Assembly: GCA_024641095.1 (NCBI GenBank)
Contig: JAHEDR010000002.1
Span: forward strand, 62,001 to 126,000
Source: Rhodoluna sp.
GTDB lineage: Bacteria > Actinomycetota > Actinomycetes > Actinomycetales > Microbacteriaceae
Direction of reading: 5' to 3'
DNA length: 64,000 bases
This document shows, piece by piece, positions 1 to 64,000 of the stretch (its first letter is position 1; each line of letters opens with the position of its first letter). Under the pieces are notes generated by a model that did not search any database, was not told the origin of the DNA, and was given only the letters and a program-made list of their open reading frames with translations. Position numbers and translations under genes: made by a program.

Positions 1-327
1 GAAGTTGCTGAGAATGTTGCTCAGTCTCTGACCAAGGGTTCACGCGTAGTTGTAACCGGTCGCCTAAAGGCACCATCTGCTTACCAGTCAGCACAAGGCG
101 AAGCTCGCGCTTCACTTGAGTTGGACATCGATGAGATTGGCCCATCATTGCGTTATGCAACTGCTGCGGTTACTCGTCGTGCTCGCGAAGCTGGTTCAAA
201 CGCAGGTGCTGGTGCAGTTGCTGGCGATCCATGGGGCGATGCACCGAAGGCAGCTTCTTCGAAGCCTGCTGACGACGCATGGGCAAACCCAGGCGCCACT
301 CCAATCGGCGACGACACCCCTTTCTAA
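1..327 (+). CDS. ssb: Single-stranded DNA-binding protein SSB, 3' part
   Basis: The reading frame is open from the first base of the window, so the N-terminus lies upstream; 108 residues are visible. They show the end of an OB fold (VAENVAQSLTKGSRVVVTGR, then a strand ending in LELDIDEIGPSLRYATAAV), a Gly/Ala/Asp-rich flexible linker, and the acidic tip DDTPF that in SSB recruits replication and repair partners. SSB coats single-stranded DNA during replication, recombination and repair. It heads the usual actinobacterial cluster ssb-rpsR-rplI-dnaB and is followed after 37 bases by rpsR, probably co-transcribed. Confidence 0.95.
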   Translation, partial: EVAENVAQSLTKGSRVVVTGRLKAPSAYQSAQGEARASLELDIDEIGPSLRYATAAVTRRAREAGSNAGAGAVAGDPWGDAPKAASSKPADDAWANPGATPIGDDTPF

Positions 328-364
328 ATCTTCAAACTTTTAATTTTCTTTAGGAGAAAAACAA

Positions 365-640
365 ATGGCTCTATCAAAGAGTGATCCACGTAACGCAGCA
401 AAGCGTGCTGCGCCAAAGCGTGCATCTAAGTTCCAGAAGGACGCACCTGCGAAATTCCAGAAGGTCGGAATCATCGACTACAAGGACATCGCAACCCTTC
501 GCAAGTTCGTTTCAGATCGCGGCAAGATCCGTGCTCGTCGCATCACCGGTGTTTCTGTTCAGGAGCAGCGCCTAATTTCACGTGCTATCAAGAACGCTCG
601 CGAGATGGCTCTTATGCCATACGCAGGCGCTGGCCGTTAA
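365..640 (+). CDS. rpsR: 30S ribosomal protein S18, cysteine-free
   Basis: The 91-residue product carries the S18 core [20 protein letters not shown] followed by ARRITGV. S18 binds the platform of the 30S subunit with S6. A good Shine-Dalgarno (aggag) precedes the ATG by 8 bases. The protein has no cysteine at all, so it is the zinc-free kind; zinc-binding S18 paralogues carry a CxxC and a later Cys. The N-terminal extension is rich in Lys, Arg and Ala. rplI follows after 11 bases. Confidence 0.96.
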
Positions 641-651
641 GGAGAAACCCC

Positions 652-1104
652 ATGTCAAAGATCATTCTTACTAACGAGGTTTCAGGCCTCGGTTCAGCTG
701 GCGATGTAGTTGAGGTTAAGAACGGGTTCGCTCGTAACTACCTACTACCTCGTGGTTTTGCAGTGCTATGGACCAAGGGTGGTGAGAAGCAGGTTGATTC
801 AATCAAGGCTGCTCGCGCTACTCGTGCTCTTGCAACTGTTGAAGAAGCAAACTCTCTTAAGGCAGCTCTTGAAGGCAAGTCAGTTCGTTTGACTGCTAAG
901 GCTGGCGTTGGCGGTCGTTTGTTTGGTTCAGTGAAGACCGCAGATGTTGCAGCAGCAGTTGCAGCAGCTGGTCTTGGTGAAATCGACAAGCGCAAGATTG
1001 CTTTCGTATCTCCGATCCGCAACACCGGTGAGCACCTAGCAACCGTTCGTCTACACGGCGACACCGTTGCTACCATCACCCTTCAGGTGTCTGGTCGCAA
1101 GTAA
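652..1104 (+). CDS. rplI: 50S ribosomal protein L9
   Basis: The 150-residue product has the L9 N-terminal RNA-binding domain signature ([20 protein letters not shown], residues about 15-35), a long helix and a C-terminal domain. L9 binds 23S rRNA near the L1 stalk and supports translational fidelity. The start has a strong Shine-Dalgarno (aaggagaaa) 7 bases upstream. It is the last gene before a strong terminator, so ssb-rpsR-rplI probably ends here. Confidence 0.97.
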
Positions 1105-1525
1105 GGACCGAGCGCGGCGCTAGACGCGGTGTTCGCAACTTGTGCGAATAACTTGAGAACGGGTCCCCAGTGGGGACCCGTTTTTGCATGCCGGCCTATT
1201 GTGCCCTGATTGGGGACAACTCTTGTGGATAACTCGCCGAGCACCTGTGGATAAGTGCTCTTTTGGGCGAGTTATGCACAACCTTGAGGGTTAGGTTTAG
1301 GGTTTATAAAAAACCTTATCCCCAGTCCGACTGCCCAGTAAACACAAGGGATTCAGGGGAGATTCCACATATTGCTCACAGGGTTATCCACAACTTATGC
1401 ACACCTATAACGGCGTGTCCGCACAGTTATCCCCAGTTTTGTTCACAAGGCGTTTTCTCGATTGCGTGTCATTAGTGGATGCTAGACAAGTATCGGTCTG
1501 AAATAGACCTAAAGATTGGGTAAAA
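1105..1525. other. 420-bp intergenic region between rplI and dnaB with a DnaA-box cluster
   Basis: This is the only gap over 300 bases in the window. It opens with a rho-independent terminator and then holds a run of 9-mers matching or nearly matching the DnaA box TTATNCACA: on the minus strand at 1224-1232 and 1246-1254 (both TTATCCACA); on the plus strand at 1272-1280 (TTATGCACA), 1316-1324 (TTATCCCCA), 1384-1392 (TTATCCACA), 1395-1403 (TTATGCACA), 1427-1435 (TTATCCCCA) and 1439-1447 (TTGTTCACA). Between two groups lies an AT-rich stretch near 1303-1318. No convincing ORF is present; a 70-codon frame at 1263-1475 is made of the repeats. It could regulate dnaB, titrate DnaA, or be part of a replication origin. 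Confidence 0.75.
1158..1185 (+). terminator. Rho-independent terminator after rplI
   Basis: An 11-bp perfect stem (arms 1158-1168 and 1172-1182, core CGGGTCCCC/GGGGACCCG) with a 3-base loop is followed by a T run at 1181-1185. It lies 54 bases after the rplI stop. Confidence 0.9.
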
Positions 1526-2881
1526 ATGTCATTGCTAGCTGTTCCTCCGGTTGATCCAAGCCGCGGAAACGAGCGCATGCTGCCAAACGATATGTTGGCC
1601 GAGCAAAGCGCGCTGGGTGGCATGTTGCTATCGGCTGAGGCCGTAGCCGAGGTTCAAGAGGCCGTTCGCGGAGCCGACTTTTACGCCCCAAAGCACGAGA
1701 CCATTTTTGACGCAATTCTCACGCTTTTTGCAAAGGGTGAGCCAACAGATGTCATCACCGTCACAGACGAACTAACCAAGCAGGGAAACCTGGTCAAGGC
1801 TGGCGGTGTTGATTACTTACACACCCTTACTTCTATCGTGCCAACTGCAGCCAACGCTGCGTTCTACGCGCAGATCGTTGCCGAGAAGGCAACGCTTCGC
1901 CGCCTGGTAGAAGTTGGTACCAAGATTGCTCAGCTTGGTTATGCCAACGAGGGTGAAGTTGAAGACCTGGTTAACCAGGCACAGAACGATGTTTACGGTG
2001 TGATGCGCGGTGCCACCAAAGAAGACATCGTTGATCTAAACGTTTCTCTTGAAGCAGCTATTTCTGAAATTGAGCGCGCACAATCTCGCGGCGGCGAAAT
2101 GACCGGTGTGCCAACCGGTTTCACCGAGCTAGACGAAATGACTCACGGTTTGCACGGTGGTCAGTTTGTAATTCTTGCGGCGCGACCTGCGGTTGGTAAG
2201 TCAACTCTTGCTCTTGACTTTGCTCGCAACGCTGCAATCAAGAACAAGCAAGCAACTGTTTTCTTCTCACTTGAAATGGGTCGTGCTGAAATTGCTATGC
2301 GCATGCTTTCTGCCGAGACCGGTATTTACTTGCAAGACCTTCGCAAGGGTTCAATTGGTGAAACCCAGTGGACTCGCATTGCTCAGGTTCGTGGCCAAAT
2401 TAACGATGCACCGCTTTACATTGACGACTCACCAAACATGACTCTGGTTGAGATTCGCGCGAAGGCTCGTCGTTTGATGTCACGCGTTGATCTAAAGATG
2501 ATCGTGATTGACTACCTGCAGTTGATGACATCGGGTAAAAAAGTTGAATCACGTCAGCAAGAAGTTTCAGAGTTCTCACGTGCTCTAAAACTTTTGGCCA
2601 AAGAACTTAATGTTCCGGTGATTGCAATCTCACAGCTAAACCGTAACTCTGAGCAGACCAAAGACAAGAAGCCAGAAATTTCGCAGCTTCGTGAATCTGG
2701 TTCCCTTGAGCAAGACGCCGACGTTGTAATTCTTTTGCACCGCGAAGCGCAGTACGAAAAAGATCACCCACGTGCAAACGAAGCCGATCTAATTCTTGCT
2801 AAGCAACGTAACGGACCTACCGGCACAATTGCAATTGCGTTCCAGGGTCAGTACTCACGCTTCATGAACCTTAAGCAGTAA
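1526..2881 (+). CDS. dnaB: Replicative DNA helicase DnaB
   Basis: The 451-residue product has an N-terminal DnaG-binding domain (MLPNDMLAEQSALGGMLLS near residues 18-36) and a RecA-like hexameric helicase domain. The P-loop is ARPAVGKST (about residues 218-226), and VIDYLQLM and RESGSLEQDADVV give Walker B and later motifs. DnaB unwinds the lagging-strand template at the replication fork. There is no intein, although several actinobacterial dnaB genes carry one. The ATG is preceded by gattgggtaaaa, a poor Shine-Dalgarno. The DnaA-box cluster lies immediately upstream. Confidence 0.97.
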   Translation: MSLLAVPPVDPSRGNERMLPNDMLAEQSALGGMLLSAEAVAEVQEAVRGADFYAPKHETIFDAILTLFAKGEPTDVITVTDELTKQGNLVKAGGVDYLHTLTSIVPTAANAAFYAQIVAEKATLRRLVEVGTKIAQLGYANEGEVEDLVNQAQNDVYGVMRGATKEDIVDLNVSLEAAISEIERAQSRGGEMTGVPTGFTELDEMTHGLHGGQFVILAARPAVGKSTLALDFARNAAIKNKQATVFFSLEMGRAEIAMRMLSAETGIYLQDLRKGSIGETQWTRIAQVRGQINDAPLYIDDSPNMTLVEIRAKARRLMSRVDLKMIVIDYLQLMTSGKKVESRQQEVSEFSRALKLLAKELNVPVIAISQLNRNSEQTKDKKPEISQLRESGSLEQDADVVILLHREAQYEKDHPRANEADLILAKQRNGPTGTIAIAFQGQYSRFMNLKQ

Positions 2882-2882
2882 G

Positions 2883-3383
2883 TTGCGCATTTCACTAATC
2901 ATCAAAGCTGCTGCAGCATTTGTTGCTGGAGTATTCATTACTTTTTCTCAGGCGCACGATGCAAACGTGGCAATGCTTGGCTTGGTAATAATTTCTGCTG
3001 GTTGGATTGCGGCATCACTTGTTGATGTGCTCAAAAATAAAAATCCTTATCTAAGTGGCTTAATTTTGCTTGCCTCCGGCGCAATGATTTATTGCGCGGT
3101 TTCTTTTGAGGCAAACAATGCAACTACCAGAGCCTGGATTCTTTTGATGGCCTGGGGATTGTTCGGCTCAATCGCCGAATTAATTTTTGCGCTACGCGCA
3201 GCCAAGAAATCTTCGACTCGTCGCGATCACCTGATTAGTGCAGTTCTTGCACTCGGACTTTTTGGCGCACAGGCATCGGTTACCGCAGCAAGTGATTCAG
3301 TAAGTCACGTTGGCTTCTTTGGTGCGTATGCAATTCTGCTGGCGGTTCACCTGGGTATCGCAGCTTCTTCACCAAAGGCTTAG
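2883..3383 (+). CDS. Uncharacterised four- to five-helix membrane protein
   Basis: The 166-residue product starts at a TTG one base after the dnaB stop, so it is probably translationally coupled. Hydrophobic segments lie near residues 5-22, 28-46, 55-75, 82-104 and 118-160; the short polar link AAKKSSTRRD precedes the last pair. I recognise no family signature. It may be co-transcribed with dnaB, but nothing in it suggests a replication role. Confidence 0.7.
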   Translation: MRISLIIKAAAAFVAGVFITFSQAHDANVAMLGLVIISAGWIAASLVDVLKNKNPYLSGLILLASGAMIYCAVSFEANNATTRAWILLMAWGLFGSIAELIFALRAAKKSSTRRDHLISAVLALGLFGAQASVTAASDSVSHVGFFGAYAILLAVHLGIAASSPKA

Positions 3384-3392
3384 GCTGTAGTC

Positions 3393-3647
3393 ATGGCAAA
3401 CACCCCAAAGAAAAAAGCTGATGCACGCAGCATTCGTAGCTACCTAACCCTTTCATTCGTAGCGGCAACATTTATTGCCGTGCTCGTGTTCTTTGGAACC
3501 GGTGGAGTTTTGCAGTCTGGTGGCGCATTCGAGCGCGCGGCTATCTGGTTTGGTGTGACCTTTATTGTCTCGCTGGTTGTAATTGCAACCTTGGCGCTCA
3601 GCGTAAAAGAAGACGACGCAGACCCAAACAAGCCTCGCTTGAAATAA
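3393..3647 (+). CDS. Small two-helix membrane protein of unknown function
   Basis: The 84-residue product has a basic N-terminus (MANTPKKKADARSIRS), a hydrophobic helix at about 17-37, a second at about 48-69 and a charged tail. It is preceded by TAGGCT at 3381-3386, exactly six bases before the ATG and with no Shine-Dalgarno, so it is probably a leaderless gene with its own promoter. A terminator follows. Similar short membrane proteins are common in Microbacteriaceae, but I know no function. Confidence 0.72.
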   Translation: MANTPKKKADARSIRSYLTLSFVAATFIAVLVFFGTGGVLQSGGAFERAAIWFGVTFIVSLVVIATLALSVKEDDADPNKPRLK

Positions 3648-3656
3648 GACTTAAGC

Positions 3657-3690
3657 AAAAAGCCCCAGCCAGTTGGCCGGGGCTTTTCTT
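3657..3690. terminator. Bidirectional terminator between the small membrane gene and purB
   Basis: Stem AAAAGCCCC/GGGGCTTTT with an inner GCCA...GGC pairing, flanked by A-rich sequence on the left and T-rich sequence on the right. It works for the plus-strand gene ending at 3647 and the minus-strand purB ending at 3699. Confidence 0.85.
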
Positions 3691-3698
3691 TTTAAGTT

Positions 3699-5090
3699 CT
3701 ACTGCTTCTGAATGCGCTTTGCCAATTGCTCGGCAAGACCAACATAGGCGTGTGGTTTTAGCTGCAACAAACGCTGCTTAGCCTCGTCAACAATTTCAAG
3801 GCCGTTCACAAAAGTGACCATGTCTTCGGAGTTCAAACGTTTGCCGCGAGTGAGATCCTTTAGCAGGGCGTAAGGGTCTTTGATGTTTGATCGGCCGGCA
3901 GCAACCTCTGCGCGAATAACCGTTTGAATTGCCTCGCCCAAAATCTCCCAGTTGTCGCTTAGGTCTGCATCAAGCGCAACCTTTGAAAGATCAATCTCGT
4001 GCAGGCCGCGGGTCACGTTGTCGATGGCAAGTACTGAGTGGCCAAGACCAAGCCCGATGTTGCGCTGCGACGAAGAGTCAGTTAGATCGCGCTGCAAACG
4101 AGAAGTAACCAAAGTTGCGGCAAGCGAATCAAGAATGGCGTTTGAAAGCTCAAGGTTTGACTCTGCGTTTTCAAAACGAATTGGGTTGATCTTGTGCGGC
4201 ATGGTTGATGAACCGGTGGCACCTGCAACTGGAATCTGCTTGAAGTAACCCATAGAAATGTATGACCAGATATCGGTGCATAGATTGTGCAGAATGCGGT
4301 TGAACAAAGCAACCGCAGAGTAAAGCTCTGCCTGCCAGTCGTGAGATTCAATTTGTGTGGTCAACGGGTTCCAAGTAAGGCCCAGGTGACGAACGAAGTC
4401 TTCTGATTCTTTTAGCCAGTCAACGTTTGGTGCTGCAACAACGTGCGCAGAAAAAGTTCCGGTGGCGCCGCTGAACTTACCTAGGTAGTCAGCGTTTTCA
4501 ATGCGGCGAACCTGGCGCTCCAAGCGGTGCACAAACACGGCAAGTTCTTTACCCATGGTTGATGGAGTAGCCGGTTGACCGTGAGTGTGTGAAAGCATGG
4601 CGTCGCCAGCGTACTTTGCAGAAAGTTCGCGAAGCTTGGTCAAAAGAATTTGAACCTTTGGCAACCACACTTCGTTGATTGCATCGCGCACGGTAATTGC
4701 GTAAGACAAGTTGTTGATGTCTTCTGAAGTACAAGCAAAGTGAGTTAGCTCGGCAAGGTCAGAAAGACCAAGCTGGTCCAACTTTCCGCGAATGAAATAT
4801 TCAACGGCCTTCACGTCGTGCTTGGTAGTTGCCTCGGTTGCAGCAAGGGTTGCAACATCTTCGTCAGAAAAATTACGCACGATGTTGCGAAGTTCGTTTT
4901 GCTTGTCCTCGCTAATTGAGGTGTTGGTCTCAAGCAGGTTGCGGTTGGCAAGCTGAATCAGCCACTCAATTTCAACCGCAATGCGTGCGCGGTTAAGCCC
5001 AGCTTCTGAAAGGTGGAATCCCAAATCTGAAACAGCGGCACGGTAGCGGCCGTCTAGCGGGGAAATTGGCTGGATTGAAAGTTTGCTCAC
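3699..5090 (-). CDS. purB: Adenylosuccinate lyase
   Basis: PurB makes fumarate and AICAR from SAICAR, and fumarate and AMP from adenylosuccinate, so it serves purine synthesis twice. I place the start at the GTG at 5088-5090, giving about 463 residues that begin SKLSIQPISPLDGRYR, the usual PurB N-terminus; a longer frame to an ATG at 5144 would add 18 unrelated residues. The fumarase/aspartase-superfamily signature GATGSSTMPHKINP lies near residues 285-300. CAATAT sits six bases before the GTG, a weak leaderless-type promoter. It is monocistronic and convergent with the gene on its left. Confidence 0.96.
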   Translation of the reverse strand: MSKLSIQPISPLDGRYRAAVSDLGFHLSEAGLNRARIAVEIEWLIQLANRNLLETNTSISEDKQNELRNIVRNFSDEDVATLAATEATTKHDVKAVEYFIRGKLDQLGLSDLAELTHFACTSEDINNLSYAITVRDAINEVWLPKVQILLTKLRELSAKYAGDAMLSHTHGQPATPSTMGKELAVFVHRLERQVRRIENADYLGKFSGATGTFSAHVVAAPNVDWLKESEDFVRHLGLTWNPLTTQIESHDWQAELYSAVALFNRILHNLCTDIWSYISMGYFKQIPVAGATGSSTMPHKINPIRFENAESNLELSNAILDSLAATLVTSRLQRDLTDSSSQRNIGLGLGHSVLAIDNVTRGLHEIDLSKVALDADLSDNWEILGEAIQTVIRAEVAAGRSNIKDPYALLKDLTRGKRLNSEDMVTFVNGLEIVDEAKQRLLQLKPHAYVGLAEQLAKRIQKQ

Positions 5091-5150
5091 CCATCTATAT
5101 TGCCCGAACTTCTCCACAGATTTGGTCACACGCCAGATAAACACTCATGA

Positions 5151-5339
5151 ATGTCGAATCATCGATGCATGGACTCGATAGATCACGCGATTAATCAAGC
5201 AATCATTTCGCTGAGAAACAGCCTGCCCAATGCAAATTTATGGCAAGGGCCAGCTGCGGCAACGTGCGCAAATTTAATTGAGGTGCTTACGCACCAACTA
5301 GAAATTCTTAAAGTCCGGCTTAATTCGTGGCAGATGTAG
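5151..5339 (+). CDS. Tiny WXG-like helical protein coupled to a hydrolase
   Basis: The 62-residue product (or 56 from the in-frame ATG at 5169, MDSIDHAIN) is predicted helix-turn-helix with LWQGPAA at the turn. That is the W-x-G layout of WXG100/ESX-type small proteins, followed by a heptad-rich helix (LIEVLTHQLEILKVRL). It overlaps the next gene by 13 bases, which suggests translational coupling. No clear Shine-Dalgarno is visible. It is shorter than the usual ~100 residues, so the family assignment is tentative; an anti-toxin-like or packing partner of the hydrolase is also possible. Confidence 0.55.
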   Translation: MSNHRCMDSIDHAINQAIISLRNSLPNANLWQGPAAATCANLIEVLTHQLEILKVRLNSWQM

Positions 5340-6415
5340 ATCAGATTGTTTCTTACGGCGGCGACCCGGCAATAATTGCCACACGCACCGAGATAGAAAG
5401 AGTGCAGACCTACCTGAGCTCGGCGGCAAACCTGTTGCTGGGTGAACTTGAGGTCACCGACTTTTTGAATCAACCGCTAAAGCGAGTTGGCCTGGCTATG
5501 GAGCTGCCTGCGGTTCAACAACGAATTGACTACTTACTACAGGCGCTCAGGACTGCCTCAAACGAATACTTTGATGGCGAGGCACTGATTGCCAAAGAAC
5601 TAACCGATATCGGGTTGATATCGGCACCCGTGATTGCGGCCGGTTTGCTTGGGGTGGCCAACGATGCCGGGCTGCTGAGGGAGCACCTAAATAAAGTGCA
5701 GGTGCAAGAGGTGAAAAAATTCGAGCGCTTCGCGCCAGACAGCATTGCCCAATTGGCCCAGCGAACCAGGCTCACCACCAGTGCCAATTACGGCGGGCTA
5801 AGCACCGTGACTATTGAACGGTTTGGCGGCACCTATTTGGTCTATGTGCCGGGCACTCAAACCTGGAACCCAATCTCTGGGGCCAATCCCTTAGATTTCA
5901 CCTCAAATATGCAGGCCATGCTTGGCCCGGGTTTGGCCGCCAGCGAGGTTGGGGTGCAAATGGCCTTGACCAACGCCGGGGCAAAGCCCAATTCAAAGCT
6001 GATTCTGATTGGGCACTCACAAGGGGGCATGGTTGCGGGCAATATTGCACGGCGCGACCCACGAGTAAAGGCCATGGTCACGTTTGGCGCACCCATCGGC
6101 CAGTTGGCCGGTGAGCTCAAAATACCGATCGTGGCCCTGGAACACTCAAACGATATTGTGCCCAAATTGGGGCTAAAAGCCAATCCAATGGGTCAAAACA
6201 TCAGCACAGTGGTGCGGGAAGTGCCAATATCCAAGCCAATTGATGCTCTGGTGGAGGCTCACGATATTTCAAACTATGAAAAAACGGCCCAGCTGGCCGA
6301 TGAATCACAAGAATTTGGCCTCAAACGGGTGCGCGAAATGGTTTTAGAGGCATTCGGTGCCGAGGGCGCGGGAAAGCAGGGCCAGGTGTCGGTGTTTGAA
6401 ATGCGGCGAAACTAG
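5327..6415 (+). CDS. Alpha/beta-hydrolase with helical N-terminal domain
   Basis: The 362-residue product starts at a GTG inside the end of the previous gene. The first ~150 residues look alpha-helical, with no catalytic motif. The C-terminal part is an alpha/beta-hydrolase with the nucleophile elbow LIGHSQGGM (Ser near residue 230), a following strand VKAMVTFGAP, Asp in ALEHSNDIVP and a late His in EAHDIS as plausible triad partners. Such layouts occur in actinobacterial proteins linked to type VII secretion, but no secretion genes are in the window. Substrate unknown. Confidence 0.75.
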   Translation: MADVDQIVSYGGDPAIIATRTEIERVQTYLSSAANLLLGELEVTDFLNQPLKRVGLAMELPAVQQRIDYLLQALRTASNEYFDGEALIAKELTDIGLISAPVIAAGLLGVANDAGLLREHLNKVQVQEVKKFERFAPDSIAQLAQRTRLTTSANYGGLSTVTIERFGGTYLVYVPGTQTWNPISGANPLDFTSNMQAMLGPGLAASEVGVQMALTNAGAKPNSKLILIGHSQGGMVAGNIARRDPRVKAMVTFGAPIGQLAGELKIPIVALEHSNDIVPKLGLKANPMGQNISTVVREVPISKPIDALVEAHDISNYEKTAQLADESQEFGLKRVREMVLEAFGAEGAGKQGQVSVFEMRRN

Positions 6416-6429
6416 TGCAGGCTCAGGAT

Positions 6430-6855
6430 TTACAGCAAGCGCATGGTCTTGAAGATGGCGCGGGCCACGAAAGCCGTGATGCTCATGACGATTGAGCCTA
6501 AAATGGCCCAGCCAAGTGACTCAATGGTGAGGCCCTCGTTGGTGAAGCCGTAAATGGTGAATACGCCGTTGCCCCAAAGCTGTGAAAGCCAGGCCACAAA
6601 TAGCAGCAGGGCTCCGTTGATGAGGAACGAGATTAGGCCAAAAGTAAGTATGTAGAGGGGAAAGGCCAGCACCTTGATAACCGGTGCGATGATGCCGTTT
6701 ACGAAGCCAAACACTGCGCCAACCAGCAAGAACGAGGCAATGGTCTGCCAGATCTCGGTGCCGCCGTAAGGGGTGAGCTTGATTGCGGGAATGCACAGGG
6801 TCACGGCCCATAGGCCAATGGCGTTTATTACTGTGCTGACTAGAAATCGAACCAT
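6430..6855 (-). CDS. Four-helix membrane protein, mycobacterial phage-holin-like family
   Basis: The 141-residue product has four hydrophobic segments (about 4-25, 37-60, 64-90, 112-136), with VGAVFGFVNGIIAPVIKVLAF in the middle, as in the chromosomal family called 4-TMS phage holin superfamily IV. Despite the name, these are widespread chromosomal proteins of unknown role, not evidence of a prophage. It is divergent from the dehydrogenase operon, with 40 bases between the starts. CACAAT lies six bases before its ATG. Confidence 0.75.
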   Translation of the reverse strand: MVRFLVSTVINAIGLWAVTLCIPAIKLTPYGGTEIWQTIASFLLVGAVFGFVNGIIAPVIKVLAFPLYILTFGLISFLINGALLLFVAWLSQLWGNGVFTIYGFTNEGLTIESLGWAILGSIVMSITAFVARAIFKTMRLL

Positions 6856-6895
6856 ATTTAGATTGTGCCACTTTAGGTGAACTAATCTGGTCTAG

Positions 6896-8032
6896 ATGAC
6901 TTCCCAAGATCGCGTGCCTATGGTGCAACTACTCAACCCCGAGGGTGAGTACGGTGTGCCGAGTGCGTACGCCGAATATGGAAAGTACATTGAAGCGCTT
7001 AAGGAAGAGGACTTTCTAAAGTTTTACCGCGACATGGCTCGCATGCGCCGCTTTGATTACGAGGCAACCGCACTTCAGCGCCAGGGTCAGCTTGGACTTT
7101 GGATTCCAGCAATTGGCCAAGAGGCAGCGCAAATCGGAAGTGGTTACGCAGTTGGCCACAACGACCACATTTTTCCTAGCTACCGCGAACACGGTGTAGC
7201 TATCACCCACGGCATTGACCTGATGAGCATTCTTAAGATGCTTCGCGGAGTTAATCACGGTGGATGGAACCCAGACGAAACTCGTTTTCACCTTTACGCA
7301 ATTGTTTTGGCAACACAAACATTGCACGCAACCGGATACGCAATGGGCGTTAAGTTTGACGGCAAGGTTGGCAACGGAGATCTAGAAAACGATCTTGCAG
7401 TTATTACCTACATTGGTGACGGTGCAACTGCCGAGGGTGAGGCATCGGAGTCATTCCTTTTTGCCGCAACCAATAAAGTTCCACTGGTCTATTTCATTCA
7501 GAACAACCAGTACGCCATTTCTTCACCGGTAGCAACACAGACAACCGTTCCGCTTTTCCAACGCGGTGCAGGTTTTGGTGTTCCAGGAATTCGCATTGAC
7601 GGAAACGACGTACTTGCTTCTTACGCTGTTACAAAGAAGCACATGGATGATGCACGCGAAGGCGCGGGACCTCACCTAATTGAAGCTTTGACATATCGCA
7701 TGGGTGCACACACCTCAAGCGATGACCCAACTAAGTACCGCAGCAAAGACGAAGAAGAATATTGGAAGGCGCGCGACCCACTTGCACGTCTAGAAAAATT
7801 CTTGCGTCGCCAGGGAATTAACCAGAGTTTCTTTGATGAATGTGAAGCCGCCGGTGAAGAACTTTCTGCTTACGTTCGTTCAGAAACTTTTGCACTTGGC
7901 AACCCGCCAATTGAAAACATGTTTAAGCACGTTTACTCTGAGGCGCACCCGCTGATTGAAGAACAGCTTGCTTGGCTTGAGGGCTACGAAGCATCGTTTG
8001 ATGACGCATCTGGAAACGGAGGCGCTCACTAA
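6896..8032 (+). CDS. 2-oxoacid dehydrogenase E1 component, alpha subunit
   Basis: The 378-residue product has the thiamine-diphosphate binding motif GDGATAEGEASESF starting near residue 172 and ending in FIQNN, plus the phosphorylation-loop-like YRMGAHTSSDDPTKYR. It decarboxylates pyruvate or a branched-chain 2-oxoacid with the E1 beta subunit. TAATCT at 6883-6888 lies seven bases before the ATG with no Shine-Dalgarno, which suggests leaderless transcription of the operon. The substrate cannot be told from sequence alone; actinobacteria usually use a homodimeric AceE for pyruvate, so a branched-chain or broad role is possible. Confidence 0.92.
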   Translation: MTSQDRVPMVQLLNPEGEYGVPSAYAEYGKYIEALKEEDFLKFYRDMARMRRFDYEATALQRQGQLGLWIPAIGQEAAQIGSGYAVGHNDHIFPSYREHGVAITHGIDLMSILKMLRGVNHGGWNPDETRFHLYAIVLATQTLHATGYAMGVKFDGKVGNGDLENDLAVITYIGDGATAEGEASESFLFAATNKVPLVYFIQNNQYAISSPVATQTTVPLFQRGAGFGVPGIRIDGNDVLASYAVTKKHMDDAREGAGPHLIEALTYRMGAHTSSDDPTKYRSKDEEEYWKARDPLARLEKFLRRQGINQSFFDECEAAGEELSAYVRSETFALGNPPIENMFKHVYSEAHPLIEEQLAWLEGYEASFDDASGNGGAH

Positions 8033-9015
8033 TGTCTAACACTGTTGAGATGTCAATCGCGAAGGCGATTAACGCAGGTCTTCGTCGTGCAATGCAAGAC
8101 AACCCAAAGGTTTTGGTTTTTGGTCAGGACGTTGCACAGCTAGGTGGAGTGTTCCGCGTTACCGAAGGAATCTTGGACGAGTTTGGTCCAAGCAGAATTT
8201 TTAACTCACCAATCGCAGAAGCCGGAATCATTGGTACCGCAATTGGTTTAGCAATGCGCGGTTACTCACCGGTAACTGAAATTCAGTTTGACGGTTTTAT
8301 TTTTCCGGCGTTCAACCAAATCACAACTCAGTTGGCAAAGATTCAAAACCGCTCTGAAGGTTACTTGAGCATGCCAGTTGTAATTCGTGTTCCTTTCGGT
8401 GGCGGCATTGGTGCCGTTGAACACCACTCGGAATCACCTGAAGCGTATTTTGCACACACACCTGGTTTGCGTGTGATCTCACCGGCAACACCAAACGATG
8501 CGTACTGGATGATTCAGCAGGCGGTTGCCTCTAAAGACCCAGTGCTTTTCTTTGAACCAAAGCGCCGCTACTGGCAAAAGGGTCCGGTAAACCTAGACAC
8601 CCCACCAGCCGGCATGCACACCGCAAAGGTTGTGCGCGAAGGCAGCCAGCTAACAATTGCCACCTACGGCCCAATGGTTACCACCTCACTTGAGGCAGCA
8701 GCAATCGCCGCCGAAGAAGGCACCAGCATTGAGGTAATCGACATGCGCTCGATGGCCCCGATTGACTTCAACACAATCATTGAATCGGTTAAGAAAACCG
8801 GACACCTGGTTGTGGTTTCAGAAGCAAGCACCAACGTTTCAGTTGCATCAGAAGTTGCGGCACGCGTTGCCGAACTCGCGTTCTATCACCTAGAAGCACC
8901 AGTGCTTCGTGTTGGTGGTTTTGACGTTCCTTACCCTGCGGCAAAGCTTGAAGAAAAATTCTTGCCTGATGCCGACCGCATTCTTGAAGCGGTTGACCGA
9001 AGCTTGGCTTTCTAG
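8032..9015 (+). CDS. 2-oxoacid dehydrogenase E1 component, beta subunit
   Basis: The 327-residue product is a transketolase-type pyrimidine-binding domain (FGQDVAQLGGVFRVTEGI, then FNSPIAEAGIIGTAIGLAMR with the conserved Glu) followed by a C-terminal transketolase domain (TIATYGPMV, VIDMRSMAPID). It forms the alpha2beta2 E1 with the upstream gene. The start codon overlaps the stop of the alpha gene by one base, so the two are translationally coupled. Confidence 0.94.
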   Translation: MSNTVEMSIAKAINAGLRRAMQDNPKVLVFGQDVAQLGGVFRVTEGILDEFGPSRIFNSPIAEAGIIGTAIGLAMRGYSPVTEIQFDGFIFPAFNQITTQLAKIQNRSEGYLSMPVVIRVPFGGGIGAVEHHSESPEAYFAHTPGLRVISPATPNDAYWMIQQAVASKDPVLFFEPKRRYWQKGPVNLDTPPAGMHTAKVVREGSQLTIATYGPMVTTSLEAAAIAAEEGTSIEVIDMRSMAPIDFNTIIESVKKTGHLVVVSEASTNVSVASEVAARVAELAFYHLEAPVLRVGGFDVPYPAAKLEEKFLPDADRILEAVDRSLAF

Positions 9016-9024
9016 GAGTTACCG

Positions 9025-10410
9025 ATGTCACAAATTGCATACTTCAACTTGCCAGACGTTGGCGAAGGTCTAACCGAGGCAGAAATCGTAACTTGGAAAG
9101 TTTCTGTTGGTGACAACGTTTCTGTGAACCAGATCATTGTTGAAATTGAAACTGCAAAATCACTTGTTGAATTACCAGTGCCGTTTGCCGGAGTGGTTTC
9201 TGAACTACTTGCAAAAGAAGGTGACACCGTTGAGGTTGGCAAGCCAATCATTGCGGTTAAGGTTGCCGGCACAGTTGGCGCAGTAAGCACTGCAACAAGT
9301 GCAATCAAAATTATTGACGAGAACGAAGCGGCGGCTGCAGCTGCTGACATCGCGGCATCGGTCACCGATGAACCAAAGAAAACTCCAAACCTTGTTGGTT
9401 ATGGAGTGATGGAAGGTTCACACAGCGGATCACGCAGACGTCGCGGACCAATAGCTGCAACCGCACCAGCTGTTGCAGCTGCTGCAGCTTCACTTCCGCC
9501 AGCGAACCCAGCTACCGAACTTCACAACACCGTTGCACTTGCATCAAGTGAAAAAGTTATTGCTAAGCCACCAATTCGTAAACTTGCACGCGATCTTGGC
9601 GTTGACCTCGCAAACATTTCTGGTTCTGGTGTTGCCGGCGAAATTCTTCGCGAAGATGTTGTGAATGGTGCAACACAGGCATCGGTGTTTAGAAATCTTT
9701 CAACACCTGAGGCACCAAAAACTGCCGAAGAAAGAATTCCGGTTAAGGGCGTGCGAAAAGCAATTGCAACCGCAATGGTTCAGTCTGCTTTCACCGCACC
9801 GCACGTGAGCATCTTTGTTGACGTTGATGCAACTCGCACAATGGAATACGTAAAGCGCCTGAAAGACTCAACAGACTTTGCCGGCGTAAAAGTAACTCCA
9901 CTTTTGATCATGGCCAAGGCAATGATCTGGGCAGTGCGCCGCAACCCAATGGTTAACTCCACTTGGACAGACGAAGAAATCATCGTGCACAACTTTGTGA
10001 ACTTTGGAATCGCAGCGGCAACTCCGCGCGGTTTGATTGTGCCAAACATTAAGAACGCGCATGAGATGTCAATGCTTGAACTTGCTCAGGCAATCCAGCA
10101 GCTTGCCGCAACTGCACGCGATGGCAAGACCACACCGGCCGATATGAAAGACGGAACCATCACCATCACCAACATTGGTGTCTTTGGTGTTGATACCGGA
10201 ACACCAATCTTGAACCCGGGTGAAGTGGGCATCGTTGCACTTGGTTCGATTCGCCCGAAGCCTTGGGTAGTAAACAACGAGATTCAGATTCGCCAGGTAA
10301 CCACAATTGGTGCCACTTTCGACCACCGCGTGGTTGACGGTGACGTAGCCAGCCGCTTTGTGCAGGACGTTGCCTCGGTAATGGAAGAGCCGGCCCTGCT
10401 GCTTGACTAA
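9025..10410 (+). CDS. 2-oxoacid dehydrogenase E2 component (dihydrolipoyl acyltransferase)
   Basis: The 461-residue product has one N-terminal lipoyl domain with the lipoyl lysine in [11 protein letters not shown] (Lys45), an Ala-rich linker, a peripheral subunit-binding domain ([20 protein letters not shown], about 180-210) and a catalytic acyltransferase core with DHRVVDGD near residue 433. E2 passes the acyl group from lipoamide to CoA. It follows E1 beta after 9 bases with a ggagtt Shine-Dalgarno. No E3 (lipoamide dehydrogenase) gene is adjacent, so E3 must come from elsewhere. Confidence 0.94.
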
Positions 10411-10426
10411 TTTGCCCCGGCAAATT
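10409..10426. terminator. Perfect 18-bp palindrome after the E2 gene, possible terminator
   Basis: AATTTGCC-CC-GGCAAATT overlaps the E2 stop codon and is followed by a mixed C/T stretch rather than a clean T run. As RNA it would fold with a 4-base loop. It may be a weak terminator for the dehydrogenase operon. Confidence 0.4.
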
Positions 10427-10428
10427 CT

Positions 10429-10453
10429 CTTATTGACAAAGATTCTCAATAAG
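10429..10453. promoter_or_regulatory. Zur-type operator over the znuA promoter
   Basis: A perfect inverted repeat CTTATTGA-N9-TCAATAAG; on the minus strand the core reads TGAGAATCTTTGTCA, the 7-1-7 layout of Fur/Zur-family boxes. A TTGACA -35 (10433-10438) lies inside it and a TAGCCT -10 (10457-10462) follows, six bases before the znuA ATG. A bound repressor would therefore block the -35. The presence of zur at the end of the same operon makes Zur autoregulation the natural reading. Confidence 0.75.
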
Positions 10454-10468
10454 ACTTAGCCTTGGGGT

Positions 10469-11341
10469 ATGAAATCCCTAAAACTTGTAGCTATTGCCCT
10501 GACCGCCCTATTGGCCCTTGCCGGCTGTTCCCCAGCCCAGGCGCCATCGGGTAAATTCCAGATCGTTGCCTCAACTAATGTTTGGGGCGATGTAGCAAAG
10601 CAGGTTGGCGGGGATCTGGTTGAAGTGACCAGCATCATCGACAACGAAAACAAAGACCCACACTCTTACGAAGCCAGCGCGCGCGATCAGCTTGCTGTTG
10701 AAAAGGCAAACCTAGTTATTGCCAACGGTGCGGGCTACGACGACTTCATTGAAAAACTTGCACAGGCGGCCGGCAATAAGCAGATGTTCCGCGTGAACAC
10801 ATCGGTGACCGCTGTTTCATGGCAAGACAATGAACACCTTTGGTACAGCATTTCTGCAGTTGGCGAGACCGCCTACGCACTTGCCGAGACCCTTGGTTCG
10901 GTGGACCCAAACAACTCAGCCAAGTACCTAGACAACGCCAACAATTTCATTGACGAACTAACTCAACTAGCAACCCGATACGGCGAGCTACGCAAGGTGA
11001 CCGATGGCTACACCTACTTTGCTACCGAGCCAATTGCCGACTGGCTAATGGGTGACCTTGGTTTTGTAAACAAGACCCCAAAGGCTTTCAGCGACGCAAT
11101 TGAAAACGAAACAGATGTTCCACCAGCTGCGATGAACGAAGCCTTGTCTTTGATAAAAAACAGCAAGGTGAATTACCTGGTGATTAACGCTCAGACCGAA
11201 AACGCTCAGATCAAGCAGATTGTGAATGCTGCAAGTGCTGCCGGCGTGCGTGCAGTTGTGCTTGGCGAGGTTTTGCCTAAGGACACCAACTACCTACAGT
11301 GGATGACCAACAATCTAAGAAGCATCAACCCTTCAAACTAA
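10469..11341 (+). CDS. znuA: Zinc ABC transporter substrate-binding lipoprotein
   Basis: The 290-residue product has a signal peptide and lipobox LAGC (Cys20), so it should be lipid-anchored outside the membrane. It is a TroA-family cluster A-I metal-binding protein with candidate metal ligands His in NKDPHSYEAS, His in DNEHLWYS and Glu in ATEPIADWLM. It delivers Zn2+ (or Mn2+) to the znuB permease. It is transcribed from a promoter overlapped by a Zur-type box, with a leaderless-type TAGCCT-N6-ATG start. It forms the operon znuA-znuC-znuB-zur. Confidence 0.9.
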   Translation: MKSLKLVAIALTALLALAGCSPAQAPSGKFQIVASTNVWGDVAKQVGGDLVEVTSIIDNENKDPHSYEASARDQLAVEKANLVIANGAGYDDFIEKLAQAAGNKQMFRVNTSVTAVSWQDNEHLWYSISAVGETAYALAETLGSVDPNNSAKYLDNANNFIDELTQLATRYGELRKVTDGYTYFATEPIADWLMGDLGFVNKTPKAFSDAIENETDVPPAAMNEALSLIKNSKVNYLVINAQTENAQIKQIVNAASAAGVRAVVLGEVLPKDTNYLQWMTNNLRSINPSN

Positions 11342-11342
11342 A

Positions 11343-12140
11343 TTGACAACTCCAGTGCTGGCAATCAAAAACGCTTCATTAGCGTTTGGTGAGCGCACGC
11401 TCTGGAGCAATTTGAATCTTGAAATTAAGCCGCAGGAATTTATTGCGGTAATTGGTGCGAACGGTTCTGGCAAGACAACTTTGCTCAAGGCAATTCTTGG
11501 TCAAGAAAAACTTTCTGCGGGAACGATTGAACTAAACGGAAAATCCGTGAAGCGCGGTTCAACCCAAATTGGTTACATTCCGCAACACCGAACAGTTGAT
11601 GCCGCTACCCCACTGCGCGCAAGAGATATGTTGCGCTTGGGAGTTGAGGGCCACAGATTTGGTTTGCCCTTTACATCACGTGCCGCAAATAAAAAAGTGC
11701 AGCACATTCTGGGCTGCGTGGATGCCTTTGATTTAGCGGACAACCGGGTAGGTGAGCTATCTGGCGGTGAACTTCAGCGACTACGCGTAGGCCAGGCCGT
11801 GATTGATGAACCCGATTTGATTTTGGCTGACGAACCGTTGAGCGCACTTGACTTGGCTCAGCAAAAAGTGATTGCCGAATTGATTGATCAGGAACGTCGC
11901 GAACACAACGCAGCGGTAGTTTTTGTAACGCACGATGTGAACCCTATTCTTTCTATGGTTGACCGCGTGCTTTATTTGGCAAATGGTCAATTCAGAATTG
12001 GCACACCCGACGAAGTTTTGCGAAGCGAAGTTCTAAGTGAGCTCTATGGCACCCCAGTAGATGTGGTGCGCAATCAGGGCCGAATTTTGGTTGTTGGTAC
12101 TCAAGATCACGATCACCACGATCACGAGGACTGGCACTGA
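11343..12140 (+). CDS. znuC: Zinc ABC transporter ATP-binding protein
   Basis: The 265-residue ABC ATPase has Walker A GANGSGKTTLL (near residue 38-48), signature LSGGELQRLR, Walker B LILADEPLSALD and the switch His in VFVTHDVN. It starts at a TTG one base after the znuA stop. The C-terminus is rich in His and Asp (DHDHHDHEDWH), which may bind zinc and sense its level; such tails are common on zinc transport proteins. It powers uptake through ZnuB. Confidence 0.92.
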   Translation: MTTPVLAIKNASLAFGERTLWSNLNLEIKPQEFIAVIGANGSGKTTLLKAILGQEKLSAGTIELNGKSVKRGSTQIGYIPQHRTVDAATPLRARDMLRLGVEGHRFGLPFTSRAANKKVQHILGCVDAFDLADNRVGELSGGELQRLRVGQAVIDEPDLILADEPLSALDLAQQKVIAELIDQERREHNAAVVFVTHDVNPILSMVDRVLYLANGQFRIGTPDEVLRSEVLSELYGTPVDVVRNQGRILVVGTQDHDHHDHEDWH

Positions 12141-12958
12141 TGAAACTATTTGATTTCTCTGGATACGCGGAACTAATTCCTCTGGTTCAAAATTCTTTGA
12201 TTGCCGGATTGCTGCTTGGATTAATCGGTGGATTAATTGGTGTGTTTGTACTGACCAGAGATATGGCATTTGCAGTGCACGGAATTTCGGAACTTAGTTT
12301 TGCCGGTGCAGCATTTGCACTTTTGCTTGGAGTCAATGTAGTTGCCGGCTCAATCATTGGTTCACTCGTTGCCGCGGCGATTATTGGCTACCTAGGTTCA
12401 AAAGCAAAAGACAGAAATTCAATCGTCGCAGTTTTAATGCCGGCAGGTTTGGGTTTGGGAATTCTTGCGCTTGCACTTTACGAAGGTCGCGCGGCAAACA
12501 AATTTGGATTGCTCACCGGTCAAATTGTTGCCGTTGATGATCCGCAACTTTTTTGGCTGATTGCAATTTGCTCGGTCATACTTGTGTCGCTGCTGCTAAT
12601 TTGGCGCCCACTAACTTTTGCAAGTTTGGATGCAGACGTTGCAGCCGCTAGAGGTGTGCCAACTCGCACGCTCTCAATTATTTTTATGTTGCTACTTGGT
12701 TTAGCAGTTGCAGCCAGCGTGCAAATTGTTGGAGCGCTTTTGGTTTTGAGTTTGTTGGTAACTCCTGCCGCCGCAGCACTTCGCGTAAGCAAGTCGCCAA
12801 TTGTGACTCCCCTGCTATCGGTAGCTTTTGCAGTCACCTCGGTTATTGGTGGCATTTTGTTGGCACTTGGTGCCGGACTACCGATTAGCCCGTACGTGAC
12901 CACGATCTCGTTTTTGATTTACGTGATCTGCCGCGTGCTTGAGAAGGTCAAAAAGTGA
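12140..12958 (+). CDS. znuB: Zinc ABC transporter permease
   Basis: The 272-residue ABC-3 family membrane protein has about seven to eight helices, with the conserved loop FVLTRDMAFAVHGISELSFAGAAF near residues 36-60. It overlaps znuC by one base and zur by four. It forms the channel for zinc entry. Confidence 0.93.
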   Translation: MKLFDFSGYAELIPLVQNSLIAGLLLGLIGGLIGVFVLTRDMAFAVHGISELSFAGAAFALLLGVNVVAGSIIGSLVAAAIIGYLGSKAKDRNSIVAVLMPAGLGLGILALALYEGRAANKFGLLTGQIVAVDDPQLFWLIAICSVILVSLLLIWRPLTFASLDADVAAARGVPTRTLSIIFMLLLGLAVAASVQIVGALLVLSLLVTPAAAALRVSKSPIVTPLLSVAFAVTSVIGGILLALGAGLPISPYVTTISFLIYVICRVLEKVKK

Positions 12959-13410
12959 AAAAAATCGAAGCGGCTAACGCCGCTGAGATGCCGGGCCAGC
13001 CGGCCAAACGGAACACCCCGCAAAAGGCGGCCGTAAAGCACGCCCTGGGTGAGGCCACCGGATTCGTCTCTGCCCAGCAGCTGCACCAGACCCTAAAAAA
13101 GCACGGCTCAACCATTGGTTTGGCCACGGTTTACCGCACTTTGGCCGATCTGGCCCAGGCTGGCGAGGCCGATAGCCTGCAATCCAAGGATTCCGAGGTC
13201 CTTTATCGGGCCTGCACCACCAGCCATCACCACCACCTGATCTGCCGGGAATGCGGCCTAACCCTTGAAATAGAGGCCGAAAACCTTGAAAAATGGGCCG
13301 ATAAAGTGGCTACGGAGCACGGGTTTGTGCAGCCAAGCCACAACATCGACATTTTTGGGTTTTGTGCGGCGTGTCAATCCGCAAAAACAGAATCTGGGGT
13401 TGCTAAATAG
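12955..13410 (+). CDS. zur: Zinc uptake regulator, Fur family
   Basis: The 151-residue product starts at a GTG overlapping the znuB stop. It has an N-terminal winged helix (TPQKAAVKHALGEATGFVSAQQLHQ, TIGLATVYRTLADLAQAGE) and a C-terminal dimerisation domain with a His-rich loop (TTSHHHHLIC) and two CxxC pairs (CREC, CAAC) that form the structural zinc site. Context with znuABC makes zinc the likely co-repressor. Only the znuA operator was found as a convincing target here. Confidence 0.9.
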   Translation: MKKIEAANAAEMPGQPAKRNTPQKAAVKHALGEATGFVSAQQLHQTLKKHGSTIGLATVYRTLADLAQAGEADSLQSKDSEVLYRACTTSHHHHLICRECGLTLEIEAENLEKWADKVATEHGFVQPSHNIDIFGFCAACQSAKTESGVAK

Positions 13411-13524
13411 GGCTTAATTCCCCTAAACTTGAGCAGTTGCCTATACGGCGACCGAGTTTTCAACAAACAAGCCTTATTGACTGCTTTTGCAGCATGTTCT
13501 GGCTTGCCCTATCAAGGAGAAGAA

Positions 13525-13761
13525 ATGGCAGCTTATTGCCAGGTGACTGAGACAAAGCCGCAGTTCGGCCACCACGTCTCGCACGCTCAGAACAAGACCA
13601 AGCGTCGCTTCAACCCAAACATCCAGAAGAAGACCTACTTCGTGCCTTCACTAAAGCGCAATGTCACATTGCAGCTAAGCGCACGCGGCATCAAGGTTAT
13701 TGACGCACGTGGCATTGAGGCTGTTGTAGCCGCAATCCTTGCCCGCGGCGAGAAGATCTAA
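13525..13761 (+). CDS. rpmB: 50S ribosomal protein L28
   Basis: The ATG at 13525 is chosen because a strong Shine-Dalgarno (aaggagaa) precedes it and the product then begins [20 protein letters not shown]; an in-frame upstream GTG/ATG region lacks L28 similarity. The 78 residues include the L28 core [20 protein letters not shown]. Only one Cys (residue 5) is present, so it cannot build the four-Cys zinc site of C+ L28. It heads rpmB-rpmG-rpsN directly downstream of zur. Confidence 0.95.
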
Positions 13762-13774
13762 GGAGCGCCGCTAA

Positions 13775-13945
13775 ATGGCTAAGAAAGACAAGGACATCCG
13801 TCCAATCATCAAGCTTCGTTCGACAGCTGGAACTGGTTACACCTACGTGACCAAGAAGAACCGTCGCAACGACCCAGACCGTATCGTTCTGAAGAAGTAC
13901 GACCCAGTTGTACGTCAGCACGTTGAATTCCGCGAGGAGCGCTAA
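13775..13945 (+). CDS. rpmG: 50S ribosomal protein L33, cysteine-free
   Basis: A 56-residue product reads [19 protein letters not shown], then [20 protein letters not shown] and [17 protein letters not shown]. It matches L33 but has no Cys where C+ forms have two CxxC pairs, so it is the zinc-independent type. It sits 13 bases after rpmB with Shine-Dalgarno aaggagc, and 5 bases before rpsN. Confidence 0.95.
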
Positions 13946-13948
13946 AAA

Positions 13949-14253
13949 TGGCTAAGAAGAGCAAGATCGCTAAGAACGAGCAGCGCAAAGTCATCGTTGA
14001 GCGTTACGCAGAGAAGCGCCTAGCGCTAAAGAAGGCTCTAGTTGACCCAAACTCAACTGACGCACAGCGCGAAGAGGCACGTCTAGGCCTACAGAAGCTT
14101 CCACGCAACGCATCTCCAGTACGCGTTCGCAACCGCGATGCAATCGATGGCCGCCCACGTGGTGTTTTGGCTAAGTTCGGTGTATCTCGTGTTCGCTTCC
14201 GCGACATGGCTCACAAAGGTGAGTTGCCAGGTATCACCAAGTCAAGCTGGTAG
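13949..14253 (+). CDS. rpsN: 30S ribosomal protein S14, zinc-independent type
   Basis: The ~101-residue product is the long form of S14 (about 100 residues, against about 61 for the zinc-binding short form), with the C-terminal signature [21 protein letters not shown] and no CxxC. S14 binds the head of the 30S subunit. It is the third gene of rpmB-rpmG-rpsN, followed by a strong terminator. In mycobacteria such Cys-free sets are alternative, Zur-controlled copies; here they may be the main or only copies. Confidence 0.94.
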
Positions 14254-14269
14254 AACTACAAGTTTTCTC

Positions 14270-14298
14270 AAAAACCCCCTGATTTTCAGGGGGTTTTT
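14270..14298 (+). terminator. Rho-independent terminator after rpsN
   Basis: A 13-bp stem AAAAACCCCCTGA/TCAGGGGGTTTTT with a 3-base T loop ends in a five-T run, 16 bases after the rpsN stop. Confidence 0.92.
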
Positions 14299-14459
14299 GC
14301 TTTGCCCGGAGGGTCATGGGGCTAAAAACCGCATCAGATCAAGGAAAAATCAAAAAATCCGCTTGGCAACACGCCGAGCGGGGTGAATGACAAGTTTTTC
14401 CTAGGCGATAGCGTGATTCCTGACAGTACGTCAAACGTCTAAATGTCCAGGAGGACCAA

Positions 14460-14738
14460 ATGTCTCTAAACAAGAGCGAACTAGTAGCAGCAATCGCTGC
14501 AGACACCGGCGAGTCTCAGGCAGCGGTCAACCGCGTTGTTGACTCATTCTTCGAGATCATCTCAAAGACAATCGTTAAGGGTGGCAAAGTTACCATTCCT
14601 GGTTGGTTGTCAGTAGAGAAGGGTCACCGCGCTGCACGTCAGGGCCGTAACCCACAGACTGGTGAGACCATCCAGATCAAGGCTTCGAACACCGTTAAGG
14701 TTTCAGCTGGTTCAAAGCTAAAGGCTGCAGTTAAGTAA
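14460..14738 (+). CDS. hup: DNA-binding protein HU
   Basis: The 92-residue nucleoid protein has the HU/IHF fold: MSLNKSELVAAIAADTGESQ, GWLSVEKGHRAARQGRNPQT and the DNA-binding arm GETIQIKASNTVKVSAG. It lacks the Lys/Ala-rich C-terminal tail seen in mycobacterial HU. A strong Shine-Dalgarno (aggagga) lies 5-6 bases before the ATG. It is single-gene, between two terminators. Confidence 0.96.
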   Translation: MSLNKSELVAAIAADTGESQAAVNRVVDSFFEIISKTIVKGGKVTIPGWLSVEKGHRAARQGRNPQTGETIQIKASNTVKVSAGSKLKAAVK

Positions 14739-14759
14739 GTCTTAGTAAAAGAATTAGGG

Positions 14760-14789
14760 AAGGCGTCCACGAAAGTGGGCGCCTTTTCT
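14760..14789 (+). terminator. Rho-independent terminator after hup
   Basis: Stem AAGGCGTCCAC/GTGGGCGCCTT (one G-T wobble) with GAAA loop followed by TTCTTTT. Confidence 0.88.
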
Positions 14790-14820
14790 TTTGCCCAAAA
14801 TTCCGACGTAGCCTTAGACC

Positions 14821-15270
14821 ATGAGCAATAAAGCCAAAGGCAACCTATTAGTAATTCTTCAGTTCGCACTGATTGCTGCAATTGTGTTGATGGCAGTGGA
14901 TGAAGTGAATGAACCGTGGATTTACATTGGTGGTGTTTTGTTTATTGCTCCCGGTTTGATCATCATTTATTTCGGCATCAAGCAACTTGGCGGTTCACTC
15001 ACCGTGCACCCGCAACCAAAGTCAGATGCCAAGTTCATTGAAACCGGACTCTATAAAGTTGTGCGTCACCCTATTTACACCGGCCTGCTGCTTGCTACCT
15101 TTGGCAGCGTTGTGCAATCAATGGCAGTTGTGAAGCTGTTTGTTTGGTTGATCTTGGTTGTGGTGCTGAACTACAAGGCCCGCTGGGAAGAAAAACTTTT
15201 ATCGGAGACTTATGCCAACTACACCGATTACATGACCCGCACCGGAAGGTTTGTGCCTAGGCTTAAGTAA
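14821..15270 (+). CDS. Isoprenylcysteine carboxyl methyltransferase-like (ICMT/PEMT) membrane protein
   Basis: The 149-residue product has four hydrophobic segments and the ICMT/PEMT-type motif TGLYKVVRHPIYTGLLLAT followed by a C-terminal RWEEKLLSETYANYTDYM, typical of small bacterial membrane methyltransferases that use S-adenosylmethionine. The substrate is unknown. TAGCCT at 14809-14814 lies six bases before the ATG, so the gene probably opens a leaderless transcript. It overlaps the next gene by one base. Confidence 0.8.
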   Translation: MSNKAKGNLLVILQFALIAAIVLMAVDEVNEPWIYIGGVLFIAPGLIIIYFGIKQLGGSLTVHPQPKSDAKFIETGLYKVVRHPIYTGLLLATFGSVVQSMAVVKLFVWLILVVVLNYKARWEEKLLSETYANYTDYMTRTGRFVPRLK

Positions 15271-17282
15271 TGGCCAAAACTCTCCACTCAACTAAGCGCG
15301 CCTCATTGGCGTTTGCGTTGAGTGTTGGCGCAGGTTTGATTGCGCTGATGTTGGGTTTGTTAATTGGCGGGGGAGCAGCAGCAAGTGCTCTTGCCGATGC
15401 CGGCGAGGTTGTGCGCTACGGCCAACCAATCGCAAAACTAATCATGAACTTTTCAACTGCCGTTGCAGTTGGTTCGCTGATTTTTGCAGCGTTTGCTTTG
15501 CAAGACAAAACCCGATTACTGGGCAAGGCACTTGACCTTGCAGCATTTGGTGCAGTGGTGTGGGCGGTATCGGGTGCAGTCAATTTCTTGCTGACCTATC
15601 TTTATGTTTCCGGTTCAGCTATTTCTTTTGAAAACTCTTTTGGGCAAAGCCTTTGGTTGTTTGCCACCACGATTGAGCTGGGAACATCGCTTGCGCTAAA
15701 TGTTTGCGTTGCTGTCGCGGTATCGGTTTTGGCAATTGCGGCACGATCACTTTCGGCAACTGCATTGCTTGCAGCACTTGGCATTGCGGGCTTGGTGCCG
15801 TTGGCGTTGATTGGTCACGCGGCTGGAACCGCAAACCACTCAATGGCCGTTAACTCAATTGGCGTGCACTTGGTTGCAGTTGTGATTTGGGTTGGCGGGC
15901 TAGTGGCCCTGTTTGTGGTGCGCGGTGAAACCTGCGAAGAGTCGGCAGTACTTACTCGCCGCTATTCATCACTTGCGCTGGTTGCGTTTATTTTGGTTTC
16001 CGTTTCTGGCGTTGCATCAGCCTTGATCAGAATTACAAAACCGCAAGATATTTTTAGCGCCTACGGCGTTTTGGTTGTTTTTAAAATCTTTGCCCTGGTG
16101 CTGCTTGGTATCTTTGGTGCCATTTACCGCACTCGACTAATTGGCAAGCTAGAACAAGGCGCAAAGGTAGCCAAGAGCTTCTTTAGCTTGGTTGCAGTTG
16201 AGTTTGTGATCATGGGAACCGCAATTGGCCTGGCCACCGCACTTGCCAAGACCGCGCCTCCGGGCGGAAGCGAGTGGGTTAGCAACGTCACACCCGCGCA
16301 GTTACTAACCGGTGAACCGCTACCGCCAGAGCTAACCCCAATTAGATTCCTAACCATATGGAAGCTTGACTTGGTTTGGACAATCATCTGCTTGGCAGCA
16401 ATCGTTGCCTACGTAATTGGCGTGCGTCGCCTAGCCAAGCGCGGCGATAAGTGGCCGATTATTCGAACCGTATCTTGGGTCACTGGAATGCTTGTGCTGT
16501 TCTACACGACATCGGGTGCATTGAATGCCTACCAGGAGTACCTATTTAGCGTACACATGATTGGCCACATGATTTTGGCCATGGGAATTCCGGTGCTTTT
16601 GGTGCCAGGTGCGCCGGTGACACTGTTGATGCGCGCGGTTGAAAAACGTACCGATGAATCCCGGGGCGTTCGCGAGTGGGTGCTGTGGGCGGTGCACACC
16701 AAGTACGCGCGCTTTGTGGCTAACCCACTTGTTGCCGCGGTGCTATTTGCGAGCTCACTGGTCACCTTTTACTACACACCACTTTTTGCTTGGGCAACCA
16801 ACGAGCACATTGGTCACGAGTGGATGATTGTGCACTTCTTGATAACCGGTTACCTGTTTGCGCAGGCGTTGATTGGCATTGATCCAGGTCCAGTTCGTTT
16901 GCCGTATGCCGCACGATTGTTGCTACTGATTGCAACCATGGCGTTCCACGCGTTCTTTGGTTTGAGCCTCATGGATGGCAACGGCTTGCTGCTTGCCGAT
17001 TGGTATGGCGCAATGGGCCGTACCTGGGGCGAGGCACCGCTTGATGATCAGCACACCGGCGGCGCAATTGCATGGGGTATTGGCGAGATGCCAACCGCAG
17101 CGCTCACAATTATTGTTTCCATTCAGTGGTTTAACTCCGATGCCCGCGAAGCAAAACGACTTGATCGTCAGAGTGACCGCACCGGAAACAAAGACGTAGA
17201 AGATTACAACCAGATGTTGGCTAAACTGGCGGCGCGCGATGCGCGAAGTGCAAAGCGTTCAGAAAATGAGAGTGGCGAGTAA
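15270..17282 (+). CDS. Fused CopD-like / CtaG (caa3-type) copper membrane protein
   Basis: The 670-residue polytopic protein combines an N-terminal copper-resistance-D domain (helices up to about residue 340, with IGHAAGTANHSMAVNSIGVHL) and a C-terminal CtaG domain (FSVHMIGHMILAMGIPVLL, NEHIGHEWMIVHFLITGYLFA). Conserved His pairs in the helices fit copper handling. It is thought to bring copper to cytochrome c oxidase. It is coupled by one-base overlaps to both neighbours. The nearby BlaI/M48 pair is often found with such genes in actinobacteria. Confidence 0.88.
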   Translation: MAKTLHSTKRASLAFALSVGAGLIALMLGLLIGGGAAASALADAGEVVRYGQPIAKLIMNFSTAVAVGSLIFAAFALQDKTRLLGKALDLAAFGAVVWAVSGAVNFLLTYLYVSGSAISFENSFGQSLWLFATTIELGTSLALNVCVAVAVSVLAIAARSLSATALLAALGIAGLVPLALIGHAAGTANHSMAVNSIGVHLVAVVIWVGGLVALFVVRGETCEESAVLTRRYSSLALVAFILVSVSGVASALIRITKPQDIFSAYGVLVVFKIFALVLLGIFGAIYRTRLIGKLEQGAKVAKSFFSLVAVEFVIMGTAIGLATALAKTAPPGGSEWVSNVTPAQLLTGEPLPPELTPIRFLTIWKLDLVWTIICLAAIVAYVIGVRRLAKRGDKWPIIRTVSWVTGMLVLFYTTSGALNAYQEYLFSVHMIGHMILAMGIPVLLVPGAPVTLLMRAVEKRTDESRGVREWVLWAVHTKYARFVANPLVAAVLFASSLVTFYYTPLFAWATNEHIGHEWMIVHFLITGYLFAQALIGIDPGPVRLPYAARLLLLIATMAFHAFFGLSLMDGNGLLLADWYGAMGRTWGEAPLDDQHTGGAIAWGIGEMPTAALTIIVSIQWFNSDAREAKRLDRQSDRTGNKDVEDYNQMLAKLAARDARSAKRSENESGE

Positions 17283-18646
17283 TGGACATCGTTGAACTCT
17301 CAAATGAGCAACAAAATCTCTTTGATTACATTGAGCACTCTGAAAACAATATTTTTGTAACCGGCCGAGCCGGCACCGGTAAGTCAACGCTGCTTACCTA
17401 CTTCATTGAAAACACCGAGAAGAATGTTGCGGTTTGTGCACCAACAGGCGTTGCCGCGCTAAATGTTGGTGGTCAAACGATTCACTCGCTTTTTGGATTT
17501 CCATTTGGTTTGTTGGCCAACGAAGATCTTGGCCGTCACATGCACCGCCGCACACGTGAAGTTTTGAAGACACTTGATGTTTTGGTGATTGACGAAATCT
17601 CAATGGTGAACGCAGACATGATGGACGCCATCTCTCGTGCCATGGGAATTGCGCGCGGTAAGCGCAAGCTACCTTTTGGTGGTGCACAGGTCGTAATGTT
17701 TGGTGACCCCTATCAGTTGGCACCGGTTCCGGGCAGCACCGAAGAGCGCGCCTTCATGGCCGAGAACTATCAGAGCTCTTGGTTCTTTGATGCACATGTT
17801 TGGCGCGAGGACTCACTTGAGCGCTACGAACTTAACGAAATCTTTAGACAGCACGACGAGCACTTCAAAGAAATTCTGAATGCAATTCGCGACGGCTCTT
17901 GCACGCAAGAGATGTTGGACTTTATTAACCAGGCCGGAAATCGCTTTCCTAAAAATGAAGAAGTGATTCGCTTGGCAACGGTGAACGAATCGGTGAATGC
18001 GGTGAACCGTGCGCGTATGGCAAAGCTGACAACCGAGGTGAAAAAGTTTGACGCCATTTATAGCGCGGCAGATCAGCAGGCCTTTGGCCGCAACCTTCCA
18101 GCCGACCCAGTGTTGGAGCTAAAGGTTGGCGCGCAGGTGATGTTTATTAAGAACGACGATGGCGGCAAGAAAGACAGCGATGGCGGCTCACTGCGCCGCT
18201 GGGTAAACGGCACCATTGGCCACGTAATTGATTTTCCAAAGGGTGGCGGCGTGACCGTTGAGGTTGACGGCGAAACTTTTGATGTTGGCCGCAGCACCTG
18301 GGAAAAGGTGCGCTACGAAGTTGAAGAAGTCTTCGACGAGGCAACCCAGCAGATAAAAGAGGTGCTGATTGCGGTGCCACTTGCCGAATTCCAGCAGATT
18401 CCGCTGCGCCTGGCCTGGGCCGTGACCATTCACAAGTCTCAAGGCCAAACTTACGATGAGGTAGTGATTGATATGGGTCGCGGGGCCTTCAGCCCGGGCC
18501 AGACCTATGTGGCACTCAGCCGAGTGCGCTCGCTTGAGGGCCTCTACCTAACCCGTGCCATTCGCATGAGCGACATCATGGTTGATGCCGATGTGCTGCG
18601 CTTTATGGGTGGCCACCGCCAAGCGCCTATTGAGAAGCTCTTCTAA
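17282..18646 (+). CDS. PIF1/RecD-like SF1 DNA helicase
   Basis: The 454-residue ATPase has Walker A VTGRAGTGKSTLL (near residue 27-37), Walker B DVLVIDEISMVNADMMD, a motif III MFGDPYQLAPVPG and the late motif AVTIHKSQGQTYDEV followed by YVALSRVRSLEGLYL, the layout of PIF1-type 5'-3' helicases. It may resolve structured DNA or replication blocks. Its ATG overlaps the stop of the CopD/CtaG gene, so the two are co-translated although their roles differ. Confidence 0.9.
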   Translation: MDIVELSNEQQNLFDYIEHSENNIFVTGRAGTGKSTLLTYFIENTEKNVAVCAPTGVAALNVGGQTIHSLFGFPFGLLANEDLGRHMHRRTREVLKTLDVLVIDEISMVNADMMDAISRAMGIARGKRKLPFGGAQVVMFGDPYQLAPVPGSTEERAFMAENYQSSWFFDAHVWREDSLERYELNEIFRQHDEHFKEILNAIRDGSCTQEMLDFINQAGNRFPKNEEVIRLATVNESVNAVNRARMAKLTTEVKKFDAIYSAADQQAFGRNLPADPVLELKVGAQVMFIKNDDGGKKDSDGGSLRRWVNGTIGHVIDFPKGGGVTVEVDGETFDVGRSTWEKVRYEVEEVFDEATQQIKEVLIAVPLAEFQQIPLRLAWAVTIHKSQGQTYDEVVIDMGRGAFSPGQTYVALSRVRSLEGLYLTRAIRMSDIMVDADVLRFMGGHRQAPIEKLF

Positions 18647-18690
18647 CTCAGCCCGAATATCGGTGCTCGGGGAAACGGTAACCTAGACCC

Positions 18691-19287
18691 ATGCTTATGT
18701 CAGACCGCGATATCCGCGCATCAATTGAAGCCGGCCAGATTGGCCTAGAGCCGCTGGACATGAACCTGTTGCAGCCATCATCTTTTGATGTGCGCATTGA
18801 CCGCTTCTTCAGGCTTTTTGACAACCACAAGTACGCCTACATTGACCCAGCAGAGGATCAGTCGGAACTGACCCGTTTTGTTGAGTGCGCACCAGACGAG
18901 CCATTCATTTTGCACCCGGGTGAATTCGTGCTTGGTTCAACTTATGAGTTCGTAAAGTTGCCAGACAACATTGCAGCCCGTCTTGAAGGCAAGAGCTCAC
19001 TTGGTCGTCTAGGGTTGGTGACTCACTCGACTGCAGGTTTTGTGGACCCGGGCTTCAATGGCCACGTGACACTAGAACTTTCAAACATGGCAACTCTGCC
19101 GATCAAACTTTGGCCGGGCATGAAGATTGGTCAATTGTGTTTCTTCCAGCTGTCTTCGCCATCAGAAACCCCATATGGTTCAGAGAAATATCTAAACCGT
19201 TACCAAGGTCAGCGCGGTCCAACCGCTTCTCGTTCGTTCAAGAATTTTCACCGCACCGATGTTGGCAACGAGCCATTGGAGCAGTAA
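18691..19287 (+). CDS. dcd: dCTP deaminase
   Basis: The 198-residue product begins [15 protein letters not shown] and has the Dcd signature [20 protein letters not shown]. It converts dCTP to dUTP (or, in bifunctional forms, to dUMP), feeding dTMP synthesis. TAACCT at 18679-18684 lies six bases before the ATG with no Shine-Dalgarno, which supports this start as leaderless. It runs convergently into the M48 peptidase gene, which begins right at its stop. Confidence 0.96.
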
Positions 19288-20013
19288 TTAGTCTTCAAAA
19301 AGAGAGCGCGCCAACTTTAGAGTTGGTGCGTTTACTTTTTTTAGCGCAAACTTATCGGCGGCAATTTCGCAAAGTAATTCAATTTCACTCACCAGTGCTC
19401 TTGATGCAGCAAGCCTTTGCGACAGGGCGAGTATGAATCTGGCTAGGCGTTTGATTGCAAAGTGTTTTTGTTTCACGTGACCTAGTTCGTGCCAGAGCAC
19501 TGCGTTTAATTCATCTTGCGAGAGGTGATCTTTGGCAAAGCTTGAAATCAAAATATCGCGGTTGCTCGCCAGGGCGAAAGCAAACGGTAGTTCTACTAAA
19601 TAAACTCGTGTTCCCATGAAGTGCATTAGTGGTTGTTTGGTCATTGCAATAAGTGGTGCAATTTCTTTTGCATTTGCGACCACAGGTTCAAGGCGCGCAT
19701 TGAATACCGCTAGTGAGATTCCGCCAACTGCAAGTGCAAGCCAAGGCGCAAAAGAAACTATCAAAGCGGCAAACCAAGTTGCACTGCCGAGCTCGTTTGC
19801 ATTCAGCGCTGCGAGGGTATCAAAGTAGGCCCAAATGGAAATTACAAATGCGGCTGCAGTTGCAATACCTGCGCTTAAGAAACTCGAAAACCACAAAGCA
19901 ATTCCCAACTGCGGGAGGCTTCTAAATTTATTAGTTAGAACCAGTGGAGCCAATGTTGTGATGAGAATTTCCCATTCAACGGCAAGGGGTATTACAACCA
20001 ATGGTGCGTGCAC
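19288..20013 (-). CDS. M48/M56-type membrane metallopeptidase, BlaR1-like without sensor domain
   Basis: The 241-residue product has about three N-terminal hydrophobic segments and the zinc-protease motif WHELGH near residue 174, followed by a Glu-containing helix (EIELLCEIAADKFAL) that would supply the third ligand. It has no extracellular penicillin-binding domain, so it is not a classical beta-lactam sensor. The GTG at 20011-20013 is set by TAGCCT (minus strand, 20020-20025) six bases upstream. Its partner is the BlaI-type repressor gene just upstream, which such proteases usually cleave or regulate. Confidence 0.85.
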   Translation of the reverse strand: MHAPLVVIPLAVEWEILITTLAPLVLTNKFRSLPQLGIALWFSSFLSAGIATAAAFVISIWAYFDTLAALNANELGSATWFAALIVSFAPWLALAVGGISLAVFNARLEPVVANAKEIAPLIAMTKQPLMHFMGTRVYLVELPFAFALASNRDILISSFAKDHLSQDELNAVLWHELGHVKQKHFAIKRLARFILALSQRLAASRALVSEIELLCEIAADKFALKKVNAPTLKLARSLFED

Positions 20014-20042
20014 CTATTTAGGCTAACTGTTTTAGTTACGGC

Positions 20043-20402
20043 TCAGCTGCCTAGGCTCTTGCGTAGCGCTTTTAGTTGCGCAGCGGTAAGTCCTTTGGCA
20101 AAAGCCGAAAACGCAAGAGCAGGATTTGATTCTTCGGCAACCAACTTGAGCATTAGATCCGCGGTGTGCTGCTCGCGTGATTGTGCGGCGCTGAACATAA
20201 ACGAACGACCTTCGCCCGCCTCCCGAACAACAAGCTCTTTATCGGTCAGGCGTGAAAGCACGGTAAGAATCGTGGTCAGGGCTAAGTCGCTGTCGCCAGC
20301 TTGTTCAAGAATCTCTTGAGAGGTAAGCGGTTTCTTTGCGCTCCAAAGTACATTCAGAATCAGGGATTCCAATTCACCCTGTTGGCGTGTACGTTTAGTC
20401 AT
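20043..20402 (-). CDS. BlaI/MecI/CopY-family repressor
   Basis: The 119-residue product has the winged-helix motif LESLILNVLWSAKKPLTSQE, TTILTVLSRLTDKELVVRE and a C-terminal dimerisation helix. BlaI-type repressors bind TACnnnnGTA-like dyads and are relieved by proteolysis. A perfect dyad at 20410-20426 lies 7 bases before its start codon, so it very likely represses itself. The M48 protease gene follows after 29 bases. A link to respiration genes such as the nearby CtaG fusion is plausible. Confidence 0.88.
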   Translation of the reverse strand: MTKRTRQQGELESLILNVLWSAKKPLTSQEILEQAGDSDLALTTILTVLSRLTDKELVVREAGEGRSFMFSAAQSREQHTADLMLKLVAEESNPALAFSAFAKGLTAAQLKALRKSLGS

Positions 20403-20409
20403 GCATTCA

Positions 20410-20426
20410 TTCTACGGTACGTAGAA
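20410..20426. promoter_or_regulatory. BlaI-type operator
   Basis: TTCTACGGTACGTAGAA is a perfect 7-3-7 inverted repeat of the TAC...GTA class bound by BlaI/MecI repressors. It lies between the divergent... in fact the convergent-facing MFS gene end (20438) and the repressor start (20402), over the repressor's core promoter. Confidence 0.75.
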
Positions 20427-20437
20427 CGGACTCTGAC

Positions 20438-21760
20438 CTAAAGAACTTCAGCTACAGAAGGCTTTGGATCAACGCGCAAAAGCAGCACAAGACCAACCGC
20501 AAGAATCAAAATGATTCCCCAGATGCCCCACACCGTTGCGCCTTGAGTCACACCAATCAATCCAGCGAATGCAATGCTCAAGCTCCACATTGAACCTGAC
20601 AGGAAGCTAACTGCGCGACCGGTGAATTGGTAAAGACCAAACACCTCACCCTCGCGACCTTTTGGTGCAAAGCGCGAAACGAAAGTTCTTGAAGACGCCT
20701 GTGCTGGGCCAACGAACAAGCAAAGCGCCAAACCATAGATCCAGTAGGCACTTGCACCGTTGCCCGCAAATACAAACACGCAGGTACCGGCAATGATCAA
20801 ACCAATGAGCGAAGCAATGATGATTGTGCGTGAACCAACAACGTCATCTAGTCGGCCACCAATAGCTGCACCAATACCGGCAACTACGTTGGCAGCAATA
20901 CCAAAGAAGATGATTGAGGTTTGATCAAAACCAAACGCAAGAGTTCCAAGCACCGCACCAAAGGTGAATACACCTGCAAGACCATCGCGGTAAATCGCTG
21001 ATGAAATTAGAAACTTAAATGTTTCTGGAGCTTGCTTGCGAAGCGAGCCAATCTCGCGAATGGTTTGCTTGTAAGCCGCAACCAAGCTCATCTTTTGGTA
21101 ACTTGCCTTGCGCTGTGTTTCAGGAACGCGAATCCAAAGCGGAATAGAAAATACTGCAATCCAAATTGCGGCAAACAAAAATACTGCGCGAACCGCGAAG
21201 GCGTTATCGGTTGGTAAACCAAACCAAGGAACATCAGGCAAGATGAAGCCAACTAGTGAAACCAAAAGCAAAATAATTCCTCCAGCGTAACCAAAGCCCC
21301 ATGCGTAACCAGAGATGCGTCCGATTGTTTTTGGAGTTGAAACGCTTGAGAGCATTGCGTAGTAATTGATGAACGCGGTTTCTTGAACAATGCTGCCAAG
21401 ACCGTAAAGAATCAAACCAAAGATGAAAAATTCTGGACGAGGCTCAACAAAGAAACTCAGGGCAGAGATGATTACCAAACCGTAGGTGTTAATCATTAGC
21501 CAAAGTTTGCGACGACCAGCTTCGTCTGATCGGCGACCAATCACCGGAGCAGTCAGAGCAAGTAGCACACCTGCGATTGCGGTTGTCCAACCAAGTGCAA
21601 CATCGGGGTTCTGATCAACCGTTGCAACTGTTCCGGCCAGGTAAACCGGAAAGATGAAAGTCTGCATGAGAGTTGGGTAAGGCTGCTGCGCCCAGTCCCA
21701 CAATGCCCATGCGAATGTGCCGCGAATCTTTGCGCGAGGCGCCTTAGCTACTTTGCTCAT
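20438..21760 (-). CDS. MFS transporter, UMF1/Atg22-like
   Basis: The start is placed at the ATG at 21758-21760, giving 440 residues beginning MSKVAKAPRAKIRG; an upstream ATG at 21850 would add 30 residues, but TACCCT (minus strand, 21767-21772) lies exactly six bases before the chosen ATG. The product has about 12 helices and the UMF1-type opening TFAWALWDWAQQPYPTLMQT. Family members are vacuolar amino-acid effluxers in fungi and unassigned transporters in bacteria. Substrate unknown. Confidence 0.88.
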   Translation of the reverse strand: MSKVAKAPRAKIRGTFAWALWDWAQQPYPTLMQTFIFPVYLAGTVATVDQNPDVALGWTTAIAGVLLALTAPVIGRRSDEAGRRKLWLMINTYGLVIISALSFFVEPRPEFFIFGLILYGLGSIVQETAFINYYAMLSSVSTPKTIGRISGYAWGFGYAGGIILLLVSLVGFILPDVPWFGLPTDNAFAVRAVFLFAAIWIAVFSIPLWIRVPETQRKASYQKMSLVAAYKQTIREIGSLRKQAPETFKFLISSAIYRDGLAGVFTFGAVLGTLAFGFDQTSIIFFGIAANVVAGIGAAIGGRLDDVVGSRTIIIASLIGLIIAGTCVFVFAGNGASAYWIYGLALCLFVGPAQASSRTFVSRFAPKGREGEVFGLYQFTGRAVSFLSGSMWSLSIAFAGLIGVTQGATVWGIWGIILILAVGLVLLLRVDPKPSVAEVL

Positions 21761-21840
21761 TTCTAAAGGGTAAACCGCACCAGCCCCTGGAAACCCGATA
21801 AAAAGGGTGAACTTTGCCCAAACCTTAGAATTTGCTGAAA

Positions 21841-21861
21841 GTTGAGTCAAGTTGACTCAAG
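21841..21861. promoter_or_regulatory. HAIR operator 1 (HspR binding site)
   Basis: GTTGAGT-N7-ACTCAAG matches the HspR-associated inverted repeat CTTGAGT-N7-ACTCAAG with one mismatch. It lies just upstream of a TTGACA -35 at 21866-21871, 108 bases before the dnaK start. Confidence 0.88.
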
Positions 21862-21865
21862 TATC

Positions 21866-21894
21866 TTGACAAGCCCTGGGTCACGTGTGAAACT
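21866..21894 (+). promoter_or_regulatory. dnaK operon promoter
   Basis: TTGACA (21866-21871) and GAAACT (21889-21894) are 17 bases apart, placed between the two HAIR elements so that bound HspR would cover both sides. Confidence 0.6.
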
Positions 21895-21913
21895 TGAGTC
21901 AAATCGGCTCAAC
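21893..21913. promoter_or_regulatory. HAIR operator 2 (HspR binding site)
   Basis: CTTGAGT-N7-GCTCAAC matches the HAIR consensus with two mismatches in the right arm. It overlaps the predicted -10 and start site of the dnaK operon. Confidence 0.8.
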
Positions 21914-21968
21914 TTGGGCCATATTTGGACAAAACAGGCCCAAAAGGCCTAAAAGAAGGAGAAAACAC

Positions 21969-23798
21969 ATGGCACGTGCAGTAGGTATTGACCTAGGTAC
22001 CACCAACAGCGCAGTTTCTGTACTTGAGGGTGGCGAACCAACTGTTATCGCAAACGCCGAGGGGTTCCGCACCACTCCATCAATCGTGGCTTTCACTAAA
22101 GATGGCGAAGTTCTTGTGGGCGAGACCGCAAAGCGCCAGGCGGTAACCAACGTTGACCGCACCATCGCATCGGTGAAGCGTCACATGGGCACCACTTGGA
22201 CTTTTGACGTTGACGACAAGAAGTACACCCCGCAGGAAATCTCAGCTCGTATTTTGGCAAAGCTAAAGCGTGACGCAGAGACCTACCTTGGCGAGGCAGT
22301 AACCGATGCGGTTATCACCGTTCCGGCTTACTTCAACGACGCTGAGCGTCAGGCAACTAAAGACGCAGGTGAGATCGCCGGTCTAAACGTTCTACGTATT
22401 ATCAACGAGCCAACCGCTGCAGCACTGGCATACGGTTTGGACAAGGGTAAAGAAGACGAACTAATTCTTGTATTCGACCTTGGTGGTGGAACATTCGACG
22501 TTTCACTTCTAGAAGTTGGAAAAGACGAAGGCTTCTCAACCATTCAGGTTCGCGCAACCTCAGGTGACAACCGCCTTGGTGGAGACGACTGGGACCAGCG
22601 AATTGTTGATCACCTAGTTAAGAAGTTCAAGGAAACTTCTGGCGTAGATGTTTCAAAAGACAAAATTGCACTTCAGCGTTTGAAGGAAGCAGCAGAGCAG
22701 GCTAAGAAAGAACTTTCACAGAGCATGTCTGCAAACATTCAGTTGCCTTACCTATCTCTAACTGAGAACGGTCCAGCAAACTTGGATGAGACATTGACTC
22801 GTGCACAGTTCGAGCAGATGACAAACGATTTGCTTGAGCGCACTCGCAAGCCATTCAACGATGTAATTAAAGAAGCTGGCGTAAAGGTTGGCGACATTGC
22901 ACACGTTGTACTTGTTGGTGGTTCAACACGTATGCCTGCAGTAAGCGAACTTGTTAAGTCACTAACCGGTGGCCGCGAACCAAACAAGGGTGTAAACCCA
23001 GATGAGGTTGTAGCTGTTGGTGCGTCACTTCAGGCAGGTGTGCTTAAGGGTGAGCGCAAGGACGTTCTACTAATTGACGTGACTCCACTATCACTTGGTA
23101 TTGAAACCAAGGGTGGCATCATGACTAAGTTGATCGAACGCAACACCGCTATTCCAACCAAGCGTTCAGAAACTTTCACAACTGCTGATGACAACCAGCC
23201 ATCGGTGTCAATTCAGGTTTACCAGGGTGAGCGTGAATTCGTTCGCGACAACAAGTCACTAGGAAACTTTGACCTAAGTGGAATTGCACCAGCACCACGC
23301 GGTGTGCCACAGATTGAAGTTACTTTTGACATTGACGCAAACGGTATAGTGCACGTGTCTGCGAAAGACAAGGGCACCGGCAAGGAAGCATCTGTAACCA
23401 TCACCGGTGGGTCATCGCTTTCAAAGGAAGACATTGAGCGCATGGTTCGCGAAGGTGAAGAGCACGCTGCTGAAGACAAGAAGCGTCGCGAAGAAGCCGA
23501 TACTCGCAACCAGGCCGAAGGTCTTGTTTACCAAATCGAGAAACTGATTAAGGAGAACGACGAGAAGCTTCCTGAAGACGTAAAGACTTCAGTGCAGGCA
23601 GACGTTGATGCTCTGAAGACAGCACTTGCTGGTGAAGACTTTGATGCAATCAAGAGCGCGTTCGATGCACTGAACGCATCACAGCAGAAGTTGGGCGAGG
23701 CAATTTATGCGGCTCAGCCTGCAGAGGGTTCTGAGCCTGAGCAAACCTCAGGTGAAGACGTTGTTGATGCTGAAGTAGTAGACGAAGAGACCAAGTAA
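21969..23798 (+). CDS. dnaK: Hsp70 chaperone DnaK
   Basis: The ATG at 21969 follows a strong Shine-Dalgarno (agaaggaga) and gives 609 residues beginning [20 protein letters not shown]; a frame open further upstream runs through the operator. It has the actin-like ATPase domain ([37 protein letters not shown]), the interdomain linker [13 protein letters not shown], the peptide-binding domain and a short acidic tail. DnaK refolds proteins with DnaJ and GrpE, and is the co-repressor of HspR in actinobacteria. First gene of dnaK-grpE-dnaJ-hspR. Confidence 0.98.
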
Positions 23799-24364
23799 TG
23801 CCTGAGGATTACGATTCAACGGAGTCGCGTGCAGAAGAATCCGTAGAAACGGAAGGCTCCCCGGATTCGCAGGGTTCTTCGGAACAAGCGGCTCCAATTG
23901 ATCCGATTGATCAGGCATTGGCTGACCTAGTTGACGAGACCGGTCCGATCAGCAAAGAAGCGGAACTTCTTGCTGATCTACAACGGCTACAGGCTGAGTT
24001 TGTGAATTACAAGGCACGCGTTGAGCGTGACCGCGATGTTGCACGTAGTGCCGCGATTGCAGAAGTCTTGCGCGCGGTACTACCTGCACTCGACGACTTG
24101 ACACGCGCAGAGGCACACGGTGATCTTGAAGGTTCACCGTTTGCCGCTGTGGTTACCAAGTTGCGCAACGCGGGTGACAAGTTTGGCCTAAAGCAGTTTG
24201 CTGCAAAGGGTGACAAGTTTGACCCAGAAATTCACAACGCACTCGTGCAAACACCAAACGCAGAAGTTACCGAAAACGTAATTGCAGATGTTGTTGAACC
24301 AGGCTTCATGCTTGGTGAAAAACTTTTGCGCCCTGCAATGGTTGCAGTATTCACTCCGGCTTAA
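23798..24364 (+). CDS. grpE: Nucleotide exchange factor GrpE
   Basis: The 188-residue product has an acidic disordered N-terminus (about 1-50), a long coiled coil (LLADLQRLQAEFVNYKARVE) and the C-terminal beta domain ending EPGFMLGEKLLRPAMVAVF. It releases ADP from DnaK. The ATG overlaps the last base of the dnaK stop. Confidence 0.96.
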   Translation: MPEDYDSTESRAEESVETEGSPDSQGSSEQAAPIDPIDQALADLVDETGPISKEAELLADLQRLQAEFVNYKARVERDRDVARSAAIAEVLRAVLPALDDLTRAEAHGDLEGSPFAAVVTKLRNAGDKFGLKQFAAKGDKFDPEIHNALVQTPNAEVTENVIADVVEPGFMLGEKLLRPAMVAVFTPA

Positions 24365-24378
24365 GAAAGTTTTTATAA

Positions 24379-25299
24379 ATGGCAAGTCAAGACTGGTTCG
24401 ACAAGGATTTTTATAAAGTCCTTGGCGTATCTAAAGACGTGTCAGAGGCAGAACTGAAAAAGACCTATCGCAAGCTCTCGCGCAAGTATCACCCAGACAC
24501 AAATCCTGGTGATTCAAAAGCAGAAGCTAAGTTCAAAGAAATTAGCGAGGCCTATTCGGTTCTCTCTGACTCTAAAGAACGCGCTGAATACGATCAGATG
24601 CGCGCAATGGGACCTGGACCTAGATTTAATCCTGGCGCCGGCGGTCAGCAATACTCGGGAGGTTTTCCGGGTGGTGCAAACATGGGTGGCGGATTCGAAG
24701 ATGTGTTTGCGAATCTCTTTGGCGGTGGCGGATTTAATCGCGGCCCACAAAGAGGCGCAGATCTTTCAATGTCAACGACTCTTGATTTCATTGATGGAGT
24801 AAAAGGGACACAGCTAAAAGTTCGTCTTGGTAATGGTGAAACCACAATCAAGATTCCTGCCGGTGTGCAAGACGGTCAGAAAATTAAAATTGCTGGCAAG
24901 GGTCAGGCATCACCAAACGGCGGACCGGCCGGCGATTTGATTATTGCCGTCACCGTTAAGCCGCACCCGGTATTTACTCGTGACGGAATGAACTTGCGCG
25001 TAACCGTGCCGGTAACTTTTGCCGAGGCCGTGCTTGGTGCAACCATTCAGGTGCCAACTCTTGGCGGCGAACCGGTAAAACTTAAAGTTGCACCTGGCAC
25101 ACCTAACGGGCGAGTTCTGCGCGTAAAGGGTCGCGGAGTTGTAACTTCAAAGGGTGAGGGAGATCTGCTGGCAACGGTAGACATTGCAGTACCTTCACAC
25201 GTGAGTGACAAAGCCAAGAAGGCACTTGAGGCTTTTGAGGAATTGCTACCAGAAGAAGACCCTCGCACCGACCTGCTGAATAAGGCCGGACTTCTTTAA
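24379..25299 (+). CDS. dnaJ: DnaJ-type co-chaperone lacking the zinc finger
   Basis: The 306-residue product has a J domain with HPD at residues 38-40, a Gly/Phe-rich linker ([20 protein letters not shown]) and the C-terminal substrate-binding domains ([20 protein letters not shown]). The four CxxCxGxG repeats of classical DnaJ are absent and there is no Cys in the region, so it is a type II (CbpA-like) protein in the dnaJ operon position. It follows grpE after 14 bases. Confidence 0.95.
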
Positions 25300-25312
25300 T
25301 AGGGGGTGAATC

Positions 25313-25726
25313 ATGGAAGATCTGAATGAAAATACGCCACTCTTTGCAATTGGCGTTGCCGCAGAACTAGCCATGATGCACCCGCAGACCCTGCGCGATT
25401 ACGACCGCCTTGGGTTGGTAGTGCCAGGCCGTACCGGGGGCCAAAGCCGCCGATACACAATGCGAAACGTTGCCCAACTGAGGGAAATCGCCAGGCTTTC
25501 GGCCGAGGGCGTGAGCCTGGAGGGCATTAAGCGCATTTTGGAGCTCGAAAACCAGAACTCCGAGCTTGCCCAAAGGGTTCGCGACCTAGAACAAGCGCTA
25601 GCCAACGAGCTAATGAACCGTCCGGGTGCCCGCATATTCGCTGCAGGTGACATGGGAGTTGAGTCCCTGGCTCGCGGTAAGCGGCCATCACGACATACAG
25701 AAGTAGTGGTTTACCGAGCCAGATAA
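25313..25726 (+). CDS. hspR: Heat-shock repressor HspR, MerR family
   Basis: The 137-residue product has a MerR helix-turn-helix (FAIGVAAELAMMHPQTLRDY, then DRLGLVVPGRTGGQSRRYT) and a coiled coil (ILELENQNSELAQRVRDLEQ). HspR binds HAIR elements with DnaK and represses the operon; two HAIR elements lie before dnaK. It starts 13 bases after dnaJ with Shine-Dalgarno aggggg. It is the last gene of the operon. Confidence 0.95.
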   Translation: MEDLNENTPLFAIGVAAELAMMHPQTLRDYDRLGLVVPGRTGGQSRRYTMRNVAQLREIARLSAEGVSLEGIKRILELENQNSELAQRVRDLEQALANELMNRPGARIFAAGDMGVESLARGKRPSRHTEVVVYRAR

Positions 25727-25736
25727 ACTTTGGGTT

Positions 25737-27692
25737 ATGTCTGAAAACAAAGAAACCCGTTCATATGGCCAAGGAGCTCAGGGAGAACCTGACGCTCCTA
25801 AAGCACAGAAAATTTCAATCGGAAAGCGTCTTCGCTACAACTTCGATAATTCACTGAGCCGTCCAGGCTCATTTGCAGGTTACGTATTCGGAGCCCTGAT
25901 TCTGCTGTCTATCTTGATGGCAATCTTCAAGGACTACATCTTTACAACGGCATTGGTGAACCCAGCTCCTGAGGGAAGTTTCATCGACAAAGTTTGGTCC
26001 GCCTTCTCAATCATTCTTGACAAGGCCAAGGACGCCACTTGGGGCGAGCGACTCATCTCAATTCTTTTCTGGTTGATTACCACTGCAGTAACCGCAACAA
26101 TCATCGGTTTCGTTGCAAACGCAATTGGTCAAGCAATTACAAAACTCAAGTCTGGAAAATCAGCAGTAATTGAGACCAACCACACACTTATCCTTGGCTG
26201 GTCAAACCGCGTATTTCCAATTCTTTCTGAATTAGCAATCGCCAACGAAAACATTCGCAAGCCTAGAGTTGTTATCTTTGCCAACAAGGACCGCGCTTCA
26301 ATGGACGAAGAAATTTCGGCACGTGTGCCTAACCTAGGAAAACTAAAGGTAATCACACGCACAGGTGATGTTTCAAACCCAACCGATCTAATGCGTGCAA
26401 ATGTTTCTAGTGCAAAATCAATCATCATTCTTGACGCAGATGAAAACGGAGACGCAACAGTCATTTCTACAGTGCTAGCTGTGAAGGCCGTAAATGCGAA
26501 TCCAAACACGCGCATAATTGCCGAACTTGATGACGCAAATACTGCTGAAGCAATTACATCAGCAACAAATGGTCAGGTAATTGCAGTCAGATCTCACGAT
26601 GTAATTGCACGTGTTACCGCACAGGCATCACGCCAGCCGGGTCTTGCCGCAGTGACTCTTGACCTTCTTGACTTTGCGGGGGATGAAATTTATTTCGCAA
26701 ACATTCCAGCACTTGAAGGAAAAACTTACGCCGATGCAATTTTGGCTTTCAACACTGCTTCGGTAATTGGTGTAGTGGATGGCAAGGGCAAGATTCACAT
26801 CAACCCAGCACAGTCTTCAAAGATTGGTGCAGGTTCAAAGATCATTGCAATCGCCGAAGACGACGACAAGGTTGTTTACACCGGTGTACGTGAAGATATT
26901 GCAAAGAAAAAAGTTGCCACGCATAAGGAGCCTGTTCGCAAGCCGGAGCACCTCTTGTTTATTGGCTGGTCTTCAATGGGTCGTTCTGTAGTTGCAGAGC
27001 TTGCACAGTTCTTGCCAAAGGGTTCAACTGTGCACATCGTTGCTGAAAAGAAGCACGTAGCGCCAGAAGAACTTAAGAGCTTGAAGTTTGGTTCAAACAT
27101 CAAAGTGACTCACGCATCGGTGTCTGGTGACATTGACGAATTGATTGCTGCGGCTTCTGCAAAGAAGTACAACGAAGTGATCATTTTGGGTTACCGCGAG
27201 GCAATAAGCGAGACCGAAGCAGATGCTCAGACAATGTTGACCATGCTGCAGATGAACCAGCTGTTTGAGGCAAAGGGAAACGGCGTTGAGCCAACCCGCC
27301 TCGTGGCAGAGATTCTAGATAGCCGTAAGGCAGAGCTAGCCCGCGTAGCGGCTGCCGACGACATGGTGGTTAGCGACAACCTGGGCGCGCTGCTGATTGC
27401 TCAGGTTTCTGAGAACCCAGCGCTGGCACCGGTATTCGATGACCTGTTCGACGCAGACGGCGCATCAATCAACGTGAACCCAATTGAGCACTATGCCCCA
27501 ATTGGTAAGTCAATTGAGTTTGCGGAACTTGTTGCTATTGGCCGTGCGCACGGTGAATCTGTAATTGGTTACCGCACTCTTGCTGGTTCAAAGCACGATG
27601 CAGCATCGGGTGTGAACCTTAACCCAGCCAAGACAACCAAGTTCAAGCCAGCTGCTGGCGACGGATTGGTAGTAATCGGGGACCTGAAGTAA
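25737..27692 (+). CDS. CASTOR/POLLUX-like ion channel with RCK-type domains
   Basis: The 651-residue product has two N-terminal membrane helices (about 40-62 and 102-125) around a pore-like loop, then two nucleotide-binding (RCK/TrkA-N-like) domains beginning NHTLILGWSNRVFPILSEL and LLFIGWSSMGRSVVAELAQF. This is the layout of the CASTOR/POLLUX channel family known from plants and of bacterial relatives. The ion is unknown. TAAACT at 25724-25729 lies seven bases before the ATG with no Shine-Dalgarno. Confidence 0.85.
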   Translation: MSENKETRSYGQGAQGEPDAPKAQKISIGKRLRYNFDNSLSRPGSFAGYVFGALILLSILMAIFKDYIFTTALVNPAPEGSFIDKVWSAFSIILDKAKDATWGERLISILFWLITTAVTATIIGFVANAIGQAITKLKSGKSAVIETNHTLILGWSNRVFPILSELAIANENIRKPRVVIFANKDRASMDEEISARVPNLGKLKVITRTGDVSNPTDLMRANVSSAKSIIILDADENGDATVISTVLAVKAVNANPNTRIIAELDDANTAEAITSATNGQVIAVRSHDVIARVTAQASRQPGLAAVTLDLLDFAGDEIYFANIPALEGKTYADAILAFNTASVIGVVDGKGKIHINPAQSSKIGAGSKIIAIAEDDDKVVYTGVREDIAKKKVATHKEPVRKPEHLLFIGWSSMGRSVVAELAQFLPKGSTVHIVAEKKHVAPEELKSLKFGSNIKVTHASVSGDIDELIAAASAKKYNEVIILGYREAISETEADAQTMLTMLQMNQLFEAKGNGVEPTRLVAEILDSRKAELARVAAADDMVVSDNLGALLIAQVSENPALAPVFDDLFDADGASINVNPIEHYAPIGKSIEFAELVAIGRAHGESVIGYRTLAGSKHDAASGVNLNPAKTTKFKPAAGDGLVVIGDLK

Positions 27693-27701
27693 TTTAGAAA
27701 C

Positions 27702-28433
27702 ATGTCAAAAGCGGCCAGTGTCAGAAAAGACCTGGCCGCTTTTGCACGCCTAAACCGGGTTAGCGATTACCTGAGATTCTTTAAAGCAGGCCCGGGTGAA
27801 TACGGCGAGGGCGACGAGTTCATTGGTGTGCGAGTACCAGACTCAAGAGTCGTTGCCAAAGATCACAAAGATTTACCCTTGAGTGAAATTCAGATTCTGC
27901 TGAATTCCAAGATTCACGAAGAACGCTTTGTTGGACTTGTGATTTTGATTAACCGCTTTAAGAAAGCACATAACCCAAAGACTCTTAATGGAAAAGCGCA
28001 AAAAGAAATCTTTGATTTCTACATGAAGAATCTTTATGCGCAGCGCGTGAATAACTGGGACCTAATTGATTCAACCGCGCCGTACCTTGGCTACTACCTT
28101 CTTGGTCGCCCAGGAACTTCAAAACTGCTTGATCAACTTGCCAAGAGCGAATCAATTTGGGAACGGCGCGCAGCCGTGATGTTTACGTTTGCATTCATTC
28201 GCGAATTTGAACTTGATGACACCCTGCGACTTTGCAAAAAACTTTTGAATGACAAGCACGATCTAATGCATAAGGCATGCGGTTGGATGCTGCGCGAACT
28301 TGGAGCACGAGAAATTAATGTGCTACGCGCTTTTCTAGAAGAAAACGTAACCAAGATGCCACGCACAATGCTGCGCTACTCAATTGAAAAGCTGCCAGAG
28401 CGCGAACGTCAATCTTGGTTAAAACGCGAATAA
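27702..28433 (+). CDS. AlkD-like DNA alkylation repair protein
   Basis: The 243-residue all-helical HEAT-repeat protein matches AlkD-like DNA glycosylases: FFKAGPGEYGEGDEFIGVRV, NSKIHEERFVGLVILINRF, NNWDLIDSTAPYLGYYLLG and HKACGWMLRELG. AlkD excises positively charged alkylated bases without base flipping. TAATTT at 27690-27695 overlaps the stop of the previous gene and sits six bases before the ATG. Confidence 0.9.
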   Translation: MSKAASVRKDLAAFARLNRVSDYLRFFKAGPGEYGEGDEFIGVRVPDSRVVAKDHKDLPLSEIQILLNSKIHEERFVGLVILINRFKKAHNPKTLNGKAQKEIFDFYMKNLYAQRVNNWDLIDSTAPYLGYYLLGRPGTSKLLDQLAKSESIWERRAAVMFTFAFIREFELDDTLRLCKKLLNDKHDLMHKACGWMLRELGAREINVLRAFLEENVTKMPRTMLRYSIEKLPERERQSWLKRE

Positions 28434-28459
28434 ATTTAGGCACTACTAGAAGTCTGGGA

Positions 28460-29254
28460 CTATTCGGAAATATCAACGACCACGGGAACGTGATCACTTG
28501 GTGCTTCACCCTTGCGCTCATCGCGATCTATCACCGCAGCGGTAACGCGGTCGGCAAATGCATCAGAACCCAAAATAAAATCAATGCGCATTCCTTCGTT
28601 GCGAGGGAATCGCAACTGCTGGTAATCCCAGTAGGTGTAACCGTCTGGCACTCGCGGTCGAACGACATCCTGCAAACCAATTTGCTCAAACGCTTCAAAA
28701 GCTTGGCGCTCTTCTGGAGTCACGTGAGTAAGCCCGGCAAAATCAGCGATGTCCCAGACATCGGTGTCTAAGGGCGCAATGTTGAAGTCGCCCATCAGTG
28801 CCAAAGGAACATCTGGTTCGTGTTCAACCCACTCGGCTACGTTGCTGGCCAGGCGGTCTAGCCACTCAAGTTTGTAGTGATAGTGCGGGTCGCCAATTTC
28901 GCGGCCGTTAGGCACGTAAAGACTCCATAGGCGCACGCCGTTAAAAGTTGCGCCAAGTGCGCGGGCTTCTTCAACGGCTTCTTTGCCTTCTTTACCAAAC
29001 GGCGGCATTCCGCTGAAACCAATCTCAACATCCTCGGCTGGAATGCGGCTGGCAAAGGCCACGCCGTTCCACTGATTCAGCCCGTGCATGGTCACGTGAT
29101 ATCCGGCATCCTCAAATTGCTTATAAGGAAACTGGTCAGGCTTACACTTGATCTCTTGCATAGCAAGGACATCGGTGTTGGTGCGCTCAAGCCAAGAAAC
29201 CACGCGGTCTACGCGGGTGCGGATTGAGTTGACGTTATGGGTGGCGATGCGCAT
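28460..29254 (-). CDS. xth: Exodeoxyribonuclease III
   Basis: The 264-residue endonuclease/exonuclease/phosphatase-fold enzyme has MRIATHNVNSIRTRVDRVVS, the metal-binding Glu in LAMQEIKC, GDFNIAPLDTDVWD and a C-terminal SDHVPVVVDI. It cuts abasic sites and degrades duplex DNA 3'-5'. TAGGCT (minus strand, 29261-29266) lies six bases before its ATG. It is divergent from pyrE over 47 bases. Confidence 0.94.
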   Translation of the reverse strand: MRIATHNVNSIRTRVDRVVSWLERTNTDVLAMQEIKCKPDQFPYKQFEDAGYHVTMHGLNQWNGVAFASRIPAEDVEIGFSGMPPFGKEGKEAVEEARALGATFNGVRLWSLYVPNGREIGDPHYHYKLEWLDRLASNVAEWVEHEPDVPLALMGDFNIAPLDTDVWDIADFAGLTHVTPEERQAFEAFEQIGLQDVVRPRVPDGYTYWDYQQLRFPRNEGMRIDFILGSDAFADRVTAAVIDRDERKGEAPSDHVPVVVDISE

Positions 29255-29260
29255 GCGTCC

Positions 29261-29295
29261 AGCCTAAATCACAGCTACAACTAGGCAGGTAAACT
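29261..29295. promoter_or_regulatory. Back-to-back leaderless promoters of xth and pyrE
   Basis: The minus-strand -10 TAGGCT occupies 29261-29266 and the plus-strand -10 TAAACT occupies 29290-29295, each six bases before its own start codon. The -35 region of each promoter would abut the other's -10. No good -35 is visible. Confidence 0.65.
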
Positions 29296-29301
29296 GGCCG
29301 T

Positions 29302-29865
29302 ATGACCTTCACCTTTGCTGCTAAACCACGCCTTGTTGAACTTATTAAGCAACTTGCTGTTGTGCACGGCAAAGTAACTCTTTCAAGCGGCATTGAGGCT
29401 AACTACTACGTTGACCTTCGTCGTGCGACCCTGCACCACGAGGCCGCACCTCTTATTGGTCACGTTGTTCTAGACATGCTTGATGCAGCTGGCATCACCG
29501 ATTTTGATGCAGTTGGCGGATTGACCATGGGTGCAGACCCGGTTGCCACCGCAATCTTGCACCAGGCTGCAGCTCGCGGCCGCGCGGTTGACGCGTTTGT
29601 GGTGCGCAAAGCAGCCAAGGCTCACGGCATGGGCCGCTTGGTTGAAGGCCCAGATGTAAAGGGCAAGAAAGTAATTGTGGTTGAGGACACCTCAACAACT
29701 GGCGGGTCACCGTTGACTGCAGCCAAGGCTCTTGAAGAAGCGGGCGCAATCATCGTTGCGGTTGCTACCGTTGTTGATCGCGACACCGGTGCCGACAAAG
29801 TGATCGGGGATGCTGGCTACCGTTATCTGTCAGCGGTAAGTCTTGACGATCTTGAGCTCCGCTAA
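29302..29865 (+). CDS. pyrE: Orotate phosphoribosyltransferase
   Basis: The 187-residue product has the PRPP-binding motif KVIVVEDTSTTGGSPLTAA and the substrate motif VTLSSGIEANYYVDLRR. It converts orotate and PRPP to OMP in pyrimidine synthesis. TAAACT at 29290-29295 lies six bases before the ATG. The next gene overlaps its end by about 20 bases. Confidence 0.95.
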   Translation: MTFTFAAKPRLVELIKQLAVVHGKVTLSSGIEANYYVDLRRATLHHEAAPLIGHVVLDMLDAAGITDFDAVGGLTMGADPVATAILHQAAARGRAVDAFVVRKAAKAHGMGRLVEGPDVKGKKVIVVEDTSTTGGSPLTAAKALEEAGAIIVAVATVVDRDTGADKVIGDAGYRYLSAVSLDDLELR

Positions 29866-31081
29866 AGAAAAACAAACCCGAGTACCTTTTGTACTCACCC
29901 AAATTTCATCAATCTTCAGCGTTATGGCTGGATCGATGGTGTTCATGGCATTCCCATGGCTTGCCATTCAACTAACCGGTAGCGCAACCAGCGCCGGCAT
30001 CATGATTTCAATTACAGCGATACCTGGCTTACTACTTGCACCGGTTATTGGTTCCATCATCGATAAATTTGGTCGCAAGAAAATGATCATCATCATTGAA
30101 GCGGCGTGTGCAATCGTGAGCGCACTGATTCCATTTGTGTCTGGCCTTTGGGTAATGACCCTGCCAATTTTGATCACCATTGGTTTGGTGCGCTCAACAG
30201 TTGCATCCGGTTCAAACACTGCGCGCAAGTCTTATGTACCCGATGTCGCCCGCGTTGGCGGCTACACATTGGAACGCGCTAACTCAATTCAAGAAGCAAT
30301 CTTTGCGTCGGGCTTTGCACTTGGCCCTGCGATTGCGGCGCTGTGCATTGGTTGGATTGGCCCGTACAACACTTTCTATGTAGTTGCACTCTGCTGCTTG
30401 ATCGCCGGCCTAATCATGATTCCGGTTAAAGCCCACGAACACAAAGAAGATCACGAGGACGAAAAGAGCATCTTCAAATTTGCGGTCGAGGGCTTCACCG
30501 TTTTGTTTAAGACACCAAGTGTTTTGATCATGATGATTGGCGTAATGACTTTGGCAATGATCTACTTGCCAACCGAGATGGTTGTCTTGCCTAAGTACTA
30601 CAACCTGCTCGGTGAGCCGCAGCAACTTGGTACTTTGCTTTCTGCGATGGCTGCATTCACAGTGGTTGGTTCACTATCGTTTGAGAAGCTGTCGAAGAAA
30701 TTTAACTATTCAACTATTTTCAGAATTGCACTGCTTGGTGTTGCCGGGTCAATGCTGCCAATGTCGTTCCTATTGCCGTACGGATGGATGCTGTTCTTTG
30801 GTGCGCTACTTGGTTTGGCGTGGGGCCCAATGCCACCACTTATGAACACTGTGATTCAGCGCAAGGTTCCGCCATCAAAGCGCGGCCGTGTGTTCAGTCT
30901 TGAAATGGTTATTTGGTCTGGTGGCCCAATGATCTCAATGATCTTTGCGGGTATTGCAGTTGATACCTGGGGCGTACCAATTGTTTATAAGGTGATTGCC
31001 GCAATGGTTTTGGTTGCCGGTGCCTTCGTTACTTTTAGTAAGTACATGAAGGAAATCAACACCGCTGATTACGAAGCCTAA
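29843..31081 (+). CDS. MFS transporter, MdtG/drug-efflux-like
   Basis: The ~412-residue product has 12 helices (TQISSIFSVMAGSMVFMAFP, VRSTVASGSNTARKSYVPD and others). It starts at a TTG at 29843 or 29852 inside the end of pyrE, so translational coupling is likely; the exact start is uncertain. Family and layout suggest export of small molecules, substrate unknown. It converges with the GNAT gene, overlapping its stop by four bases. Confidence 0.85.
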   Translation: MTILSSAKEKQTRVPFVLTQISSIFSVMAGSMVFMAFPWLAIQLTGSATSAGIMISITAIPGLLLAPVIGSIIDKFGRKKMIIIIEAACAIVSALIPFVSGLWVMTLPILITIGLVRSTVASGSNTARKSYVPDVARVGGYTLERANSIQEAIFASGFALGPAIAALCIGWIGPYNTFYVVALCCLIAGLIMIPVKAHEHKEDHEDEKSIFKFAVEGFTVLFKTPSVLIMMIGVMTLAMIYLPTEMVVLPKYYNLLGEPQQLGTLLSAMAAFTVVGSLSFEKLSKKFNYSTIFRIALLGVAGSMLPMSFLLPYGWMLFFGALLGLAWGPMPPLMNTVIQRKVPPSKRGRVFSLEMVIWSGGPMISMIFAGIAVDTWGVPIVYKVIAAMVLVAGAFVTFSKYMKEINTADYEA

Positions 31082-31506
31082 GCAAATCTTTCTTTAAAGA
31101 TTTCGGCGGCCATCTCAAAGATTTCTTCTGGCCCATCTTCTTCGTCAATTTGTTGACCCACGTGAGTGAAACCAAATTTTTGAATGATGCGCATTGAAGG
31201 GTGGTTGCTTGCAGAAACCGTGTAACGCAAAACTTTAATTTCATCATGTTCGCAGGCCCAGAGCCACATGGCCATCAGTGCTTCACTTGCAAAACCATTG
31301 TGCCGATACATCTCGGCAATTTCCACGCCAATCTCAATTGTTCCAACCGGGGTGAACTCATCACCTGCTGGCGAACGGTGAAAATTAATCTCGCCGACTT
31401 TTTCATTTGTGCTAGATAAAAATATTTCGCGAAACTGCCACTGTGTGGCGTGAGTAGCGAGTCGCAGATCAAGTCGAGGCGATTGCAAAACCGCATCGAT
31501 GATCAA
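31078..31506 (-). CDS. GNAT-family acetyltransferase
   Basis: The 142-residue product has the acetyl-CoA-binding region IGVEIAEMYRHNGFASEALM and the C-terminal NHPSMRIIQKFGFTHVGQ of RimJ/RimL-type GNATs. The start is a TTG 3 bases after the stop of the upstream HAD gene, so it is probably the second gene of that transcript. Target unknown. Confidence 0.82.
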   Translation of the reverse strand: MIIDAVLQSPRLDLRLATHATQWQFREIFLSSTNEKVGEINFHRSPAGDEFTPVGTIEIGVEIAEMYRHNGFASEALMAMWLWACEHDEIKVLRYTVSASNHPSMRIIQKFGFTHVGQQIDEEDGPEEIFEMAAEIFKERFA

Positions 31507-31509
31507 AAC

Positions 31510-32280
31510 TTAAACCAGGTCGGCAACCGAATTAAGAATCTCGGTTGGGCGGAATGGGTACTTGCGAATCTCTGCGTCGTCGGCGATGCCGGTCATAACC
31601 AGCACGGTGTGCAGACCAGCTTCAATACCTGCAACAACGTCGGTGTCCATGCGGTCACCAATCATGCCGGTTGATTCTGAGTGCGCACCAATTTTGCGCA
31701 TTGCACTGCGGAACATCATTGGGTTTGGCTTGCCAACAATGTAAGGCTCCATGCCGGTGGCCTTAGTAATAAGTGCGGCAACAGAACCGGTCGCTGGCAG
31801 CGGGCCTTCGGCCGATGGACCAGTTGCGTCTGGGTTGGTAGCAATAAAGCGTGCACCAGCGTTGATCAAACGAATGGCCTTGGTGAGGTTTTCAAAGTTA
31901 AAGTTGCGGGTCTCGCCAAGCACCACGTAGTCAGGGTTGTTATCGGTTTGTACATAGCCAATGTCGTGCAGGGCCTGGGTCAAACCGGTCTCGCCAATCA
32001 CATAGGCGCTGCCCTTAGGCATTTGCTTGTCTAGGAACGCAGCGGTTGCAAGGGCCGAGGTCCAGATGCGGTCCTCAGGAACATTTAGCCCACCGGCCAC
32101 CAAACGAGCCGATAGATCGCGCGGGGTGTAGATGCTGTTGTTGGTTAGCACCAAGAAAGGGGTGTCGTTAGCTTGCCACTTGGCAATCAGTTCGGCCGCT
32201 CCCGGTAGTACGTGGCCTTCGTGCACAAGCACGCCATCCATGTCGGTGAGCCAAGAGGTAATTTTGCTGCGATCTGCCAT
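31510..32280 (-). CDS. HAD-IIA family hydrolase (NagD-like)
   Basis: The 256-residue product has the HAD nucleophile motif in DMDGVLVHEGHVLPGA, motif II in FLVLTNNSIY and the late VGKPNPMMF and MIGDRMDTDVVAGI. HAD-IIA enzymes dephosphorylate sugar or nucleoside phosphates (NagD, PNPase-like). TAGCCT (minus strand, 32287-32292) lies six bases before the ATG. Confidence 0.9.
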   Translation of the reverse strand: MADRSKITSWLTDMDGVLVHEGHVLPGAAELIAKWQANDTPFLVLTNNSIYTPRDLSARLVAGGLNVPEDRIWTSALATAAFLDKQMPKGSAYVIGETGLTQALHDIGYVQTDNNPDYVVLGETRNFNFENLTKAIRLINAGARFIATNPDATGPSAEGPLPATGSVAALITKATGMEPYIVGKPNPMMFRSAMRKIGAHSESTGMIGDRMDTDVVAGIEAGLHTVLVMTGIADDAEIRKYPFRPTEILNSVADLV

Positions 32281-32286
32281 GGGTCA

Positions 32287-32333
32287 AGGCTAACAGAGGG
32301 GCTAACCAGCCCTCTAGTTTGTTCGCTTAGGGT
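32287..32333. promoter_or_regulatory. Divergent leaderless promoters of the HAD gene and nhaA
   Basis: TAGCCT on the minus strand at 32287-32292 and TAGGGT on the plus strand at 32328-32333 each lie six bases before their start codons (32280 ATG, 32340 GTG). Confidence 0.6.
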
Positions 32334-32339
32334 TAACCT

Positions 32340-33299
32340 GTGCAAAAAAGAAACCTTAAAGAAACCCTTGGTGGCGTTGCGCTAATTGGCGCGGCAGTAA
32401 TTGCGTTGGTGTGGGCTAACTCACCGGCCGCGGGGGCTTACGAGGCCTTGATCTCGCAAGAGTGGATTAAGGGAATTGCTATCTTCTTGTTCTTCATGAG
32501 CATTGGCATTGAGCTGCGTCACGAAATTCAGCATGGCTCACTGCGTAGCGCAAAGAACGCAATCGTGCCAATCTTTGCGGCAATCGGCGGCATGGTTGTG
32601 CCTGTTCTTACATTTTCAATTTTCAACTTTGGCAAGGGCACTGAAGCTGGTTGGGGTATTCCAATGAGCACCGATGTTGCATTTGCGCTTGCAGTCTTTG
32701 CAATTGCAGGTTCGTTCTTGCCACGTGCCATTCGCACATTTGTCTTGACGGTGGCGGTTGTTGACGACTCGCTAACCATTTTGATGATTGCAATTTTCTA
32801 CGCGTCGTCATTCCACATGCTTTCACTTGTCTCATTAAGCGGTGTAGTGATTGGTTTGTTCTTGCCAAAGGGTGAGAAACTTTTGCCAAAGCTTCAGCCA
32901 ATTGTTTCTTACGGTGCGCTTCCGGTATTTGCCTTGTTTAGCGCGGGAGTAAATCTTTCGAACATTGACTTCAACGTATTTGCAACCTCATCAATCACAA
33001 TTGGAATTCTGGTAGCCATGATCATTGGTAAGCCTCTTGGTGTTCTGGGTACTACCTTCTTGGTAACTTGGAGCGGCCTTGGAAAACTTTCTGCAGATAT
33101 AAAGTGGGCAGATTTAATTCCAACCGGTTTGCTTTTTGGAATGTGCTTTACCGTTGCGCTTTTGATGAGCGAGCTATCGTTTGGCGAACAAGTTATTGAA
33201 CACTCAACCGCAAACCTAAGCGTGTTTATTGGTTCAACCGTTGCGGCACTGCTTGCAACAACTGCATTGCAATTCCGTAAGCGTGCGCATGTCAAATAA
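32340..33299 (+). CDS. nhaA: Short NhaA-type Na+/H+ antiporter
   Basis: The 319-residue product is NhaA-like: GIELRHEIQHGSLRSAKNAI, AAIGGMVVPVLTFSIFNFGK, MSTDVAFALAVFAIAG and the ion-binding Asp pair in VVDDSLT. It is well below the ~390 residues of Escherichia coli NhaA, mostly by short loops and missing helices toward the C-terminus. The GTG start is supported by TAGGGT six bases upstream. It overlaps the methyltransferase gene by 11 bases. Confidence 0.88.
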   Translation: MQKRNLKETLGGVALIGAAVIALVWANSPAAGAYEALISQEWIKGIAIFLFFMSIGIELRHEIQHGSLRSAKNAIVPIFAAIGGMVVPVLTFSIFNFGKGTEAGWGIPMSTDVAFALAVFAIAGSFLPRAIRTFVLTVAVVDDSLTILMIAIFYASSFHMLSLVSLSGVVIGLFLPKGEKLLPKLQPIVSYGALPVFALFSAGVNLSNIDFNVFATSSITIGILVAMIIGKPLGVLGTTFLVTWSGLGKLSADIKWADLIPTGLLFGMCFTVALLMSELSFGEQVIEHSTANLSVFIGSTVAALLATTALQFRKRAHVK

Positions 33300-33972
33300 C
33301 GGAAACGAAAATTTAGATAATTCGTCACCGGAACTAACCACCTGGGGCGTTGGCCCGTGGCAGGGCGAGTGGCCAGAAGATGCGGGCACACCGGACGCAC
33401 CAAACCCGGATTCAATTCTTGACCCAGAGTTACTTGCAAACGGTGACACCAGAAACGTGCTTGATAAATTCCGCTACTGGAAGATGGAAGCAATCGTTGC
33501 CGAGTTAGATCGCCGCCGCCATAAGTATCACGTGGCAATTGAGAACTGGCAGCACGACCTAAACATTGGTTCAATCGTGCGAACCGCAAATGCGTTCTTG
33601 GCCGAAGAAGTTCACATCATTGGTAACCGCCGCTGGAACCGCCGCGGTGCAATGGTGACCGACCGCTATCAACACGTAAGCCACCACCCAACCGTTGAAG
33701 AGTTTGTTGCCTGGGCCAAAGAGCGCAACCTGCCGATTATTGCTATAGACAACGTGCCTGGGTGCAAAAAGATTGAAGAGTACGCCCTGCCTGAAGAGTG
33801 CGTGCTGTTGTTTGGCCAAGAAGGGCCGGGACTATCGGAGGCTGCCATTGAGGCCGCCGAGGTTGTGCTTGAAATAACCCAGTTTGGATCAACCCGCTCA
33901 ATCAATGCCTCAGCCGCAGCTGCCATCACCATGCACCAATGGGTCATGCAGCATGTCTTTAATAAGCGGTAA
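33289..33972 (+). CDS. SpoU/TrmH-family RNA 2'-O-methyltransferase
   Basis: The ATG at 33289 gives 227 residues; an in-frame upstream start would lie inside nhaA. The SPOUT motifs are present: NIGSIVRTANAFLAEEVHII, LLFGQEGPGLSEAAIEAAEV and ITQFGSTRSINASAAAAITM, which form the knot and bind S-adenosylmethionine. The N-terminal ~60 residues are acidic and Pro-rich and probably disordered. tRNA or rRNA target unknown. Confidence 0.9.
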   Translation: MSNNGNENLDNSSPELTTWGVGPWQGEWPEDAGTPDAPNPDSILDPELLANGDTRNVLDKFRYWKMEAIVAELDRRRHKYHVAIENWQHDLNIGSIVRTANAFLAEEVHIIGNRRWNRRGAMVTDRYQHVSHHPTVEEFVAWAKERNLPIIAIDNVPGCKKIEEYALPEECVLLFGQEGPGLSEAAIEAAEVVLEITQFGSTRSINASAAAAITMHQWVMQHVFNKR

Positions 33973-33980
33973 ACTTGGCT

Positions 33981-33996
33981 GTACGCCATCGCGTAC
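33981..33996 (+). other. Small hairpin in the purA leader
   Basis: GTACGC-CATC-GCGTAC is a perfect six-base stem with a four-base loop, 28 bases before the purA start. It has no T run, so it is not a terminator; it could affect translation or RNA stability. Confidence 0.3.
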
Positions 33997-34023
33997 AAGT
34001 CCTTTCAATAAAGGGGTACGAGT

Positions 34024-35313
34024 ATGCCTGCAGTAGTGATTATTGGAGCCCAATGGGGCGACGAAGGTAAAGGCAAGGCCACAGACCTTCTAGCAGAGCA
34101 CATCGATTACGTAGTTAAGTTCAACGGTGGAAACAACGCTGGCCACACAGTTGTAATCGGAAACGAAAAGTACGCCCTGCACTTACTGCCATCGGGCATC
34201 TTGACCCCGGGCGTAGTGCCAGTTATTTCTAATGGTGTGGTTATTGACCTTTCAGTCTTGTTCCAAGAAATTGAAGCACTGAACGCACGCGGCATTGACA
34301 CCAGCAAGCTTCGCGTTTCTGCAAACGCACACGTAATCACCCCTTACAACGTAACAATCGATAAAGTTTCTGAGCGCTTCCTAGGCAAGCGCGCGATTGG
34401 TACTACTGGTCGCGGCATTGGCCCAACCTACGCAGACAAGATCAACCGCGTTGGAATTAGAATTCAAGACCTTTACGACGAAAGCATTTTGCGTCAAAAG
34501 GTTGAAGCGGCACTGGTTGCTAAGAACAACTTGCTAACCAAGGTTTATAACCGCGCGGCAATTCGTGTTGACGAAGTTGTTGCAGAATTACTTTCTTATG
34601 CAGAGCGTTTGCGCCCAATGGTTGCCGACACCGCGCTTGAACTATACGAAGCAATTTACAACAAAAAAGTTGTTTTGTTTGAAGGCGGACAGGCAACAAT
34701 GCTTGACGTTGACCACGGAACTTACCCGTTCGTAACTTCGTCAAACTCAACTGCAGGTGGAGCATCTACCGGTTCAGGTATTGGCCCAGCAGAATTCAAA
34801 ACTGTAATTGGAATTGTGAAGGCCTACACTACTCGCGTTGGTGCTGGTCCGTTCCCTACTGAGTTGTTCGACGAGAACGGTGAGTTCTTGCGCGCAACTG
34901 GTTTTGAATTTGGAACAACTACCGGCCGCCCTCGTCGTTGTGGTTGGTATGACGCACCAATTGCTCGTTACTCAGCGCGCATCAATGGTGTGACCGATTT
35001 TGTTTTGACCAAGCTGGATGTACTTACCGGTCTAAAAGAAATTCCGGTTTGTGTTGCTTACGACGTAAACGGAAAGCGTTTTGATGAGATGCCAGTTTCA
35101 CAAACTGACTTCCACCACGCAATGCCAATTTACGAAAACTTCCCTGGTTGGTCAGAAGACATCACCGGCTGCCGCACATTTGCAGATCTACCTAAGAACG
35201 CACAGGACTACATTGTTGCGCTTGAGAAGATGAGCGGTGCACGCATCAGTGCAATTGGTGTTGGTCCTGGTCGTGACGCAATCATTGTGCGCCACGATAT
35301 GCTGGCTCGCTAA
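34024..35313 (+). CDS. purA: Adenylosuccinate synthetase
   Basis: The 429-residue GTP-dependent enzyme has [16 protein letters not shown] at the N-terminus, [12 protein letters not shown], and [20 protein letters not shown]. It makes adenylosuccinate from IMP and aspartate, the step before PurB on the AMP branch. A Shine-Dalgarno-like aaagggg lies 8 bases before the ATG. Single-gene; a minus-strand terminator follows. Confidence 0.97.
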
Positions 35314-35317
35314 AAAC

Positions 35318-35342
35318 GCAATTTTAAAAGCCGCTACGCGGC
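35318..35342 (-). terminator. Terminator of the EamA gene, overlapping its stop codon
   Basis: Read on the minus strand, GCCGC-GTA-GCGGC is followed by TTTTAAAATT. The TAG in the loop is the stop codon of the EamA gene, so the terminator stem is partly coding. Confidence 0.65.
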
Positions 35343-36236
35343 AGACTTGCTACGCCCTAAACTTTGGGTCCATGCAACCGCGCCAATAATCAGAGCTGCA
35401 AACAACCATGTGCTTGGCGGCACAACTTCTCCAAACAAAATAATCGAGACAACCAGCGTGACGATTGGCTGCACCAGCTGCAGTTGCGAAGTCTTGACCA
35501 TGCCAATTTGGTCCATTGCCGCGTACCAAACAAAGAAAACCAAGAACATTGAAACCAGCGCCACATACAAAAAGCCAAACCAGGCTTGGGCGGTAGGCCA
35601 GGCGGTGATTGGGTGCACCACTAGATCAATTCCTGTAATCAGCGCATTAATAGGTGTGCCAATCAAAATGGCCCAAGCCAAAATGTGAATGCTGTGGTGT
35701 TTGCCGGTAAGCGTGCCACCGGTGACCTGCCCCCAACACCAAAGCAGCACGGCCACAAACATCAGGCTGTACCAAAGGAGATCCCCCTTTGCTGGGTTAT
35801 CGGCGCTGCGGGTGAACGCAAAGCCAATTGCCGCGAGGGTTCCGGCACAAGAGGCAATCCAAAACATGCGGCCCGGGTGCTTGTGCCCATACAAAACCGA
35901 TAGCGCCGCGGTAATGATTGAACCCAGCGCACCTATGACGCCTGCTTCACCAGGATTGATGTGCTCGAGGCTAAACGCGGTGATTGCCGGGAAAGCCATG
36001 ACCACACCAATGGTGAGGCCAAGCACTCGGCCAAGATCTTCGCGCGGAGGTAAAAGCTTCACGCCAGAAATTTTGAAGGCAATGATGGCAACGATAGATG
36101 CTGGAATAACACGGCCAAAGCTCATCACGATTGGGCTAAAACTTTGAAGCCCCAACTTCAAACCAATCAGAGTAAACGAAAGCATTAGCATTCCGCACAC
36201 TGCGAGTATGTAACCGTTTACTTTAGATTGCTTCAC
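35334..36236 (-). CDS. EamA/RhaT-family drug-metabolite transporter
   Basis: The 300-residue product has ten predicted helices as two EamA repeats (GLKLGLQSFSPIVMSFGRVI; TSQLQLVQPIVTLVVSIILF). The GTG at 36234-36236 is supported by TACCCT (minus strand, 36243-36248) six bases upstream. Substrate unknown. It is divergent from glpX over 22 bases, with overlapping -10 elements. Confidence 0.85.
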   Translation of the reverse strand: MKQSKVNGYILAVCGMLMLSFTLIGLKLGLQSFSPIVMSFGRVIPASIVAIIAFKISGVKLLPPREDLGRVLGLTIGVVMAFPAITAFSLEHINPGEAGVIGALGSIITAALSVLYGHKHPGRMFWIASCAGTLAAIGFAFTRSADNPAKGDLLWYSLMFVAVLLWCWGQVTGGTLTGKHHSIHILAWAILIGTPINALITGIDLVVHPITAWPTAQAWFGFLYVALVSMFLVFFVWYAAMDQIGMVKTSQLQLVQPIVTLVVSIILFGEVVPPSTWLFAALIIGAVAWTQSLGRSKSAA

Positions 36237-36242
36237 CCCTCA

Positions 36243-36252
36243 AGGGTAATCT
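36243..36252. promoter_or_regulatory. Overlapping divergent -10 elements of the EamA gene and glpX
   Basis: TACCCT on the minus strand (36243-36248) and TAATCT on the plus strand (36247-36252) share two base pairs, each six bases before its start codon. RNA polymerase could open only one at a time. Confidence 0.6.
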
Positions 36253-36258
36253 ATGACT

Positions 36259-37221
36259 ATGAATACAAAGCCAGACCGCAACTTAGGTGTTGAACTTGTT
36301 CGCGCAACAGAAGCAGCAGCCATTAAAGCAAGTGCCTGGATCGGTCGTGGCAATAAAAACGCGGCCGATCAAGCAGCAGTTGAGGCGATGCGCGATTTTT
36401 TAAACACAGTTGATTTCAGCGGAACCATCGTGATTGGTGAAGGTGAAAAAGACGAAGCACCAATGCTGGCTAATGGTGAAGTGGTTGGAAACGGTAATGG
36501 ACCAAGCTGCGACATTGCGGTTGACCCAGTCGATGGCACAAGCGTTACTGCAGCTGGTCGCGCGCATGCAATATCGGTTATTGCAGTTAGCGACAAGGGT
36601 TCAATGTACAACCCCAAAGATGTGTTTTACATGGACAAGTTGATTACACGCGTTGAGGGCAAGGGCGCGGTGAGTCTGGATGCATCACCTGAAGAAAACG
36701 TGCGCGAACTTGCAAAGGCTTTAAAGAAGGATGTAAGCGAAATCACCGTGGCCATGATTGACCGCCCACGTCACGTTGAACTACAAGAAGCAGTGCGGCG
36801 CGCAGGTGCTCGCACCAGACTATTTTTAGATGGCGATGTTGCAGCTGGTATTCATGCGGTAATTGGCAACGGCGGCATTGACATGCTGCTTGGTATTGGC
36901 GGCGCACCAGAAGGCGCAATTAGCGCGTGTGCAACTAAGGCGCTTGGTGGGTTTATGCAGGGGCGCATTGCTCCGCAGTCAGAACTTGAGATGCAGCGAA
37001 CCCTTGCTGCTGGTCACGACATCAACAAAATATTTGAGCTAGATGATTTGGTCTCTAGTGACAACACCTACTTTGTGGCAACCGGTGTAACAGATGGCTT
37101 GCTGCTTGATGGCGTACAAAAACGCGGTCATTACTTGCGCACAGACAGCATTATTTTGCGCGCACGCTCTGGCACCATTCGCCGAGTGAAGGCCGATTAC
37201 CTGGCTGCACGCTGGATCTAA
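36259..37221 (+). CDS. glpX: Fructose-1,6-bisphosphatase, class II
   Basis: I choose the ATG at 36259 (320 residues, MNTKPDRNLGVELVRATEAA) over the one at 36253 because TAATCT lies exactly six bases upstream. GlpX motifs include TIVIGEGEKDEAPMLANGE, CDIAVDPVDGTSVTAAGR and GIGGAPEGAISACATKALGG, which bind metal and phosphate. It dephosphorylates fructose 1,6-bisphosphate in gluconeogenesis. It is followed after 12 bases by an aldo/keto reductase. Confidence 0.95.
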   Translation: MNTKPDRNLGVELVRATEAAAIKASAWIGRGNKNAADQAAVEAMRDFLNTVDFSGTIVIGEGEKDEAPMLANGEVVGNGNGPSCDIAVDPVDGTSVTAAGRAHAISVIAVSDKGSMYNPKDVFYMDKLITRVEGKGAVSLDASPEENVRELAKALKKDVSEITVAMIDRPRHVELQEAVRRAGARTRLFLDGDVAAGIHAVIGNGGIDMLLGIGGAPEGAISACATKALGGFMQGRIAPQSELEMQRTLAAGHDINKIFELDDLVSSDNTYFVATGVTDGLLLDGVQKRGHYLRTDSIILRARSGTIRRVKADYLAARWI

Positions 37222-37233
37222 GGCTCACACCAG

Positions 37234-38118
37234 ATGTCATTTTCAAATCGCAAGATAGGAACGCTCAGTGTTTCGCCAATCGCAATGGGCGGTGCGCACT
37301 GGTCACTCTGGGCAGATCACGATGACGTACTAAGCACTAAGGCATTCAACGCAGGCATTGATGCCGGCATCAACTTTGTTGACACCGCTTACCGATACAC
37401 CTGCGAACACGAAGACCAGCACAACGAAAAATTAATTCGCAATGCGCTTGATTCCCACGGCTGGGGCCGCAAGATTTCAGCAGGTGAAATCAAGATTGCC
37501 ACCAAGGGCGGGCACTATGGCAACGGACCAGAAGGTTTTGTTGACGGGCGCCCAGAAACTATTCGCAAGCATGCAGAGGCAAGCCTTCGCGAACTTGGCA
37601 CCGAATCACTAGACCTTTATTACCTGCACTGGCCAGACCCACAAGTGGCAATTGAAGAAAGCATGGGTGCAATTGCCCAGCTGCACACTGAGGGTAAGGT
37701 GCAGAACATTGGAGTTTCAAACTTCACTCGTGAGCAACTGGACAAGGCTCTGAGTGTTGCGCCAATTGCTGCCTTGCAAAATAAGTTCAACCCAGGCCAC
37801 ATGCCGCAAGAAGAACTAGAACTAATCAAATACACCAACGAACTTGGTATTGCTTATGTGCCATACTCACCGCTTGGTGGAACATTCCCACCAACCCCGC
37901 TCAACCCAACCAAGCCAGAGCTCATCAGTCTGGCTGAGGCTGCTGGGGTATCGGTGCCGGTATTGGTTTTGAATTGGCACCTAAACCTAAGCCCAAACAT
38001 CATTCCGCTGGTTGGTTCGCGCCGCCCAGAATCGCTCACCGATTCGGCGAAGGTATTGAACACCGATATCCCAAGCGACCTTGCCACGCGCGTAGCGGAA
38101 TTACTTGACGGCAAATGA
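37234..38118 (+). CDS. Aldo/keto reductase
   Basis: The 294-residue product has the AKR fold with Asp and Tyr in NFVDTAYRY, Lys in KIATKGGHYGNG, the strand LDLYYLHWPDPQVAIEESMG and NIGVSNFTREQL. It should reduce carbonyls with NADPH; the substrate is unknown. It overlaps the next gene by four bases (ATGA) and may be co-transcribed with glpX. Confidence 0.9.
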   Translation: MSFSNRKIGTLSVSPIAMGGAHWSLWADHDDVLSTKAFNAGIDAGINFVDTAYRYTCEHEDQHNEKLIRNALDSHGWGRKISAGEIKIATKGGHYGNGPEGFVDGRPETIRKHAEASLRELGTESLDLYYLHWPDPQVAIEESMGAIAQLHTEGKVQNIGVSNFTREQLDKALSVAPIAALQNKFNPGHMPQEELELIKYTNELGIAYVPYSPLGGTFPPTPLNPTKPELISLAEAAGVSVPVLVLNWHLNLSPNIIPLVGSRRPESLTDSAKVLNTDIPSDLATRVAELLDGK

Positions 38119-39275
38119 GAGCTAATTTTGACGGCACATACGAGGCCGGTTACGAGTCTGTAGTTGAGCTGTTTAAAAAGCAAGGTGCAATGCAGCCGCG
38201 TGGTGGTGCATCGCTTTCTATTTTCAAAGATGGAAATGAAGTAGTAAATGTTTGGCAAGGCGAGGCAAGACCAAACCAACCCTGGGAATCAAACACTATC
38301 TCAACGGTTTTCTCCTGCACCAAAGGCGTAGTCTCAATTCTGCTGGCCAAACTCATTGAAGAGAAAAAACTTGATCCAAATGAAAAGGTTGCCACCTATT
38401 GGCCAGAATTTGCACAGGGCGGCAAACAAGATGTAACCGTGCGCATGGTCTTGCAGCATCGTGCGGGGCTTAGTGCAGTTAGACGAGACCTAACTTACGA
38501 AGAAGCCGTTGACGATCACACAATAATCAACGAACTAGCAAAGCAAGAACCTCTTTGGGTGCCAGATACATCAAACGCCTATCACGCACTTACTTTTGGC
38601 CACCTTGCAAGCAAATTGATTCACTGCGTAACTGGGCAAACTGCAAATGAATATTTGCAAGCGCAGGCAACTTCAAAACTTGGAATTGATATTCACATTG
38701 GTCTACCAAAAGAAAAGTTTTCTCAACTGGCACCACTGATCAGCGATGGAACTTTCAAAGCAATTGAGACAGAACTAAACAGCAACGCGTACTGGTGTCA
38801 AAAAGCAATGTCATTTGGCGGCGCATTTCCAGCCGAGCCAACTGCAGAACATGGTTTTAATGATGAGAAAACGCTGATGGCAGAACTCGCAGGTGCAAAC
38901 GGTGTAACTAATGCGCATGGTTTGGCCAAAATGTACTCAGCTGCCGTCACCGAAACAGATGGAGTGCGCTTGGTAAGTGACGAAGGTATTGATGCTTGTC
39001 GCATTGCATCACCCGGCCCAGACAACTTCTTTGATGAACCAAGACCGTTTCCGATCTGGGGCATGGGTTTTATGTTGCCAATGCCAGGGGTCAATGAGAT
39101 GCCGGGAAACCAGGGTTTCGGCCACAACGGGTTTGGTGGCCAAGCCGGCTGGGGCAGCCTCGATGCTCGCATCGGTTTTGGTTACACAAACAACTACATG
39201 CAAACTGCAACTGAGATGCAGAAGAACCAGCAAGATCTGGTCAAAGAGCTAAATCGGGTACTGGCTGGGAAATAA
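38115..39275 (+). CDS. Beta-lactamase-fold serine hydrolase (esterase-like)
   Basis: The 386-residue product has the class C/esterase SxxK motif in FSCTKG (Ser68, Lys71), the Tyr motif region YHALTFGHLAS and a late GFGHNGFGGQAG in place of KTG. There is no signal peptide, so it is cytoplasmic and more likely an EstB-like esterase or peptidase than a resistance beta-lactamase. Coupled to the aldo/keto reductase. Confidence 0.88.
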   Translation: MRANFDGTYEAGYESVVELFKKQGAMQPRGGASLSIFKDGNEVVNVWQGEARPNQPWESNTISTVFSCTKGVVSILLAKLIEEKKLDPNEKVATYWPEFAQGGKQDVTVRMVLQHRAGLSAVRRDLTYEEAVDDHTIINELAKQEPLWVPDTSNAYHALTFGHLASKLIHCVTGQTANEYLQAQATSKLGIDIHIGLPKEKFSQLAPLISDGTFKAIETELNSNAYWCQKAMSFGGAFPAEPTAEHGFNDEKTLMAELAGANGVTNAHGLAKMYSAAVTETDGVRLVSDEGIDACRIASPGPDNFFDEPRPFPIWGMGFMLPMPGVNEMPGNQGFGHNGFGGQAGWGSLDARIGFGYTNNYMQTATEMQKNQQDLVKELNRVLAGK

Positions 39276-39304
39276 CCTCACCAATTGCTAGGTTAAACCC
39301 TTAG

Positions 39305-39895
39305 ATGAACAGCAATGATTGGCAGGCGGGGGAGCCTGACGAGGCAACCCTTAACTGGGGCGTAGCCGAGGGCGATACCAGCACCAAGGTGCGCGTGCGC
39401 AAGGGCCAGCCTGAAATCAAGCACATACCTTTTTATAAGTTCCCTTATTACCCCGATGTCCTAGATCTGCGTAAGTGCGGCTACGAGATAGAGAACTTCA
39501 GCGAGATCTTTGATCAGCTAGATGACGCCCATTATCGGCACGCAATGGTGGCCCACATTCTGCTGCACCTACCTACTGACGAATACGGTCGCATGGGCGA
39601 TGGCTCAGGCGGAAACCAACTGTGGAACCCTCGCCGAGCACGCGAACTTGAGTTTGAAGTGCGAGCCGCACTACATCGATACGGCCTAAGCGATGTACCA
39701 ACCCTGCTTCGCCGGATGATAGGTAAGGCTTTGCCGGGGGATAGCATGACGCACATCGGTGTGGATTTATTGAACGTATTCTTTTGGGCGGCCCTAGCCA
39801 AAGTGGCCCGCGACTTTGCCTGGCGCTCGCCGAATTTGGAGTTTGCCGCCGAATACCTTGAGTACCCGGTGAAGCGAGCCTTTAGAGCTGCTTAG
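39305..39895 (+). CDS. Uncharacterised 196-residue protein
   Basis: I do not recognise a family. The protein is soluble, with an acidic N-terminus (EPDEATLNWGVAEGDTS), a central segment rich in aromatic residues (FYKFPYYPDVLDLRKCGYEI) and several helices. It ends in a 4-base convergent overlap with the stop of the large nuclease-helicase gene. Base usage resembles its neighbours on the left, so it need not belong to the accessory region. Confidence 0.75.
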   Translation: MNSNDWQAGEPDEATLNWGVAEGDTSTKVRVRKGQPEIKHIPFYKFPYYPDVLDLRKCGYEIENFSEIFDQLDDAHYRHAMVAHILLHLPTDEYGRMGDGSGGNQLWNPRRARELEFEVRAALHRYGLSDVPTLLRRMIGKALPGDSMTHIGVDLLNVFFWAALAKVARDFAWRSPNLEFAAEYLEYPVKRAFRAA

Positions 39896-42800
39896 TTAGC
39901 AAACTCCAAGATGCCAGCTAGGCGGCTTACGCACTTGAGTTCTTCAACGGTTTTGAAGCGTGACTTCAATAACCCCGATGAATGCAACAAATAGCAGTGC
40001 CCCTTGGCACGCGAGATGGCCACGTTTAGGCGATTGCGCTCAAGCAAGAACTCTAAACCGCGTGGGGCATCGGCCGCAGATGAAGCCGCAAAGCTGTAGA
40101 TAACAACCAGACCTTCGCGGCCCTGGAACTTATCAACCGTGCCAACCATAACGTCGCGGAACCCAGCGGCATCAAGCGCATTACGAATTGCATCTACCTG
40201 AGCGTTGTAGGCAGCAACGATCAGAATCTCTTGCCGGGGAATCCTCTTGGTTAGGTCGCGGGTGAGATCAAGCACCACGGCCACCTCTTCGTCTGAGCGG
40301 CTGACGTTGTTGTAGTGCTCAACCGGAATAGAGGTGATGCCAGGCACTAGGCCCTCAACAAAGTGTGAGTTGGTGTCTTCGTGGGCACGAAGCTTACCCT
40401 CGTAACTGAGCCAGCTAACCGGCTTGTTAATCTCTGGGTGCAGGCGTCGAGTTACCTCAACAAAGTAGCCCATGTGCTTTGGCAAAATGGCGTGCTCACC
40501 CATGTAGTGACCAAGCGCAGAGTTTGATACACCACCAGGGTGCACGGCCATTACAACCTGTGCCAATTGCTGAGGGTCACCAAGCAAAATCAAGTTGCGC
40601 GCCGCAACGCTGTTGGCAATTGCATCAACTAATGAAAACTGCGCAGCCTCGTCGATGAACATGTAGTCAAACTGTTCTTCGCGCATCTTGGTGTTACAGA
40701 ACGTAAAGCTAGTGCCACCAATGATGTAGCCGTCAACCTCAAGCTTGCCGCGCGCCTTCACAACATCGGCGGTCTCGGCAAACTCGGTCCAGTCGTTGCG
40801 CTTGGTGGTGTGCTTCTTGCGCGCCTTCAAAATCAAATCACCTTGTACCCCAGCTTCACGACAAGCCTGAAGCAAGTTCTCAACAGCAGAGTGTGAATTA
40901 GAAAGCACAGCAACTTTAAAGCCTTTGCTAACCAAATCGGCAATGGTGCGCGATGCCAAATATGTTTTGCCAGAACCCGGAGGGCCTTGAATGCAAAGTG
41001 TTGAATTTTCAAGCAGGCCAACAGCTTCAATAACTGCAGGCAAGTAGTTGCTTGGGTCGGCCACCGGCAAAGATGCTCCGCCCTTTAGGCGAGGCGCACG
41101 ACGAAGCAAGAGATCCATAATTGCGCGACCAACTGGTGGCTCGTTGCGCGGGTTGCCCCAGTCATCGGTGATTTCGTTGGCAAGAAGTTCAAGGGCACTT
41201 TGTTTGCCATCGGTGTTGTAGGTTTGCGCCTCAAGAATTGCGTTTGGCTTAATGTCGGCAAGACCGTTTAGTGATTCGCGCACAAAGGTTACGGTGCCGT
41301 TTTCGAAAGACTTTACTTGGCCGTAATCGCGCTTTTGACGGCGGCCACCAATTTCGTAGCGCACCACAATTTTTTCGTCGATGCTTGGCTCGTAAAGATC
41401 TTCAAGGGGCAACTCGGCCGCATACGTGATTTTTACAAATGGCACACCGCTACCGCGCTTGGTCTTTGACTCACGCTCAATCTCGCGCAGGTTCAACAGG
41501 GCCGCACCGCGACGATCGCCCTCGAGCTCGGCGTCGTCTTGCTGCATGCGAATAAAGATGTCTGTCCAGAACATCACGTCTTCACGCTTGTAGAACAAGA
41601 TGGAGTGGGTAAGGGCCAGCCAAACCAGGGCCTTTTCGTCGGCATCGGCATCAAGCCCAAACTCCCAGCTGGCAACTGGGGCAAACAACTCCTGGGTTCT
41701 GCGGGTCAGGCGCTCAAGGTCTTCTTGGGCTTTGGTGATCTTGCCATCGGTGTCTAGATCGTTCTCGTATGGGTTGTCGCGGTCCTGCCCAAAGCGGGTG
41801 GTGGCGCCCTCTAGCCCTAGCAACCATTCATAAAGCACACGGGTGGACTGCACATCTTCAATGTTGTACTGTCGCAGGTTGCTGTAAATGGTCTGGGCCT
41901 TTTGCGCCGCTTCTTCGCGCACCTCAACAGACACCGATGCATCCCCAGCGATCAATAAAGCATCGCGCCAGTTTTCGTAGTCCTCGATGCTGGCGTTGGC
42001 GTTTTTGGTTTCTGACTTGCGTTTGAAAGCGTAGTGAGCTTCAAGATTTTTAATTGAGTAGCCCTCTTCGCCAATCACAAGTGAGTTGCGCACGTAAGGG
42101 TAGAGGTCAACCAATCGTAGCTCTTTTTGCAGCCAACGAACTTCGTCTGCCATTACGCCAAAGCGAGTAGCCAGACGAACCAGGGCAGAGTTTTCGTAAC
42201 TTGCGTAGTGATAGATGTGTGCGTTTGGGTCTGCCTGCATTTGGTCAACAGCCCAGTTCATGAAGTTGACGAATGCTTCTTTTTCTTCTGCGCGATCATT
42301 TGCCCAGAACTCAATGAAGTCGTCGTTCCAGTTTGTGTTACCAAACAAGTATTCAAGTCCGTCGCCCTCAATGAAATAAGGGAAGCCCTCCATGTCAAAG
42401 AAGATGTCGTTGGTTGAGCGCGGCGGCAAGAATTGCACCTCAGCATCTTCAAGCTGAGTGTGCTGCGGAACACCGGTACGAATTGCCTTAATTTGCTCGG
42501 CCGCCTGACGGTTTAACTTTTCAAATGCAACCTCGGGCAAAGAACTCGGCGCACTTGCGGCACTTGCCTCGGCGAGATCAGTCATGGTTTGAATGCCGGC
42601 AGACTTTAGTTTTGCAATCTGTGCCTGGGTAATACCAGCAACCTGAACAAGGTCGTCAGTTGCGCGACGATCTTCTTTACACATCTCTGGGTATTCACAC
42701 ATCGAGCAACTGTCTTTTGACGCACAGTGCAAACTCAAACATGAAAGTTCATAAGCCGATAGATCACCAGACTCCTGCGCAACAAGTGCGGCATTTATCT

Positions 42801-43467
42801 GTTCAATCAATTCGGCACGGGCCAACTTCATTGCTGGAACAATTTCAATTTCTTCGTAGCCATCAACTTTGCGACTACCAAGAATGGTTCCGTGTTTTTG
42901 ACCGTTGGCCAAGAAGCCAAGCTCTTCAAGTGCATCAATGTAAATTGCAACCTGCAGCAAATAAGTTGGTTTGGTCTTGCCCGAATACTTTGCATCCCAA
43001 ACGGTGTAGCCGGTGGCGCCAGGGGCATCGTTGTTTTCAACAGCGGTGAGTGTGCCGTTTACAAAAACCAGTTGGTAGTCGGCGCGCACCAAGAAGTCTG
43101 GCTTGACGTTGAACACGATGCTGCTAACGGTTTGAGTTAGCCCGCCCTGGTAAATAACAGGAACGCCAGCTTCCATCAAAGCAATTGTTTGGGCGAAGTC
43201 GCCCTCGTCAGCAGGCTTCTGCACAAAAGCCTCACCCATGTTGGCAATTAGCTCATTTTGCAGGTTGTCTTCAAATTTGCGGCCATACTTTTGGGCCAGC
43301 GATTCAGGCTTTGCCTTTTCTTTTTCAATTTCAGGAGCCAGACGCTCCAGCACTGATGCCACGCCAAGGGTGCGGGCAATAGACAAGCGGGTGCAGTGGT
43401 CACAGCTTGAAACACGCATTAGATCGCGGGTATTTACTGACCAAAGATTAGGTGCTTCAACCTTCAT
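39892..43467 (-). CDS. RecB-like nuclease / RNase H / SF1 helicase fusion (TM0106-like)
   Basis: The ATG at 43465-43467 follows a strong Shine-Dalgarno (aaggagg), giving 1191 residues; an in-frame ATG at 43539 would add 24. Domains in order: PD-(D/E)xK nuclease with YTVWDAKYSGKT near residues 156-167; a Cys cluster (CLSLHCASKDSCSMCEYPEM, near 245-268) that may hold an Fe-S cluster as in RecB-type nucleases; an RNase H-like domain opening NDIFFDMEGFPYF near 350; and a UPF1-like SF1 helicase with Walker A GPPGSGKTY (near 828) and DEAAQ (near 938). A DNA or RNA processing enzyme; repair or defence role not settled. Confidence 0.88.
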   Translation of the reverse strand: MKVEAPNLWSVNTRDLMRVSSCDHCTRLSIARTLGVASVLERLAPEIEKEKAKPESLAQKYGRKFEDNLQNELIANMGEAFVQKPADEGDFAQTIALMEAGVPVIYQGGLTQTVSSIVFNVKPDFLVRADYQLVFVNGTLTAVENNDAPGATGYTVWDAKYSGKTKPTYLLQVAIYIDALEELGFLANGQKHGTILGSRKVDGYEEIEIVPAMKLARAELIEQINAALVAQESGDLSAYELSCLSLHCASKDSCSMCEYPEMCKEDRRATDDLVQVAGITQAQIAKLKSAGIQTMTDLAEASAASAPSSLPEVAFEKLNRQAAEQIKAIRTGVPQHTQLEDAEVQFLPPRSTNDIFFDMEGFPYFIEGDGLEYLFGNTNWNDDFIEFWANDRAEEKEAFVNFMNWAVDQMQADPNAHIYHYASYENSALVRLATRFGVMADEVRWLQKELRLVDLYPYVRNSLVIGEEGYSIKNLEAHYAFKRKSETKNANASIEDYENWRDALLIAGDASVSVEVREEAAQKAQTIYSNLRQYNIEDVQSTRVLYEWLLGLEGATTRFGQDRDNPYENDLDTDGKITKAQEDLERLTRRTQELFAPVASWEFGLDADADEKALVWLALTHSILFYKREDVMFWTDIFIRMQQDDAELEGDRRGAALLNLREIERESKTKRGSGVPFVKITYAAELPLEDLYEPSIDEKIVVRYEIGGRRQKRDYGQVKSFENGTVTFVRESLNGLADIKPNAILEAQTYNTDGKQSALELLANEITDDWGNPRNEPPVGRAIMDLLLRRAPRLKGGASLPVADPSNYLPAVIEAVGLLENSTLCIQGPPGSGKTYLASRTIADLVSKGFKVAVLSNSHSAVENLLQACREAGVQGDLILKARKKHTTKRNDWTEFAETADVVKARGKLEVDGYIIGGTSFTFCNTKMREEQFDYMFIDEAAQFSLVDAIANSVAARNLILLGDPQQLAQVVMAVHPGGVSNSALGHYMGEHAILPKHMGYFVEVTRRLHPEINKPVSWLSYEGKLRAHEDTNSHFVEGLVPGITSIPVEHYNNVSRSDEEVAVVLDLTRDLTKRIPRQEILIVAAYNAQVDAIRNALDAAGFRDVMVGTVDKFQGREGLVVIYSFAASSAADAPRGLEFLLERNRLNVAISRAKGHCYLLHSSGLLKSRFKTVEELKCVSRLAGILEFAN

Positions 43468-43609
43468 GTGCAGCCTCCTTGGCTTCGGTTCCGGGGTAGG
43501 TGCCGAGTTTATCGGGTGCCTATGACATTTTGCGTGCACCTAATATTGAGTTTTCCACAGGTCTTAGCGTGTAAGTAAAAGGGCGCGTTGTTACCGTGAT
43601 GCTAGGAGC

Positions 43610-44191
43610 ATGAAGGCTGTTGTAATCGTTGATGGGCTCAACCTTTATCACGCCCTAAAGGCCTTGGGCAAGAATCATACGAATCTAGATGTTTATATGG
43701 CATCAAAGAGACTCTTGAGTAAAGAAGTGCTAGGTATAGAAGTTTTTTATTTCACTTCTCCGCCGGAGCATCTTGGCGGAGCCGCAATGAAGAACTTTAC
43801 GGCCCACACTCGCAGGTTGCAGCAAACGGGCGTGGTTGTGATCAATGGAAGATTCCAACGGTCTGCTTCACGCTGCAAAACTTGTGGCGCAATGACCCAA
43901 GTGAACAAAGAAAAGGAAACCGATGTTTCGGTAGCTTTGCAAATTGTTGAGAGTGCCGCGAAATCGGGCGCCGCTCAGATATTGATCTATTCGGCAGACT
44001 CAGACCTAACTCCAGCGCTTAAACTTGCTAAATCAATCAATCCAGGAGTTCAAATCTTTGTGGCTCAAACTGGGCCTTACCTACGCAACTCGCACCCGGC
44101 ACTTATGTCATACGAGGATTCCAAAATTGAACTTAAATCAAACTTTATTCGCAACTATCAGTTTGGGCTTGACACCAAGAAACCAAATTAG
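43610..44191 (+). CDS. NYN-domain (PIN-like) putative ribonuclease
   Basis: The 193-residue product has NYN features: an Asp in VVIVDGLNLYHAL, KEKETDVSVALQIVESAA and LIYSADSDLTPALKLAKS, giving a set of acidic residues for metal-dependent RNA cleavage. A CxxC pair (CKTCGA) lies near residue 90. It is divergent from the nuclease-helicase over 140 bases. Shine-Dalgarno-like aggag 3 bases before the ATG, or GATGCT six bases upstream. Function unknown. Confidence 0.85.
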   Translation: MKAVVIVDGLNLYHALKALGKNHTNLDVYMASKRLLSKEVLGIEVFYFTSPPEHLGGAAMKNFTAHTRRLQQTGVVVINGRFQRSASRCKTCGAMTQVNKEKETDVSVALQIVESAAKSGAAQILIYSADSDLTPALKLAKSINPGVQIFVAQTGPYLRNSHPALMSYEDSKIELKSNFIRNYQFGLDTKKPN

Positions 44192-44231
44192 TAATTTTTA
44201 AGTATTCAACTTCTGCTCGAACCAGAAGGCC

Positions 44232-44258
44232 CCCAGGGACTGCGGTCCCTGGGTTCTT
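44232..44258. terminator. Strong hairpin between the NYN gene and the next gene
   Basis: CCCAGGGAC-TGCG-GTCCCTGGG is a perfect 9-bp stem, followed on the plus strand by TTCTTAATTT and on the minus strand by GGGCCTT. It probably terminates at least the NYN transcript; the minus-strand gene stops 19 bases away. Confidence 0.75.
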
Positions 44259-44272
44259 AATTTAAGTCTTAA

Positions 44273-44551
44273 CTACTTGGATTCACCTTTGCCCAGTGCA
44301 TCAATGATTGCCTCGGTTGACCACAGGAACAGGCTTGAGGTTAGCCAGATTCCTCCGGCATAAGCCCACAGGCCACTAAAGAATGAGGCCACCGATATCC
44401 AGAAGGCCATGGCGGTATCGGTGCTGGCTGAACCCGAAAGCTGCAAAACCACCTGGGCTATGAATGCCAGAATGCTGATGCCAATGGACCCGTATAAGAG
44501 GTACGCGAAGAACTTGGTGCGCTGACGCAGTTTCTTAAGGCTCTTGTTCAT
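44273..44551 (-). CDS. Small two-helix membrane protein
   Basis: The 92-residue product has a basic N-terminus (MNKSLKKLRQRTKFF), a helix at about 16-37 and a second at about 50-75. TAGATT (minus strand, 44558-44563) lies six bases before the ATG. No family recognised. Confidence 0.68.
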   Translation of the reverse strand: MNKSLKKLRQRTKFFAYLLYGSIGISILAFIAQVVLQLSGSASTDTAMAFWISVASFFSGLWAYAGGIWLTSSLFLWSTEAIIDALGKGESK

Positions 44552-44592
44552 GAGGCAAATCTAGTGGCTATTTTTGGGCGTAGCCTTACAAC

Positions 44593-45320
44593 ATGACCCC
44601 AACGACTGTGGACCTACAAGACATCCAGATTACCCCTGAACTAAAAGGGGGGGTATTGCCACCCCGCCCGCATCAGCAGGCCCTGGCCCGTTCCCCGCAG
44701 TCGTGATGGTGCACGAGGTCTTTGGAATCGACCCAGCAATGCGCGCACAAATCACCCGCCTAGCCCAAGCCGGTTACGTAGTGCTGATGCCAGATCTCTT
44801 CAGCCGTGGCGGCGCCCGCAAGTGCCTAACCGCAACCTTCAAAGCACTAACCGCGGGCAAGGGACAAGCCTTCGACGACGTTGAAGCAGCAAAAGCCAAC
44901 CTGCTTGCCCGCACTGACACCACGAAGAAAATCGGTGTGATTGGTTTTTGTATGGGCGGTGGTTTTGCGCTGCTGCTTGCGAATCGCGGCTACGACGCAT
45001 CGGCTGTGAATTACGGAATGATGCCTAAAGATCTTGATGCCGTGCTTGAGGGCGCGTGCCCAATCATCGGTAGCTTTGGCGCCAAAGACAAGCAGCTGGC
45101 AGGTGCAGCAACCAAGCTTGAGCTTGCGCTAACTAAAAAGAAGATTGCGCACGATATAAAGGAATACCCAGATACCGGTCACGCCTTCATGAACCCTCAC
45201 CAGGCAGGTGGCCCAGTGTTTGGAACCCTGCTGCGCATTTCCGGCGCTAAATCCAACCCCGATGCCGCCGCGGATGCCTGGTCTCGCATCGAGAAGTTCT
45301 TTGGGGAGCACCTCAAGTAG
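44593..45320 (+). pseudogene. Dienelactone hydrolase family gene, frameshifted in a G7 run
   Basis: Frame 1 from the ATG at 44593 reads MTPTTVDLQDIQITPELKGG and then stops at 44704; frame 3 continues from 44652 with IATPPASAGPGPFPAVVMVH and on to 45320. Together they give a normal ~240-residue dienelactone hydrolase with the nucleophile in GFCMGGGFALL and the His in DTGHAFMNP. The break is at the G7 run 44647-44653; eight Gs would restore one frame. TAGCCT at 44581-44586 lies six bases before the ATG. It may be a sequencing error, a real inactivation, or a slippery site. A shorter product from the GTG at 44703 or ATG at 44706 is possible. Confidence 0.85.
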
Positions 45321-47043
45321 AAAATTTCTTCGCTAGTCGCTCTTGAAGTAGTTTTCTTAGTGCAGGATCGCAAACATAGATAAATGTCCCCTTGATTCCC
45401 CGAGTTAGAAGTACGCGATATATATTTAGAACCCACTGCAGTATGTCTTCGTCTGAATAGACGATGCCACGAGCTGCATTGTTTTCGCGACCTTTAACAT
45501 CGTGATAATTCTCACGATTGAAGACAAACTGTTTTGATGCAGGGTCATAACCAAGGTCGTTGCCAATTATCACGCCGGCATAATTGAGGTCATAACCCTG
45601 AATTGTGTGAATGCTTCCAACCTCTTCTACAGAGGTGTCTGAATTAACCCAGTCAACGGCGGTCTGGTTCCATTGCAGATCCATTCCGTCGAGCCTAATG
45701 TCTATGGCTTTGTTGTCACGTTTAGAAGCCCAAGGCCAGGCGAACCCAGCTAGGAGGCGAGCCAGCCCGTGCTCTTCATTCAAAGCGAGGATGTCTTTAC
45801 GCATCTCCGCAGCGTTCTCGTAAAACCTCAAATCGTATCCGTTGAAATCAGCTCTTGGAAGAGGCGCTTCGGTAAAAAGTGCCCGAACAAACTCTAGGTA
45901 TTCTTTGCCGCCTGTTACTCGCATCTGCGAAGTTAGCGGATATAGCGACTTGCTGGAAGCTGCCCTATTGACAAGTTCTGCTGTGGTTTCGAGTGGCAAA
46001 TCAGCTGGACGAACAGCCTGCGCTGTGTCAAGAAGTAGCAACTGCAATTTGCTCTTCTTTTCAATCCAATCAAGTTGAGTAATAGAAGGGTCATCCGAAC
46101 CAAACAGTTTGATGTTAAATTCAGTGAACTTCTTGTTTTGCATCGCTGAAGATTGGTTTGCTCGCTGACCTAAACGGTGAGCCTCATCGACGATAAGGAG
46201 GTCAAAGTCACCATTGCTTTCAGCAACTTCAAATGGTGTGAACACCATTGACTTATCTAGGCCAGGTGTTTGTGCGAAAACTGTTTGTAAAGTCTTGCGC
46301 AGGGCTTGCTGTGGAACAACTAGACCAATTTTCAAATTGCGAAGCGCTTCGGCGCTTTCTCTTGTAAACAGGTCGGCAAAGACTGATTCCTGCTCAATCA
46401 ATTCGTCTGCAGACATTAGTGCAATATCCTTTAGTAACTTGATTAGGTAAATCGCAACGATTGTTTTTCCGGTTCCTGGGTCACCTTGCACAATGAGTTG
46501 TGCCCCCGCACCACTTTGAACTTGTTGGATTATCCTCTCGGTGATCGCGGAAACGATAACCGCTTGTTCAGTAGTGAGTGCCTTGAACGGGGAGAACTTG
46601 AAGAGATTGCTGTTTACAATTTCTGGAACAGGGCGGGTTAGTAGGCCATCGCGAACGAGTAATTCATAGAGGTCATTAAATGATTCACGGTAAGAGTCTC
46701 GTTCGAAGTAGTTTGCATCGGTTATTCCAGAGTTGGCGTTTAGAACACGATGACTACCATCAGCGGCAAACAGCTTGATCAATTGTGACTCAAGGTCTAG
46801 GCAGGCTGATTTGTTGAATTTTGGGTTCAGAATTATTTGAACGCGCTCTAGGTCTTGCTTGTTCTCAGTCTTTAGGTGCTGGGTCAAACGGGAGGTGGCG
46901 TTTAGGGTTTCACCTACATAAATTAATTTCTCATTACTGAGGGTGTAAACAACAGGCCAGTCCACGCCCACAGGGTCTGCCAACCCCCAGTCATTTACCG
47001 CTGCTTGGTCAAATGGAAATTTTTCAATCTTAAAGTCGGTCAT
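45313..47043 (-). CDS. GIY-YIG nuclease / DUF2075 P-loop helicase fusion
   Basis: The ATG at 47041-47043 gives 576 residues and a 14-base overlap with the upstream mazG-like gene. The N-terminus (about 20-90) is GIY-YIG-like: VVYTLSNEKLIYVGETLNAT followed by SRLTQHL. A DUF2075-type ATPase follows, with Walker A VQGDPGTGKTIVAIYL near residue 183 and Walker B LLIVDEAHRLGQ near 283, and a C-terminal helicase half (HTIQGYDLNYAGVIIGNDLG). Codons and bases look more A/T-rich than in the purine genes. Such fusions are known in accessory islands and suspected in phage defence; function is not established. Confidence 0.86.
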   Translation of the reverse strand: MTDFKIEKFPFDQAAVNDWGLADPVGVDWPVVYTLSNEKLIYVGETLNATSRLTQHLKTENKQDLERVQIILNPKFNKSACLDLESQLIKLFAADGSHRVLNANSGITDANYFERDSYRESFNDLYELLVRDGLLTRPVPEIVNSNLFKFSPFKALTTEQAVIVSAITERIIQQVQSGAGAQLIVQGDPGTGKTIVAIYLIKLLKDIALMSADELIEQESVFADLFTRESAEALRNLKIGLVVPQQALRKTLQTVFAQTPGLDKSMVFTPFEVAESNGDFDLLIVDEAHRLGQRANQSSAMQNKKFTEFNIKLFGSDDPSITQLDWIEKKSKLQLLLLDTAQAVRPADLPLETTAELVNRAASSKSLYPLTSQMRVTGGKEYLEFVRALFTEAPLPRADFNGYDLRFYENAAEMRKDILALNEEHGLARLLAGFAWPWASKRDNKAIDIRLDGMDLQWNQTAVDWVNSDTSVEEVGSIHTIQGYDLNYAGVIIGNDLGYDPASKQFVFNRENYHDVKGRENNAARGIVYSDEDILQWVLNIYRVLLTRGIKGTFIYVCDPALRKLLQERLAKKFST

Positions 47044-47350
47044 ATTTGTCACTCTTGCCACGAGACTTCTCAATTGGGTACTTGGCTTTAGTCTTTTCCA
47101 ATTTCGCGCGAATCAGCTCCTTTGGGTCCAGCCCGTATTTGTCTGCCAAGAGAAAACAATAAGTAAGCACATCCGCGAGCTCGTCCTTTACAGCCTCTTG
47201 GTCTTCTGGAGCTTTCCACTGGAACACCTCCAAAAGCTCACCAGCCTCTATTGAAATGCTCTTCGCTAGATTTTCCGCGGTGTGAAACTGCCCCCAATCA
47301 CGCTCAGCAACGAAGGCGCGAAGTTCTTGCATGATTTCCCCGTAAGTCAT
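47030..47350 (-). CDS. MazG-like nucleotide pyrophosphohydrolase
   Basis: The 106-residue all-helical protein has the MazG/iMazG metal-binding pattern ExxE...ExxD in SIEAGELLEVFQWKAPED and KDELADVLTYCF. Such enzymes cut the alpha-beta phosphate of (d)NTPs and clean or deplete nucleotide pools. TAGCCT (minus strand, 47357-47362) lies six bases before its ATG. First gene of the two-gene minus-strand transcript with the GIY-YIG helicase. Confidence 0.88.
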   Translation of the reverse strand: MTYGEIMQELRAFVAERDWGQFHTAENLAKSISIEAGELLEVFQWKAPEDQEAVKDELADVLTYCFLLADKYGLDPKELIRAKLEKTKAKYPIEKSRGKSDKYDRL

Positions 47351-47356
47351 AAGGAA

Positions 47357-47391
47357 AGGCTACAAGTTCCAGGTGACACTTCCAGTACCTT
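47357..47391. promoter_or_regulatory. Divergent leaderless promoters in the nuclease-helicase island
   Basis: TAGCCT on the minus strand (47357-47362) and TACCTT on the plus strand (47386-47391) each lie six bases before their start codons (ATG 47350, GTG 47398), within a 47-base spacer. Confidence 0.6.
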
Positions 47392-47397
47392 TGGATT

Positions 47398-47820
47398 GTG
47401 CAAGAAAACCCGCCCCTACACGTTGTAGCCGCAATAATCGTTTCAGATTCCAAGGTACTTGCCTGTCGAAGAGCGAGCCACAAAGCTGCTGCAGGTCTAT
47501 GGGAGTTTCCAGGAGGCAAGGTTGACCCAGGGGAGGATGCGCACGCGGCGCTTATTCGTGAAATAAAAGAGGAACTGGCGCTAGATTGCGAAACCATTCA
47601 CACCTTTGACGTGTCTGACACTTTGGTCGGAACCCAAATTATTCGCCTTGAAACTATCATTTGCAAAATCAGGGGGATCCCCCCACTCAGCAGCACAGAC
47701 CATGATGATTTCATTTGGCTCGCCCAAAGTGATATTTCGACGCTGGATTGGGCTAAACCAGACCTACCAGCGGTCGCAAAGCTTGCTCTGAGAGACGGAT
47801 TCTCAGGCCTGTTGGCCTAG
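47398..47820 (+). CDS. NUDIX hydrolase, MutT-like
   Basis: The 140-residue product has the Nudix box GKVDPGEDAHAALIREIKEE, with the upstream strand ACRRASHKAAAGLWEFPG as in 8-oxo-dGTP or CTP pyrophosphohydrolases. The GTG start is supported by TACCTT six bases before it. It precedes the PLD-helicase by 41 bases on the same strand. Confidence 0.9.
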   Translation: MQENPPLHVVAAIIVSDSKVLACRRASHKAAAGLWEFPGGKVDPGEDAHAALIREIKEELALDCETIHTFDVSDTLVGTQIIRLETIICKIRGIPPLSSTDHDDFIWLAQSDISTLDWAKPDLPAVAKLALRDGFSGLLA

Positions 47821-47861
47821 CTGTCTTGGGTTCTAGGTAATCTTGGTGCAGGGGGAATTTG

Positions 47862-50800
47862 ATGAATCTTGAGGATGGGCTCTACGAGCGCCTACTAGAG
47901 GTTGACGAGGAACAAAACCTCACTTTGGAGAATTCACGAATTGATTCTGTCGATGAGATCAATGCAAAAAAGAGGCTGGTCGTCCAGTCTCTAGAGAAAG
48001 CACTCCGAAACCGCGTTGGCTTGTCAGCAAACGATCAGGAGCTCGACAAGGTCATAGCTGACATCTCGACCGTTCTAGAAATCGACTTTGCTCGCTCTCC
48101 TGCGGGTTCATTAAGAGAATTAAAGTGGATTTCTCAGAACCCAAGCCTTGACGAAAATCGTCTCGACAACTTTCGACCAATTACTCCAATTAGCGAACAG
48201 GCCTTATTCACAAACTCCAAGGACGAGCCTCGTATTGATCTTGAGTTAGAGCGAGAATTAGCCACTGCGGATCGCGTGGAGATACTCGTTTCGTTCATCA
48301 AAGTGTCTGGCCTGCGCCTACTTGAATCACAGTTGCTTAAACTTCGCGACCGAGGAGTGCCTGTGAGACTTATAACGACGACGTACATGGGTGCAACAGA
48401 TAAAAAAGCAATTGATCGGTTAGTAAACGAACTTGGTGTAGAAGTACGAATTGACCTTTTGCCCGTGTCAAACCGATTACATGCAAAGGCCTGGTTATTT
48501 CACAGAAATTCTGGTTTTTCCACTGCATACATTGGAAGCTCGAATATGAGCTACTCGGCATTGACAACAGGCTCTGAATGGAATGTTCGACTTTCTCAAA
48601 TAAAAGCACCAGAACTATTTTCAAAATTCGAGGCATCATTTGAAACCTACTGGGAGTCCGAAGATTACCGTCATTATTCGACTGCAGAGTTCGGTGAGGC
48701 ATTAGAAGAAGCGCTTGCCCGACAGTCAAAACAGAACATCTCAGATCCGTATTTGTTGCCAATGTTAGAAGTTACTGCAAGGCCACATCAAGTTAAAATG
48801 CTCGATGAGCTTGAAGTCGCTCGATCTGTATTTGGTTATTCAAGGAACTTAGTTGTAGCAGCTACTGGTACAGGGAAAACGGTTCTGGCTGCCTTGGACT
48901 ACAAGCGGTTAATCGAAGCAGGTGCTCCAAGACCAACTCTCTTGTTCGTCGCACATCGCCAAGAGATTTTGCGCCAGGCTATGGCCACGTTTAGGCAAGT
49001 CTTAGGAGATTCGTCATTTGGCGAACTTCTAGTTGACGGCGAAAAGCCGAAGGAGTGGAGGTTTGTATTTGCTTCCATTCAGTCTCTTAAGGGTGACAAG
49101 TTTGATCAGCTCACACCGGCTCATTTCCAGCACTTGATAGTTGATGAGTTCCATCATGCTGAGGCCCCCTCATACGGTGCGCTGTTCAAAAGACTTAACC
49201 CGGCGCAAGTGGTTGGCTTGACTGCAACTCCTGAGCGAACCGATGGCGTGGATAAGATTTGGCAAGATGTATTCGGTGGGCGAATAGCCGCCGAATTACG
49301 CCTGTGGGACGCTCTTGGCCAAGACTTACTCGCCCCTTTTCACTATTTTGGTATCGGTGAAGAACTTGACTTTAGCCAGCTCCCGTGGGTCGCCGGGAGG
49401 TATGAAGCGAAGGCATTAAGTAATTTAATAACCACGAACACATTTAGAAATAAGAAAGTTCTTAGAGAACTAAACAATAAAGTTCCCGACATGACCAAGA
49501 TGAAAGCACTCATCTTCGGTGTCTCTGTAGACCATGCAAACCAAGTCGCAAGAGAATTTAGTGAATTAGGAGTGCAAACCAAAGCCGTAACAGGCAGCAC
49601 AGAAAATCGCGGTGGAATCATTCAAGACCTTCGGTCTGGAAACATACAGGCGATATCAACAGTGGATGTTTTCAACGAAGGAGTAGACATCCCCGAAGTA
49701 GACACAATTGTTCTGCTTCGCCCGACAGAGAGTCCGGTTGTATTCCTTCAGCAGATTGGTAGAGGACTTCGTAGGTCGCCAGGTAAAGACCAAGTCTTGA
49801 TTCTTGATTTCATTGGCGCCCATAGGGCCGAGTATCGAATTGATACAAAATTCGCTGCTTTATCTGGAAAGACACGTTCAGAAGTAATACAAAACCTTGA
49901 GCAAGGATTTCCATATTTACCTTCGGGTAGCGCTATTCAGCTTGATGACCTGGGACGTGAATACGTTCTTTCCCTAATGAAAAGGCAAATTGCACCTAAT
50001 TGGCAACGCCTTGTTCAAGAGGTCAAGTCGGAAGGGATCTCTCAACTTCAGGGATTCTTGGAAGCGAGTAGGCGTGACATTTTTGAGATCTACAAAGCCT
50101 CAGGTAAGAACTGGATATCGGCAGTTAAAGAGGCAGGACTCATAAACATAGAGGTATCTGAACAAGACACGCATCTGCTAAAAACCATTCCCCGCCTTTT
50201 ACATGTCGACGATAACGCACGATTGCTGGGCTTTGCGGAGCTTATATCTAATGATTCGCGCAAATGGAATGACCTTTCCGATTCAGATAAGCGTCTGGCA
50301 AGCATGTTTTTCTGGAATCTGTTCGATGATGGCAAAAGGCCATGGGATGGAGTCGAATGGGTCTCTGTTGACGAAGCATTGACCGCGATACGCAGCTCTA
50401 AGGCATTCCGTTGGGAACTTGAAAATATATTCGAGGCTCTAAGAATGAGAATCAAATTGAAGGGTATTCCTTTCGAACTTGTCTCTGGGGAACACCCTTT
50501 CCTCCTGCACGCTACATACTCAAGGGCAGAGTTGCTAGGTGGATTGGGATACGCCAGGCTTCCTGGAAATTCTGTATTCGAGGGTGGGCCGCGCAGGACC
50601 GTCAAAGGTGCGGTTACGGGCGTGTACTTTATCCCTGAAGCCAAGCTTGACCTATTTTTTGTGAACCTGCAAAAAGGTGACTCAATTTCTGATTCCATTA
50701 GGTATCACGATTATGCAATTTCTCCTACGCTTTTCCACTGGGACTCTCAAAGTGCTACAAGTGTTGAGTCTGAAACAGGGCAACGCTACATTACCCAAAG

Positions 50801-50996
50801 AGGTTCTGGGAGAGACGTTCTAATCGCGGTGCGCGAGAAAGCCGCTGGTGCTAATGGAACAATTCACTTCAAGATGTTCGGGACGGCTGATTACGTAAAG
50901 CACCAAGGATCGAAACCTATTTCAATTTGGTGGCAACTCCGGGCACCTATTGATCCTGATGCCTTTGAGATGGCTGCAGCGGCAAAGGTCAGTTAG
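47862..50996 (+). CDS. PLD-like nuclease / DEAD-box SF2 helicase / DUF3427 fusion
   Basis: I choose the ATG at 47862, six bases after a GGGGG Shine-Dalgarno, giving 1044 residues; a TTG at 47859 is one codon longer. Residues ~90-300 are phospholipase D-like with the HxK motif in [10 protein letters not shown] (near 206) and YIGSSNMS. The SF2 helicase has Walker [13 protein letters not shown] (near 333), VDEFHH (near 427), [11 protein letters not shown] and [10 protein letters not shown] (near 631). The C-terminus ends with the DUF3427 signature [13 protein letters not shown]. Rich in AGA/AGG/ATA codons by eye. Stops 4 bases into purL. Confidence 0.9.
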
Positions 50997-53305
50997 CCAA
51001 AAAGCTCAGGCAAAGTAGCCTCGTGAGCACCACGCAGATCATTCAGCTGCCAGGTGGCAACATCCTGAATCTCTAGCTCGCCAGAGTTATCGGTGACACC
51101 AATACGCAACACCGGAATACCGCGTGCCTCGCACAGACCAACAAACTTCACGTCATCTTCACGACCAACCGAAACCAACACGCGACCAGTTGACTCTGAG
51201 AACAGAGCACAAGTGCGGTCAACGCCATCGCGCTGCTGGATCTCGTCAAGCCAGATGCGGGCACCCATGCCAAAGCGAAGCACGCTCTCAACCACTGCCT
51301 GAGCCAAACCGGCCTCAGATAGGTCGTGAGCCGAAGCCAATAGGCCCTGCTCGCTAGCTGCGTTTAGTGCCTCGGCCAACTGCTTCTCATAAGCAAGATC
51401 AACAACCGGTGGGCGGCCACCCAGGTGAGAGTGAACAACCTCTGACCAAACCGAACCATCTAGCTCGTCTTTTGTGGTGCCAAGTAGGTAGATGTTGTGA
51501 CCGGCATCTTGCCATCCGCTAGGAATGCGGCGAGCAACATCGTCAATCACACCAAGCACACCAACCACCGGGGTTGGGTGAATGGCAACGTCACCGGTTT
51601 GGTTGTAGAAAGAAACGTTTCCACCGGTAACTGGAATACCAAGTTCCAAACAGCCATCGGCAAGACCTGCAGTTGCCTGCTTGAACTGCCACATTACCTC
51701 TGGGTTTTCAGGTGAACCAAAGTTTAGGCAGTTGGTAACTGCAACCGGAGTGGCACCCGATACCGCAACGTTTCGGTAAGCCTCGGCAAGTGCAAGACGT
51801 GCACCCTGATATGGGTCAAGGTAGCAGTAGCGACCATTGGCATCTGTTGCCAGAGAAATACCAAGACCGGTTTCTTCGCTAACGCGAATCATGCCCGAGT
51901 CATCTGGTTGTGCCAGTGCGGTGTTGCCGCCGACGTATCGGTCGTACTGGTTGGTGATGTAACCCTTGTCTGCCTGGTTAGGCGAAGAAACAATTTGCAC
52001 CAGCTGTGCAGCAAGTTCTGAAGCGTTGTCGTTCTGACGGAACAAGCCATGAGCGTGAACGCTGTCGTTGTTTAGTGCGTCTTGGTATGAAGGGAACGCA
52101 ACTGGGCGCTCGTAAACCGGACCATCGTGTGCAACGGTGCGAGGTGGAACGTTCACGATTTCTTCGTGACCCCAGTTGATGTAAAGACGATCCTCGGCGA
52201 TTACTTCACCAATGACAGAGAATTCAACTTCCCACTTGTCAACGATTGCCTTGAACTTTTTGAAGTCTTTCTTTGGCACGATGCCCATCATGCGCTCTTG
52301 TGACTCTGACATCAGAATTTCTTCTGGAGTAAGTGACTCGTCGCGCTTTAGAACATCTTGCAACTGCACGCGCATACCTGCGCCACCGTTTGAAGCAAGC
52401 TCTGATGTTGCGCAAGAGATTCCTGCACCACCAAGGTCTTGAATACCGGCAACAACCTGCGCTGCATAAAGTTCAAGACAGCACTCAATCAAAACCTTCT
52501 CGGCGAATGGGTCACCAACCTGAACGGCTGGGCGCTTTGCTGGACCGGTGCTGTCGAAAGTTTCAGATGCCAGAACGCTCACGCCACCGATTCCATCGGC
52601 GCCGGTTCTGGCACCAAAAAGAATCACTAGGTCGCCAGGGTTTGAAGCCTTAGCAAGCTTTAGGTCTTCGTGACGAAGTGCACCAACGCTAAGCGCGTTA
52701 ACTAACGGGTTGCCCTGGTAGACCTTGTCGAACACGGTTTCGCCGCCAATATTTGGTAGGCCTAGGCAGTTGCCATAGAAAGAGATTCCGTCAACGACGC
52801 CGTGTACCACGCGAGCGGTATCGGGGTTAGATGGTTCACCAAAACGAAGCTGATCCATTACAGCGATAGGGCGGGCACCCATGGTGAGGATGTCGCGAAC
52901 GATACCGCCAACACCGGTTGCTGCACCCTGGAAAGGCTCAATGTATGAAGGGTGGTTGTGTGACTCAACCTTGAAGGTCACGGCCCAGCCCTCGCCGATA
53001 TCTACAACACCAGCGTTCTCGCCCATACCAACCATTAGGTTTTTGTTCATTTCTGGAGTTACCTTTTCGCCAAACTGACGAAGGTAAATCTTTGATGACT
53101 TGTAGCTGCAGTGCTCAGACCACATCACCGAATACATTGCAAGTTCGCTGGAGCTTGGGCGACGGCCCAAGATTTCGCGAATGCGTGCGTACTCGTCGTC
53201 TTTTAGACCAAGTGCTGCGTATGGCTGAACTTTGTCTGGAGTGTTTGCGGCTTCGGTGGTTGTGTCAACGCCCGATGCGATTTTCTTTTTGCCGAACAAG
53301 CCCAT
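50993..53305 (-). CDS. purL: Phosphoribosylformylglycinamidine synthase, large subunit
   Basis: The 770-residue small-type PurL lacks the glutaminase domain and works with PurQ and PurS. Motifs: [20 protein letters not shown], the ATP-binding [20 protein letters not shown] and [19 protein letters not shown]. It makes FGAM from FGAR, glutamine and ATP. It overlaps the purQ stop by one base and is the last gene of purS-purQ-purL. Confidence 0.97.
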
Positions 53306-54000
53306 TATGCGTTTACCAAACTGTTGATTACTGATGTGAAGAATTTGAGACCGTCAACACCTGAGCGCATTGCAACAGTTGTGTCTGGGCCAAAGCCAGG
53401 CTCAACCGCGTGCTCAGGGTGCGGCATAAGACCAACAACGTTGCCGCGCTCGTTGCGAAGACCTGCGATGTCGTTCATTGAACCGTTTGGGTTTACCTCT
53501 TTATAGCGGAAGGTAATTAGCCCTTCGCCTTCCAGGCGCTTTAGGGTTTCATCGGTTGCGATGTAACCGCCCTCACCGTTCTTTAGTGGAATGGTGATTT
53601 CTTGGTTTAGTTCAAACTCGTTGGTCCACGCGGTGGTGTTTGATTCAACGATCAGTTTCTGATCGCGGCAAATGAAGTGCTGGTGCTCGTTGCGAATCAG
53701 GCCACCAGGTAGAAGGTGTGATTCAACAAGAACCTGGAAGCCGTTGCAAATACCAAGAACCGGCAGGCCGCCGTTTGCTGCCTTGATAATGCTTTCCATG
53801 ACTGGGGCTTGTGCAGCGATTGCGCCACAACGTAGGTAGTCGCCGTATGAGAAACCACCAGGAAGAACAACTGCATCAACCTTGTGCAGGTTGGTGTCTG
53901 CGTGCCAAAGGCTAACTGCCTCGCCGCCGGCTAGGCGAACCGCGCGTGCTGCATCGCGGTCATCAAGGGTGCCAGGAAAGGTGACTACACCAATCTTCAT
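53305..54000 (-). CDS. purQ: Phosphoribosylformylglycinamidine synthase, glutaminase subunit
   Basis: The 231-residue class I glutamine amidotransferase has the nucleophile Cys in [11 protein letters not shown] and the His in [11 protein letters not shown]. It supplies ammonia to PurL. Start 12 bases after purS. Confidence 0.97.
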
Positions 54001-54012
54001 TTGCGGCGCCCC

Positions 54013-54276
54013 TTAGTTTTCTGAAGAGATCTTGACGACGTCTTCAATAACGCCGTTTGACAGAAAGCTTTCGCCGATTTCGCGGGCGTCGGCTAGGTCT
54101 TTATCGGTTATTTCACGATCAAAGTGAAGCTCAATTCGCTTGCCAATGCGGACGGCGGTGATGTCACTCTTTTTAGAGGCACTGTGTCCCTTGCGGTGGA
54201 GTGCGTTCATTACAGACTTGCCGGCTGGGTCAAGAAGGACCTCTTTTGGCATAACTTCGACGATGATCTTTGGCAT
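54013..54276 (-). CDS. purS: PurS subunit of FGAM synthase
   Basis: The 87-residue product (MPKIIVEVMPKEVLLDPAGK) links PurQ and PurL in the small-type FGAM synthase. Shine-Dalgarno cggagc 6 bases before its ATG, so the operon is not leaderless. Confidence 0.95.
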   Translation of the reverse strand: MPKIIVEVMPKEVLLDPAGKSVMNALHRKGHSASKKSDITAVRIGKRIELHFDREITDKDLADAREIGESFLSNGVIEDVVKISSEN

Positions 54277-54420
54277 GTTTGCTCCGATATTGGTGGGGAG
54301 TTAGCGATTTTTGATGATTTTTGTCGTCGACGTCGTTGCCGGACACCTTTATTTTACTGGGGTCTGACCAGACAAAAACCGTTGTAAACCCCACATATCC
54401 GTATTCGCTCAAAGTTACAT

Positions 54421-54448
54421 TTGATACCTTTGACACTGTAAATATGGT
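54421..54448 (+). promoter_or_regulatory. Predicted promoter of the 54.5-kb gene
   Basis: TTGATA (54421-54426) and TATGGT (54443-54448) are 16 bases apart, 50 bases before the GTG start of the gene at 54498. The 220-base gap also holds the purS promoter, which I could not place. Confidence 0.5.
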
Positions 54449-54497
54449 TACCAAGGCGAACAAAACAGTTGGTTTTTGGCCTTTTTGGGGGAATTAA

Positions 54498-54944
54498 GTG
54501 GGTATCTTCGGCAATTCAGAGCGCATAGAGCGCCCTGAAGGCGATGGCGTGGACCAATACCTATCCCAACGCATTGAGGAACCGCGCGAGGCAATGCGCG
54601 TTGTGCCCGGTGAAACGCACCTAAGAGTGCACGGACAGACCAAATACGCCACAATTAGGGCCAATTTGCTGCACGCGGGTCAAAAATCCGGGTTGTCTTT
54701 TTGGCAGGGCAAGGTCTACCTAGAGACACGTTTGGTCACCGAGTGGGGAAACACCACCAAAACTATCTTCGTTATCTTGCATAACGATGTTCCGATTGGT
54801 GAGATCAGTGAATTTGATTTGAAAGCCAAGGGGCTTTTGGAATTCACACTAGAAGCTGAGTACTTTGGACGCGCAATAATCACCGACGATTTAATTGGCA
54901 ACATTATTCATTTGTTCATCAATCCTGTGAATCGTTTGCATTAG
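54498..54944 (+). CDS. Uncharacterised 148-residue protein
   Basis: It starts at a GTG with Shine-Dalgarno tttgggggaa. The sequence is mostly beta-strand-like (LRVHGQTKYATIRANLLHAG, KTIFVILHNDVPIGEISEF), with an N-terminal acidic/basic stretch and no membrane helix. I recognise no family. It has its own promoter and a strong terminator. Confidence 0.72.
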   Translation: MGIFGNSERIERPEGDGVDQYLSQRIEEPREAMRVVPGETHLRVHGQTKYATIRANLLHAGQKSGLSFWQGKVYLETRLVTEWGNTTKTIFVILHNDVPIGEISEFDLKAKGLLEFTLEAEYFGRAIITDDLIGNIIHLFINPVNRLH

Positions 54945-54965
54945 ATTTTAAACATCCTGAAATGT

Positions 54966-54999
54966 AAATAAGGCCCCGGCGGGAACCGGGGCCTTATTT
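54966..54999. terminator. Bidirectional terminator
   Basis: A perfect 14-bp stem AAATAAGGCCCCGG/CCGGGGCCTTATTT with a 6-base loop lies between the plus-strand gene ending at 54944 and the minus-strand gene ending at 55028. Confidence 0.92.
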
Positions 55000-55027
55000 G
55001 CTTAAGTAGAGTTTGGTTGTTTTTGGG

Positions 55028-56662
55028 TTATTTACGTAGAGCCGCTTCGCCTGCAGCCCAGGTTAGGTAGCCGCCGTCAAGGTTCTTCACATTGGCGCCA
55101 TTAGCTTTCAAGATTTGCGTAGCAATGTGACCGCGCTGACCAACCTGGCAGTAGACCACAACATTCTCTAACTGAACTTCGCTGAGGCGATCGCGCAATT
55201 CTTCAACTGGGATATTTAGCGTGCCAGGAATATTCGCAAAGCCGTGCTCGCCACCTGAGCGCACATCAATTACCTGGGCACCATTTGCTCTAGCGGTTTC
55301 AAGTTCATGCCACTGAATTGTTGGAGTGGTTCCATTCAGCACATTGTTGCCCACGTAGCCGGCAATGTTGATTGCGTCTTTTGCTGAACCAAACTGCGGT
55401 GCGTAGGCAAGTTCAAGATCCATCAGATCTTCGATGGTTAGGTTGCCGTGCATGGCCGTTGCAATTACATCGATGCGCTTATCAACGCCATCTTCACCGT
55501 TTGCCTGTGCGCCAAGAATTTTTCCGGTTTCAGGTTCAAAAAGAATTTTCATGGAGAGACGTTTTGAACCTGGATAGTAACCGGCGTGATTGTTTGGGTG
55601 CACGTGAATTATTTGGTGTTTGATGCCAGCCTTTACTGCTGCGCGTTCACTAAGGCCAGTGATGCCAACGGCAAAACCAAATGCGCCAAGAATTGCTGTG
55701 CCAACTGATGCATGCGCCTTGGCGCTGCGACCGGCAATCACATCGGCAATCAAGCGCCCATGGCGATTGGCCAGGTTGGCAAGCGGAATAAGAGTTTGCT
55801 CACCGGTAAGTACACCATTCTTTTCAACCGCGTCGCCTGCTGCATAAATGTTTGCATCGCTGGTGCGCTGTTGCTCGTCAACCCACAGGCCACCGGTGGT
55901 GCCAATTTTTAGGCCAGCAGCTTTTGCAAGTGCATTGTCCGGGTCAACACCGGCTGCTGTAAAGACAACACCGGCATCAATGTGGGTGCCATCTTTCAAA
56001 ACAACTTTGTCTTTAGTGATGTGATCGGCTTCCGTGTTTAGCAAAATCTTCACGCCATGCTTTTCGAGCTTTGCTTGCAGCGGCTGCACCATCTCTGGAT
56101 CAAACTGCGAAAGAATGCTGTTGCCTCGCTGCACGATGGTTACCGGAATATCCATGTGGCGCATGTTCTCGGCAATCTCAATACCAACAAAACCCGCGCC
56201 AAGAATTGCAACCGATTTGTGCTCGGAATTCTGTAGCGCTTCTTTAACTGCATCGGCATCTGTGACGTTGCGCAGCCACAGCGCGCGCTCAATTCCAGGA
56301 ACGTCTAGTTTGCGCGGTCGTGCACCGGTTGCGATTACGAGTTTGTCGTAGGTATCGGTAAGGGTTTCACCAGTAGCCAGGTTCTTGACTTCAACGGTTT
56401 TCTCGGCGCGGTTGATGGCAGTGACCATGTGCTGAACTTTGGCTTTGATGCGAAAGCGATTCCACAGGGCCTCGGGGGTTTGTAACAAAAGGTTGTCGCG
56501 ACGAGAGATGACATCGCTAACAAAATAAGGCAGGCCACAGTTGGCATAGCTAACGTGCTGGCTCATTTCGTAAACGGTGATCTCGGCGGTTTCGTCTAGG
56601 CGACGAAGGCGAGCTGCTGCTGACATGCCAGAGGCAACGCCACCGATAATTACTATCTTCAT
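55028..56662 (-). CDS. CoA-disulfide reductase / rhodanese fusion
   Basis: The 544-residue FAD/NAD(P)H oxidoreductase has GGVASGMSAAARLRRL, the active-site Cys42 in SYANCGLPYFVSD, an NAD domain (VAILGAGFVGIEIAENM) and a C-terminal rhodanese domain with active Cys in VVVYCQVGQRGH near residue 504. CoADR-RHD enzymes reduce CoA-persulfide or polysulfide. It is downstream of a CstR-like regulator gene in the same transcript, so a sulfide/persulfide detoxification role is likely. Confidence 0.93.
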   Translation of the reverse strand: MKIVIIGGVASGMSAAARLRRLDETAEITVYEMSQHVSYANCGLPYFVSDVISRRDNLLLQTPEALWNRFRIKAKVQHMVTAINRAEKTVEVKNLATGETLTDTYDKLVIATGARPRKLDVPGIERALWLRNVTDADAVKEALQNSEHKSVAILGAGFVGIEIAENMRHMDIPVTIVQRGNSILSQFDPEMVQPLQAKLEKHGVKILLNTEADHITKDKVVLKDGTHIDAGVVFTAAGVDPDNALAKAAGLKIGTTGGLWVDEQQRTSDANIYAAGDAVEKNGVLTGEQTLIPLANLANRHGRLIADVIAGRSAKAHASVGTAILGAFGFAVGITGLSERAAVKAGIKHQIIHVHPNNHAGYYPGSKRLSMKILFEPETGKILGAQANGEDGVDKRIDVIATAMHGNLTIEDLMDLELAYAPQFGSAKDAINIAGYVGNNVLNGTTPTIQWHELETARANGAQVIDVRSGGEHGFANIPGTLNIPVEELRDRLSEVQLENVVVYCQVGQRGHIATQILKANGANVKNLDGGYLTWAAGEAALRK

Positions 56663-56698
56663 TTGTACCTTATGTAGAAGTTGGGTTGAGTGGGCGAA

Positions 56699-56956
56699 TT
56701 AGGCCAGTGACATAAAGGCTTTTTCGAGCGCTACCCGCTCAACGTCACCCTCTGGGCTGTTGGCGCAAGCGCGCATGCCGGTAGAGATGATGGTGAACCC
56801 TGCGCGACTAAGCGCGGTTGAAGCAGCAGATAGCTGGTTGAGCAACTCTGTGCAGTCGCGACCCTCATCAAGCATCTTGATAATTCCACCAATTTGACCC
56901 TGCACGCGAGCGAGGCGGTCGCGGGCTGACTTTAGATCTGAGGCGTCTAGCTGCAT
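56699..56956 (-). CDS. CsoR/CstR-family repressor, CstR-like by ligand pattern
   Basis: The 85-residue DUF156 helical protein (MQLDASDLKSARDRLARVQG QIGGIIKMLDEGRDC...) has Cys35 and Cys64, 29 apart as in the family. The copper-ligand His expected at position 60 is Gly, so the Cu site is incomplete; the two-Cys pattern fits persulfide-sensing CstR. Divergent from the rhodanese lipoprotein gene with a G-tract operator between them. Shine-Dalgarno aggag 5 bases before the ATG. Confidence 0.88.
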   Translation of the reverse strand: MQLDASDLKSARDRLARVQGQIGGIIKMLDEGRDCTELLNQLSAASTALSRAGFTIISTGMRACANSPEGDVERVALEKAFMSLA

Positions 56957-57004
56957 TTTTGCTCCTAATTAGAGGCGGGATAGCTGCGCTTTATTAGATT
57001 TAAC

Positions 57005-57022
57005 TATACCCTAGGGGGTATA
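57005..57022. promoter_or_regulatory. CsoR/CstR-type operator
   Basis: TATACCCTAGGGGGTATA is a near-perfect palindrome (7-base arms TATACCC/GGGTATA) of the G-tract class bound by CsoR/CstR tetramers. It lies 16 bases before the rhodanese lipoprotein start and 48 bases before the regulator start on the other strand, so it can control both directions. Confidence 0.85.
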
Positions 57023-57037
57023 CGAAAGGAAGACAAA

Positions 57038-57409
57038 ATGTCTAAATTCTTCAAGTTTCTTGCTGCAGCGGTGATTGCCGTTTTTGCAGTTGGTTCACTA
57101 TCGGCTTGTTCAACTAGCGAGCCAATTGATATGTCCAGCGTTGCCGCTGTGATTGATGTTCGCACTCCAGGTGAGACTGCATCTGGGTACTTGGAAGGCG
57201 CACTGTTGTTTGACATTCAAGGTGCCGATTTTGCATCACAACTGGAGACCCTAGATAAAAGTGCAAACTACGTTGTGTACTGCCGTTCAGGTAACCGCGC
57301 AGGTCAAGCTATTGAGCAGATGAAGAGTGTTGGTTTCACCGGCACACTCACCAATGCTGGATCACTTGCTGATGCAGCAACCGCAACCGGACTCAAGATC
57401 GTTCAGTAA
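57038..57409 (+). CDS. Rhodanese-domain lipoprotein
   Basis: The 123-residue product has a signal peptide and lipobox LSAC (Cys24), then a single rhodanese domain with active-site Cys82 in YVVYCRSGNRAGQAIEQM. It would transfer or bind sulfane sulfur outside the membrane. Shine-Dalgarno aaaggaag. Overlaps the next gene by one base; under the G-tract operator. Confidence 0.92.
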   Translation: MSKFFKFLAAAVIAVFAVGSLSACSTSEPIDMSSVAAVIDVRTPGETASGYLEGALLFDIQGADFASQLETLDKSANYVVYCRSGNRAGQAIEQMKSVGFTGTLTNAGSLADAATATGLKIVQ

Positions 57410-58023
57410 TGCGCACCTTGGTAGCGGCTGCTTCGCTAGCCACAGGAGTTTTGCTTCTTGCAGGTTGTACTTCGCCTACTTCGCCGAATTCGGATCCACA
57501 GGTTGTAACTCCCGCTGCATCGCCGTCTGCTGAAGCAAAAATTGAACCTGAAATTACCAGCGAGCCTAAAGCTCCTGTAATTGATAAAGGAATTGCAACG
57601 GCAGATGCAACCGAACAGCAATTGGTTTATTTGATTGAAGAAGAAAAACTAGCGCACGATGTTTACAGCGCCATGTTTGACCTCTGGGGATCACGTGTGT
57701 TTGGAAACATTTTGAACAGTGAGCAGTCACACCAGTCTCAGGTTCTAACTGTTATGGATACGCGAGACATTGCTGATCCTCGCTCAGCAAAGACTGGTGT
57801 CTTTGTTAACGCAGAGTTGCAGTCGCTTTACAACGAACTAATTGCCAAGGGATCAAAGTCAGCAATTGATGCTTATGAAGTAGGCATCGCAATTGAAGAA
57901 CTAGACATCGATGACATCACAAAGATGCTGGCAACCGCAAAGGACGCGGATGTAATTTCCATGATGGAAAACTTGCGACGCGGTTCCGAGAATCACCTTC
58001 GCGCTTTCAATAACCAACTTTAG
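57409..58023 (+). CDS. DUF2202 ferritin-like lipoprotein
   Basis: The 204-residue product has a signal peptide with lipobox LAGC (Cys20), a Pro/Ser/Glu-rich spacer and a DUF2202 domain (EEEKLAHDVYSAMFDLWGSR, NSEQSHQSQVLTVMDTRDI, IEELDIDDITKMLATAKDAD). Conserved Glu/His residues suggest a ferritin-like metal or di-iron site. Function unknown; operon partners suggest a sulfur or redox role. Confidence 0.86.
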   Translation: MRTLVAAASLATGVLLLAGCTSPTSPNSDPQVVTPAASPSAEAKIEPEITSEPKAPVIDKGIATADATEQQLVYLIEEEKLAHDVYSAMFDLWGSRVFGNILNSEQSHQSQVLTVMDTRDIADPRSAKTGVFVNAELQSLYNELIAKGSKSAIDAYEVGIAIEELDIDDITKMLATAKDADVISMMENLRRGSENHLRAFNNQL

Positions 58024-58038
58024 AAAAAGGAAGAAATT

Positions 58039-58206
58039 ATGTGTTCAAAAGTAACTTGCCGTAAGTGCGGTAAAGCAACCTGGTCTGGCTGTGGTCAGCA
58101 CGTTAACGAAGTAATGCGAGGTATTCCAAAATCGCAGCAGTGCCAGGGTCACGCTAACGACCCAAAGGAGCCTGGCTTCTTTGCGCGTTTGTTTGGCAAA
58201 AAGTAA
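58039..58206 (+). CDS. Cys-rich microprotein 1
   Basis: A 55-residue product, MCSKVTCRKCGKATWSGCGQ then HVNEVMRGIPKSQQCQGH, belongs to a widely conserved small Cys-rich family (MCxxxxCxxCGKxTWxGCGxH) that lacks an assigned function. Five Cys and two His could bind a metal. Shine-Dalgarno aggaag 6 bases before the ATG. It follows the DUF2202 gene after 15 bases. Confidence 0.85.
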   Translation: MCSKVTCRKCGKATWSGCGQHVNEVMRGIPKSQQCQGHANDPKEPGFFARLFGKK

Positions 58207-58249
58207 TTACACGAAATTCTGGCAATCGTTTTTAGGAAAGGAGACAACT

Positions 58250-58369
58250 ATGTGTTCACCGGCTCTATGCAGCAACTGCGGCAAAGTTACTTGGACTGGT
58301 TGCGGCGGTCACATTGAGGAGGCGCTCGAAGGCGTGCCTCAAGACCAGCTTTGCACTTGTGCCAACTAA
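58250..58369 (+). CDS. Cys-rich microprotein 2
   Basis: A 39-residue paralogue of the previous protein, MCSPALCSNCGKVTWTGCGG then HIEEALEGVPQDQLCTCAN. Six Cys and one His. The ATG follows a strong Shine-Dalgarno (aaaggag) 7 bases upstream; a longer in-frame start overlapping the previous gene is unlikely. Ends the sulfur operon. Confidence 0.85.
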   Translation: MCSPALCSNCGKVTWTGCGGHIEEALEGVPQDQLCTCAN

Positions 58370-58448
58370 TCGTCGCTACTGGAGGTTCTTGCGCGATCTA
58401 TAGCAAAAAGTAGTGCAAAACTCTTCAAATTTGAGAACTTCGAAATTC

Positions 58449-58476
58449 AAAACCCCCACATTTTGCTTGGGTTTTT
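58449..58476. terminator. Bidirectional terminator
   Basis: AAAACCC...GGGTTTT with a 13-base loop, T run on the right and A run on the left, serving the microprotein operon and purC. Confidence 0.65.
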
Positions 58477-58499
58477 GCTAACGCTGAGAATGGAACTTT

Positions 58500-59360
58500 C
58501 TAAGCAACTTCTTGAGTTAGTCGCTCAACCAGTTCGGCGTATTTGTCGGCTGTTTGGGCGACTATTTCATTTGGTAACACTGGAGGATTGCCCTGCTGGT
58601 TCCAGTTATCTGCCAACCAGTTGCGCACAATTTGCTTATCAAAAGAATCTTTACGTTCACCGCGATCCCAGGCTGCCTTGCTCCAGAATCGTGATGAGTC
58701 TGGAGTAAGAACTTCATCACCAAGAGCTATTTCACCAGTGGCAGGGTCAATTCCAAATTCAAACTTGGTGTCGGCAAGAATCAATCCTGCGTGCTCGGCA
58801 AGTTCTGAGGCACGAGTAAATACCTTGATGCTCAAATCGCGAAGTGCGTTTGCATTGGTCTCACCAATCAGTTCAACAACGCGCTCAAAGGTGATGTTCT
58901 CGTCATGTTCACCCATTGGTGCCTTATAGGCAGGGGTAAAGATTGGCTCAGGAAGTTTGCCCCCAAAGTGCAAACCTTCCGGAAGCTTGATTCCACAGAT
59001 TGTGCCCTGGGCCTCGTATTCCTTCCAGCCGCTGCCACTGATGTAACCGCGCACAACGCATTCGATTGGAAACATTTCAAGCTTTTTGGCAACTGTGCCA
59101 CGGCCGGCAACTTCTGCAGGCACCGCAACCTCATTGGTGGTGTGGTTTGGCACATCTAGGCGGTCAAACCACCAGTTAGTCAGAGTGGTCAGGTGCTTGC
59201 CCTTATTAGGGATGGCTGGTTCAAGCACGTGATCAAACGCGCTCACGCGATCTGAGGCAACTACAAGAATCAAGTGATTGAGTTTTGGATCAACTGACTC
59301 GTAAAGATCACGAACCTTGCCACTGTAAACGTGAGTCCAGCCTGCAATTGTCTGCGCCAT
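58500..59360 (-). CDS. purC: SAICAR synthase
   Basis: The 286-residue product has GKVRDLYESVDPKLNHLILV at the N-terminus, CVVRGYISGSGWKEYEAQGT and a late LADTKFEFGID. It joins CAIR and aspartate. Overlaps purD stop by one base. Confidence 0.97.
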   Translation of the reverse strand: MAQTIAGWTHVYSGKVRDLYESVDPKLNHLILVVASDRVSAFDHVLEPAIPNKGKHLTTLTNWWFDRLDVPNHTTNEVAVPAEVAGRGTVAKKLEMFPIECVVRGYISGSGWKEYEAQGTICGIKLPEGLHFGGKLPEPIFTPAYKAPMGEHDENITFERVVELIGETNANALRDLSIKVFTRASELAEHAGLILADTKFEFGIDPATGEIALGDEVLTPDSSRFWSKAAWDRGERKDSFDKQIVRNWLADNWNQQGNPPVLPNEIVAQTADKYAELVERLTQEVA

Positions 59361-60664
59361 TAGTTGGCAACCCTTGGTTCAGAAACTTTTGCCGCGATAT
59401 CTTTGCGATAGTGCGCACCCTGCAAGTGAATTTTTTCAATGCCCGCGTAAGCCTGCGCGCGCGCACCAGCAAAATCTTTACCGGTGGCAACTACAGAAAG
59501 CACGCGCCCACCAGTTGCAATCAGTGACTCTTTGCCATCTTCTTTTGTCAGCGCATCCCTATTATCATCGACCTTCTTTTCGGTCGATGCATGGCATACC
59601 TCAACGCCTTGAGCTTCAGCGTCACCAATGCCGTAAATAGGGCGGTTAGGTGCAGAGGTTTCTGGGTAGCCCTCTGATGCAAGCACAACAGTGATGGCAA
59701 CATCTTTGGTGAACTCTGGGTCGCTAACGCCTTCAAGGTGACCGGTTGAAGCTTTGTAAAGCAAGTTACTTAGTGATGAATTCAAACGACGAAGCACAAC
59801 CTGAGTTTCTGGGTCGCCAAAACGTGCGTTGAATTCAATTACGCGAATGCCGCGCTTGGTAATAATCAAACCGCAGTAAAGCAAGCCAACGAATGGAGCA
59901 CCAAGACGCGCCATTTCTTGCACGGTTGGTAGCGCAACTTTTTCTTCAACTTCTTCAACAAAACCTTCAGGCAACCAAGGCAACGGAGAGTAAGCACCCA
60001 TGCCACCAGTGTTTGGGCCTTCGTCGTTATCGAATGCGCGCTTGAAATCTTGTGCCGGGGTAAGTGGCAATACAGAGTGACCGTCACTCAAGAAGAAAAG
60101 TGAAACTTCTTGACCATCAAGAAATTCTTCAACCAGAATTCCCATTGAAATAAATTTCATTGCATGATCAATAGCTGCATCGCGATCTGAAGTGACGATT
60201 ACACCTTTACCTGCAGCAAGACCATCGGCCTTGATTACGTAAGGGGCACCAAACTCATCCATTGCGTCAACCACTTCTTCAATGGTTGTGCACTCGCGCG
60301 CCATTCCAGTTGGTACTCCGGCAGCTGCCATTACTTCTTTGGCAAAAGATTTTGAGCCCTCAAGTTGGGCTGCGGCCTGTGATGGGCCAAACACTGCAAT
60401 GCCTTCTGAACGAAGAGCATCCGATACACCTGCAATAAGTGGGGCTTCTGGGCCAATGATCACGAGCTCGGTTTTGTGCTCCAAAGCAAACTTCACAACG
60501 TCAAGAGGCATGTTGGGGTTCAAGCCTGGCTCGCAACGCACATCCAGTGCAATACCCGCGTTACCTGGAGCCGCGATGATATCGGTGGCAGCGGTTCCGG
60601 TGCGCACTAGCGCTTTAACAATTGCGTGCTCGCGTGCACCCTGACCCAAGACAAGTATCTTCAC
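59360..60664 (-). CDS. purD: Phosphoribosylamine-glycine ligase
   Basis: The 434-residue ATP-grasp enzyme has MKILVLGQGAREHAIVKALV, YVIKADGLAAGKGVIVTSD and VIEFNARFGDPETQVVL. The GTG start at 60662-60664 is supported by TAAACT (minus strand, 60671-60676) six bases upstream. First gene of purD-purC. Confidence 0.96.
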   Translation of the reverse strand: MKILVLGQGAREHAIVKALVRTGTAATDIIAAPGNAGIALDVRCEPGLNPNMPLDVVKFALEHKTELVIIGPEAPLIAGVSDALRSEGIAVFGPSQAAAQLEGSKSFAKEVMAAAGVPTGMARECTTIEEVVDAMDEFGAPYVIKADGLAAGKGVIVTSDRDAAIDHAMKFISMGILVEEFLDGQEVSLFFLSDGHSVLPLTPAQDFKRAFDNDEGPNTGGMGAYSPLPWLPEGFVEEVEEKVALPTVQEMARLGAPFVGLLYCGLIITKRGIRVIEFNARFGDPETQVVLRRLNSSLSNLLYKASTGHLEGVSDPEFTKDVAITVVLASEGYPETSAPNRPIYGIGDAEAQGVEVCHASTEKKVDDNRDALTKEDGKESLIATGGRVLSVVATGKDFAGARAQAYAGIEKIHLQGAHYRKDIAAKVSEPRVAN

Positions 60665-60704
60665 AGGGTAAGTTTACCGAGGCCCTTTAGGCCAGAATTG
60701 ATCT

Positions 60705-61067
60705 ATGGCCAGACGCAGGATCAAAGACACCGATGGTGCCGCGGCGATTGCAGCCGTCAGGCTATCGGGGTCGGAAGTTGCCGATGAGCAAACCCTGGCA
60801 ACCGCCTGCCGATACCTATTAGAGGAGTTGGCCGAGCGAGTTCCCGGTAACAGTGTGGAAGTGCGCGTGCCTCCCTATGGAGCAACCCAGTGCATCGAAG
60901 GCCCGCGGCACACCCGTGGCACCCCACCAAACACGGTTGAGATGAACCCAGAGACCTGGTTCCTTCTGGCAACCGGCAAGCTCAGCTGGCAGGCCGCGCT
61001 CGCCGAAGCCAAAGTCTTGGCATCTGGCACCCGGGCCGACCTCTCGGAAGTTTTGCCCCTTATATAA
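60705..61067 (+). CDS. Sterol carrier (SCP2-like) family protein
   Basis: The 120-residue product matches the actinobacterial SCP2-like protein located next to purF ([40 protein letters not shown]). It may bind lipid; its role is unknown. CAGAAT lies six bases before the ATG. Confidence 0.85.
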
Positions 61068-61081
61068 GGTTCAATTGGTAC

Positions 61082-61360
61082 ATGGCCAAAACAGTTTTGA
61101 AGTCAGAAAAAGTCACCATTCGTCGCTCACCTAAGTACTTGCCGTTTTTGATTACCGGCGGAGTTATCGGTGTGATTATTGGGGCCGGTTTGGGTCTGAG
61201 TATTCCGGCCGAGCAGCGCACAGCCGAACCGGTGATCACCTACCTGATTGCGTATGGCGCCGGGCTTGGTGTGGTTGCGGGAATTGTGGCCGCGGTGATT
61301 GTGGACCGCATTGGGGTGGCCCGGGCCAAGACCCTTGAAGCCACTAAACTTGAGTCGTAA
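61082..61360 (+). CDS. Two-helix membrane protein next to purF
   Basis: The 92-residue product has a basic N-terminus and two helices (about 20-40 and 52-78, TYLIAYGAGLGVVAGIVAAV). Conserved in position with SCP2-like gene and purF in actinobacteria; function unknown. Confidence 0.78.
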   Translation: MAKTVLKSEKVTIRRSPKYLPFLITGGVIGVIIGAGLGLSIPAEQRTAEPVITYLIAYGAGLGVVAGIVAAVIVDRIGVARAKTLEATKLES

Positions 61361-61387
61361 AGCCCACCACTACCCAAAGGATTCACC

Positions 61388-62896
61388 TTGCTTCGTGGCG
61401 ATGGACATCTGAATCTCGATATTGCGGTTAGCAATGACGACAAAGCACCACAGGACCAATGTGGCGTATTCGGCGTATGGGCACCAGGCGAAGAAGTAGC
61501 AAAGCTAACTTTCTTTGGTCTTTACTCACTTCAGCACCGCGGACAAGAATCTGCAGGTATTGCCACATCTGATGGCAAAAAGATTTTGGTTTATAAAGAC
61601 ATGGGTTTGGTGTCGCAGGTTTTTTCTGAATCTGCACTTGAATCTCTAGTTGGTCACATTGCAGTTGGCCACAACCGATACTCCACCACTGGCGCATCAC
61701 ACTGGCGCAATGCACAACCAACTCTTGGTCGTACATCGGCCGGAACAATTGCGTTGGCGCACAATGGAAACTTAACTAACACCGCAGATTTGTTGGACAT
61801 GCTCAAGGAGCGTTACCCAGATCAGGGCACAAACGAAATCACCGGTGGAAACACAACCGATACCGCAGTGCTAACTGCACTGATGGCCGGCGATCTTGAT
61901 CACACACTTGAAGCAACCGCTCTTGAACTTTTACCTAAGGTCAAGGGCGCTTTTTGTTTGGTGTTCATGGACGAGAACACACTTTATGCAGCGCGTGACC
62001 CACAGGGTGTTCGCCCGCTAGTGCTTGGCAGACTTGAGCGCGGTTGGGTAGTTGCATCTGAAACTGCGGCCCTAGATATTGTTGGTGCAAGTTTTGTGCG
62101 CGAGGTAGAACCCGGAGAGCTAATTGCAATTGACGAAAACGGTTTGCGTTCAACTCGTTTTGCCGAGGTAAAGCGTGCGGGTTGCGTATTTGAATATGTT
62201 TACCTGGCACGCCCAGACACCGCCATTAACGGCAAGAACGTTTACGACGCACGCGTTGAGATGGGCCGAACGCTTGCGCGTGAGTACCCGGTTGAAGCAG
62301 ACCTAGTGATTCCAACTCCAGAATCTGGAACACCGGCTGCGATTGGTTACTCTCAGGAGTCTGGAATTCCGTTTGGTCACGGTCTAGTTAAGAACGCTTA
62401 CGTGGGCCGAACATTCATTCAGCCTTCACAAACAATTCGCCAGCGCGGTATTCGTTTGAAGTTGAACCCGCTGAAAGAAGTTATTAACGGCAAGCGCATC
62501 ATTGTGATTGACGACTCAATCGTGCGAGGAAACACTCAGCGTGCGCTTGTGCAAATGTTGCGCGAGGCCGGAGCTGCAGAAATTCACGTGCGAATTTCGT
62601 CACCACCGATTACCTGGCCTTGCTTCTACGGCATTGACTTTGCAACCCGCGCCGAACTAATTGCCACTGGCCTTGGTGTTGAAGATGTGCGTATGTCTAT
62701 TGGCGCGGACTCACTTGGCTATCTGAGCAAAGACGGCATGGTTGCCGCTACAGGCCAGCAGGAGCGCGAACTTTGCACAGCTTGTTTCACCGGTAAATAC
62801 CCAATTGAATTGCCAATGGCCGACCGCCTAGGCAAGAACCTTTTGGAAAAGGGTGTGGCCACAATTCAGGGAGAGAGTGTTCACCAGCATGACTAA
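61388..62896 (+). CDS. purF: Amidophosphoribosyltransferase
   Basis: The 502-residue product starts at a TTG (Shine-Dalgarno aaagga 9 bases upstream) and has a 24-residue propeptide before the nucleophile Cys25 in QDQCGVFGVWAPG. The PRPP loop is RIIVIDDSIVRGNTQRAL. It commits PRPP to purine synthesis. The propeptide layout is typical of actinobacteria. Overlaps purM by 8 bases. Confidence 0.96.
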   Translation: MLRGDGHLNLDIAVSNDDKAPQDQCGVFGVWAPGEEVAKLTFFGLYSLQHRGQESAGIATSDGKKILVYKDMGLVSQVFSESALESLVGHIAVGHNRYSTTGASHWRNAQPTLGRTSAGTIALAHNGNLTNTADLLDMLKERYPDQGTNEITGGNTTDTAVLTALMAGDLDHTLEATALELLPKVKGAFCLVFMDENTLYAARDPQGVRPLVLGRLERGWVVASETAALDIVGASFVREVEPGELIAIDENGLRSTRFAEVKRAGCVFEYVYLARPDTAINGKNVYDARVEMGRTLAREYPVEADLVIPTPESGTPAAIGYSQESGIPFGHGLVKNAYVGRTFIQPSQTIRQRGIRLKLNPLKEVINGKRIIVIDDSIVRGNTQRALVQMLREAGAAEIHVRISSPPITWPCFYGIDFATRAELIATGLGVEDVRMSIGADSLGYLSKDGMVAATGQQERELCTACFTGKYPIELPMADRLGKNLLEKGVATIQGESVHQHD

Positions 62897-63986
62897 TGCT
62901 TATGCGGCATCTGGTGTTGACACCGAAGCCGGCGATCTAGCCGTAGAACTTATGAAGCGCGCCGTTGGCGCAACACACAACGACCTTGTGATGGGTGGGC
63001 TTGGTGGCTTTGCCGGCATGATGGACGTTTCGTTTTTAAAGAAGTATGACCGCCCGCTACTTGCCACCAGCACCGATGGCGTTGGCACCAAGGTGGCAAT
63101 TGCTCAGGCGATCGACAAGCACGACACCATAGGTCAAGACCTGGTTGGAATGGTTGTTGACGACATTGTTGTTGTTGGCGCAAAGAGTTTGTTCATGACC
63201 GACTACATTGCCTGCGGCAAGGTAGTACCAGAGCGCATTGCAGATATCGTGCGCGGTATTGCCGAAGCTTGTTCATCGGTTGGTGTTGCACTGGTTGGTG
63301 GTGAGACTGCCGAACACCCAGGTCTTCTAGGTGTTGATGATTACGACGTAGCAGGTGCCGCGGTTGGTGTGGTTGATGCAGCTAAGTTGCTTGGCCCACA
63401 GAACGTGCGCGTTGGCGATGTGATTCTTGGAATGGAATCAAGCGGTTTGCACTCAAACGGTTACTCACTTGTTCGCAAGATTGTTGCCGACAGCAAACTT
63501 GATTACAACAAAAACGTTTTGGAATTTGGCACCCGCTCACTTGGCGAAGTTTTGCTTGAGCCAACCAAGCTTTACACCGGAGTTTTGAATTCACTTTTGG
63601 AATCGGAGCTTGGCAGCGCGGTTCACGCAATGAGCCACATCACCGGCGGCGGAATTGCAGCCAACATTGCTCGCGTGCTACCTCAGGGAGTTGCGGTTGA
63701 TATTCACCGTACAACCTGGACGCCAATGGAAGTTTTCCAAGTTCTTGCAAGTTGGGGCAAGTTCTCACTTGAGAGCGTTGAATCAACTTGGAACCTTGGT
63801 CTTGGTCAAGCAGTAGTTGTTGATGCTGCCAAAGCCCACGAAGTTTCTGCAGCGCTAACCAAGTTGGGTGTTCACACCTGGACTCTTGGTGAAATTGAGG
63901 CGGCACCTGCAGATTTATCAACGTACGTGCACGGCGCAAAGGGCGTTGATGGAGGCGCAGTGCGACTAGTAGGCGAGTACAAGTAA
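62889..63986 (+). CDS. purM: AIR synthetase
   Basis: The ATG at 62889 (365 residues, MTNAYAASGVDTEAG) overlaps the end of purF; an upstream GTG/ATG frame lies inside purF. Motifs: LGGFAGMMDVSFLKKYDRPL, STDGVGTKV, MVVDDIVVVGA and MSHITGGGI. It makes AIR from FGAM. The window ends 14 bases later. Confidence 0.95.
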   Translation: MTNAYAASGVDTEAGDLAVELMKRAVGATHNDLVMGGLGGFAGMMDVSFLKKYDRPLLATSTDGVGTKVAIAQAIDKHDTIGQDLVGMVVDDIVVVGAKSLFMTDYIACGKVVPERIADIVRGIAEACSSVGVALVGGETAEHPGLLGVDDYDVAGAAVGVVDAAKLLGPQNVRVGDVILGMESSGLHSNGYSLVRKIVADSKLDYNKNVLEFGTRSLGEVLLEPTKLYTGVLNSLLESELGSAVHAMSHITGGGIAANIARVLPQGVAVDIHRTTWTPMEVFQVLASWGKFSLESVESTWNLGLGQAVVVDAAKAHEVSAALTKLGVHTWTLGEIEAAPADLSTYVHGAKGVDGGAVRLVGEYK

Positions 63987-64000
63987 TTTGACTAAAACAA

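What the first reader, a model, noticed from the sequence alone, without database searches (positions are those of the whole stretch)
1200..1450. DnaA-box cluster between rplI and dnaB
Eight 9-mers matching or nearly matching TTATNCACA lie in about 225 bases: two on the minus strand and six on the plus strand, some only 2-11 bases apart. An AT-rich stretch with a TTAGG/TTTAGGG-like repeat lies between groups. DnaA boxes normally cluster at dnaA-dnaN; this position next to the replicative helicase suggests a DnaA-controlled dnaB promoter, a titration or reactivation site, or even an origin.
Basis: partly seen in the sequence, partly recalled or inferred. Interest (0 to 1): 0.7.

Follow-up and report, generated by a model that had tools for sequence, protein, structure and literature searches.

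The report
DnaA and FtsR switch before dnaB
Just ahead of the gene for the DNA-unwinding helicase in a small freshwater actinobacterium lies a rigidly spaced row of predicted binding sites for the replication starter DnaA, with a predicted site for the cell-division regulator FtsR built into it, which would tie the two processes together at one gene.

Summary
The cluster is real: eight boxes (five exact) in 224 bp, holding more exact boxes than any other place in the genome. It is very unlikely to be the origin: a conventional dnaA-dnaN origin lies about 16 kb away. Boxes upstream of dnaB are conserved in Microbacteriaceae (66 of 66 close relatives, 62 of 67 family genomes) and more weakly across the class (50 of 69 loci). 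Others have shown DnaA binding upstream of dnaB in mycobacteria, so that part is a known kind.

Two features appear new. (1) In Microbacteriaceae the boxes sit on an ~11.15-bp lattice (R 0.84), confirmed on held-out genera (R 0.82). A matrix trained on independently found ftsZ sites finds it upstream of dnaB in 59 of 67 loci. A strict pattern matches 30 of 67 genomes, only at dnaB (24) or ftsZ (7). The organism encodes FtsR.

Best reading: a compound DnaA + FtsR control region for dnaB. Binding and direction of regulation in this organism are inferred. Titration and origin readings are less supported.

The parts
652..1104 (+). rplI, ribosomal protein L9 (upstream neighbour)
   Evidence: ORF; tblastn in relatives
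1155..1185 (+). intrinsic-terminator-like hairpin after rplI (its 3' arm runs into a T run)
   Evidence: RNA fold -24.7 kcal/mol, z -3.86; the consensus scanner found no terminator
1224..1232 (-). DnaA box TTATCCACA
1246..1254 (-). DnaA box TTATCCACA
1272..1280 (+). DnaA box TTATGCACA, sharing its last base with the FtsR-type operator
1280..1304 (+). predicted FtsR operator, 25-bp inverted repeat AACCTTGAGGGTTAGGTTTAGGGTT
   Evidence: only strict-pattern hit in own genome; top hit of the ftsZ-trained matrix in 126 kb of own sequence
1305..1315 (.). short AT-rich stretch between operator and next box
   Evidence: sequence; AT-rich columns in relatives
1316..1324 (+). DnaA box, one mismatch (TTATCCCCA)
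1361..1369 (+). degenerate box GATTCCACA on the 11-bp lattice (candidate low-affinity site)
   Evidence: sequence; periodic weak-box profile
1372..1380 (+). degenerate box TTGCTCACA on the 11-bp lattice (candidate low-affinity site)
   Evidence: sequence
1384..1392 (+). DnaA box TTATCCACA
1395..1403 (+). DnaA box TTATGCACA
1411..1419 (+). conserved element CGGCGTGTC of unknown function
   Evidence: GGCGTGT in 58 of 67 loci, 0 of 67 in a coding control, 6 of 67 on the other strand; CGTGT 67 bp before GCTA in 50 of 51
1427..1435 (+). DnaA box, one mismatch (TTATCCCCA)
1439..1447 (+). DnaA box, one mismatch (TTGTTCACA)
1467..1488 (+). promoter-like element TGTC-N10-GCTAGACA (TAGACA at 1483-1488 as -10), no conserved -35
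   Evidence: TGTC.{9,10}GCTA in 55 of 67 loci, 0 of 67 in coding control, 3 of 76 class loci; the sigma-70 consensus scanner found no promoter
1526..2881 (+). dnaB, replicative helicase (the gene thought to be controlled)
   Evidence: ORF; 74 relatives

Best explanation
The gap between rplI and dnaB is a compound control region for dnaB. Shown here by sequence: a row of DnaA boxes, mostly in one direction and, across relatives, phased at about 11.15 bp, lies between a terminator-like hairpin and a dnaB promoter-like element; a 25-bp inverted repeat of the FtsR-operator type abuts one box, and its distance to the promoter-like element is nearly constant; the genome encodes FtsR. Shown by others elsewhere: DnaA binds upstream of dnaB in two mycobacteria, and one DnaA mutant both binds less there and under-expresses dnaB; FtsR activates ftsZ in C. 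glutamicum and binds a 25-bp inverted repeat. Inferred: in this organism DnaA assembles as a same-side oligomer on the array and activates dnaB from sites about 50 bp and further upstream of the start. Also inferred: FtsR binds next to the first plus-strand box and adds a division-linked input, by helping, blocking or shaping the DnaA complex. The result would be helicase supply that follows DnaA level and the division programme.
For: Conservation: boxes within 450 bp upstream of dnaB in 66 of 66 Luna/Microbacteriaceae loci (317 boxes; shuffles 3.3; reversed pattern 0) and 50 of 69 class loci (97; shuffles 0.88; reversed 2); 62 of 67 family genomes (correcting). In the class survey 10 of 14 loci whose rplI is 0.9-3.2 kb away keep a box within 650 bp upstream of dnaB. 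The dnaA-dnaB distance varies (10.9-70.7 kb in 43 of 46 same-contig cases taken), so boxes follow the gene. Lattice: 167 gaps in 53 less-redundant loci, R 0.84 at 11.15 bp; 112 gaps over 15 bp R 0.80, jitter null 0 of 2000. Held-out family set, 65 loci, 83 gaps, R 0.82, null 0 of 5000, no locus sharing more than 4% of 12-mers with the first set. Spacing: CGTGT to GCTA 67 bp in 50 of 51; operator to GCTA 199-202 bp in 50 of 54, 187-190 in 4. FtsR: strict pattern gives 31 sites in 30 of 67 genomes, 24 at dnaB and 7 at ftsZ, reversed control 0. Matrix from 31 ftsZ loci found independently of dnaB: 59 of 67 dnaB regions above the 99.9% background level, 58 above all 1981 windows; from 38 ftsZ loci: 63 and 60 of 67. 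FtsR protein: NCBIfam NF050798 234.7 bits (cut-off 150), next to an FHA protein gene. Literature passages: PMC7738170, PMC6683498, PMC8203912.
Against: There are no binding or expression data here for this organism or family. The promoter-like element has no conserved -35 and the sigma-70 scan found none. The operator lies about 200 bp upstream of the -10-like element, whereas FtsR at the M. tuberculosis ftsZ promoter is placed between -35 and -10, so classical MerR-type activation of this promoter is unlikely. Only 30 of 67 genomes have a strict operator match. In the rest of the family the site is often degenerate (20 of 65 above the 99% level, 6 above 99.9%). Outside the family it is absent (0 of 65 above 99.9%, 2 above 99%), and boxes there do not follow the 11.15-bp lattice (22 gaps, R 0.06; best fit 0.71 at 10.49 bp). 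Nineteen of 69 class loci have no box. Direction of control rests on one mycobacterial mutant. The FtsR paper on C. glutamicum does not mention dnaB.
Confidence: 0.7

Rival explanations
1. DnaA titration or inactivation/reactivation locus (datA- or DARS-like): the array mainly buffers or resets DnaA near the origin, and dnaB expression is incidental; FtsR could play the shaping role that IHF plays in E. coli.
For: It holds the most exact boxes of any place in the genome (5 against 4 in dnaA-dnaN) and the most within the stretches read around oriC in 5 of 5 genomes. It is 13-18 kb from dnaA in 23 of 24 same-contig genomes of the genus that were measured (one at 5.5 kb), so it is copied soon after initiation.
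Against: Across the class the dnaA-dnaB distance varies widely while boxes stay with dnaB, also when rplI is elsewhere. Near-constant spacing to a promoter-like element is not needed for titration.
Confidence: 0.2
2. A replication origin or accessory origin at dnaB.
For: Many boxes, an AT-rich stretch beside a box pointing at it, and a local GC-skew minimum 2 kb away in the own contig.
Against: Conventional oriC with 4 exact boxes and 34% GC in dnaA-dnaN, against 45-51% GC in 100-bp windows over the dnaB array. The skew minimum lies 14-15 kb on one side of oriC in two genomes, 7 and 16 kb on the other side in two, and at the edge of the stretch in the fifth, so skew does not point to dnaB.
Confidence: 0.04
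3. Plain DnaA-controlled dnaB promoter; the 25-bp repeat belongs to another regulator (for example the second MerR protein encoded beside FtsR) or acts as a DNA structure.
For: FtsR binding is inferred from motif identity only; a second MerR gene lies next to ftsR. The two arms are complementary at only part of their positions.
Against: The repeat has the published FtsR length and sequence type, and matrices from ftsZ leaders of the same genus fit it. The strict pattern occurs nowhere but dnaB and ftsZ in 67 genomes, some of them incomplete.
Confidence: 0.15

Closest known systems
DnaA-binding region upstream of dnaB in M. tuberculosis and M. smegmatis (Hicks et al. 2020, PMC7738170; passages seen; author name recalled)
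   Same: DnaA bound upstream of dnaB in vitro (M. tuberculosis DNA) and in vivo (M. smegmatis); a DnaA mutant with less binding there also under-expresses dnaB
   Different: No FtsR-type operator, lattice or fixed spacing appears in the passages seen; different family
Caulobacter dnaB as a DnaA-regulon member (Hottes et al. 2005; not read, seen only as cited in PMC7738170 and PMC8203912)
   Same: Predicted DnaA boxes upstream of dnaB and expression depending on DnaA
   Different: Distant phylum; FtsR not mentioned in the passages seen
FtsR operator at ftsZ (C. glutamicum FtsR / Rv1828; Kraxner et al. 2019, PMC6683498; abstract, outline and passages seen)
   Same: 25-bp inverted repeat of the same sequence type; regulator conserved in Actinobacteria
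   Different: The paper has no mention of dnaB; here the operator abuts a DnaA box inside a DnaA array
E. coli datA / DARS (recalled)
   Same: Non-origin DnaA-box cluster, possibly with an architectural protein site between box groups
   Different: Located at a replication gene's control region; IHF/Fis sites not tested; DnaA-ATP effects unknown

Membership tests
DnaA-regulated dnaB promoter | DnaA boxes upstream of dnaB beyond chance | tested here: met
   66 of 66 close relatives and 50 of 69 class loci, with shuffle and reversed controls; 62 of 67 family genomes
DnaA-regulated dnaB promoter | Boxes track dnaB, not rplI or distance to oriC | tested here: met
   10 of 14 class loci with distant rplI keep boxes; variable dnaA-dnaB distance
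DnaA-regulated dnaB promoter | Recognisable promoter downstream of the boxes | tested here: inconclusive
   Conserved TGTC-N9/10-GCTA in 55 of 67, but no conserved -35 and no hit in the consensus scan
DnaA-regulated dnaB promoter | DnaA binding and change of dnaB expression in this organism | not testable with these tools
   No experimental data; mycobacterial analogue only
FtsR operator | 25-bp inverted repeat matching the ftsZ operator of the same clade | tested here: met
   Matrix from independently found ftsZ loci: 59 of 67 above the 99.9% background level, window 24.4 against a background maximum of 17.1; earlier matrix 63 of 67
FtsR operator | FtsR encoded in the genome | tested here: met
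   NF050798 234.7 bits, cut-off 150; FHA-ftsR-merR neighbourhood
FtsR operator | Binding by FtsR | not testable with these tools
   Needs ChIP or footprint
Chromosomal origin oriC | Next to dnaA-dnaN with AT-rich unwinding element | tested here: not met
   The dnaA-dnaN gap with 4 exact boxes lies 16 kb away; GC over the dnaB array is 45-51%
Chromosomal origin oriC | GC-skew switch | tested here: inconclusive
   Minimum moves by up to 16 kb to either side of oriC among five genomes, one at the stretch edge
datA/DARS-like DnaA control locus | Effect on DnaA-ATP/ADP state or initiation timing | not testable with these tools
   None available

The most novel reading that the evidence does not exclude
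In Microbacteriaceae, dnaB transcription is gated by one ordered DnaA-FtsR complex: DnaA fills an 11-bp lattice and FtsR, the ftsZ activator, binds a site sharing a base with a DnaA box. Helicase supply would then be a direct junction between replication initiation and cell division, with the two proteins competing or cooperating at the shared edge.
Probability: 0.45. Interest if true: 0.85.

Novelty: new variant of a known kind. Interest (0 to 1): 0.7.

Why it matters
How actinobacteria couple replication initiation to division is, to my knowledge, poorly understood. A single control region that carries sites for both the replication initiator and the ftsZ activator, ahead of the helicase gene, would make that coupling directly testable in culturable, small-genome bacteria. 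The helical lattice, conserved over many genera of one family, also offers a natural candidate DnaA-oligomer template outside an origin, useful for studying how DnaA works as a transcription factor.

Tried and rejected
GC skew to locate the origin: cumulative skew over own C1:1-126000 has its minimum at 61,081, near dnaB; but the four complete relatives put it 15 kb to the same side of oriC, 7 and 16 kb to the other side, or at the edge of the stretch, so it was dropped as uninformative at this scale. An earlier version for one relative lacked 10.5 kb and was repeated.

The WhiA motif is recalled.

A DnaA-trio at the AT-rich stretch: judged by eye from recalled B. subtilis rules, none seen; not computed. 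A hairpin at 1332-1365 folds no better than shuffles. A Streptomyces cluster of DnaA boxes (D78, recalled) was looked for; two papers came up and only the listing was seen. Review PMC4285127 was looked at in passages and does not bear on dnaB there.

A box lattice outside Microbacteriaceae: not found (22 gaps, R 0.06). An FtsR-type site outside the family: 0 of 65 above the 99.9% level. A MerR-type -10 just after the operator: none conserved in aligned flanks. The weak-box profile had no shuffle control.

Corrections made on checking: one search used a DnaA translation in the wrong frame and was repeated. The family set held one genome twice; one search removed it (68 loci became 67 genomes; held-out test 65 loci). 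Seven of the 38 ftsZ loci behind the matrix had been found with a pattern taken from the dnaB site; one search retrained without them, which lowered the count above the 99.9% level from 63 to 59 of 67.

Rows dropped before counts: 8 of 74 named loci (Enemella, three Mumia, Canibacter, a Nocardioidaceae MAG, a Bacillota MAG, Kribbella) were left out of the Luna/Microbacteriaceae set; 7 of these 8 (not the Bacillota MAG) joined the class set. Class loci examined: 69 of 142 genomes with a match. Family genomes examined: 67 of 88 with a match, of which two Luna-like ones were left out of the held-out test. oriC comparison: 26 of 30 loci, four lacked the dnaN start. dnaA-dnaB distances: wrap-around complete genomes and split dnaB genes were mostly left out of the class list; in the genus G187 (about 5 kb apart, dnaA cut by the contig end) and the four complete genomes (about 17-18 kb) were left out. 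Spacing used the 63 loci with an operator above the 99.9% level; one search used 58 of these.

Full report
WHAT IS THERE. In the whole genome (1,204,394 bases, 11 contigs) there are 24 exact sites; five are here and four in dnaA-dnaN. Random placement of 24 sites never gave four within 180 bp in 20,000 trials. The window is C1:62001-126000 of a small genome; the nearest named relatives of its DnaB are Rhodoluna and other Microbacteriaceae MAGs, here called the Luna set. The label 'Luna' and the freshwater habitat are recalled.

NOT THE ORIGIN. The genome has a conventional origin: dnaA at C1:47.1-48.6 kb, dnaN beside it, ORFs that look like recF and gyrB beyond (by eye), and four exact boxes in the AT-rich dnaA-dnaN gap. 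In 26 of 30 genus loci where the gap could be delimited it carries 2-5 boxes, mean 3.2, with GC 33-43%. GC skew is weak and its minimum wanders up to 16 kb to either side of oriC in five genomes, in one of them to the edge of the stretch. The dnaB cluster nevertheless has the most boxes of the stretches read around oriC in all five (4-7 in 300 bp, against 3-4 at dnaA-dnaN).

CONSERVATION. Of 74 named relatives, 70 have at least one exact box upstream of dnaB; the four without are Canibacter, a Nocardioidaceae MAG, a Bacillota MAG and Kribbella. With TTRTNCACA, 66 of 66 Luna/Microbacteriaceae loci have boxes (317 boxes, 10.8 per kb; shuffles 3.3; reversed pattern 0; rest of the same loci 0.029 per kb). 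In a class-wide survey 50 of 69 loci have them (97 boxes; shuffles 0.88; reversed 2; rest 0.021 per kb). In the family, 62 of 67 genomes have at least one and 48 at least two (which removes a duplicate). In the class survey, where rplI is 0.9-3.2 kb away from dnaB, 10 of 14 loci still have boxes next to dnaB. The dnaA-dnaB distance is 13-18 kb in 23 of 24 measured genomes of the genus but 10.9-70.7 kb in 43 of 46 measured class genomes. So the boxes go with the dnaB gene.

AN 11-BP LATTICE. Spacings between neighbouring same-strand boxes (mostly 10-12, 21-23, 32, 43-46, 54-57, 65-67, about 111, 155, with a few off the series such as 37 and 84) fit a period of 11.15 bp. In 53 of 67 loci kept after removing near-copies, with 167 gaps, R is 0.84; for the 112 gaps longer than 15 bp R is 0.80, and jittered gaps never reached it in 2000 trials. 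Degenerate boxes follow the same period: match scores average 2.8-2.9 of 9 on phase and 1.8 off phase, without a shuffle control. As a held-out test at this fixed period, 65 family loci from other genera (83 gaps; at most 4% of 12-mers shared with any Luna locus) gave R 0.82, and 0 of 5000 null draws reached it. Outside the family there was no fit (22 gaps, R 0.06; the best free period was 10.49 bp, R 0.71). Relatedness within each set was reduced but not modelled.

AN FTSR-TYPE OPERATOR INSIDE THE ARRAY. The strict pattern AACCYTNA-N6..10-TTTAGGGTT was searched in 67 genomes of the genus, some incomplete. It matched in 30 of them, at 31 sites, all 25 bp long: 24 lie about 210-270 bp upstream of the dnaB match and 7 just upstream of ftsZ (coordinates compared with those). 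The reversed pattern gave none. This is the published FtsR operator type: FtsR, a MerR-family activator of ftsZ in Corynebacterium glutamicum (homologue Rv1828), binds a 25-bp inverted repeat, AACCCTAAAGTAAAGGTTGAGGGTA at ftsZ (PMC6683498: abstract, outline and passages seen). A matrix built from 32 distinct ftsZ-leader sites (38 loci) puts the dnaB site first in 126 kb of own sequence (26.6 bits; next unrelated hit 11.7) and first in 410 kb sampled from a complete relative (26.6; next unrelated 14.0; its ftsZ was not in the sample). It scores 63 of 67 dnaB upstream regions above the 99.9% background level and 60 above all 1981 background windows. Because 7 of those 38 loci had been found with a dnaB-derived pattern, the matrix was rebuilt from the other 31 (25 distinct sites): 59 of 67 lie above the 99.9% level and 58 above all windows; the window scores 24.4 against a background maximum of 17.1. 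Misses include two cultured Microbacteriaceae genomes and one truncated locus. In the rest of the family the site is often degenerate: 20 of 65 above the 99% level and 6 above 99.9% with the rebuilt matrix; a half-site in 33 of 65, against 0 in coding stretches (shorter, median 351 bp) and 7 with reversed sequence. Outside the family 0 of 65 exceed the 99.9% level and 2 the 99% level. The own genome encodes FtsR: NCBIfam NF050798 at 234.7 bits (cut-off 150), similar over its C-terminal part to the solved Rv1828 structure (E 1e-7), and lying between an FHA-domain gene and a second MerR gene.

FIXED GEOMETRY. In 42 of 63 loci the 9-mer ending on the operator's first base matches TTATCCACA at 7 or more of 9 positions. 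From the operator to a conserved promoter-like element (TGTC-N9/10-GCTA) the distance is 199-202 bp in 50 of 54 loci and about one turn less (187-190) in the other four. From a second conserved element, CGGCGTGT, to the same GCTA it is 67 bp in 50 of 51. After rplI there is a terminator-like hairpin, though the consensus scanner did not list it. The promoter-like element lacks a conserved -35 and the scan did not find it, as might be expected of an activator-dependent promoter; this is inference.

HOW IT PROBABLY WORKS. DnaA binding upstream of dnaB is established for M. tuberculosis DNA in vitro and in M. smegmatis by ChIP-seq. [quoted passage not shown] In Caulobacter dnaB is reported as part of the DnaA regulon (PMC8203912, passages). 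By analogy DnaA most likely activates dnaB here, with the last boxes (1427, 1439) about 50-65 bp upstream of the inferred start. FtsR most likely adds a division-linked input next to the first plus-strand box. Whether it helps, blocks or bends the DnaA complex is unknown. Binding by either protein in this family is not shown.

NOVELTY. DnaA at dnaB is known. In the searches made I found no report of FtsR acting on dnaB: Rv1828 with dnaB gave two papers that look unrelated by title; FtsR/dnaB/DnaA/MerR, at least three of four, gave six papers, none containing FtsR; PMC6683498 has no mention of dnaB. DnaA boxes, 'upstream of dnaB' and rplI, at least two of three, gave PMC7738170 and one archaeal review. 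No search was made for an 11-bp box lattice as such. The library holds open-licence papers only. I therefore file this as a new variant of a known kind: a DnaA-controlled dnaB region with an embedded FtsR-type operator and a helical box lattice.

Noticed in passing
1411-1419 (CGGCGTGTC) and L009-L082 upstream of dnaB: GGCGTGT is present in 58 of 67 close relatives but 6 of 76 class loci, and CGTGT lies exactly 67 bp before the -10-like GCTA in 50 of 51. Its reader is unknown.
   Followed up: partly
1334-1350 and the same place in relatives: An AT-rich element with CCC/GGG ends (CCCAGTAAACACAAGGG here; CCAGTGTTTACTGGG-like in others) lies between box groups; noticed by eye, function unknown.
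   Followed up: no
L015 4387-4400, L017 528-541, L018 4602-4615: A parS-like GTTTCACGTGAAAC sits just after rplI, in the same gap as the DnaA array, in some relatives; in the window's genome such sites were seen at C1:51078 and C1:51744. The parS consensus is recalled.
   Followed up: partly
L083 (G000:C7:132467, 132501, 133019): Three exact DnaA boxes lie near an ORF followed by SAF-domain-like and ParA/MinD-like ORFs; a possible further DnaA-regulated site (domain names by eye).
   Followed up: no
Family loci L324-L389: In other Microbacteriaceae genera the half-site AACYYTCAA lies 27-29 bp after the nearest upstream DnaA box (13 of 13 cases with such a box), suggesting a diverged FtsR-type site.
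   Followed up: partly
G000:C7 about 337,500-339,300 (L321): The ftsR neighbourhood lacks the nuclease gene that the FtsR paper describes downstream of ftsR before the second MerR gene.
   Followed up: no
G187 and G188 (genus survey): In two genomes dnaA and dnaB matches lie only about 5 kb apart on one contig instead of 13-18 kb.
   Followed up: no
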